Shown piece after piece: positions 1 to 28,840 of a stretch of DNA of 28,840 nt. Source of the DNA: a virus; the IMG/VR virus record IMGVR_UViG_3300025168_000461, positions 1 to 28,840 of that record, one strand, 5' to 3'. Under the pieces are notes generated by a model, which did no database searches, was not told the DNA's origin, and saw only the letters and a program-made list of their open reading frames with translations. The number at the start of each line of letters is the position of its first letter. The first letter of the stretch is position 1. A program made the translations under genes and the position numbers.

Positions 1-194
1 GCTTACCCTAATAGCTTTCCCTATACACACACGCACGCAAGTATCTACTAATCCATACACATCTACCATGTACATGCACACATACTACCACTTACAATAC
101 GCTTCCTTTATTTCTAATGAGAACACATATGATTCTCTCAGAACTAATCATCTACAACATACACCCTAATAGGGACATACATAGGAGGTTTATC
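1..194. other. Non-coding C/A-rich leader at left edge
   Basis: No ORF of useful length is visible here on either strand. The first 110 bases are strikingly poor in G on the plus strand (about 7 G by my count) and rich in C and A, unlike the A/T-rich coding DNA that follows. A perfect 10-bp palindrome (CATGTACATG) lies at 67-76. At 111-123 is a GCTTCCTTTATTT motif that recurs as the 3' arm of several downstream hairpins, but I find no matching 5' arm here. A strong Shine-Dalgarno sequence (AGGAGG, 183-188) ends the stretch. It may be the leader of the early transcript; I cannot identify a promoter with confidence. Confidence 0.5.
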
Positions 195-319
195 ATGAAC
201 CCAAGATAGTTAAAACCTATCAACCTGATCAAGTTACTGATCCTGATACAAACAATTATGGTCGATTAATTCTTTTATCAGACAATCCTATGTACTGGTT
301 CAAAAACGATGCTGATTAA
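195..319 (+). pseudogene. Broken small ORF behind a strong Shine-Dalgarno
   Basis: An AGGAGG at 183-188 places an ATG at 195 at ideal spacing, but that frame stops after four codons (M-N-P-R-stop). The -1 frame is open from about 200 to the TAA at 317-319. It would encode about 38 further residues with a protein-like composition, including NNYGRLILLSDNPMYWF. Restoring one base near 198-205 would give a protein of about 40 aa. It is either a real frameshift mutation, a sequencing or assembly error, or (less likely, as no slippery heptamer is seen) a programmed shift. No family is recognised. Confidence 0.5.
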
Positions 320-349
320 ATGGTATCACCGAAATATCAGCCAGTACAT
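290..349 (+). other. Long-armed stem-loop, possible terminator
   Basis: Bases 290-298 pair perfectly with 341-349 (ATGTACTGG with CCAGTACAT), and a T-G wobble plus one A-T pair extends the stem to 11 bp. The 38-nt loop holds a weaker inner stem (GATGCT with GGTATC) and the stop codon of the broken ORF. No T-tract follows, so it is not a textbook intrinsic terminator. It resembles the long-armed hairpins at 661-715 and 4623-4692. Confidence 0.5.
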
Positions 350-388
350 AATCATCAATAACCCTCATCAAACAAGGAAGAAAAAATA

Positions 389-481
389 ATGGAAATATTA
401 CAACTAATAGCATACACGTGTGGACTAACAGTTTACATTATGATAGGTATGCATTTATACAAATTAATTAAACGTAAATAA
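389..481 (+). CDS. Small single-pass membrane peptide (30 aa)
   Basis: An ORF of 30 codons starts at ATG 389 behind AAGGAAG (375-381). The product begins MEILQLIAYTCGL and has one hydrophobic segment covering about residues 3-24, followed by a short basic tail (KLIKRK), so the likely topology is N-out/C-in. No family is recognised. Support comes from the Shine-Dalgarno and from the hairpin (500-540) that closes it as a small unit; the length alone would not be convincing. Small membrane peptides are common among phage early genes. Confidence 0.5.
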   Translation: MEILQLIAYTCGLTVYIMIGMHLYKLIKRK

Positions 482-499
482 AATAATATAACTATACAA

Positions 500-540
500 A
501 TGTAAAGGGAATAGCTCTTCTAGAACTGTTTCCTTTATAT
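500..540 (+). terminator. Terminator-like hairpin 1
   Basis: Bases 503-514 pair with 526-537 (12 bp including two G-U pairs), with an 11-nt loop, and the stem can be extended outward by about three pairs. The 3' arm is GTTTCCTTTA, followed by ATATTTGGTTTTT. It lies 20 nt after the stop of the 30-aa peptide gene. It shares its CTTCCTTTAT-like 3' arm with hairpins at 1154-1176, 1861-1892 and 4623-4692. Confidence 0.6.
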
Positions 541-613
541 TTGGTTTTTACTTAATCAACTTAACATCTTTGTGCTTGTCTACAAAAAGTGGTTCTATCA
601 ACGTAATGTCCTC

Positions 614-715
614 CCACATTTAAAGGGTAATGATAGATAGTAATGTGGCAAGCATAAACAATACTCAGCTCCTCTACCGAATGGTTAACTCATGTGAAAA
701 TGGGGAGCTGGGTAT
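614..715 (+). promoter_or_regulatory. Two-hairpin structured leader
   Basis: Two stem-loops lie between the first terminator-like hairpin and the gene at 740. The first is CCACATT/AATGTGG (614-620 with 642-648, 7 bp, 21-nt loop). The second pairs 661-672 with 704-715 (12 bp with one G-U), extendable by two pairs, around a 27-nt loop. The rest of 541-739 shows no convincing ORF. The pair could be a terminator/attenuator or a structured 5' UTR of the next operon; the sequence does not decide between these. Confidence 0.5.
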
Positions 716-739
716 ATTTAAATAAACAAAGGAATAATC

Positions 740-946
740 ATGAAAGATATTAAAGAGTCATTAAAACTAACTGGCTGGTATGCACTAGGAGCTACTGCCA
801 TTGGAGTAAGTAAAGTAATTAACACAGGTAGAGCTATAGCACTAGAATTAAAGAAAGGCACACCTCAAGAATTTGTACGCTATACCAATCAAGATATAGC
901 AAAAACATTTAAAAACAAATTCAGCAAAGCTAACCCTGAAACATAA
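740..946 (+). CDS. Small early protein, hypothetical (68 aa)
   Basis: The start ATG at 740 is preceded by AAAGGA (728-733). The protein begins MKDIKESLKLTGWYALG, with a moderately hydrophobic, Gly/Ala-rich stretch at about residues 11-35 (GWYALGATAIGVSKVINTG) and then a basic, charged C-terminal half. It could be peripherally membrane-associated, but the hydrophobic stretch is weak for a true TM helix. No family is recognised. It is the first of three genes before the strong terminator at 1593-1632. Confidence 0.6.
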   Translation: MKDIKESLKLTGWYALGATAIGVSKVINTGRAIALELKKGTPQEFVRYTNQDIAKTFKNKFSKANPET

Positions 947-961
947 TTAAGGAGAATAATA

Positions 962-1156
962 ATGGATAAACTAAAACATTTTATTATAAATGATATAATA
1001 AAAAATGCAGATTGTAAAATGGTATTAGCTGGTCAAACTATTTATGATAAAAAAATGCAAGAAGAAGATTGTAAAAATCAATTAAAAATAGACCTTGAAT
1101 CATTAAGCGTAACATCATTGTATATATTATACTCAACTGTTTTAAACAAAAATTAA
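962..1156 (+). CDS. Small early protein, hypothetical (64 aa)
   Basis: A good AAGGAG (949-954) precedes ATG 962, and the gene follows its neighbour by 15 nt. The product begins MDKLKHFIINDIIKNA; it is probably helical, with mixed charge and two cysteines, and has no membrane segment or motif that I recognise. Its TAA stop overlaps the first bases of a hairpin (1154-1176), so translation to the end would disturb that hairpin. An ORF on the opposite strand over this region is a shadow. Confidence 0.6.
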   Translation: MDKLKHFIINDIIKNADCKMVLAGQTIYDKKMQEEDCKNQLKIDLESLSVTSLYILYSTVLNKN

Positions 1157-1194
1157 AGGGAGAAATGCTTCCTTTATGTCTGGCAATTATGCCA
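1154..1194 (+). terminator. Terminator-like hairpin 2 plus small hairpin
   Basis: TAAAGGGAG (1154-1162) pairs with CTTCCTTTA (1168-1176), 9 bp with one G-U and a 5-nt loop. It is followed at once by a second perfect 5-bp hairpin, TGGCA/TGCCA (1181-1194, loop ATTA). The first hairpin begins inside the stop codon of the 64-aa gene. The pair separates that gene from the one at 1220 and may act as a terminator, an attenuator or an RNA processing site. Confidence 0.55.
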
Positions 1195-1219
1195 CTTAAC
1201 CAAAGTACAAGGAAATAAC

Positions 1220-1585
1220 ATGAAAACACTAAAACAAATACTAACAGAAATGAGATCTAAAGCTGTAGAAAGTGCAGAGCTAGGATATAATAATGTATGG
1301 ATCAGAAGATCAAAGCAAGATCCAGAAAATAGCAAAGCATATATCAATGAAAATGCTAGTATCTCTCAAGCTTCAGAAGATAAAACTACCGAATGGATTT
1401 ATAATCTTTGGGTAAAAACTACTGAAGAGGGACTAGAAGAAATGGACACATTTGTAGAAACAGAGCTAATACCAAAAGGCATGAGTCTATTTGTTGATAA
1501 AGATACTAATGAACCAATAGAAGTCTTATCAAAAGACAAAGGTTCAGTACGGTTCATGATAGCTAGGTCTAATTTAGTGTCATAA
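1220..1585 (+). CDS. Early protein, hypothetical (121 aa)
   Basis: ATG 1220 follows AAGGAA with suitable spacing. The protein is soluble and acidic. It begins MKTLKQILTEMRSKAVES, a short amphipathic helix, then has a central polar region with several aromatic residues (WIYNLWVKT at about 61-69) and a C-terminal part that looks like alternating beta strands (GSVRFMIARSNLVS). No cysteine, metal-binding or catalytic motif is visible and I do not recognise the family. A strong intrinsic terminator follows directly, so this is the end of the first early unit. Confidence 0.65.
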   Translation: MKTLKQILTEMRSKAVESAELGYNNVWIRRSKQDPENSKAYINENASISQASEDKTTEWIYNLWVKTTEEGLEEMDTFVETELIPKGMSLFVDKDTNEPIEVLSKDKGSVRFMIARSNLVS

Positions 1586-1592
1586 CATCTAA

Positions 1593-1632
1593 GAAAAGAA
1601 GTACAGGGAGAAATCCTTGTATTTCTTTTTTA
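1593..1632 (+). terminator. Strong intrinsic terminator
   Basis: Bases 1595-1609 pair with 1614-1628 to give a 15-bp stem (two G-U pairs) capped by a GAAA tetraloop, and the right arm runs into six T residues (1626-1631). It lies 7 nt after the stop codon of the 121-aa gene. This is the most canonical rho-independent terminator in the window. Confidence 0.85.
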
Positions 1633-1926
1633 TTAAGGTGCTTACGCACGTTATTTTATTATTTAAAAGGTGCTTCGCTCAGTACTTTTAATTTAAGAAC
1701 AGATGAACAAGCTTCTGAGTACAAATATAAATAGTTTGTTATGAACATATATGTTACATTATGAGGCTTTTTAAGGGATATAACAAGAAAGTAATAAAAG
1801 ACAATTTATACTCTGGTTAAGTATAGGTAATGGTCTATTATGACTAACTAAATTACCATGAGGGAGCAGTTTATTTATTTAGACTGCTTCCTTTATTTCT
1901 AATAATATAAATGGGAGTTACAACAT
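1633..1926 (+). other. Structured non-coding gap
   Basis: No convincing gene lies here. Two related hairpins come first: GTGC/GCAC (1638-1649, loop TTAC) and a bulged stem at about 1663-1692, both built on GGTGCTT. Three mini-ORFs of 13, 7 and 19 codons (1703-1744, 1741-1764, 1761-1820) follow one another through ATGA overlaps but lack Shine-Dalgarno sites. Then come hairpins TATACT/AGTATA (1807-1825, 7-nt loop) and GGTAAT/ATTACC (1826-1857), and a terminator-like hairpin at 1861-1892. The next gene has its own GGGAG at 1913-1917. A regulatory leader or a decayed gene would both fit. Confidence 0.5.
1861..1895 (+). terminator. Terminator-like hairpin 3
   Basis: AGGGAGCAGT (1861-1870) pairs with ACTGCTTCCT (1883-1892), 10 bp with one G-U and a 12-nt A/T loop, then TTATTT. 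The 3' arm ACTGCTTCC is identical to that of the hairpin at 4623-4692. It probably ends a transcript before the operon starting at 1927. Confidence 0.65.
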
Positions 1927-2142
1927 ATGAAATGCACTATACATCCGTATACATCAATACAATACCAAGAAGTTATAAAAGAAAAAAGACTGCCTTGGTC
2001 TGATGAATTTGTAAAAACCTATCACGATACACCATATTGTTCTGATTGTTTTGAAGAATATACAAAAACAGGTGTTTATATTAACAACTTAACCAACGAT
2101 ACTAGGAGTAATTATGCAATATACAAAAACGTTACAAAATAA
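1927..2142 (+). CDS. Small Cys/His protein, possible zinc binder (71 aa)
   Basis: The start is set by GGGAG (1913-1917). The protein begins MKCTIHPYTS and carries Cys3, His6 and a CSDC pair (Cys38, Cys41), the kind of spacing seen in small treble-clef or zinc-ribbon folds; His33 is another candidate ligand. A metal-binding role is an inference from these residues only. Its last 29 nt overlap the next gene, whose Shine-Dalgarno lies inside this reading frame. Confidence 0.6.
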   Translation: MKCTIHPYTSIQYQEVIKEKRLPWSDEFVKTYHDTPYCSDCFEEYTKTGVYINNLTNDTRSNYAIYKNVTK

Positions 2143-2359
2143 TAACATTAAAAACGTGTACGATAGAGAAGCATTATCAGATGCAATTATAGATCTAGGA
2201 TGCGTACCAAATGATTTAAATAGCATTAGTCAACAATTAGATGACTTGTATTATCAAGCAACAAAAATACAACATACAATAACATTGGTAAACAAAGAAC
2301 TAATACGTGTAATAGATCAAATAAAAAAAGATTCAGATAAAGCGAGGTATAGTTTATGA
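2114..2359 (+). CDS. Small helical protein, hypothetical (81 aa)
   Basis: The start at 2114 is supported by AGGAGT at 2103-2108 inside the upstream gene. The product begins MQYTKTLQNNN and is predominantly alpha-helical, with a probable coiled coil over about residues 37-75 (LNSISQQLDDLYYQATKIQH and following). No family is recognised. Its stop overlaps the next start by 4 nt (ATGA), which indicates translational coupling within the early gene cluster. Confidence 0.6.
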   Translation: MQYTKTLQNNNIKNVYDREALSDAIIDLGCVPNDLNSISQQLDDLYYQATKIQHTITLVNKELIRVIDQIKKDSDKARYSL

Positions 2360-2610
2360 GTACAACAGAAACAGATTACATTTTTGATAAACTGTATGAA
2401 CACACTGAAGATTATATGGAAGAACGTATGAACGACATAATGAGTGATTTAAAAGAAGATTTTCATGTAAGCGAAGATGTGTCTAGAAAATTATTTTACT
2501 CGTTTCTAGAGAACAAATACAACGTTAAACATAGTTTACCAAATTATAACAATACAATAGATAAACTAAATGAATTAACTATAATAAAAAACAATAAGGA
2601 GTCTGTATGA
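2356..2610 (+). CDS. Small acidic helical protein, hypothetical (84 aa)
   Basis: ATGA overlaps link it to both neighbours. The protein begins MSTTETDYIFDKLYEHTEDY. It is rich in Asp/Glu in the first 40 residues and helical throughout, with no cysteines, membrane segments or recognisable motif. Some phage mimics of nucleic acid are small and acidic, but this one is only moderately acidic and I do not press that reading. Confidence 0.6.
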   Translation: MSTTETDYIFDKLYEHTEDYMEERMNDIMSDLKEDFHVSEDVSRKLFYSFLENKYNVKHSLPNYNNTIDKLNELTIIKNNKESV

Positions 2611-2885
2611 GTAAGCTAGGAACATTTACAGCAGTTGCTAAAGGTGCAAGCTATTTAGGAATGGCATTAAATCAAATGGTAAAATTAGCAGCTCATGGAA
2701 CAAGGACTGCTGCTGATTTTGTTATTGATAAAAAACGGTATGACGTTGAATTACTTGTAGGTGGAGCTACTATAGAAACTAAACATAATCAATCAGGTGC
2801 ACAGCTATCTAAACTTGTAAGAATTATGGGTGATGTAGGTGTAGAACAAGCAATTATAACCGATGTTAAAAAGGAGAAAAAGTAA
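2607..2885 (+). CDS. Small basic protein, hypothetical (92 aa)
   Basis: A good AAGGAG lies just before ATG 2607. The protein begins MSKLGTFTAVAKGASYLG, with an Ala/Gly-rich, amphipathic N-terminal helix over about residues 5-40, then a likely beta-rich segment (YDVELLVGGATIETK at about 45-59) and a basic tail. It is not convincingly membrane-spanning. No family is recognised. The stop overlaps the next start by one base (TAATG). Confidence 0.6.
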   Translation: MSKLGTFTAVAKGASYLGMALNQMVKLAAHGTRTAADFVIDKKRYDVELLVGGATIETKHNQSGAQLSKLVRIMGDVGVEQAIITDVKKEKK

Positions 2886-3019
2886 TGGTCATTATTGATA
2901 TACCAAACTGGATGTTGTACATCTCATGGTTTATAGGATCTAACATAATAGTAATTATTACTCTTTTGTTATGGATGTGGTTTTTAAACTGGAGAGATAC
3001 TCGTAAGGAGACATCATGA
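2885..3019 (+). CDS. Small single-pass membrane protein (44 aa)
   Basis: This ORF fills the 130 nt between its neighbours and is joined to both by overlaps (TAATG upstream, ATGA downstream), which is the main support for it. The product begins MVIIDIPNWMLYISWF and has a long hydrophobic helix (about residues 11-37, rich in Ile, Leu and Trp), then a short charged tail (NWRDTRKETS). It is predicted to sit in the inner membrane. The role is unknown. Confidence 0.65.
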   Translation: MVIIDIPNWMLYISWFIGSNIIVIITLLLWMWFLNWRDTRKETS

Positions 3020-3246
3020 GTGAGCCTTGGTTAGAACTAGGATATGATATGGATACATACTACAAAGAAATGCATGTAGCTAAAAAACTAAAAGAACTAA
3101 AAGAACTAAAAGAAGTAATGAATTTAGTTAAAGAAAGATTAATAACAGTATCTAATCATAAAATAACAAAAAATCAACAAAAACATATGATTAAAAACAC
3201 AATTAAAATAATAAATAAAACAGAAAAGGAGTCGATAACATTATGA
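3016..3246 (+). CDS. Small basic coiled-coil protein (76 aa)
   Basis: The start follows TAAGGAGAC and overlaps the preceding stop (ATGA). The protein begins MSEPWLELGYDMDTYY and contains a short tandem repeat, LKELKELKEV (about residues 25-34), that is heptad-compatible, then a Lys-rich helical C-terminus. A small coiled-coil adaptor or nucleic-acid binder would fit, but no family is recognised. Confidence 0.6.
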   Translation: MSEPWLELGYDMDTYYKEMHVAKKLKELKELKEVMNLVKERLITVSNHKITKNQQKHMIKNTIKIINKTEKESITL

Positions 3247-3509
3247 ATAGAATACATTCAAATGAAGAAACCCAATCATTGCAAATAGAATATGATAAAA
3301 TGGAGCATGCTGCTTATACGCAAAATGAATTACTTCTTAATAGAGAACAAGACATAGCTGAGTTAAGACTTGGTTTATTAAAAATTCGTTCTCAATTAGA
3401 AATAAATCAAAAAGAATACAAAAAGAAACATATAGATAAAACAGCTTTGTATTGGGATATGGTAAACGATATAAAAAATATTGTATCAGAAACGCTTAAA
3501 ATATTATGA
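3243..3509 (+). CDS. Small coiled-coil protein (88 aa)
   Basis: It is coupled by ATGA overlaps at both ends, with AAGGAG upstream. The product begins MNRIHSNEETQSLQIEYDKM and is almost wholly helical with heptad-like hydrophobic spacing from about residue 12 to 60 (LLLNREQDIAELRLGLLKIR). No motif or family is recognised. It is one of four consecutive small helical proteins here. Confidence 0.6.
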   Translation: MNRIHSNEETQSLQIEYDKMEHAAYTQNELLLNREQDIAELRLGLLKIRSQLEINQKEYKKKHIDKTALYWDMVNDIKNIVSETLKIL

Positions 3510-3694
3510 ACGAAATTCCTGTTATGCCTGATACAGAAGGTAAACTAAGAGAAGGTCTGCTAAAAATACAAGATTTGTTAATAGATCAAAAAAGATATAT
3601 AAGAGCAGAACTTAAAAACAAAGTAACAGCATTAATAAACGATACATTAGCAACACATAAAAAGCTCAAAGGAGATACTTATGAAACAAGTTAA
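3506..3694 (+). CDS. Small basic helical protein (62 aa)
   Basis: It starts in an ATGA overlap with the gene before and has no clear Shine-Dalgarno of its own, so it probably depends on translational coupling. The protein begins MNEIPVMPDTEGKLREGLLK and is helical and basic after residue 10. Its C-terminal 14 nt overlap the next gene. The function is unknown. Confidence 0.55.
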   Translation: MNEIPVMPDTEGKLREGLLKIQDLLIDQKRYIRAELKNKVTALINDTLATHKKLKGDTYETS

Positions 3695-3875
3695 AGCTCC
3701 AGACAAAAGACCAGCATTAGCTTTTGATTCTCAAGAAGAAGCACAGTTAATAGCTGATTCACTAAGTGCATACAGATATAGTCATGTAGTTAGTGCGGAA
3801 CTCAACGAAAAAATACGAACATTATGTGACGTAGTATTTAAATGTCAAGAAATGTTTAACAAAAAAGAGGAATAA
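3681..3875 (+). CDS. Small early protein, hypothetical (64 aa)
   Basis: A clear AAAGGAG inside the upstream gene sets the start at 3681. The product begins MKQVKAPDKRPALAFDSQEE; it is helical, with a segment EEAQLIADSLSAYRY and two cysteines near the C-terminus. I do not recognise it. It lies 5 nt upstream of the DUF932-like gene and is probably co-expressed with it. Confidence 0.6.
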   Translation: MKQVKAPDKRPALAFDSQEEAQLIADSLSAYRYSHVVSAELNEKIRTLCDVVFKCQEMFNKKEE

Positions 3876-3880
3876 AGAAT

Positions 3881-4612
3881 ATGAATAGCACATTTTTAAT
3901 GCATTGTGGCGGTAGACCAATAGGATTTGATGATCCTGCTTTATCATTTGTACCACAAAAAACAAATACATATGAACCAGTATCATTTGGTGAATTATTA
4001 TTAAATACAAAAAGAGTATGTGATGATTTATTAGATATGGAATTTGTAGATCAAAAAATAGCTGTATCAGCAAAAGATCAACGAATGTTTGGATTATTGC
4101 AATATAGGAAAGATGAACAAGATCAAATAGGACACGCTGTAGGAATACGTAGTAGTCATGATAAAAGTATGTCTATTGGATTCTGTTCAGGAGCTACGCT
4201 ATTTGTTTGTGATAACATGGCCTTTACTGGTGAAGTAACGTACATGAGAAAACATACAAAAAATGTATTTGACGATCTAAAAGAAAAGCTAGTAACTACA
4301 ATATACAATAGCAAAGATAAGTTATTTAATATTGAAGAAGACGCTGAAAAACTAAAGAATATTGAAATAAACAATGATGATGCATATGCGTTTATTGGTA
4401 AAGCTTTAGGACACAAAACTCTACTAGCTAGACAAGCTCAAAATGCTATTAAACATTGGAACAATCCACCATACCCAGACTTTATGAATAAAGATGCATG
4501 GTCATTATACAATGCTAATACAGAAGCTCTAAAAAGTACACAACCTAATAAGATAATAGAAAAGCATATTGATCTACATAGTAGAATATTAGATCATTTT
4601 GGAATAAGTTAA
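3881..4612 (+). CDS. DUF932-like phage/plasmid protein (243 aa)
   Basis: The overall pattern matches what I know as the DUF932 family, found on phages and plasmids and of unknown biochemical role. Visible landmarks are a central SHDKSMSIGFCSGATLFVCD (about residues 93-112), followed by a conserved-looking N-M-A-F motif and a helical C-terminal half (KHTKNVFDDLKEKLV). It starts at ATG 3881 with GAGGAA upstream. It is the last and largest gene of the early cluster and is followed by a hairpin-rich gap. Family members often sit near recombination or anti-restriction genes; here the ERF annealase lies about 1.1 kb downstream. The assignment is by pattern recognition, without a database search. 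Confidence 0.7.
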   Translation: MNSTFLMHCGGRPIGFDDPALSFVPQKTNTYEPVSFGELLLNTKRVCDDLLDMEFVDQKIAVSAKDQRMFGLLQYRKDEQDQIGHAVGIRSSHDKSMSIGFCSGATLFVCDNMAFTGEVTYMRKHTKNVFDDLKEKLVTTIYNSKDKLFNIEEDAEKLKNIEINNDDAYAFIGKALGHKTLLARQAQNAIKHWNNPPYPDFMNKDAWSLYNANTEALKSTQPNKIIEKHIDLHSRILDHFGIS

Positions 4613-4618
4613 TTATAA

Positions 4619-4881
4619 ATATGGAAGCAGTGCATCCTCATGTTATTACCTCGGTTAAGAGACTCCGCATCTCTACACTTTGTACTGCTTCCTTTATTGT
4701 TAGTTTAATCACCGATGAACAGAACGATAAACAAATAGTAATTATATTAAACTATCATAACTCTGTAAAAATGCTGGGCAATAACCTTATGACGATAAGT
4801 ATGCCAACTATAAACACACACGGTTACAGAAACATTTGCGTTTCTAGGGGCTAATTAAACTAATACAAAAAAGGATAAAAC
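4619..4881 (+). other. Hairpin-rich intergenic region, possible small RNA
   Basis: Bases 4623-4631 pair perfectly with 4684-4692 (GGAAGCAGT with ACTGCTTCC). Inside is a second perfect hairpin with a 5-bp stem and 7-nt loop, AGAGA-CTCCGCA-TCTCT (4658-4674). TTTATTG follows. A third hairpin, AGAAAC/GTTTCT, lies near 4828-4845, shortly before the next gene. A 77-codon ORF at 4621-4854 runs through all of this, but it lacks a Shine-Dalgarno and begins inside the stem, so I do not call it a gene. The structure may simply terminate the DUF932 transcript, or be a processed small RNA. Confidence 0.5.
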
Positions 4882-5079
4882 ATGAACAAACCAACAAAAA
4901 CAAACATTAAAAAGATCTTTAGTAATACTGGAATACAATTAACACCTGATTCTACTGAAATGATAGAAAGGGAATTAGTAACTGTTGTAGAACGTATGGC
5001 TAAACGATGTGTTGATGGTAATTTAAAACGATTAACACCAGAGCTATTTTACGTAGCAATGGGAAGGTTAAACATGTAA
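4882..5079 (+). CDS. Possible histone-fold DNA-binding protein (65 aa)
   Basis: The start follows AAAGGA. The length and helix pattern recall a single archaeal-type histone fold: a short first helix (NIKKIFSNTGIQ, about residues 8-19), a loop (LTPDS), a long central helix (about 24-45, ending MAKRC), a second loop with basic residues and a T-P-E turn (KRLTPE, about 49-54) and a short last helix (FYVAMGRL). Compared by eye with archaeal histones the helix order agrees, but the central helix is about one turn shorter and identity is low. If correct, it could bind or bend phage or host DNA. A generic small helical protein remains possible. Its stop overlaps the next start by one base. Confidence 0.35.
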   Translation: MNKPTKTNIKKIFSNTGIQLTPDSTEMIERELVTVVERMAKRCVDGNLKRLTPELFYVAMGRLNM

Positions 5080-5381
5080 TGAATAAACAAATTGTAAAAC
5101 TTATTGAACAACGATTGGAAAAAGGTAAAAAAGAATATAATGAAGAACTAAATGTTAATGATGGTCGTGATTGGTTACAAGAAGCATTAGAAGAACAATT
5201 AGATGGAATGGTGTATATAACAGCAAAACTACTTCAACTAAAAAAAGCTGAAACTGATTATCAATCTTTAGATGCAAAATGGAATGTATTGTTAAGCAAA
5301 TCTGAAGAAATAGAAGATTATGCTAATGATATACAGCAAATGTCTGAAGACCTTAGAATTTATGTAAAAGACATTACATGA
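5079..5381 (+). CDS. Possible MazG-like / NTP-PPase-type protein (100 aa)
   Basis: The all-helical product contains GRDWLQEALEEQLDGMVY (residues 29-46). The EEQLD (38-42) fits the ExxxD/EExxD metal-binding helix of all-alpha NTP pyrophosphatases (MazG/dUTPase-2 type), and phage members often show a similar G-R-D...EA..E.LD..VY signature. These enzymes hydrolyse nucleoside triphosphates to monophosphates, which would adjust nucleotide or alarmone pools. The second metal-binding helix is less clear (a C-terminal E-x-x-D-Y-A-N-D stretch is a candidate), so this is a tentative family call. It is coupled by TAATG upstream and ATGA downstream. Confidence 0.4.
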   Translation: MNKQIVKLIEQRLEKGKKEYNEELNVNDGRDWLQEALEEQLDGMVYITAKLLQLKKAETDYQSLDAKWNVLLSKSEEIEDYANDIQQMSEDLRIYVKDIT

Positions 5382-5686
5382 AAACTAAACAACCAGAACC
5401 ACCTATGATAGTTAATTGCAAAATAACTGCAACGTGGAATACTGGATTAACAGAAGAAATAACAACAGGCAGTAATCAATTCTTAGATACTTTCTTAGAA
5501 AGTGTAGAATACACAGAACGAGAAGATAATTGGAATTTATGCGAAGGTTGCTTTGAGTATGTACATATAGATTATACTTACAGCAACGAACAGCCTTGGT
5601 GTCCAGATTGTGCCACTTCACCTTGTTGTGGTGCTGAAGTAATTGTAGACCATAACATATGTAAACAATGTAAGGAACATATATAA
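5378..5686 (+). CDS. Zinc-cluster protein (102 aa)
   Basis: It carries eight cysteines in its C-terminal half: CEGC (55-58), CPDC (75-78), CC (83-84) and CKQC (95-98). They look able to hold two zinc ions in ribbon-like knuckles. The N-terminal 50 residues are polar and lack motifs. Phage proteins of this kind often bind nucleic acids or host proteins, but nothing in the sequence fixes a partner. The start overlaps the preceding stop (ATGA), and the gene lies immediately upstream of the ERF annealase gene. Confidence 0.65.
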   Translation: MKTKQPEPPMIVNCKITATWNTGLTEEITTGSNQFLDTFLESVEYTEREDNWNLCEGCFEYVHIDYTYSNEQPWCPDCATSPCCGAEVIVDHNICKQCKEHI

Positions 5687-5705
5687 AATAACAATAGGAG
5701 TTAAA

Positions 5706-6332
5706 ATGAAAGACATGAGTATTCATGAAAAACTAAATGTAATACAGACCTCATTAAAAGTAGAAAAAGGTCATACAAATAACTTTGGTAAATATAACTA
5801 CAGAAATTTAGCAGATATATTTGAAGGAATAAAACCATTGCTAAATGAAACTGGTTGTTACCTTACTGTATCTGATGAAATTGTAGGAGTTAATGGATTC
5901 AACTATATCAAAGCAACAGCTACTTTTGGTGATGGAAACGATTCTATTACAACTGAAGGATGGGCAAGAGAAGCTGTAAACAAAAAAGGTATGGACGACA
6001 GTCAAATAACAGGTGCTGCTTCTTCATATGCAAGAAAATATGCTTGTAATGGTTTGTTTGCTATTGATGATACAGCAGATACAGACAGTATGGACAACAG
6101 AAAAGAAACCTTAATCAATGGTAAACCAGCTACAAAAGGACATATCACTGTTAATCAGAATGTAAAACTAGAACGTTTAAGCAGAGATCCTGTTTTTAAT
6201 GGAACAGATATGCCTAAAAAAGTACGTACTTTAATTAACGATAATGTAACAGAAGAACGTGCTCAACAAGCTATTGATAAAATAAGTAAACAAATAAAAG
6301 AACTACGTAAACAAAATAAAGGAGTTAAATAA
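5706..6332 (+). CDS. erf: ERF-family single-strand annealing protein (208 aa)
   Basis: The N-terminal two thirds show the ERF superfamily pattern: KYNYRNLADIFEGIKPLL (about residues 29-46), then GCYLTVSDEI, and the signature GMDDSQITGAASSYARKYA (about 95-113) followed by NGLFAIDDTADTD. ERF proteins (after P22 Erf) anneal complementary single strands and support phage recombination and genome circularisation. The C-terminal about 70 residues are helical and basic, a likely oligomer or DNA-interaction region. A good TAGGAGT sets the start. The stop overlaps the next gene, a probable ssDNA-binding protein, by one base, which is a functional pairing seen in many phages. Confidence 0.88.
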   Translation: MKDMSIHEKLNVIQTSLKVEKGHTNNFGKYNYRNLADIFEGIKPLLNETGCYLTVSDEIVGVNGFNYIKATATFGDGNDSITTEGWAREAVNKKGMDDSQITGAASSYARKYACNGLFAIDDTADTDSMDNRKETLINGKPATKGHITVNQNVKLERLSRDPVFNGTDMPKKVRTLINDNVTEERAQQAIDKISKQIKELRKQNKGVK

Positions 6333-6895
6333 TGACTGGTGGATTTGAAACAACTGGTACAGTTAAATCTGTACAAATAGAGTATGATGCAGAAAAACAA
6401 TGGGGGACATACAATCCTACATTTGACATGTTTCTAACCATAGAATATAATGACGGACAAGACTGGGATAAAACATTAACTATTCATGGTAATGTTAAAA
6501 AAGATCTTCCTATAACAGATCCTAAATCTTGGGGTGCTGGATTTAAAGTACGAACATTCTTTGAAGCTGCTTTAAATAAAAAGAATCTATTAATGAATGA
6601 TGATTACACACTTCCTGAATCATGGTTAGATGATGTTGTTGGTAAACAGTTTATGGTTTGTAGTTATAAAACAAATAAAATGAAAAAAACTGGTAAGAAT
6701 TTCTGGAATACATATCAAATTGTTGCTCCAGCAGGATCACCAGCAGGTACATTAAAAAATAAAGTAATTAAAGATGTACAAGATGGCTGGATTAAAGATG
6801 CAGCAGAAGATGATTCTAGTCCTTCTTCTACCGCTCCATCTACACCACCACCTACAGTTACACCTACTAATGTTGACACAAGCTTTGACATTTAA
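6332..6895 (+). CDS. Probable ssDNA-binding protein (187 aa)
   Basis: I infer a single-strand-binding role from three features. It is coupled (TAATG) to the ERF gene. It has an N-terminal domain of about 140 residues rich in beta-strand-like and aromatic patterns (FDMFLTIEYNDG, GFKVRTFFEAAL, GKNFWNTYQIVAP). It then has a low-complexity Ser/Thr/Pro linker (about 162-179) and a short acidic-hydrophobic end (DTSFDI), laid out like the linker and partner-binding tip of SSB proteins. I cannot name the exact family. The GGAG before the start is good. Confidence 0.55.
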   Translation: MTGGFETTGTVKSVQIEYDAEKQWGTYNPTFDMFLTIEYNDGQDWDKTLTIHGNVKKDLPITDPKSWGAGFKVRTFFEAALNKKNLLMNDDYTLPESWLDDVVGKQFMVCSYKTNKMKKTGKNFWNTYQIVAPAGSPAGTLKNKVIKDVQDGWIKDAAEDDSSPSSTAPSTPPPTVTPTNVDTSFDI

Positions 6896-6897
6896 TT

Positions 6898-7170
6898 ATG
6901 AAAAAGCCAACTGTAAGTCACATTATTAAAGAATGGTTGAGTAACAGATTGGAAAGTGGTATAGATACAGTGGCATCCCACGAAATCGAAACTACATTAG
7001 TCGAGTATGGCAAAGAGTATTGGGGGAGACAACATTCCCCCAGTACTTGGAGCAGAGCTTGGAGAACATTAAAAGCTGGAAACGAACTCGATGAAATAGA
7101 TGTTACGTCCATTGAACCCATTAACACTGAAAGTGCGGAGACTACATGGAGAATAAAAACTGGTACATAG
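6898..7170 (+). CDS. Small protein ahead of primase-helicase, possible winged helix (90 aa)
   Basis: The product begins MKKPTVSHIIKEWLSNRL, with helical segments, a conserved-looking GRQHSPSTWSRAWRTLK (about residues 43-59) and a beta-like C-terminus. The helix-turn-helix-wing order is suggestive but unproven. There is no obvious Shine-Dalgarno. Its last 25 nt overlap the primase-helicase start. The codons for about residues 40-50 contain a GC-rich 12-bp hairpin (7016-7047), which is exceptional in this AT-rich DNA. Confidence 0.6.
   Translation: MKKPTVSHIIKEWLSNRLESGIDTVASHEIETTLVEYGKEYWGRQHSPSTWSRAWRTLKAGNELDEIDVTSIEPINTESAETTWRIKTGT
7016..7047 (+). other. GC-rich hairpin inside a coding region
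   Basis: AGTATTGGGGGA (7016-7027) pairs with TCCCCCAGTACT (7036-7047). It is 12 bp with one T-G wobble and an 8-nt loop, and five consecutive G-C pairs form its core. It lies wholly within the 90-aa gene, about 100 nt upstream of the primase-helicase start. Such stems are rare in DNA this AT-rich. It could slow ribosomes or RNA polymerase, protect mRNA, or mark a priming site. Confidence 0.6.
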
Positions 7171-8972
7171 AATACGCAACTGGAAGTATTAGTAATCGTA
7201 ATCAATTGTGCAAAATAAACGAATTTGCAGAAATAGCAAAAAACAATATTGGTAAAGAAATATATAGATCTATGTTTTTATATGATGAAACTATTGTTGA
7301 CTTTGTATCTAAAAATCAAACAGTAGTTGGTTTTAACGGTGTACAAAGCATAGATAAACTTGTTGTTGATGTTGATTATATAATTAATGATAACGAACTA
7401 GGAAACCAAACACGTAAAAAAGTAATGGATGTAGTAGATGTAATGGAAAAACTAACTATAGATCCTATACATTACAACCTTTGGTTTTCTGGTAAAGGTT
7501 TTCACATTCATCTAGCAAACGTATATGAGTTTAAAGATTCAAATCAAATAGCAAAACAAGTACGTGCAACTATGCAACGTGATTTTGGGGAGCATATTGA
7601 TTTAATCTACGATAGCAGGAGACTTATACGTGCTGGATTTTCATTAAATAAAAAAACTGGATTATATAAAATTCCTGTTTCTTTTGAAGAGTTAGAGACT
7701 CTTAGTTATCAACAAATTGCAGATTTGGCTAGAGAACCTAGACAAGACTACAAACCGCATAGAATAAAACAAGAAAAACTAGATGCATTAGAAGCAATGG
7801 ACATGAGTCGTAAAAACATTGCAGAAATACGTAAAGTATTTGATAATGCTAAAGGTGAAACCACTCGTTTTATTACATGTGCTCAACACATATATAATGC
7901 TGGACACGTACCAAGTAAAAGACATAAACACTTATTAGCTCTCGTGAGCATATGGCGTAAAAAATACGCATTTGATAAAGTAGGTTGTGATTTTCTTGCT
8001 CGTGCATATATGTCAAACATGGATAAACCTTTACCTTCTGTTGAAGTAAGCAAAATAGTAAGTGACGTATTTAAGAATGATTACTATTATGGTTGCAATC
8101 ATCCAGATTTACAACCATATTGTGATAGTAAATGTATGTTATATAAATACAAGAACTTAGACGAAGAAGCAAACGTATTAACAGCAGAAGATATGATTAA
8201 CAATCTAATTGACCATTATCAATCTGACTATACAAATAGACAATTTGATCTAAAATCAGTATTTCCATTTATGCAACAATCACACTTGTTTACTACAGGT
8301 CAACTAGTAACATTAATTGGAGACACTGGGTTAGGTAAAACTGCTTTTGTAAGTTACTTGATAACACAATTACCACATCTTAAAACATTATTTTTATCAT
8401 TAGAAGTTGATGAGTTTACAATGTCAAGAAGGCTGCTTCAAGCTTCTTTAAATAAATCAAAACCTGAAATCATACAATTACTAAAAGATAGAGATATGGA
8501 TTTAATACGCAAAGCAAATGAAAAAATAGATCACATTAAACTTGAATGTAGTAGTCCAGACATACAAGATTTAGCAAGTCATGTGTCAGAACATGAAGCT
8601 AAAATATTAGTAGTAGACACAATAGATCGTGTTCCTGCTAAATATGCTGGTAAAGACGATTTTGCTAGACAGGAAGTAATAGCAAATGGTTTAAAGGATC
8701 TAGCAATGCAAGAAGATATAATGGTAATAGCTGTACATCATATTTCAAAATCAGCCTCGTTTAATCTAAAGCAAACTAACACTTTAGATGTGCATAGTGG
8801 TAAAGGCAACAGTGCCATAGAACAAAAATCAGACCAGTTTATCACATTTACAGGAAAGAATCCACGAGGAAAACAACGTGTTGTAAAGTCTGTCAAAGCT
8901 AGAGATGAATCTACATTTGAGATATTGCTCAATTTTGATTGGAACACATTTACTTTTGACAAAAGAAACTAA
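7146..8972 (+). CDS. AEP primase-DnaB/RecA helicase fusion (608 aa)
   Basis: The N-terminal about 200 residues fit an archaeo-eukaryotic (AEP) primase: LVVDVDY with Asp75 and Asp77 as metal ligands, FSGKGFHIHL (114-123) as the second motif, and DSRRLIRAGFSLNKKTGLYK (156-175) as the third. A cysteine/histidine knot follows (C317, H319, C326, C330), probably a zinc or Fe-S site. From about 370 comes a DnaB/RecA ATPase: Walker A GDTGLGKTA (392-400), a Walker B-like ILVVDTID (487-494), and AVHHISK (529-535). The enzyme should unwind and prime phage DNA. The start uses GCGGAG (7135-7140) and overlaps the upstream gene. No separate DNA polymerase is seen in the window. Confidence 0.85.
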   Translation: MENKNWYIEYATGSISNRNQLCKINEFAEIAKNNIGKEIYRSMFLYDETIVDFVSKNQTVVGFNGVQSIDKLVVDVDYIINDNELGNQTRKKVMDVVDVMEKLTIDPIHYNLWFSGKGFHIHLANVYEFKDSNQIAKQVRATMQRDFGEHIDLIYDSRRLIRAGFSLNKKTGLYKIPVSFEELETLSYQQIADLAREPRQDYKPHRIKQEKLDALEAMDMSRKNIAEIRKVFDNAKGETTRFITCAQHIYNAGHVPSKRHKHLLALVSIWRKKYAFDKVGCDFLARAYMSNMDKPLPSVEVSKIVSDVFKNDYYYGCNHPDLQPYCDSKCMLYKYKNLDEEANVLTAEDMINNLIDHYQSDYTNRQFDLKSVFPFMQQSHLFTTGQLVTLIGDTGLGKTAFVSYLITQLPHLKTLFLSLEVDEFTMSRRLLQASLNKSKPEIIQLLKDRDMDLIRKANEKIDHIKLECSSPDIQDLASHVSEHEAKILVVDTIDRVPAKYAGKDDFARQEVIANGLKDLAMQEDIMVIAVHHISKSASFNLKQTNTLDVHSGKGNSAIEQKSDQFITFTGKNPRGKQRVVKSVKARDESTFEILLNFDWNTFTFDKRN

Positions 8973-8978
8973 AAACTG

Positions 8979-9007
8979 TAAGGCACAGACTAGCAATTTG
9001 TGCCTTA
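8979..9007 (+). terminator. Hairpin after primase-helicase
   Basis: TAAGGCACA (8979-8987) pairs perfectly with TGTGCCTTA (8999-9007) around an 11-nt loop, starting 6 nt after the stop codon of the helicase. TTACACAT follows, with no long T-run, so termination may be partial. The next gene begins 24 nt later. Confidence 0.65.
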
Positions 9008-9030
9008 TTACACATACAAAAGGTATTAAA

Positions 9031-9231
9031 ATGGCTATTGTAGAGATACATATAAAAAATAATACAATTGAAAAAGTATCTGGTGAGAATACAATTGTAT
9101 ATATTCACGATCACGATTCAAAAATAACTACAACAATGTTATTTAAAAAACAGGAACAAAAATATGAACAACGGACACGTACTAACTCTCTTTGGTTTTC
9201 CGATATTAAAGAGATTATTAATAAGAAATAA
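9031..9231 (+). CDS. Small protein, hypothetical (66 aa)
   Basis: I place the start at ATG 9031, behind AAAGG, and not at the upstream in-frame ATG at 8905, which would lie inside the helicase gene and read through the hairpin. The protein begins MAIVEIHIKNNTIEKVSGEN and looks like an N-terminal beta sheet with HDHD at residues 26-29, then a charged helical end. It has a DNA/RNA-binding-like small-domain appearance, but no family is recognised. Confidence 0.6.
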   Translation: MAIVEIHIKNNTIEKVSGENTIVYIHDHDSKITTTMLFKKQEQKYEQRTRTNSLWFSDIKEIINKK

Positions 9232-9385
9232 AGAACATACAACATATAAAATAACTTTATTTAGAATCTTTATGATTAGTGTAGGTTTTTCAACATATCA
9301 AGGAGAAAACATACACGTAATGCTAGGATTTACTAAATTAGAGTTATTTACTTCATTTACAATTAAAAATAGGTGGTTACGATGA
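9164..9385 (+). CDS. Small basic protein in overlapping frame (73 aa)
   Basis: This ORF overlaps the end of the 66-aa gene by 68 nt in another frame. Two things support it: an AGGAA about 10 nt before ATG 9164, and an ATGA overlap between its stop and the start at 9382, the coupling pattern used throughout this operon. The product begins MNNGHVLTLFGFPILKRLL, with two short hydrophobic stretches and a basic C-terminus. Without homologues it could still be chance, because the rest of 9232-9381 would otherwise be an unusual 150-nt gap. Confidence 0.45.
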   Translation: MNNGHVLTLFGFPILKRLLIRNKEHTTYKITLFRIFMISVGFSTYQGENIHVMLGFTKLELFTSFTIKNRWLR

Positions 9386-9585
9386 AAAAACCAACAAAAA
9401 TAAAACCAATGCCAAAAAATAAACGTATGGCAAATCTTATAGAGAATTTAGCAAATTTAGAAGCTGCTGATTATGACAGATTAAGCAATGATGGAAAAGA
9501 ATCATTGGGTAAAATATGGAATTTATTAGGTATGCCTAGTCAAGAAGCATTAAATAAGGATAAAAATAATGAAAAAAAAGATTAA
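9382..9585 (+). CDS. Small phage protein, hypothetical (67 aa)
   Basis: I choose ATG 9382 over the in-frame GTG at 9373, because AGGTGG (9371-9376) is then correctly spaced and the start overlaps the preceding stop (ATGA). The protein has a Lys/Pro-rich head (MKKPTKIKPMPKNKRMAN), then a helical domain, LIENLANLEAADYDRLSNDG, with a further helix (GKIWNLLGMP). The pattern looks familiar from marine phage genomes as an unnamed conserved protein; its role is unknown. Confidence 0.65.
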   Translation: MKKPTKIKPMPKNKRMANLIENLANLEAADYDRLSNDGKESLGKIWNLLGMPSQEALNKDKNNEKKD

Positions 9586-9790
9586 AATTGGTAATTGGGT
9601 AACATTTAAAGCAGACATAGAACAAACTGGTAAAGTTGTCGCTATTAAAGGTTCTGGAAGATACGCTACGTTAACTTTATCCTCATATGACACTCATGGT
9701 TTTCACGGAGATTATCTTAACGGAGAAACTGTTGTTGAAATGGAAGCTAAAAGATGTTGTTTGTTTGAAGATGAATCTTATGAGTGCTAA
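9569..9790 (+). CDS. Small beta-barrel-like phage protein (73 aa)
   Basis: AAGGA precedes ATG 9569, and the gene overlaps its neighbour by 17 nt. The sequence (KIGNWVTFKADIEQTGKVVA, then GRYATLTLS, and a C-terminal AKRCCLFED) alternates like a small SH3/KOW-type beta barrel, with G-x-x-V-x-F and G-x-V-V positions typical of that fold. The fold assignment is an inference by eye and no specific function follows. Its end overlaps the nuclease gene by 11 nt. Confidence 0.55.
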   Translation: MKKKIKIGNWVTFKADIEQTGKVVAIKGSGRYATLTLSSYDTHGFHGDYLNGETVVEMEAKRCCLFEDESYEC

Positions 9791-10112
9791 ATCATCAAAA
9801 GCAAAAGGCAGAAGATTGCAAAATTTAGTACGAGATAAACTTAGATCTAAATTTACTATCTTAGAAGAAGATGACATTAAATCTCAAACGATGGGAATGA
9901 CAGGAGAAGATATAGTTCTTTCTCCTGCTGCACGAAAATTAATACCGTATTCTATTGAATGTAAAAACGTAGAAAAACTAAACATCTGGAAGTCGTTAAA
10001 ACAAGCAGAAGCAAATGTACATAAAGATGCAACTCCTGTATTAATTATTACTAGAAACAACACACCAGTTTACGTAGTAGAAGATATAAATAAATGGTTA
10101 GAAAGAATTTAA
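9780..10112 (+). CDS. Putative PD-(D/E)XK nuclease, resolvase-like (110 aa)
   Basis: I start it at ATG 9780 and not at the in-frame ATG 9687, which lies deep inside the upstream gene. The protein shows a compact restriction-type nuclease layout: a basic N-terminal helix (KGRRLQNLVRDKL), TGEDIVLS with Asp44, and YSIECKN with Glu60 and Lys62 as the E-x-K part of the active site, then a helix with a Gln (LKQAEAN) and a beta hairpin end. Such phage enzymes are often called Holliday-junction resolvase-like or VRR-NUC-like. Placement after the primase-helicase and ERF/SSB genes fits processing of recombination or replication intermediates. The exact DNA substrate cannot be told from the sequence. 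Confidence 0.6.
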   Translation: MSAKSSKAKGRRLQNLVRDKLRSKFTILEEDDIKSQTMGMTGEDIVLSPAARKLIPYSIECKNVEKLNIWKSLKQAEANVHKDATPVLIITRNNTPVYVVEDINKWLERI

Positions 10113-10255
10113 AGATATGACAGTCTTTAAATACCTTTTAGTCCAATTATAGCTTAGCTTAGGATAATAGGTAAAAAGGTAGCAAATGAAACAGTAAAGG
10201 GCACAAGGTTGGCGTCTTAGTGCCCTTTATAACTATTTTAACATAGGAGTTACAA
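10113..10255 (+). terminator. Intergenic hairpins, main one at 10195-10229
   Basis: The main stem pairs TAAAGGGCAC (10195-10204) with GTGCCCTTTA (10220-10229), 10 bp without mismatch, with a 15-nt loop and a partly T-rich tail (TAACTATTTT). Upstream, TACCTTTT near 10121 can pair with AAAAGGTA near 10174, and a short hairpin (AAAGA...TCTTT) follows the nuclease stop. The region has no ORF. It probably terminates the replication operon. Confidence 0.7.
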
Positions 10256-10420
10256 ATGATTAATACTAAAAATAAAGTATCAGAAGAACAATTATGGAAA
10301 AAATATGATATAGTAATTGATGCTTTAGATAAAATAATAACAACTCACGCAGATAGTGGAACACTTAAAAATATAGCTAAAAAAGCTATAAAAGATTCAA
10401 AGCTAACGTTAGGGAATTAA
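10256..10420 (+). CDS. Small helical protein, hypothetical (54 aa)
   Basis: A good TAGGAGT sets ATG 10256. The product begins MINTKNKVSEEQLWKKYDIV and is helical and basic, with no cysteine or membrane segment and no recognised family. It is the first gene of the last plus-strand unit, which includes an AbrB-like and a zinc-ribbon-like gene and suggests a regulatory cassette. Confidence 0.55.
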   Translation: MINTKNKVSEEQLWKKYDIVIDALDKIITTHADSGTLKNIAKKAIKDSKLTLGN

Positions 10421-10422
10421 TA

Positions 10423-10638
10423 ATGGAATATTATAAACCTAAAGAAAATTGGTTATTAAAAGGAGAAGTACCAGAAAAAAGAAAAAGAAATAATAAAAAG
10501 TACACATTAAAATATTGCATTAAATGTGAAAAAACATGGGAAATAGATTGCACTAAAACGACAATAAGATATGGAAGCTTACCTACTTATGGATTAAAAA
10601 GAAAAACTTGTAAATATTGTAAAAAGGAAAACAAATGA
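10423..10638 (+). CDS. Zinc-ribbon-like protein (71 aa)
   Basis: Two CxxC knuckles, CIKC (32-35) and CKYC (63-66), frame a 27-residue stretch, which is the layout of a zinc ribbon; a further Cys43 lies between them. The N-terminal 25 residues are basic (KRKRNNKK). Together this fits a small nucleic-acid- or polymerase-binding protein, though the target is unknown. The start is two bases after the previous stop and the end overlaps the AbrB-like gene (ATGA). Confidence 0.65.
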   Translation: MEYYKPKENWLLKGEVPEKRKRNNKKYTLKYCIKCEKTWEIDCTKTTIRYGSLPTYGLKRKTCKYCKKENK

Positions 10639-10796
10639 ACATAGCAAAATTAAAAATAGACAAAAGAGGAAGAATAAGCCTTCCACTTCAATTTCTAAAA
10701 GCTAACAATATAATACCAGACGAGGTTGAGGTAGTAATTAAACCAACTAATTCTGATTTTATAAAACTATATTTTGACAAAAAGGAGAAAAAATGA
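10635..10796 (+). CDS. AbrB/MazE-like DNA-binding protein (53 aa)
   Basis: The N-terminal half reads MNIAKLKIDKRGRISLPLQF, followed by LKANNI and an acid-rich turn. This is the swapped-hairpin SpoVT/AbrB pattern of a beta strand, D-x-R-G-R-I-x-(L/V)-P, then a helix and G/I turn. Such domains dimerise and bind DNA, acting as transition-state regulators or as antitoxins. No toxin partner is evident: the next gene encodes a 41-aa membrane peptide and not a PemK/VapC-like protein. It probably regulates transcription of this or another phage operon. It is coupled on both sides by ATGA overlaps, and AAAGGA lies upstream. Confidence 0.6.
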   Translation: MNIAKLKIDKRGRISLPLQFLKANNIIPDEVEVVIKPTNSDFIKLYFDKKEKK

Positions 10797-10918
10797 CACC
10801 ATATATATTATATGAAATAGCAACAACGCAAGTGTTTGATAATTTATTTATTGGATTTTGCATTGTAATCTTCTACTATTTAAATAAAATGGACAGAAGA
10901 AACTATCATAATAAATAA
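10793..10918 (+). CDS. Small single-pass membrane protein (41 aa)
   Basis: ATG 10793 overlaps the AbrB-like stop and follows AAGGAG. The product begins MTPYILYEIATTQVFDN and has one hydrophobic helix (NLFIGFCIVIFYYL, about residues 17-30) with a basic C-terminal tail (NKMDRRNYHNK), so a C-in orientation is likely. Being next to an antitoxin-like gene it could be a small toxin or a regulator of a membrane process, but that is speculation. A hairpin begins at its stop codon. Confidence 0.55.
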   Translation: MTPYILYEIATTQVFDNLFIGFCIVIFYYLNKMDRRNYHNK

Positions 10919-10982
10919 CGTTAACTAAACTGAAGCAGGAAACAGTAGAACACGCTAGCCTTCGACCTTTCCTGCTGACGTT
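10917..10982 (+). terminator. Two-part stem-loop after membrane peptide gene
   Basis: AGCAGGAAA (10934-10942) pairs with TTTCCTGCT (10968-10976), 9 bp around a 25-nt loop. An outer 5-bp stem, AACGT/ACGTT (10917-10921 with 10978-10982), can enclose it. TTTAAAAAAGG follows, which already serves as the Shine-Dalgarno region of the next gene, so it may be an attenuator and not a full terminator. Confidence 0.6.
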
Positions 10983-10998
10983 TAAAAAAGGATTTACA

Positions 10999-11163
10999 AT
11001 GATTTACTATATTAAAAAACCAAAATACTATCCTATATATGAATTACACGTTAAAGGATCGTGTTACACTATTAGAAAAGAAAATAAAATAGTAAAATAC
11101 TTAGATGGTGCTTATGGTCATAAAAAATGTTTAAATGATGCACTAAAATGGGTAAGGAGTTAA
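10999..11163 (+). CDS. Small basic protein, hypothetical (54 aa)
   Basis: AAAAGGAT precedes ATG 10999. The product begins MIYYIKKPKYYPIYELHVKG and is Tyr/Lys-rich, with two cysteines (22, 44) and likely beta structure in the first half, then a helix (CLNDALKWVRS). I do not recognise it. Its stop lies 1 nt before the next start, whose GGAG is within the last codons. Confidence 0.6.
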   Translation: MIYYIKKPKYYPIYELHVKGSCYTIRKENKIVKYLDGAYGHKKCLNDALKWVRS

Positions 11164-11164
11164 T

Positions 11165-11497
11165 ATGTTTGAACATGAAAAAAACATGGAACATCCTATG
11201 TATAAAAAAGGATTTCAATATGTATTTGATCATTATGGAGTTCCTGAAAAACCATCAGAAGAATTAATTAGATTAAAAAAAGAACTTAATTTAAGAAAAG
11301 AAACTATTAAAATTCTTAATGAAATAAAAAATAACAATATTACATTAATAGAAATTAATTCTAAATTAGATCTTAGTCGTAATTATTATAAAAAAACTCT
11401 TAATAAGTTAAGAACAAAACATAAAATACTTACGTCTAAATGGTACGTAAAACTATTTTTATATTTAGAAAATAAAATTAGATATATTAATAACTAA
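11165..11497 (+). CDS. Possible winged-helix DNA-binding protein (110 aa)
   Basis: TAAGGAG (11154-11160) sets the start. The N-terminal part is helical. Residues about 59-89 read TLIEINSKLDLSRNYYKKTL and then NKLRTKHKIL, close to the helix-turn-helix and following helix of winged-helix domains (the T-L-x-E-I-x-x-K-L-x-L-S-R pattern). The C-terminus is basic and aromatic. It is the last plus-strand gene before the convergent terminator and may be a transcription factor for the switch to late genes; that role is inferred from position only. Confidence 0.5.
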   Translation: MFEHEKNMEHPMYKKGFQYVFDHYGVPEKPSEELIRLKKELNLRKETIKILNEIKNNNITLIEINSKLDLSRNYYKKTLNKLRTKHKILTSKWYVKLFLYLENKIRYINN

Positions 11498-11500
11498 CAA

Positions 11501-11543
11501 TAGGGCATAGTAACTTTCGTTATTTTAACGTTACTGTGTCCTA
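11501..11543. terminator. Convergent bidirectional terminator
   Basis: Bases 11501-11514 pair with 11530-11543 to give a 14-bp stem (two G-U/T-G pairs) with a 15-nt loop. It lies 3 nt after the last plus-strand stop and 35 nt beyond the stop of the giant minus-strand gene, so it can stop transcripts from both sides. Neither flank has a long T-run. It is the only gap between the early (plus) and late (minus) blocks. Confidence 0.7.
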
Positions 11544-11578
11544 GTAATTTTAAACAACAATCCTTTTGTATTTTTTTA

Positions 11579-14500
11579 CTAATTTAAATACTCTTTTATT
11601 TCTCTACGTTTTCTGTTCTCATCTTTCATTCGTTTGATTCTGCTACGAACTTGTTGATTAGGTAAACGTAATAATATTTCAGGTGCACGCTCTAAACCAC
11701 GTTTTGGTCTGTCATCTGCTAATTGTTTAATTTGCCTAATACCTCTACCAAATGGTAACATAGTATACATAGTGTAATTAGTAAAGTCTTCTACGTTTCC
11801 TGTAAGCAGTTCTCCAAACGCTTCTGGAACTCTTGCAATAGGTGGTTTAAGGACGTTTAGTGGGCCAAGTTTAGAATCAAAAAAAGCCATTTCTTTTTCT
11901 TTCTTGTCTCCAAATGTATAATCAGCTAATGCTTGTACCCAATCCCAAGGTGGTGGTAATGTAGTGTCAAATAAACTAAACATAAAAGCACTACCTAGTG
12001 CATACATAAACATATCTATAGCAAAAGTATCTTTAAATCTATTGTACGATTCACTTCCTTCTCTAAAACCATTTAACTTTGCTTGTCTGTAAAATTCTTT
12101 ACGCATACGAATACTATTAAATACAAATAATTTAAACCTACCTAATACTTTACCAGTAGACGTTCTCATAAAAGCAGGTCTTGCTGCATTTTGATATAAG
12201 AACTGTGTCATTTCAATGCCACGTTCAGCACGTTCAAATACATATTGATCAGCTAATGATAAATCTTTACCAGCTTCTTTAAATCCTTCTACTGCTTGCA
12301 TACCATGAGATATAAATGCATTTAATCTATTAACACGTTCACTTTGTTTCATTAAGTATCCACCAGCATTAAGCATTACATCTGAAACACCGTAACGTTT
12401 AACAACTTCACGAACACTCTCGTCACGATTTCCTTTTTTACTTTTAGCTGCTTTAATAAAATCACGCTGAAAATCTTTTATGTTAACACCTACATTTTTT
12501 AATTGAGTTTTTAAGCCTTCATTATATTCAAACTCGTTTTTAATATAGTTCTCTATAACGCCACGTTCTTCTAAATATGTCATTAACTCTTTACGATTCT
12601 TAACAAACTCTCCATTAAATAATTTTAATACAGGCTTACCTTTAGAATCAGAAAGTAATGTTCTATATACTCGATCATTATTAAAAGAGTTCATATAATT
12701 TTTAACACCAGCACTACCTACAGTCATTGTAGCACCACCAAATATATTAGTAGACCACGTTCCAGTATTTGCTAGTAAACTAAGTAATTGGTATTGAGCT
12801 TCTAATCTTCCAAGATTATGAATCTTTCTACTAAAATACTCTTTTCTAGCTTGTCCATCTTTAGGAACAGCTTGATTGTCAAAGAAAGATATTTTCTTTC
12901 CTTTGCCTAATTTTTTCTGATACAACTTTTCTAATTGTTTTATCATTACAGCATCTGAGGTAACATAATGCATGTTCTTTTTATTAAGATGTAATAACTG
13001 CCTACCTTGCGGAGTCATCATCTTATCACTGTAAAAAGATTGATAACCTAATGAATCTCTAGCATAAAGCCTTACGTAGTCTGCCCATACATCTTTATAA
13101 TTATTATAACGTAAATTAACAGGAATTTTAGAAGCTTTTTTTCCTACATATAAATCATTAAAATATTTCATTTCTTTTTTGCTAGGCTTATAAGATTCCA
13201 TATTTTTCATCATAACATCTATTTCATTTTGAGCTTTTAATTTCATAAGATTACGATGATACCCTACGTTTAAATTGGATTGGTAATCTGTAATAGAATC
13301 ATAAGTACGCTTGTAAGGAGAACTTCCTTGTGCTATAAATGGACTTTCAAAAAATTTATCTGTACCAAGATTAGATGTTCCTTTCATAGGACTAGAAGAA
13401 ATATCAATAATATCGTTAGGATTTATAAAAGGATTATCTTGTTGCATACGTTTAGCTAAACGATCATATTCTTCAGGACTTAACTTCTTTTTTTGCTGAG
13501 CTAACCACGTGACTTGTTCTAATAATAATTTTTCATTAGAATTTTTAAAAGAATGATGCATAAAGTTTTCAGCTTTGCGTGGTTTAAACATTTCAAATGA
13601 ATTATCAGATCTGTATTTTTCACGAAACTTCTTAGCATCAACTGGTTTTTCACCTTGCTTTGTATTTAATTTAGAATTTTGTAATGCTTTTTCTAATCTA
13701 TACTCGTATCTATACCTTAACACACCTTCTAGACCAACAGTTTCAATTAACTGTTTAGTCTGTTCACGAGCATTAATAACGTCACGTTCAAATGTTTTAA
13801 AATCAAATTTACCATTTCGATCATACTTTATGTATTCATTAACATTATTGTATTTAAAATCTTTATCTATAATTGACCAATCGAAACGATCTCCTTTACT
13901 TTTAGTAGTAATCCATTGTTTTTCAAATTGTTTCCATAGATTTGTTATTTCATTATTTAATTTCTCAAATTTAACTTTATCTATTTTTGGATCTAATTTA
14001 TCCAATGTTATTTCACGTTCTCTAAACTTAAAAATATTTTCCATATAAAGCTGTTTTTCTGAAGTAGTTAATGATTGATATAGCTCATCTGTTTTCAATC
14101 GTTCTAGGTTACTTCTACCCTCGTATTTACCCATACTAGCTTCAGATTTCTTAAAGTAATTTGCTATGTTTCCTACTGGAGACATTGCTACTTTCAAAAC
14201 TCTATATGCAATTCCTTTACTTGTTTCAATTGGAGCATTTATTATTTTATGATATGTGCCAAACATTCCTTTTGCTTGCATTTCTTCATTTACAGTTAAA
14301 GGATGCATGTACCAATTTTTTAATTTAAAATCCATTTCTTTATTAGTATTCATGCTTTCTAAGTATCTATTAACCATACGAATACTATTCATGTCTAATG
14401 TAGTAGCATCTTTAGGTTTATTCATATTGTATGTAAAACCTTCATACCATTGGTTAAAATCTTTTTTCATTTCTGGATGCACATCAATTGCAGATTGAAA

Positions 14501-17500
14501 CTTTTGAATTTCTTTAAGGTCACCTTTAAATAAAGCTAATCCTTCTAAATTCTTGCTACGAATAGCATCGTTTATTTTTGTTGTAAACTCTCTGCCTTCT
14601 GCAATAGTAGGTTCATTCTTAACAGCTTCTATATCAGCTTGTTTTATATCTAAACTACCTTCCATTTTCATAGCACGATCATAAATAGTATCCATGCGTT
14701 GATAAAATGTTTTTTTAGCAGCCATAGGTATCATAGGTGAACCATGAATTAATTTATTATATTGAGGTTGGTTTACGCCTTTCTGTAATTCACGTATAGG
14801 ACTTAACAACCAATAATTAAAATAATCCTGCAACATGCCTTCAGGCAATTTTTGAGCAAGTTCTAATTGTGCTAATTCATTTTGAGTCTTTACTATTTTA
14901 GCATCTATATCGTTATTAAGAACATTGTCTCTTTCTTTTTTATTAGAAAGTTTATCTGCTAATCGCTTTACTTCATAAGCTCGTTCTTTTATCTGAGGAA
15001 TAAATTCAGAAACACTATTAACATTTTTATTTTGTTTTGCAAATTCTGTTTGGACTTTAACATACTGGTCTGCTAACAATTCTATAGTAGCGTATTGACC
15101 AAGTTCTTTACCAATAAAATCTAATCCTTCTTCAATCTTTTTTGTATCACCCTTAAACAATTCTTCTATTCTTTTAGGAGTTGCAAATGAAAGCTCTTTA
15201 GCAATTATTTTATAAAAATCTTGCAATTCCTTAGAAGTTACATTGTTTCTTATTTCAAAATTTCCTTCAATATTTTTAAACAAACCATTAGGAGATAATA
15301 TATTTTCATATAATACTCTTTGAGCATTTTGTAAATTTTTAAACTGATATGATTCTTTATCAAAACCTAAACGTTGCATTTCAAATTGTATTTTAGGATT
15401 TGTAGAATTAATACCTTTTGTTTTTTCTAGTATTTTATTTGATGAGTCTACTAATTCTAAAGCTTCAAATAAAGTTGGAGCCTTACGATTACCTTCATTG
15501 TCAAATATTTTTTGATGAGGTTTTACATTGTCGTTAGATATTTTCAATGCTTCAAATGCAGTGCCTTTAGCCATCTTCATAAAGTCTGTATATTTAATAA
15601 ACTTTTTATTATTTACTTCAAAAATAGAATTAAACAAAGTATCTCTGTATGTATTGTATGCTTTTAAATTAGGATCCTTACTGGCATCCGCTGATACGTT
15701 AACAATCTTAGTACCTAAATCTAAAAAATGTCTATGGGCACTTATGCTTGAATCAGGTGATTGAGTCCGTAACGTTACTTTATGCTTACCAAAAGAAACC
15801 CTACCGCCATTTGCTTGTACATAATCATACATATTTTGCATTGCAATTTTTGCAGATAATCCGTATCCTAATCCTTGTTTACCTGTTGCAGAATTTCTTG
15901 CTGCTTCAAAACGAAAACTAGGCGAAAACATCATAGCTTTATTGTTATTATAATCTTTAACAGATATTTCTGGTAGGTTTCCTTCAAACATTTTGTCTAT
16001 CATTATTTGATAGTCTGACTTAGAACCATTTTTATTAAACCAGTGACTTCTTTCCTTAGATACGCTTTCAAAATGTTTTATAACTTCTTTGTTTATGTTC
16101 TGAAATATTTTGATGCTGTCTGCATCTTTGTCTGCTCCACCAAGATAGATGTTGTCTTTGTGATGGGTGAAAGAACCCGCTCCTTTCTGATTTGTAAAAC
16201 CTCTAAATCGTAATTTACGAGTACCAGACATCGAGTCAGCTGGTGTACGAATAGCAAGCAAAGTAAACACGTCATTCCACTCTGCCTTAGTTGGAGTTTT
16301 AACACCTTCAGGCATGGATTGTTTCCCAGTATACATATTCCAAATTTCGCCAAGAGTGTATTTCTTGTTGAACAATACCACAGGCATTTCTCGAAAACCG
16401 TTGTCAAGATACACTTCTCCTTCTCTTAATTTTCTAGTTTTTTTAACTGGATCTATGTCAGCATAGTTTAACATCTCAGGTCTATAACCCTTTAACCAAG
16501 ACTTACCAGCAGTCTCTATATGAGGATTAGCAAAACGTTTTGTTACGTATTTACGCAATGCGTTAAAGTAGTTGTTTTTATTAAACGCCATAGAATGCTT
16601 TGCCACAAACGTTCCTTCTAATGCATTGGCTAATAATCTATTTACATCGTGATATTCTCTAAATGCAGAATCTGAATCAAATTCAAAAGATTCATTTGCA
16701 GTTTTTTCAAACTCTCCTTTTAAATCTAACTTCATTAACCTATCAGATAAAAACTTGCCTATTGGAGTATCAGGCTCTACTGTTAATTTTTCTAATACAA
16801 AATCTAAAGGTAGTTCTTCTAACCTTAATTCTGCTTTTTCGTATTCCTTAGAAAACTCTTTTATATCTTTATTTGTTTTAAAATTATTTACAATCTTAAC
16901 GCTTTTTTCTGTACCATTTATAGAAGGCATTAAAACGTTTTTTATATAAACATCAGAAAAACCTTTTGCTTGTTGTTCATTTGCTTGACTCCAAAATTGC
17001 ATAGGTAAACCTGTACCTTTACGAGTATCTTTATACGTATTTTCATATGTACCAGAGCTGACTTGCAATGTGTCAATAGGTATTTCTATAGTATTAAATT
17101 TATCTATAGAATACTTACCATTTTTATAAGTTAAATTAGATATTTCGTTAGCACCTCGTAGTTTTGCAGAACTTTCAGGCATAATAACATGTATGTTATT
17201 TACTTTCATCCACTCATTTAAATTAGGAAATGGCAATTGTCCATTAGATTTAGTTGCTAAAAAACCTTTTTCTGTTTTAGCTGCAATAACTGGTTTAAAA
17301 TGTCCTGTAACTTTAACATCTCTACCCATAGCATTTAATACTGCATCTGTAACATCAGAACGATACTCCATTGATCCATCTACATCAGAACTACCATTTG
17401 TATTTTTATCTTTAACAATTAGAACATTTAACTTTCTACCATTATTCGTACCTTCTATGTTTTTAAAACTAGATGCTACCATAGGAGTCATTCGATTACC

Positions 17501-19630
17501 CATTAAAGTAATTCTTTTATTAAAATCTGCAACACTTTTGCCATAGTTAAGATTTGGATCAAGCATGATATAAGCTTGCTCTATAGGTAGATTATTCATT
17601 TCTGCTAAATTCACTACATTAGAAATCCATTTACGTTCATGTAAACGTTCTACTTCTGGTGTGTCACCTAATAATTTTTTTTCTTTTACTAAAGATCGTT
17701 TATACGTTAACTCTAATTCAGGTTTTGATATAAAATTACCATTACTCAATATACTAAATACTTCGTCTATAGTTTTACCACCATCTCTAAACTTACTAGT
17801 CATTACAAAATCTTTATCTTTTACTCCACTAATCATATAACGACCTTGCTCAGCTAATGAATCTTGAACTAAACGAAGTTCGTTAGGAGACAATGAATAT
17901 TCAATGTTTCCTTTAACAAGACTTTGATCCATTATCTTAACTGCTTCTTTTATACCAGCATTTTCTTTAATTACATGAGTCATTAACTGGACTTCAGCTT
18001 CAGGAACTAAATATTGTATAGGCATACGTTCATATTTTTCACCTATAGAAACATCTCCTACTTTATCGTTTGTTATTTTACGATAAGAAGTAAGTTTTCC
18101 ATCTGTAAGCGTAACAACATCCATTGGTTGAAAAGGTTGTACTCTATTACGATACCAACTACGCATTTCAGAATTACGATCTTTCGCTACTTGGTTTCCA
18201 TATTTTGTTTTTATAGAATCCATAAACACTTCCACATCAGCAATATTATCTTTAATAGATGCTTCTGCTTGTTCGTTGATAAACTTACCTATCTCACTTG
18301 TTGTGCCAAGTTTCTTATCCACTTTATTTATTTTACTAGACAAATCTTTTATGTTGACTAATTCTTTTTCTACGTTGTCTATTCTATCTAACCTAGCATC
18401 GTTTATTATAGAGTTACTAATTATAGTAGCGTTTTCTATAATACCACGTTCAGCTGTATAAATCTCTGCTGCTTTAGTTCGGTAATAATCTTGTATATCT
18501 TTTTCTGTATATTCAATTTTATTTTTTTCAAAATGCCTAATAGCAGATTGCCTGAATAAAGGCTTTTTATTTGTACGCTTTGCCCAAGCCTCAAGCCATT
18601 GTAAAGACGCTCCTGTGCTACCACCATGCCCCTCAGAATTAAACTCTTTAGTCATAGGGTGTTCACGAAGAATGTATTCTTGTGCATCCTTACTTACTTT
18701 AGTCCAATCTTCTGATTTTTCTGGTTTAAATATTTCTTCAGCATTTCTATTTTGATTTATCCATTTACCAGCTTCTGTTTCCCTAGCAGGTCTAGTATTG
18801 TAACCAAAAAATCCACCTAATAAATATTCATAGATTTGCATTTCTGTAGGATCATTACGAAGAGTAGAAGGTACTCCCATAAACGCACTAGCAACTCCAG
18901 CACGTAATAATTTATTAGCTCTGTCTACTTGTTCAGGATTTCCTTTATAAAACTTACCTAAAGATACAAAATTACCAATACCACCAAATGCTCCTCCTGC
19001 AATGGCTCCACCAATATAAGAATCAACAATAGCATCTTGACCTTTCCATACGTTACTTATAGCACTAGCAGACGCTAATCCTAACGCTTCTTCTGTAATG
19101 GCTCTAGTACGTGAACCTTGTTTTAAAAAGTCTAATGTATCTGCACCACTTTTTGCTAACCCTTTATCAAATAATTTTTTAGTAGCTCTAGAGCCAACCA
19201 TAGGTAAAGCAATTTTATCTAAAGCATCTATACTATCCATTACTCCACGTGTAATAGTACCTCCTAAAACTTCACTGGTTTTTTTACCAGTAACTTTAGC
19301 GGCAACTTTAGCTAATCCAACAACAGGTGCTTTTAATATAGCTGGAGCAAATCCTGCTAAATGACCAAGTTGTCTAAAGATTGCTTCACCTGTATTACGA
19401 GGTTCTTTAGGGATAAGATCAAAAGTAGTAAGACCTTCAATGAAACCAGCCTGTGCTTGTTGTAAGCCACGCTGTAAACTAAACTCGCTTTGAGATCGTT
19501 TAAACTTTATTTCATTTTGTTCTGCAAGACTTTCCAGCTCATCAAGCTGGTCGTCATTGAACATTGTAGGGTTTGTTTTATAGGTTCGTATTAAGCCTTG
19601 AACCTTTAACGCTTCATAAGGTGATGCCAT
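11579..19630 (-). CDS. Giant internal/ejection-type virion protein (2683 aa)
   Basis: It is the largest gene here. The N-terminal about 95 residues match those of the neighbouring 216-aa protein (see findings). Hydrophobic Gly/Ala-rich stretches lie at about 90-115 and 205-224, and another near 2536-2555 just before a PPPWDW motif. Between them is a very long charged, helix-rich body. The C-terminal region (RFKLFVFNSIRMRKEFYRQA at about 2498-2517, then a very basic tail) looks familiar from large proteins of uncultured marine phages. I see no catalytic motif (no convincing lysozyme, protease or RNA-polymerase signature). Position last in the late operon, after tail and coiled-coil genes, fits a protein carried in the head and injected with DNA, as with T7 gp16, P22 gp16 or the N4 virion polymerase. 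It has no clear Shine-Dalgarno. Confidence 0.6.
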   Translation of the reverse strand: MASPYEALKVQGLIRTYKTNPTMFNDDQLDELESLAEQNEIKFKRSQSEFSLQRGLQQAQAGFIEGLTTFDLIPKEPRNTGEAIFRQLGHLAGFAPAILKAPVVGLAKVAAKVTGKKTSEVLGGTITRGVMDSIDALDKIALPMVGSRATKKLFDKGLAKSGADTLDFLKQGSRTRAITEEALGLASASAISNVWKGQDAIVDSYIGGAIAGGAFGGIGNFVSLGKFYKGNPEQVDRANKLLRAGVASAFMGVPSTLRNDPTEMQIYEYLLGGFFGYNTRPARETEAGKWINQNRNAEEIFKPEKSEDWTKVSKDAQEYILREHPMTKEFNSEGHGGSTGASLQWLEAWAKRTNKKPLFRQSAIRHFEKNKIEYTEKDIQDYYRTKAAEIYTAERGIIENATIISNSIINDARLDRIDNVEKELVNIKDLSSKINKVDKKLGTTSEIGKFINEQAEASIKDNIADVEVFMDSIKTKYGNQVAKDRNSEMRSWYRNRVQPFQPMDVVTLTDGKLTSYRKITNDKVGDVSIGEKYERMPIQYLVPEAEVQLMTHVIKENAGIKEAVKIMDQSLVKGNIEYSLSPNELRLVQDSLAEQGRYMISGVKDKDFVMTSKFRDGGKTIDEVFSILSNGNFISKPELELTYKRSLVKEKKLLGDTPEVERLHERKWISNVVNLAEMNNLPIEQAYIMLDPNLNYGKSVADFNKRITLMGNRMTPMVASSFKNIEGTNNGRKLNVLIVKDKNTNGSSDVDGSMEYRSDVTDAVLNAMGRDVKVTGHFKPVIAAKTEKGFLATKSNGQLPFPNLNEWMKVNNIHVIMPESSAKLRGANEISNLTYKNGKYSIDKFNTIEIPIDTLQVSSGTYENTYKDTRKGTGLPMQFWSQANEQQAKGFSDVYIKNVLMPSINGTEKSVKIVNNFKTNKDIKEFSKEYEKAELRLEELPLDFVLEKLTVEPDTPIGKFLSDRLMKLDLKGEFEKTANESFEFDSDSAFREYHDVNRLLANALEGTFVAKHSMAFNKNNYFNALRKYVTKRFANPHIETAGKSWLKGYRPEMLNYADIDPVKKTRKLREGEVYLDNGFREMPVVLFNKKYTLGEIWNMYTGKQSMPEGVKTPTKAEWNDVFTLLAIRTPADSMSGTRKLRFRGFTNQKGAGSFTHHKDNIYLGGADKDADSIKIFQNINKEVIKHFESVSKERSHWFNKNGSKSDYQIMIDKMFEGNLPEISVKDYNNNKAMMFSPSFRFEAARNSATGKQGLGYGLSAKIAMQNMYDYVQANGGRVSFGKHKVTLRTQSPDSSISAHRHFLDLGTKIVNVSADASKDPNLKAYNTYRDTLFNSIFEVNNKKFIKYTDFMKMAKGTAFEALKISNDNVKPHQKIFDNEGNRKAPTLFEALELVDSSNKILEKTKGINSTNPKIQFEMQRLGFDKESYQFKNLQNAQRVLYENILSPNGLFKNIEGNFEIRNNVTSKELQDFYKIIAKELSFATPKRIEELFKGDTKKIEEGLDFIGKELGQYATIELLADQYVKVQTEFAKQNKNVNSVSEFIPQIKERAYEVKRLADKLSNKKERDNVLNNDIDAKIVKTQNELAQLELAQKLPEGMLQDYFNYWLLSPIRELQKGVNQPQYNKLIHGSPMIPMAAKKTFYQRMDTIYDRAMKMEGSLDIKQADIEAVKNEPTIAEGREFTTKINDAIRSKNLEGLALFKGDLKEIQKFQSAIDVHPEMKKDFNQWYEGFTYNMNKPKDATTLDMNSIRMVNRYLESMNTNKEMDFKLKNWYMHPLTVNEEMQAKGMFGTYHKIINAPIETSKGIAYRVLKVAMSPVGNIANYFKKSEASMGKYEGRSNLERLKTDELYQSLTTSEKQLYMENIFKFREREITLDKLDPKIDKVKFEKLNNEITNLWKQFEKQWITTKSKGDRFDWSIIDKDFKYNNVNEYIKYDRNGKFDFKTFERDVINAREQTKQLIETVGLEGVLRYRYEYRLEKALQNSKLNTKQGEKPVDAKKFREKYRSDNSFEMFKPRKAENFMHHSFKNSNEKLLLEQVTWLAQQKKKLSPEEYDRLAKRMQQDNPFINPNDIIDISSSPMKGTSNLGTDKFFESPFIAQGSSPYKRTYDSITDYQSNLNVGYHRNLMKLKAQNEIDVMMKNMESYKPSKKEMKYFNDLYVGKKASKIPVNLRYNNYKDVWADYVRLYARDSLGYQSFYSDKMMTPQGRQLLHLNKKNMHYVTSDAVMIKQLEKLYQKKLGKGKKISFFDNQAVPKDGQARKEYFSRKIHNLGRLEAQYQLLSLLANTGTWSTNIFGGATMTVGSAGVKNYMNSFNNDRVYRTLLSDSKGKPVLKLFNGEFVKNRKELMTYLEERGVIENYIKNEFEYNEGLKTQLKNVGVNIKDFQRDFIKAAKSKKGNRDESVREVVKRYGVSDVMLNAGGYLMKQSERVNRLNAFISHGMQAVEGFKEAGKDLSLADQYVFERAERGIEMTQFLYQNAARPAFMRTSTGKVLGRFKLFVFNSIRMRKEFYRQAKLNGFREGSESYNRFKDTFAIDMFMYALGSAFMFSLFDTTLPPPWDWVQALADYTFGDKKEKEMAFFDSKLGPLNVLKPPIARVPEAFGELLTGNVEDFTNYTMYTMLPFGRGIRQIKQLADDRPKRGLERAPEILLRLPNQQVRSRIKRMKDENRKRREIKEYLN

Positions 19631-19633
19631 ATA

Positions 19634-20284
19634 TTAATTTAATAATTCTAATAGGTTCATATATGTTCTACCAGCGTCTGTTCTAGAAAAATCTTTTAAT
19701 CCTATATCGCCACCCATAGGAATAGGTTGACCAGATCTGCTTGTTAATGGAATAGGTTGACCTGAAGTAGAATTTAAAGGAAATCTATTTCTACGTATTT
19801 GTCTATTTGTTTGACCTGATAATAAACGTTGACCTTCACCAAGTTGTAAAGGTTGATTGCCTTCACCAAGCTGCAAAACTCTATCCCTAACACTTGAAAC
19901 AGGATTGCTTTGAGTTCTTCCCATTCTTGATCGAATGTTATTAAAAACATTTGAAGCTCCTTTAGACAACCCACGAGCACCTTTTACTGCTAAACCACCA
20001 CTAACTGCACCACCAACTAAATTACCTAGTAATTCTGCACCAGTATTATTAGCACCATACACAGATTCACCTCGTGTTTCTGGTCTTAATGAATTTGGCA
20101 ATAAACCAAAAGTAGCTGCTTCACTTAATCCGTACAAAGCTGTACGTACAGGTTTACTGCCACGTTTAAAATCCATACCCATTTGCCTAGATAATGTAGC
20201 TACCACTTCTGCTTGCTCATCACTATACTTGTTAGGATTTTGATTATATTCTGAAATTAATCTTCTTACTATATCTGGATTCAT
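19634..20284 (-). CDS. Internal protein sharing an N-terminus with the giant protein (216 aa)
   Basis: Residues 9-41 align without gaps to residues 13-45 of the giant protein, with identities at L, I, Y, NP, D, Q, L, Q and FKR. Both continue with a similar region ending N-T-G-x-x-x-x-x-x-L-G and a Gly/Ala-rich hydrophobic stretch (here about 84-105). The C-terminal part holds two pairs of short tandem repeats: LQLGEG twice (9-residue spacing) and SGQPIP twice (10-residue spacing), also visible in the DNA. The start follows AAGGT. It ends 3 nt before the giant gene. A small virion or ejection protein is likely. Confidence 0.6.
   Translation of the reverse strand: MNPDIVRRLISEYNQNPNKYSDEQAEVVATLSRQMGMDFKRGSKPVRTALYGLSEAATFGLLPNSLRPETRGESVYGANNTGAELLGNLVGGAVSGGLAVKGARGLSKGASNVFNNIRSRMGRTQSNPVSSVRDRVLQLGEGNQPLQLGEGQRLLSGQTNRQIRRNRFPLNSTSGQPIPLTSRSGQPIPMGGDIGLKDFSRTDAGRTYMNLLELLN
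19719..19877. repeat. Two pairs of short in-frame tandem repeats
   Basis: GGAATAGGTTGACC occurs at 19719-19732 and 19749-19762 (30-nt offset). CCTTCACCAAG plus a variant tail occurs near 19833-19850 and 19860-19877 (27-nt offset). Both offsets are multiples of three, and they encode the SGQPIP and LQLGEG repeats of the 216-aa protein. They look like slippage duplications in a flexible C-terminal region. Confidence 0.75.
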
Positions 20285-20293
20285 AATATTACC

Positions 20294-21055
20294 TTAGTAG
20301 TTGCTATTAAGCATTGTTCGATTTAATAAATTATCAGGATCTTGTTGTCTAGTTTTTTGATAATAAGTAGTAGGTAAAACAATATTAGGGTTAGTATCTC
20401 TAAATATATTATAGCTTTGATTATTAGCAGCATTTACAGCTGTATTTAAACCACTATCTCTAGCTCCTCTTTCTTCTCGAGTACCCAAATTACCATCTAT
20501 TAAACCAAGGGTAAGATTATCAATTCCTTCATAAACAGGTTGTAAAGCATTATAAGCACCAGTTACTATTTGATTTAAAAAACTACCGCCTCCTGTTTGG
20601 GTTTGATTAAATCGTTTTTGTGCTTCATCTACATTCTGTTCATTTAATAAATTTAGTTTTTCTTGGTCTGATATAGCTTCAGTAGTAGTTGTAGTTACAT
20701 CATAGATTGCTTTAGCACGTTCTTCTTGTGCTTTTTTAATAGCATCTGATCGTAATTGTGATTTAATCCTTGCATCTTGATCTGTTTCTCTAAGTCTTAA
20801 ATCATCATCAAATTGTGTTTGATTTTGGTCAAGCCTTTCTTTTTGCATACCTTCTGAAGAACGTAGCCTTCTACTTTGCATACCTTCAGCAGATCTAAGT
20901 CTTCTTTGTTGTAATTCAAAATCTGATCTTAATTGTCTTTCTTGCATAGCTCTTTGATTTCTCATACGCACTGCATCCAAAAGATTGCGAGCTGTATTTT
21001 GACCAAAGTCATATCCAGTGTATGCTGTTTGCATTTGTGGTACTGATATAGCCAT
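20294..21055 (-). CDS. Coiled-coil internal virion protein (253 aa)
   Basis: The protein begins MAISVPQMQTAYTGYDFGQ. Its first half (about 25-120) is a long Gln/Arg/Glu-rich helix with an 11-residue repeat, LRSDFELQQRR, LRSAEGMQSRR, LRSSEGMQKER. The second half has a Gly-rich linker (TQTGGGSFLN) and a polar C-terminus rich in Asn. The composition and place between the S74-domain protein and the 216-aa and giant proteins are like those of podovirus internal-core proteins (T7 gp14/gp15 region), which form a tube for DNA ejection. That role is inferred. A strong AGGAGG lies upstream; the start overlaps the previous stop by one base. Confidence 0.5.
   Translation of the reverse strand: MAISVPQMQTAYTGYDFGQNTARNLLDAVRMRNQRAMQERQLRSDFELQQRRLRSAEGMQSRRLRSSEGMQKERLDQNQTQFDDDLRLRETDQDARIKSQLRSDAIKKAQEERAKAIYDVTTTTTEAISDQEKLNLLNEQNVDEAQKRFNQTQTGGGSFLNQIVTGAYNALQPVYEGIDNLTLGLIDGNLGTREERGARDSGLNTAVNAANNQSYNIFRDTNPNIVLPTTYYQKTRQQDPDNLLNRTMLNSNY
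20845..20943. repeat. Three 33-bp tandem repeats in coding region
   Basis: Units at 20845-20877, 20878-20910 and 20911-20943 share a period of 33 nt, i.e. 11 codons. The first two are close (both start GCATACCTTC); the third is diverged. They encode the 11-residue helical repeat of the 253-aa protein, a period compatible with a three-turn helical coiled coil. Confidence 0.7.
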
Positions 21056-22044
21056 TATGCTATCCTCCTAAAGTTTACATCTATTTTAGAGTAATCTACT
21101 TTTAACACTCCATTATCTATTACAGAGGCACTAGGTACTTCTTGAGCCATAACTCCTTCGTATCTACCTTCACCGTATATTTTGTCTTTGTAGTCAAATT
21201 CATAAATATTAATTCCAGAATTAGACACTCCAGTTAACTCTATATTTGTTTTTAAATTACGATCAGAAGCTAAAGCAGCTGGATTCCCTCCCATAGGTAA
21301 AGGTATTTGACTTACTCCTGCTGGATTACTTGTACCTCCACCTCCAAACATTCCTGCTAAACCTGCTGGGTTTCCTAATGCTGCTGAACCAAGACCTCCT
21401 ACTAAACCTAACATTGAATTTGCCCAAGCTCCTTGAGCGTTTTGATTTTGAACATCTTGGTTGTAATTAGCTGTTCTAATATATTGCTCATATGTATTTT
21501 GTGCATCTGTATTAAATTGATTGTTTTGTAATTGCCTACTATCTATTTGCGAACCAAACTGTCCAGCTTGTCCATAAGCCCCTGCCTGTTGTCCATATGC
21601 TCCCATAGCCATGTTACCAAATCCTTGAGCTGCATTTAAACTTTGATTTAAGATATTCCCCATTCCTTGACGAACTTGTTCTCCTGATCTATTTAAGTTT
21701 GCTGCTCCTAATAAGTTAGCCATCCCACCATTACCCATACCTCTAGAAGCTAGAGATTGATTCATGTTTCTGTTTGTTTGGGCATTAATATCGCCTATTT
21801 GATTTCTTAACTGACCAAACTGTCTTTGATTCATGGCAGAATTTGGATTAAGCATATCTTGATATGTTTGAGTAAACTGTCCACCTAAAGATCCAAGTCT
21901 TCCAGCAGTACTATTTAAATTATTAATAGATGCTAACATGTTAGGATTTGCGGTATAATCTGATTGCTGAAGATCGTACCCAAAGTTTTGATCTAAAGCT
22001 TTTGGTTTACCTAAAATGCTTCCTATTGTATCTAAAAATCCCAT
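21055..22044 (-). CDS. Virion protein with C-terminal S74 chaperone-like domain (329 aa)
   Basis: The N-terminal about 260 residues are rich in Gln, Asn, Gly, Met and Ala (e.g. QSLASRGMGNGGMANLLGAA), as in ejected DNA-transfer or internal-core proteins. From about residue 265 the sequence SDRNLKTNIELTGVSNSGI and then YEFDYKDK...YEGVMAQEVP matches the start of the peptidase S74 intramolecular chaperone domain, including the S-D-x-x-L-K that carries the Ser-Asp cleavage dyad. The domain seems short: it ends at VDYSKIDVNFRRIA without the long helical end of tail-spike versions, so self-cleavage is uncertain. A good AGAGG lies upstream. Confidence 0.65.
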   Translation of the reverse strand: MGFLDTIGSILGKPKALDQNFGYDLQQSDYTANPNMLASINNLNSTAGRLGSLGGQFTQTYQDMLNPNSAMNQRQFGQLRNQIGDINAQTNRNMNQSLASRGMGNGGMANLLGAANLNRSGEQVRQGMGNILNQSLNAAQGFGNMAMGAYGQQAGAYGQAGQFGSQIDSRQLQNNQFNTDAQNTYEQYIRTANYNQDVQNQNAQGAWANSMLGLVGGLGSAALGNPAGLAGMFGGGGTSNPAGVSQIPLPMGGNPAALASDRNLKTNIELTGVSNSGINIYEFDYKDKIYGEGRYEGVMAQEVPSASVIDNGVLKVDYSKIDVNFRRIA

Positions 22045-22056
22045 AACTACCTCTAC

Positions 22057-22308
22057 TTATTTTTGTTTAAATTCTGTTTTAACAAAAGACCAACCTTCTT
22101 TAGTCTTTCCCTGTATTTCATATGTACCATCTGATTCTTTTACTAATCTCAAATCACCTTCTTTACCAAGATAGTTATCTATGTTTGTAGATACATCTCC
22201 TTTATTAACAGCATTAATCAGTTCATTAATGTCGTCATATATTTTTGATATAACTCTATTAAGTTGTGCATCGTCTATTCTTGGTGCTCTTTTTTTAGAT
22301 ATAGCCAT
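22057..22308 (-). CDS. Small conserved phage protein (83 aa)
   Basis: The product begins MAISKKRAPRIDDAQLNRV. It has a basic head, a helical segment with an Asn-rich turn (NELINAVNKGD), then a beta-like end (GDLRLVKESDGTYEIQGKTK). I believe similar small proteins occur between tail and internal-protein genes of other marine phages, with unknown function. The start overlaps the stop of the 1002-aa gene by one base (TAATG) and it has no Shine-Dalgarno of its own, so it is probably translationally coupled to the tail gene. Confidence 0.65.
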   Translation of the reverse strand: MAISKKRAPRIDDAQLNRVISKIYDDINELINAVNKGDVSTNIDNYLGKEGDLRLVKESDGTYEIQGKTKEGWSFVKTEFKQK

Positions 22309-25300
22309 TATGATTTAGATAATAAAATATGTCTTCTAAATACAGTACCAATAGCATCTACAGAACTTGTTTGAGCTGTAAATTGTATTTGTAAATGTTT
22401 AGATCTTGTGTTGTTTAAATTAATATCTGTTAACCCTGTTATAGAGGTCATAGATAATTGTGCATCACTATCTTTGTATGCGTAAATACCACCACTAGAG
22501 TTATTGTTTAATGCTCCTGTAGGTGTACCTACTATGTTTAAATTTTTAAAACTTTTATCTCCTGTGTTTTGCCTCATATTTAACTTCTTACTTTTCCAAT
22601 CCCATGAACGCTTGTTACTTGCATGTCCAAGGTAATGAACAAGATTAGTTCCGTTACTTACAAGCATTTCTCCTTCTTTTCCTATTACAGCTGATTGAGG
22701 TATATTGCTTGCATGAAACTTCCAAAGATCCCATCGCTTACGAAGTATATTGTATGACCAAGAATAATAACTACTGCTTATTCTAAAAAATATAATATAT
22801 GACTTTCTAAATGAATCAAAAGTAATAACAGGCTTATATGCAGTATTTCTATTTTCCCATGCATACGTATCACCACGTAAAATAGAATCCCCTATAGCAA
22901 TAGGTCTTTTGCCATCATGTAAATAAATATTATTTTTATCAGCAAAACACATTCCGTAATCATTAACAAATACAGAGTGTTGACTTATACATCCTTTACC
23001 TTCAATTGTATCTTCTATATATAAATTGTTAGGTTCTATCTGATACATATTGTTTTCATCAAACGCATATATCCTGCCATTAAAACTTGCTAGTGCTGTA
23101 GGAGTTGTAGGAAGAGATAAAAAATCTTCTAAGTAATTGTATTGATCAAAATTATAAGGCTTTGATTTATAAATGTAATTACTATACTCTTCTAAATCTT
23201 TTTGATAGACGTTTCCAATAAACATTTGATTGTTTAATTGAGTGCTTACAGAATAGTTAGGTGTTATGTTTGTTATTACTTCAGATAAACCTGTCCTTGC
23301 TTCGTAACTAGCACCATCTACATTAATATCACGTACTGTTTTTTCCCTATAGTTACTCCAAGGACTAGAAGCAGATACAGAAGCAAATGAAGCATTTAAC
23401 CTGTAACTATCAACTAATCTATAAAATCCTTCAGGTTCTGTAAAAATTGTATTAGAACTTGCACTAGCTCTGTATAAATTAATGTGAGATATTCTTTTGT
23501 TAAACGATCCTAAATTTTTTAATTGTATTTTAATGTCTACAGGTCTGCCATCTCCAGCAAATATATCATTATCTACCTTAAACTCATCGCTTAAAGGAGT
23601 TTCTTGATACCCATCATAAAGAAAAGACACTTTGTAAAAATAAGAATAACCAACTTTTTCAAATCCAGTTTTTGCTCCAGATGTCCATACTGAACCACTA
23701 TGTCCGTAGTCAATATTAGAACTTGAAAACTCTAAATTTATATTAGCTTCTAATGCTTGCGTTAAACTTTCTGTTGCTGAACCTCGTAACCATTGACCAT
23801 TTCCTGCACCTGAAAAACCTGAAATATGTGAAGCATCATGTTGAAAAACAACAGCTTCTGATAATTGTAATGTGTCTACAGTATTATCTAAATCAATATT
23901 TGCGTTTTTAGCTACACTTGAAAAATTAGAAAAATCTAACATAGTCCCATTGTGAACAGAAGTTGTTGTAGCTCCAGAAGTACCAAAAGAAATAATAAGT
24001 TTGCCACCTACTCTTGCAGTTATAGAAAACATTTTTTTACTAAAATTACTTAAATAATCAGTGGTTGTATCTAGTCTTATAACTTTACTATTTACTCCGT
24101 CAGATTTTGCAGAAGTAGCTGCATTTGATTTAAGCACAATTAAAACGTTTCTTAATTGATGGATAGATCCAGATTGATACCTAAAATATATAGTAGCAGA
24201 ATCAGAGCTTCCTCTCATAGTAACTCCCCAACCAATGTAAGCATTATTGTTTACATTAATTAAACAAGTTTTAGGTGCGTGATACTGGACAACTAAATTA
24301 GAAGCACTTTCGTCATTTGTAGTTAAAAATTCACCTGCTGCATCTGCAAGACTTGCGGTTCCTGTATAGGGAGTCATGTTAGATAATGTTTGAGCTGTAG
24401 CTCCAGCCACTATATTACTGGTAGATGTTCGGTATAATTTTCCTTCCGTTGAGCTAGTATCAGAATAAGAAGAATAATAAATAATTGTGTTTGTTTCTAG
24501 AATGTCAGAAACTTTAACTCCAACTGTATTTGTTTGAACGTTAAACAAACTAGTCATATCTTCTGTATCTACTTTGTGAGTAAAAACAGTTGTATTGCTT
24601 CCTTGATTATCTACAACCCATAAATTGCCATCTGAAGTCTCAGATATTCCTTGAGTAGAAGTAAATATAGTAGAAGACTTTCTAATAAAAGTTCCTGTAT
24701 CTGAATCTTCAAATTTATAAATATATTGACCTTGCCATTCTATTCCATACAAATATCCATTATATTCTACAAATTGATATATATCTGGAAATGCAGAAGG
24801 ATCAGCTAATTCAGCATCTTCTAGTTGCAACCCAGAATACGTAGTTCCAAATTGACTATGTTTAATATGCCCTGCCCATAGCGGTTTATTAGCTTCAGCA
24901 GATCCCATACCAATATGCACTTCTTTGTTATTGACCTGCATTGTAGGAGTAACGCTTTTACTTTCCGCTGTGCTAGATAAAGCAGCTGATGCAGTTTGAG
25001 CACCTTGTACTGAATCAACTTTTTTTATTTTATCATCGCTATCATCAAAATAAATTAAATCTCTTGATCCACTATCATTTATTATAGCCATAGAAGTAGC
25101 ATTTACAGCTAAATCACTTGTTTGCGGGGGGTCTGTTTCACTATTAGAAACATATTCAATGTTTTCATCTTCAGGTACACCTTGTAATACACCATCTTGT
25201 GTTGTAGGATCTATATTTAAACTATAAGAAGCTGCATCATCAGGTATATCACGTTCACTGGGACTTGTGATTGTACCTGTTATAAATTGAGATATTTCAT

Positions 25301-25316
25301 GTAGTTCTTTAGGCAC
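22308..25316 (-). CDS. Large tail/neck structural protein, propeller-like (1002 aa)
   Basis: The start is a GTG at 25316, preceded by GGTGGAGAT, and it overlaps the metallophosphoesterase gene by 8 nt. The N-terminus (ELHEISQFITGTITSPSERD) looks like the opening of phage stabilisation or tail-tubular proteins, followed by many beta strands and repeated G-x-L-Y/W-x-V and Y-x-Y motifs (e.g. NLWVVDNQG, NGYLYGIEW) that suggest beta-propeller blades. The end, VDAIGTVFRRHILLSK, is also typical of that protein class in my experience. I read it as a tail or head-to-tail component such as the T7 gp12 or P22 gp10 group, without claiming homology. Confidence 0.55.
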   Translation of the reverse strand: MPKELHEISQFITGTITSPSERDIPDDAASYSLNIDPTTQDGVLQGVPEDENIEYVSNSETDPPQTSDLAVNATSMAIINDSGSRDLIYFDDSDDKIKKVDSVQGAQTASAALSSTAESKSVTPTMQVNNKEVHIGMGSAEANKPLWAGHIKHSQFGTTYSGLQLEDAELADPSAFPDIYQFVEYNGYLYGIEWQGQYIYKFEDSDTGTFIRKSSTIFTSTQGISETSDGNLWVVDNQGSNTTVFTHKVDTEDMTSLFNVQTNTVGVKVSDILETNTIIYYSSYSDTSSTEGKLYRTSTSNIVAGATAQTLSNMTPYTGTASLADAAGEFLTTNDESASNLVVQYHAPKTCLINVNNNAYIGWGVTMRGSSDSATIYFRYQSGSIHQLRNVLIVLKSNAATSAKSDGVNSKVIRLDTTTDYLSNFSKKMFSITARVGGKLIISFGTSGATTTSVHNGTMLDFSNFSSVAKNANIDLDNTVDTLQLSEAVVFQHDASHISGFSGAGNGQWLRGSATESLTQALEANINLEFSSSNIDYGHSGSVWTSGAKTGFEKVGYSYFYKVSFLYDGYQETPLSDEFKVDNDIFAGDGRPVDIKIQLKNLGSFNKRISHINLYRASASSNTIFTEPEGFYRLVDSYRLNASFASVSASSPWSNYREKTVRDINVDGASYEARTGLSEVITNITPNYSVSTQLNNQMFIGNVYQKDLEEYSNYIYKSKPYNFDQYNYLEDFLSLPTTPTALASFNGRIYAFDENNMYQIEPNNLYIEDTIEGKGCISQHSVFVNDYGMCFADKNNIYLHDGKRPIAIGDSILRGDTYAWENRNTAYKPVITFDSFRKSYIIFFRISSSYYSWSYNILRKRWDLWKFHASNIPQSAVIGKEGEMLVSNGTNLVHYLGHASNKRSWDWKSKKLNMRQNTGDKSFKNLNIVGTPTGALNNNSSGGIYAYKDSDAQLSMTSITGLTDINLNNTRSKHLQIQFTAQTSSVDAIGTVFRRHILLSKS

Positions 25317-26070
25317 TAATTACATCTCCACCATAGCTAGTAGTACCATTAACTATATCTAGAACTACTAAGTTAAAATTATTATTTGTAAATATATCTA
25401 AGATAGCAACATTATGACTCCAGTTTGTAGGTCTGCCTTTTAAATAACTCTTAGACATGTCTGTTAAACAACCTAACGAATACGCCATATGAGCACCATC
25501 AATATGTTGAACAGTGGCTTTTTGACTATCATGCGTATGACCATAAATAACATTACAACCTAATTGCAATGCATGAGTTCTAGCATGTGCTATCCCCATG
25601 TAATGTCCACCATGATATGCATATAGCTTACTACCTAGAACTTTAAATACTTCTCCATATGGATGCCATTCGTAACCACGTTCATCAATTTTAAATGCTT
25701 TCCTAGAACCAATTTCAGGTAAATAAGGATTCTCTGATACAAAATGATCAAACCATAATTCATGATTTCCTTGTGCAAGAATTTTTTTACTACACCCTAC
25801 TTTTTTTAATGCATTATCTATTTTATCTAATCCGTTGTTAACCTCTTTAATTTCTTTATATATAGCTGGCAATTGATATTCCGTAGGGGGTCTTTTCTTT
25901 TTTGACCATTGCCAATGACTAACTGATTCTCCATCTGCAAAATCTCCTATCAATAAAAATGCTGTTGGTTCTACTGCTTTAATAACATTTAACGCACAAC
26001 CAAATGCTTTTTTATCTTCATTAGGAAAATGTATATCAGGAAAAACAACTACTCTGTGCTTAATCTTCAA
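25309..26070 (-). CDS. Calcineurin-like metallophosphoesterase (253 aa)
   Basis: The five metal-binding motifs are all present: PDIHFP (Asp12, His14), GDFAD (Asp43), GNHE (Asn102, His103), a His in AYHGG (His153), and GHTHD (His178, His180). This is the calcineurin-like phosphoesterase fold, with two metal ions. In phages such enzymes are annotated as phosphatases or nucleases; the substrate is unknown. The start appears to be TTG at 26070, supported by GGGAG about 7 nt upstream, with no early in-frame ATG. It sits between the endopeptidase and the tail gene in the late operon, an unusual place for a metabolic enzyme. Confidence 0.85.
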   Translation of the reverse strand: MKIKHRVVVFPDIHFPNEDKKAFGCALNVIKAVEPTAFLLIGDFADGESVSHWQWSKKKRPPTEYQLPAIYKEIKEVNNGLDKIDNALKKVGCSKKILAQGNHELWFDHFVSENPYLPEIGSRKAFKIDERGYEWHPYGEVFKVLGSKLYAYHGGHYMGIAHARTHALQLGCNVIYGHTHDSQKATVQHIDGAHMAYSLGCLTDMSKSYLKGRPTNWSHNVAILDIFTNNNFNLVVLDIVNGTTSYGGDVISA

Positions 26071-26085
26071 ACGTAACTCCCATTA

Positions 26086-26478
26086 TTAATTCAAAACTTC
26101 TATATGGACTAAATCCATAAATGTTTGATCTTTAGTCTCACCATCACTATCCCAATCTCCACCCCAACGAATCTTTATATTTCTTTCTTTTGCTATTCCT
26201 CGTATCATTCCACCCATATAATAAAATCGTTTTGTATTTTTCCAATCTACAGGATAAGGTGCAAGATCGACTGCACGACCAGTCTGATGATTACTTTTTT
26301 TCTTATAGCCATCTAACTTACTTTTATTGTCAAGATAGTATTTATTTTGAGTTTCGGCACTGCGAAGTCCTTCTATAATGGTAATATCCATTATTTTAAT
26401 AAGCTCATCAAGTATATCAATTAATCTTGAGTCTAAACCTTCTAATCGTTTTTTTGATCTTTTTCCAAACTTTGGCAT
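26086..26478 (-). CDS. M15 peptidase endolysin, L-Ala-D-Glu/VanY type (130 aa)
   Basis: The protein shows the M15 zinc peptidase signature: SNHQTGRAVDL (62-72), with His64 and Asp71, and DLVHIE (122-127), with His125 as the third zinc ligand and Glu127. A R-W-G-G-D-W (104-109) precedes it, as in L-alanyl-D-glutamate peptidases such as those of T5 and other phages. It cuts the peptide stems of the host cell wall and so serves in lysis, alongside the membrane genes upstream. There is no signal peptide, so it must wait for a holin-type release. The size (130 aa) is normal for single-domain members. It is coupled by TAATG to the AT-hook gene. Confidence 0.85.
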   Translation of the reverse strand: MPKFGKRSKKRLEGLDSRLIDILDELIKIMDITIIEGLRSAETQNKYYLDNKSKLDGYKKKSNHQTGRAVDLAPYPVDWKNTKRFYYMGGMIRGIAKERNIKIRWGGDWDSDGETKDQTFMDLVHIEVLN

Positions 26479-26576
26479 TATCTTTTCTTTTTAGGCGATG
26501 TCTTTTTAGGCATAACTTTTTTCTTTTTAGGAGGTCTTCCACGTTTACTCCCATAGCTTCCCTTTCCGTATGGCAT
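26478..26576 (-). CDS. AT-hook micro-protein (32 aa)
   Basis: The whole protein is a basic peptide beginning MPYGKGSYGSKRGRPPKKKK. The R-G-R-P core (12-15) flanked by Lys is the AT-hook motif that binds the minor groove of A/T-rich DNA, which would suit this AT-rich genome. 14 of 32 residues are Lys or Arg. The ATG overlaps the preceding stop by one base, as does its own stop with the endopeptidase start. Likely a virion or DNA-condensing peptide, but it could be a non-specific nucleic-acid binder. Confidence 0.65.
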   Translation of the reverse strand: MPYGKGSYGSKRGRPPKKKKVMPKKTSPKKKR

Positions 26577-26743
26577 TATTTTTTCTTCCTTTTCTTAGCT
26601 GTTTTAGCAGCTGCTTTAAAATTCTTAGCTGTAGGTGCACCTTTAGATCCTGCTTTTTTCATCTTCTCATTGCTACCAGCTTTAATTCTTTTACGTTTTG
26701 CATGTATATTTGCATACAAACCTTTCTTTTTCTTTGTAGCCAT
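26576..26743 (-). CDS. Lys-rich small protein (55 aa)
   Basis: AAAGGA precedes ATG 26743. The product begins MATKKKKGLYANIHAKRKRI; 22 of 55 residues are Lys or Arg and only one is acidic. The pattern, K-K-G-L-Y-A-N-I-x-A-K-R-K-R-I followed by G-x-P-T-A-K, is one I recognise as recurrent in phage genomes, with no assigned function. High charge suggests DNA binding. It lies second in a row of three basic genes. Confidence 0.7.
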   Translation of the reverse strand: MATKKKKGLYANIHAKRKRIKAGSNEKMKKAGSKGAPTAKNFKAAAKTAKKRKKK

Positions 26744-26745
26744 AA

Positions 26746-27066
26746 TTATTTCTTTCCTTTTTTTGCTTTATTTCGTTTACTAATACCAGCAGCTTTCTTT
26801 TTTGCATCTGCTTTAGAACTAGCACCCCAAGCTCTTAATGATAAAAGAAGCCTAGTAGGTTTCCCATCTTTTTTTTCGGGGCCTGCCATTCCTCCCATAC
26901 GGGCTAGAAAAGAAGCTCTACGAGGATTGTCTCCTGATTTAACAGGAGCTTTTAACGTACCACCAGTTGATTTTTTATAACTAGCTCTACCTTTAGCATT
27001 TAATCCACCTTTAGGATTTTTACCAGCTTTGCGTGTCCATGCAGGAGATTTCTTTTTAGTAGCCAC
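26746..27066 (-). CDS. Lys/Gly-rich basic phage protein (106 aa)
   Basis: It starts with GTG at 27066, overlapping the upstream TAG (TAGTG). The sequence begins MATKKKSPAWTRKAGKNPKG and contains the S-P-A-W-T-R-K-x-G-K-N-P-K-G-G-L and R-x-S-F-x-A-R-M-G-G-M pattern of a small phage protein family (I think annotated DUF6321, from memory). It has a strongly basic C-terminus (ISKRNKAKKGKK). Its function is unknown; with its two basic neighbours it may act on DNA or be packaged in virions. Confidence 0.7.
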   Translation of the reverse strand: MATKKKSPAWTRKAGKNPKGGLNAKGRASYKKSTGGTLKAPVKSGDNPRRASFLARMGGMAGPEKKDGKPTRLLLSLRAWGASSKADAKKKAAGISKRNKAKKGKK

Positions 27067-27215
27067 TACAGTTCCGCTACAAATACTTTAATTTTAGCTA
27101 CAAGTTTATCATCTTCTTTAGAAGGAGTAACTTTTGCAATTAACTCTAATACTTTAATAACAAATCCTTTTACGCCATATTTTTTTACTTGACCTTTAAT
27201 GTATCTTTTAATCAT
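27066..27215 (-). CDS. Small basic protein (49 aa)
   Basis: The start overlaps the preceding stop (ATGA), with GGAAG upstream. The protein begins MIKRYIKGQVKKYGVKGFVI, has an amphipathic helix and a KVTPSKEDDKLV segment, and ends VFVAEL. It resembles the gene just before it (K-V-x-P-S-K/D-x-D-D), suggesting a shared or duplicated origin for this pair. There is no membrane segment. The role is unknown. Confidence 0.6.
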   Translation of the reverse strand: MIKRYIKGQVKKYGVKGFVIKVLELIAKVTPSKEDDKLVAKIKVFVAEL

Positions 27216-27364
27216 TTTTCTTCCTTCTTTACTATTTTAGTTAAACCTTGAAATACAACATCTAGCAATATATCATCCTTATCACTTGGAGACATCTTTA
27301 CAATTTTTTCTAATATCATAAATGCAAGTAACACCCATTCCCAATTTAAAGTTAGCCATTCCAT
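27212..27364 (-). CDS. Small amphipathic protein near lysis genes (50 aa)
   Basis: A clear AAAGGAG precedes ATG 27364. The product begins MEWLTLNWEWVLLAFMILEK, then carries IVKMSPSDKDD and a helical end. The W-E-W-V-L-x-A-x-x-x-L-E-K-I-V-K-x-S-P pattern is a familiar small phage protein found next to holin-like genes. The hydrophobic stretch (about 7-18) is short for a TM helix, so it may lie on or in the inner membrane. Confidence 0.6.
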   Translation of the reverse strand: MEWLTLNWEWVLLAFMILEKIVKMSPSDKDDILLDVVFQGLTKIVKKEEK

Positions 27365-27510
27365 TACGACTCCTTTGTTTTTTTAATTTTATAATATAGG
27401 TATACAATATTCATTAAAGCAATAATAATACCTAGTGTGTACGGAAGTAGATCCATGAACACAATTGCCATGCTACCAAAACTTCCACTTGAGACTTTTA
27501 ATGTATCCAT
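27364..27510 (-). CDS. Small single-TM protein, holin candidate (48 aa)
   Basis: It begins MDTLKVSSGSFGSMAIVFMD, with a hydrophobic helix (about residues 23-41, YTLGIIIALMNIVYLYY) and a Lys-rich tail (KIKKTKES). Size, one TM segment and a charged end fit small holins or pinholins, but two neighbours also have one TM segment, so the holin cannot be picked out from sequence. It is coupled to both neighbours by one-base TAATG overlaps. Confidence 0.55.
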   Translation of the reverse strand: MDTLKVSSGSFGSMAIVFMDLLPYTLGIIIALMNIVYLYYKIKKTKES

Positions 27511-27833
27511 TAGTGCCTTCCGTTGCCATTCATTCGTGACATAATACCATCCATCCTTGAAAGTTGTTTTTCTAAATCTGCAATAGACTCCATTGTCTGC
27601 TCATATCGCCTATCTCGTACAGAATCCGATTCATTCCATCTGCTAATTAATTTTATAATCATTCCTTCCATGTTGTTGATACTTTCAGATTGACCTTTAT
27701 TTTCTATTTCTAAATTTTTTAATGACTCTTGTTGAGCTTCTGATTTTTTAGATAAACTCATTACTAAATAGACAAGTAATAATCCGCAAATTCCTATCAT
27801 GCCCGCTTCAGCATATACTGCCATAAAATCCAT
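27510..27833 (-). CDS. Single-TM coiled-coil protein, spanin or holin candidate (107 aa)
   Basis: It begins MDFMAVYAEAGMIGICGLLL, with an N-terminal TM helix (about residues 10-27) and then a long coiled coil (about 30-100), giving an N-out or N-in anchored rod. An inner-membrane spanin subunit has this shape, and a lipoprotein gene lies two genes upstream; some holins are similar. CGGAG precedes the ATG. The start overlaps the previous stop. Confidence 0.55.
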   Translation of the reverse strand: MDFMAVYAEAGMIGICGLLLVYLVMSLSKKSEAQQESLKNLEIENKGQSESINNMEGMIIKLISRWNESDSVRDRRYEQTMESIADLEKQLSRMDGIMSRMNGNGRH

Positions 27834-28153
27834 TATTTTCTCCGCTTTTTACCCCAACTCATTGGATTGAGGTTTATTTCTTTTTCGTAAAACTTTACTT
27901 TCTCTGCCAACTCTTCTCGCTCAATCCGTTCTTCCACGATATGTTTATCAAGTAAGTCCCCAATGCGTTGATCTGCATCAGCAAAGCTATCTTCAAGCAT
28001 TGCCAATCGAGTCTCAACCCTATAGTAACCATACACGAAAGTGCCAACAAGAATAAGAATTTGTCCAAGCCAACGGATATTGATACTGAGAACAGCGTTA
28101 TCATCCACAACAGTACCTCTGTAGCTTCTAGCGGTTTTGAGATTTTCACTCAT
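27833..28153 (-). CDS. Single-TM coiled-coil protein, i-spanin candidate (106 aa)
   Basis: AAGGA precedes ATG 28153, inside the preceding lipoprotein gene (8-nt overlap). After a polar N-terminus of about 27 residues there is a TM helix (about 29-46, WLGQILILVGTFVYGYY), then a coiled coil (about 47-85) and a very basic end (WGKKRRK). The arrangement just after a lipoprotein gene resembles an o-spanin/i-spanin pair of a Gram-negative phage, though spanin genes are usually in the other order. Confidence 0.55.
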   Translation of the reverse strand: MSENLKTARSYRGTVVDDNAVLSINIRWLGQILILVGTFVYGYYRVETRLAMLEDSFADADQRIGDLLDKHIVEERIEREELAEKVKFYEKEINLNPMSWGKKRRK

Positions 28154-28391
28154 GTTCCTTAACGGATTCCCATTGATTGTGCGTAAAGCACCAGTTGTCT
28201 GAATTAATTCTTACTCTGTCTGCATAAAAATGTGATGTAGAATCTTGATCCATAACTTCTAAAAATGTATACATAGAATCTTCTGGACTCAATTCAAAAC
28301 TACCAACTGACCAACCACTTGTGCAGCTACTTAACATAAATATACTGAACAGGGATATTATAACTTGTACTAACAACTTCAAAGTCTCCAT
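28146..28391 (-). CDS. Phage lipoprotein, o-spanin candidate (81 aa)
   Basis: A lipoprotein signal is clear: a basic/hydrophobic N-terminus (METLKLLVQVIISLFSIFM) and a lipobox L-S-S-C with Cys23 as the modified residue, then T-S-G. The mature part (about 59 aa) is polar with Asp/Ser and is not proline-rich as Rz1 is. Lipid attachment implies export and anchoring in the outer or inner membrane, hence a Gram-negative host. It could be an outer-membrane spanin or a superinfection-exclusion lipoprotein. No Shine-Dalgarno is seen. Confidence 0.65.
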   Translation of the reverse strand: METLKLLVQVIISLFSIFMLSSCTSGWSVGSFELSPEDSMYTFLEVMDQDSTSHFYADRVRINSDNWCFTHNQWESVKEHE

Positions 28392-28415
28392 TTTTTAATT
28401 TTATTATTGTATCAT

Positions 28416-28706
28416 TCATAATTTTGTTATTACATGGTTTACTAGTTTATGCTTACCTACTATCATTCTACCAGTTCCTCCTCCATGTCTAGATTGACAT
28501 TCATCAACATAGAGCTGTTCAATAGTTTCCCAGCTATCACTTCTTCTAACTATCTCACCATCTAATACTAAAAAGTATTTATATCGACTAGGATAAGTCA
28601 GGGTTTCAACATCACCATTAGGATACTTCTTAGTACGAGTAACACTTGGAGTAGTATTCTTATAAAGTTTTAAATCAAAACCCTGAGAACTTTTCCTAAT
28701 CAACAT
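28416..28706 (-). CDS. Hypothetical protein (96 aa)
   Basis: The product begins MLIRKSSQGFDLKLYKNTTP. It has alternating polar/hydrophobic strands, a Y-P-S-R-Y-K-Y-F-L-V-L core and a Gly-rich segment with RHGGGTGRM (about residues 73-81). No family is recognised and there is no signal peptide. Its ATG overlaps the preceding stop (TAATG). The 24-nt gap to the lipoprotein gene holds nothing visible. Confidence 0.55.
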   Translation of the reverse strand: MLIRKSSQGFDLKLYKNTTPSVTRTKKYPNGDVETLTYPSRYKYFLVLDGEIVRRSDSWETIEQLYVDECQSRHGGGTGRMIVGKHKLVNHVITKL

Positions 28707-28840
28707 TATGCTACTTCTACCTCTTCAGGTTTAGCTAATGATTCTCTAAGCATATTGATGAACGCTTCCTTACCAACAGATAACTGGTCAGCTATAAACT
28801 GATTGCTATTCTGTTTGTTCTGAATATCGTTTATATGATT
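28706..28840 (-). CDS. Partial CDS, C-terminus only
   Basis: An open frame runs from the right edge to a TAA at 28706-28708. It gives 44 residues, including a helical end QLSVGKEAFINMLRESLAKP and an acidic tail (EEVEVA). The 5' part lies beyond the window. The length of the true protein is unknown and I do not recognise it. Confidence 0.6.
   Translation of the reverse strand, partial: NHINDIQNKQNSNQFIADQLSVGKEAFINMLRESLAKPEEVEVA

Follow-up and report, generated by a model that had tools for sequence, protein, structure and literature searches.

Two neighbouring genes and their common N-terminal module

The window, a 28,840-nucleotide stretch of phage DNA, carries two adjacent genes on its minus strand, where the other window genes and protein features given below also lie. 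The giant gene (11579..19630) encodes a protein of 2683 aa, in which the open reading frame, its relatives, and structure modelling with fold searches indicate an N-terminal module, a predicted virion RNA polymerase core of the two-barrel (crAss/QDE-1) type, and a long C-terminal region. The small gene (19634..20284) encodes a 216-aa protein, which BLASTP and profiles identify as an apparent paralogue of the giant's N-terminus, composed of the module and a variable tail. The module covers residues ~1-97 of the giant (19340..19630; BLASTP, profiles, and conservation) and residues ~1-92 of the small protein (20009..20284; alignment and structure model), and the variable tail of the latter comprises residues 112-216 (19637..19951; family alignment). 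The giant module follows the pattern LI..Y..NP..F.D.Q....LA......FKR ... GF.EG.TT..L.P..PRNT.EAI...LGHL.GFAP.

A preliminary description of this DNA had noted an ungapped match between residues 13-45 of the giant and 9-41 of the small protein with 12 identities of 33, and we reproduced this count exactly. Taken alone, the 33-residue core is marginal, since the best 33-mer in shuffled 2683 x 216 comparisons reached 12 identities in 4 of 200 shuffles, a point in favour of a chance or convergent likeness between two helical leaders. However, the likeness extends beyond the core over ~95-110 residues. BLASTP aligned residues 10-121 of the giant with residues 6-113 of the small protein (E 4e-6), and the gapped Smith-Waterman alignment of the N-termini scored 90, a value that 0 of 5000 shuffles attained, the highest of them reaching 60. 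Comparison of the two family profiles of the N-termini, a check of the kind that the description had proposed, placed the similarity far above random (hhalign E 4.8e-12, probability 97.6%), and the order of motifs was co-conserved over 74 and 73 distinct sequences. Searched against 905 ORFs from related phages, the small-family N-terminal profile matched giants and members of the small family and nothing else. The profile score, the shuffles, and the co-conserved motifs leave a chance resemblance a negligible probability, and at the sequence level the two N-termini are almost certainly homologous. The N-T-G once thought common to both proteins proved a coincidence, as (N)TGEAIF of the giant pairs in the family alignments with (T/S)RGE-S/V-Y/F of the small protein and not with its NTG at residues 80-82.

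In the model of the small protein, the module contains helices at residues 3-15, 22-35, and 45-57, with a pLDDT of ~94 for residues 1-40, and the model is poor past residue 80 (pLDDT 39-77). A fold search with it found no match better than E 1 among viral structures, and Z did not exceed 2.3 in the PDB, a result that is uninformative for such a short helical piece. Conservation of the module in the giant was 0.68-0.78, as opposed to ~0.48 for the whole protein, and equalled or exceeded that of the catalytic core. The module is also the conserved part of the small protein, whose tail varies even among phages with ~90% identical giants. It usually starts at residues 1-4, and N-terminal extensions of 13-88 residues also occur. 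PHROGs and Pfam scans of the small and giant proteins returned nothing meaningful, and the module had no match in the libraries searched; it may represent a domain family that they do not include.

Relatives and origin of the small copy

No match to the giants or the small protein was found by tblastn in the INPHARED phages. The lineage is nevertheless present in many environmental viromes: relatives in IMG/VR comprised 225 loci with 7815 ORFs, among which the distinct modules numbered 74 for the small protein and 73 for the giant. The small gene preceded the giant on one strand in 206 of the 223 module-bearing loci, whereas 10 carried the giant only and 7 the small gene only, these being truncated contigs or giant-only lineages; several loci share contigs, so the independent cases are nearer the 74 small and 73 giant distinct modules. 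No third module-bearing gene occurred across the 225 loci and 7815 ORFs. The gap between the two genes was usually 0-40 nt, and some lineages had one or more genes in between, frequently including one with an HExxH motif. In IMGVR_UViG_2716884438_000001 (L135/L215), the pair lies 4.4 kb apart with putative tail or fibre-like genes in between, indicating that adjacency is not strictly required. L012, L013, L014, L043, L048, L049, and L059 have an HExxH zinc-protease-like (zincin-like) gene between the pair; these genes occur in a minority of lineages and are of two dissimilar kinds, one of which weakly matches Zn_peptidase_2.

The maximum-likelihood tree of 62 modules separated a small clade from a giant clade by one split (100/100) with one label change, although long branches come together at its root, whose placement is therefore uncertain. 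In the deep lineages L091/L092, L130, and L134, the module is present on the giant but not on the gene upstream of it, which suggests that the small copy was most likely derived from the giant. Alternatively, the small copy may have been lost in these lineages. An ancient partial duplication, raised earlier as one option, is strongly supported by the single clade split together with the giant-only lineages, and from the sequences one such duplication of the giant's N-terminus is the most likely source of the small copy.

The giant protein as a predicted virion RNA polymerase

Neither Pfam nor PHROGs assigned the giant to a family, a PDB sequence search gave chance matches only, and the preliminary description did not recognise the protein as a polymerase. 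We modelled residues 515-1360 (15551..18088) with AF2 using 33 relatives, which gave a pLDDT of 85.6 and a pTM of 0.84. The first Foldseek match of this core in the PDB was 6vr4_A, the virion-packaged RNA polymerase of phi14:2 (E 2.8e-9), followed by QDE-1, and all 15 of 15 matches under 1e-3 were two-barrel polymerases. VIA-align gave Z scores of 18.8 with QDE-1, 13.3 over 667 residues with 6vr4, and 10.9 with the P23-45 gp96 vRNAP. Two-barrel polymerases thus headed both lists and covered nearly the whole model.

The DKDAD sequence at residues 1167-1171 (16118..16132) aligns with DFDID of phi14:2 gp66 and is the predicted Mg2+-binding DxDxD motif of double-psi beta-barrel A. D1167, D1169, and D1171 were invariant in two alignments of relatives, and wider variants of the motif include GADKDSDS and GADNDGDS. 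An RxP element, R1128-T-P1130 (16241..16249), precedes the first catalytic Asp by 39 residues, and the spacing is the same in phi14:2 gp66 and crAss001 gp50. Collinear hhalign blocks joined the giant core to gp66 at 155-194/856-896, 233-314/958-1070, 611-662/1319-1370 (52 columns, ungapped), and 721-810/1528-1621. Unguided profile blocks against gp66 and crAss001 gp50 fell in the D/K/SAK region, the DxDxD region, and the GKxGLG...VNxSADAsxDP region. Single sequence-profile scores to gp66 were weak (best E 0.0015, probability 17%), and so is each block alone; the case for a polymerase therefore lies in the common order of the blocks together with the fold. The model also contains a 37-residue helix at 723-759, accompanied by a collinear hhalign block with gp66, where the bridge helix and trigger loop that follow barrel A in such polymerases may lie. 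PF00940, which marks single-subunit polymerases of the N4 (T7-like) type, was not matched in seven relatives, although no positive control responded in that search. Taken together, the model and motifs indicate that the giant is very probably a two-barrel RNA polymerase.

Some relatives carry insertions in the polymerase core. An AlkB-type 2OG-Fe(II) oxygenase domain (PF13532) is inserted shortly past the DxDxD block in L018:10001-19090 (residues ~1380-1514; E 1.5e-25) and L017:374-9730 (residues ~1328-1464; E 3.1e-25). A DUF4326-like insertion of ~110 residues (E ~4e-4, under the Pfam cut-off) is found in L003:9282-17672 (residues ~1080-1144) and L018 (residues ~1085-1154). The window giant has neither insertion, although the L003 giant is otherwise ~90% identical to it.

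The record in the window is a fragment, and the head genes were read in relatives. In G002, a long, complete-looking relative with a terminal repeat, the genes for TerL (phrog_38), portal (phrog_156), and MCP (phrog_1328) share one strand in a cassette of which the giant is the last gene; the genome of this lineage is near 44 kb in a relative, of which the giant gene takes about a fifth. In the window, the small gene is directly preceded upstream by a gene for a 253-aa Gln/Arg-rich coiled protein (20294..21055), a putative ejection or internal protein, which lacks the module by its ORF and had no module match in relatives. The next gene (21055..22044) encodes a 329-aa protein, also without the module, that shows DNA-ejection and virion structural PHROG similarity and, by PHROGs and Pfam, a peptidase S74 C-terminus. 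Such S74 ends are intramolecular chaperone-like domains whose usual home is tail fibres. The predicted polymerase fold, the position as last gene of the virion cassette, and precedent in other phages suggest that the polymerase is packaged, and from this analysis the giant is probably carried in the virion. A function as a packaged crAss/QDE-1-type RNA polymerase can thus be proposed, on the basis of the model, for a giant protein with no family match.

We also looked for promoter repeats of the polymerase in the early genes. The ACTGCTTCCTTTAT repeats found there resemble the 3' arms of terminator-like hairpins and were rejected as promoters. The hairpins, with the arm ACTGCTTCC followed by TTTAT, lie at window positions 1860-1893 and near 522, 1161, and 4681, as well as in the same region of L100, and they are possibly terminators of one polymerase.

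Part of a giant with 77% identity to that of the window is encoded on a 5.3-kb GTDB contig (L093) that was binned in a Flavobacteriaceae MAG. Shine-Dalgarno-like sites precede 23 of the 30 window genes, against a background of 7.6%; strong sites of this kind are unusual for Bacteroidota and speak against such a host, and the contig is therefore possibly misbinned.

Possible roles of the module and comparison with known systems

A shared signal for packaging or ejection, as the preliminary description suggested, remains the best functional reading of the module, but the module occurs on the predicted virion polymerase and its neighbour only and is absent from the cassette's other putative ejection proteins. 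Since these other likely internal proteins lack it, the module does not seem to be needed for packaging as such. It was also not detected in the virion proteins of crAss001, phi14:2, and P23-45 (best E 0.22), which argues against a general signal for such polymerases. We infer packaging, ejection, the docking partner, and the role of the small protein from the genes, models, and precedents described here. The module could serve packaged cargo in docking or ejection, a reading that stops a little short of probable.

On balance we find plausible the whole scheme, in which a packaged single-subunit two-barrel polymerase uses the module and the following Gly-rich segment as a delivery domain and the small module-only paralogue shares its dock. 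During assembly, the module and Gly-rich segment would dock the polymerase to the portal or the internal-protein core; alternatively, the module would dock it to the tail tube or the host membrane during ejection. The polymerase would reach the host cell together with the first DNA and transcribe the early genes. Precedent exists in crAss001, whose capsid packs RNAP subunits and other cargo, probably unfolded for ejection (PMC10172136). The small protein would occupy the same docking site as the giant, acting as a stoichiometric filler, a guide, or a channel component, and its tail would be free to diverge. More tentatively, the module might be a transferable delivery tag in an uncultured lineage of marine phages with short genomes, loading proteins into the virion and leading them through the tail. 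If so, a reporter fused to the module should travel with the particle.

Hydropathy across the families confirmed for both proteins the Gly-rich hydrophobic stretch that had been noted earlier behind the module. In the giant, a hydrophobic segment directly follows the module at residues 88-110 (LGHLAGFAPAILKAPVVGLAKVA; 19301..19369), and a conserved glycine-zipper stretch lies at residues 200-225 (AIVDSYIGGAIAGGAFGGIGNFVSLG; 18956..19033; conservation and hydropathy). The Gly-rich hydrophobic stretch of the small protein lies at residues 80-100 (19985..20047). The most hydrophobic 19-mer begins at ~78-94 in nearly all of 35 aligned small proteins, and the giants have their peak either directly past the module (~82-113) or at ~188-251. 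These peaks, which many giants and almost every small protein show past the module, and the conserved GGAIAGGAFGGIG stretch would suit a membrane-acting ejectosome domain, whose helices and Gly-rich or glycine-zipper stretches would enter the host envelope and help form a channel for DNA and protein. Precedent comes from T7 and from crAss001, for which insertion of a TM helix of the cargo protein gp45 into the membrane of the host has been proposed (PMC10172136). However, the segments are borderline for membrane helices (Kyte-Doolittle about 0.9-1.7) and the conserved helical part is polar and soluble-looking, and we regard such a role as rather unlikely.

The strict 1:1 pairing and usual adjacency of the two genes, together with a helical, hairpin-like start that suits self-association, raise the possibility of an interaction domain in place of a delivery signal. 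The small protein would then be an accessory subunit or inhibitor that pairs with the giant through the module by homotypic docking and prevents the polymerase from folding or becoming active before it is ejected. RNAP-associated virion proteins are also encoded beside the polymerase in phi14:2 and crAss001. The giant-only lineages, however, do without a module-bearing partner, and a hypervariable tail is unusual for a polymerase subunit, so that an interaction domain appears unlikely.

Cleavage at maturation, which the preliminary description had also considered, found no support. A head-targeting propeptide would follow the logic of T4, in which internal proteins have a conserved N-terminus in common and a variable remainder (PMC9026906). 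However, the S78 and S49 prohead proteases were not found in seven long related contigs, in which the controls worked, nor was S77 in the same contigs, for which no positive control responded; these phages may use a protease of another type. No head protein matched a protease, and the HExxH genes between the pair are confined to a minority of lineages. The module is moreover a folded unit of ~95 aa that can begin 13-88 residues into the protein, unlike a short cleaved leader. A cleaved propeptide is accordingly very improbable. The module is a compact domain, open to experiment, through which the loading and ejection of giant virion enzymes can be studied, and the small paralogue serves as a naturally occurring test of the module without the polymerase.

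Among known systems, phi14:2 gp66 (6vr4) and crAss001 gp50 are closest to the giant in the DxDxD motif with RxP 39 residues before it, 6vr4 being the top PDB fold match. Further collinear motifs are SAK, GKxGLG, and VNxSADAsxDP, the last set against LNAFVDNAKDP, and in both phages, as here, a giant polypeptide is encoded beside the virion cassette. They differ in having DFDxD where the giant has DKDxD, in genomes of ~100 kb for crAss-like phages as opposed to ~44 kb, and in the tested virion proteins of crAss001 and phi14:2, which lack the module. In addition, no relative of the giant is detectable by tblastn in INPHARED, which holds crAss-like phages. QDE-1 and plant RDR gave the best structural match (Z 18.8 over ~510 residues) and have the single-chain two-barrel architecture in common with the giant, but they are eukaryotic, act in RNA interference, and have no phage module.

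In N4 (Schitoviridae), a short-tailed phage, a giant polymerase is packaged and injected, as is proposed here for the giant. The N4 vRNAP has a T7-like single-subunit fold and not a two-barrel one, and the genomes are 59-80 kb against ~44 kb. P23-45 gp96 is, as proposed here, a two-barrel virion RNAP within a giant virion protein (Z 10.9). However, it is fused to the tail tape measure (PMC10770324) of a long-tailed phage and lacks the module. The capsid targeting sequences of T4 are short cleaved leaders common to internal proteins (PMC9026906), and in IPI-IPIII, as in the two proteins described here, the N-terminus is common and the remainder divergent. T4-type sequences are, however, short propeptides (about 10-20 aa), with about 10 residues being sufficient in T4 and cleaved by gp21, whereas the module found here is helical and spans ~95 residues, and seven related contigs showed no S78, S49, or S77 protease (the S77 search being without a control).
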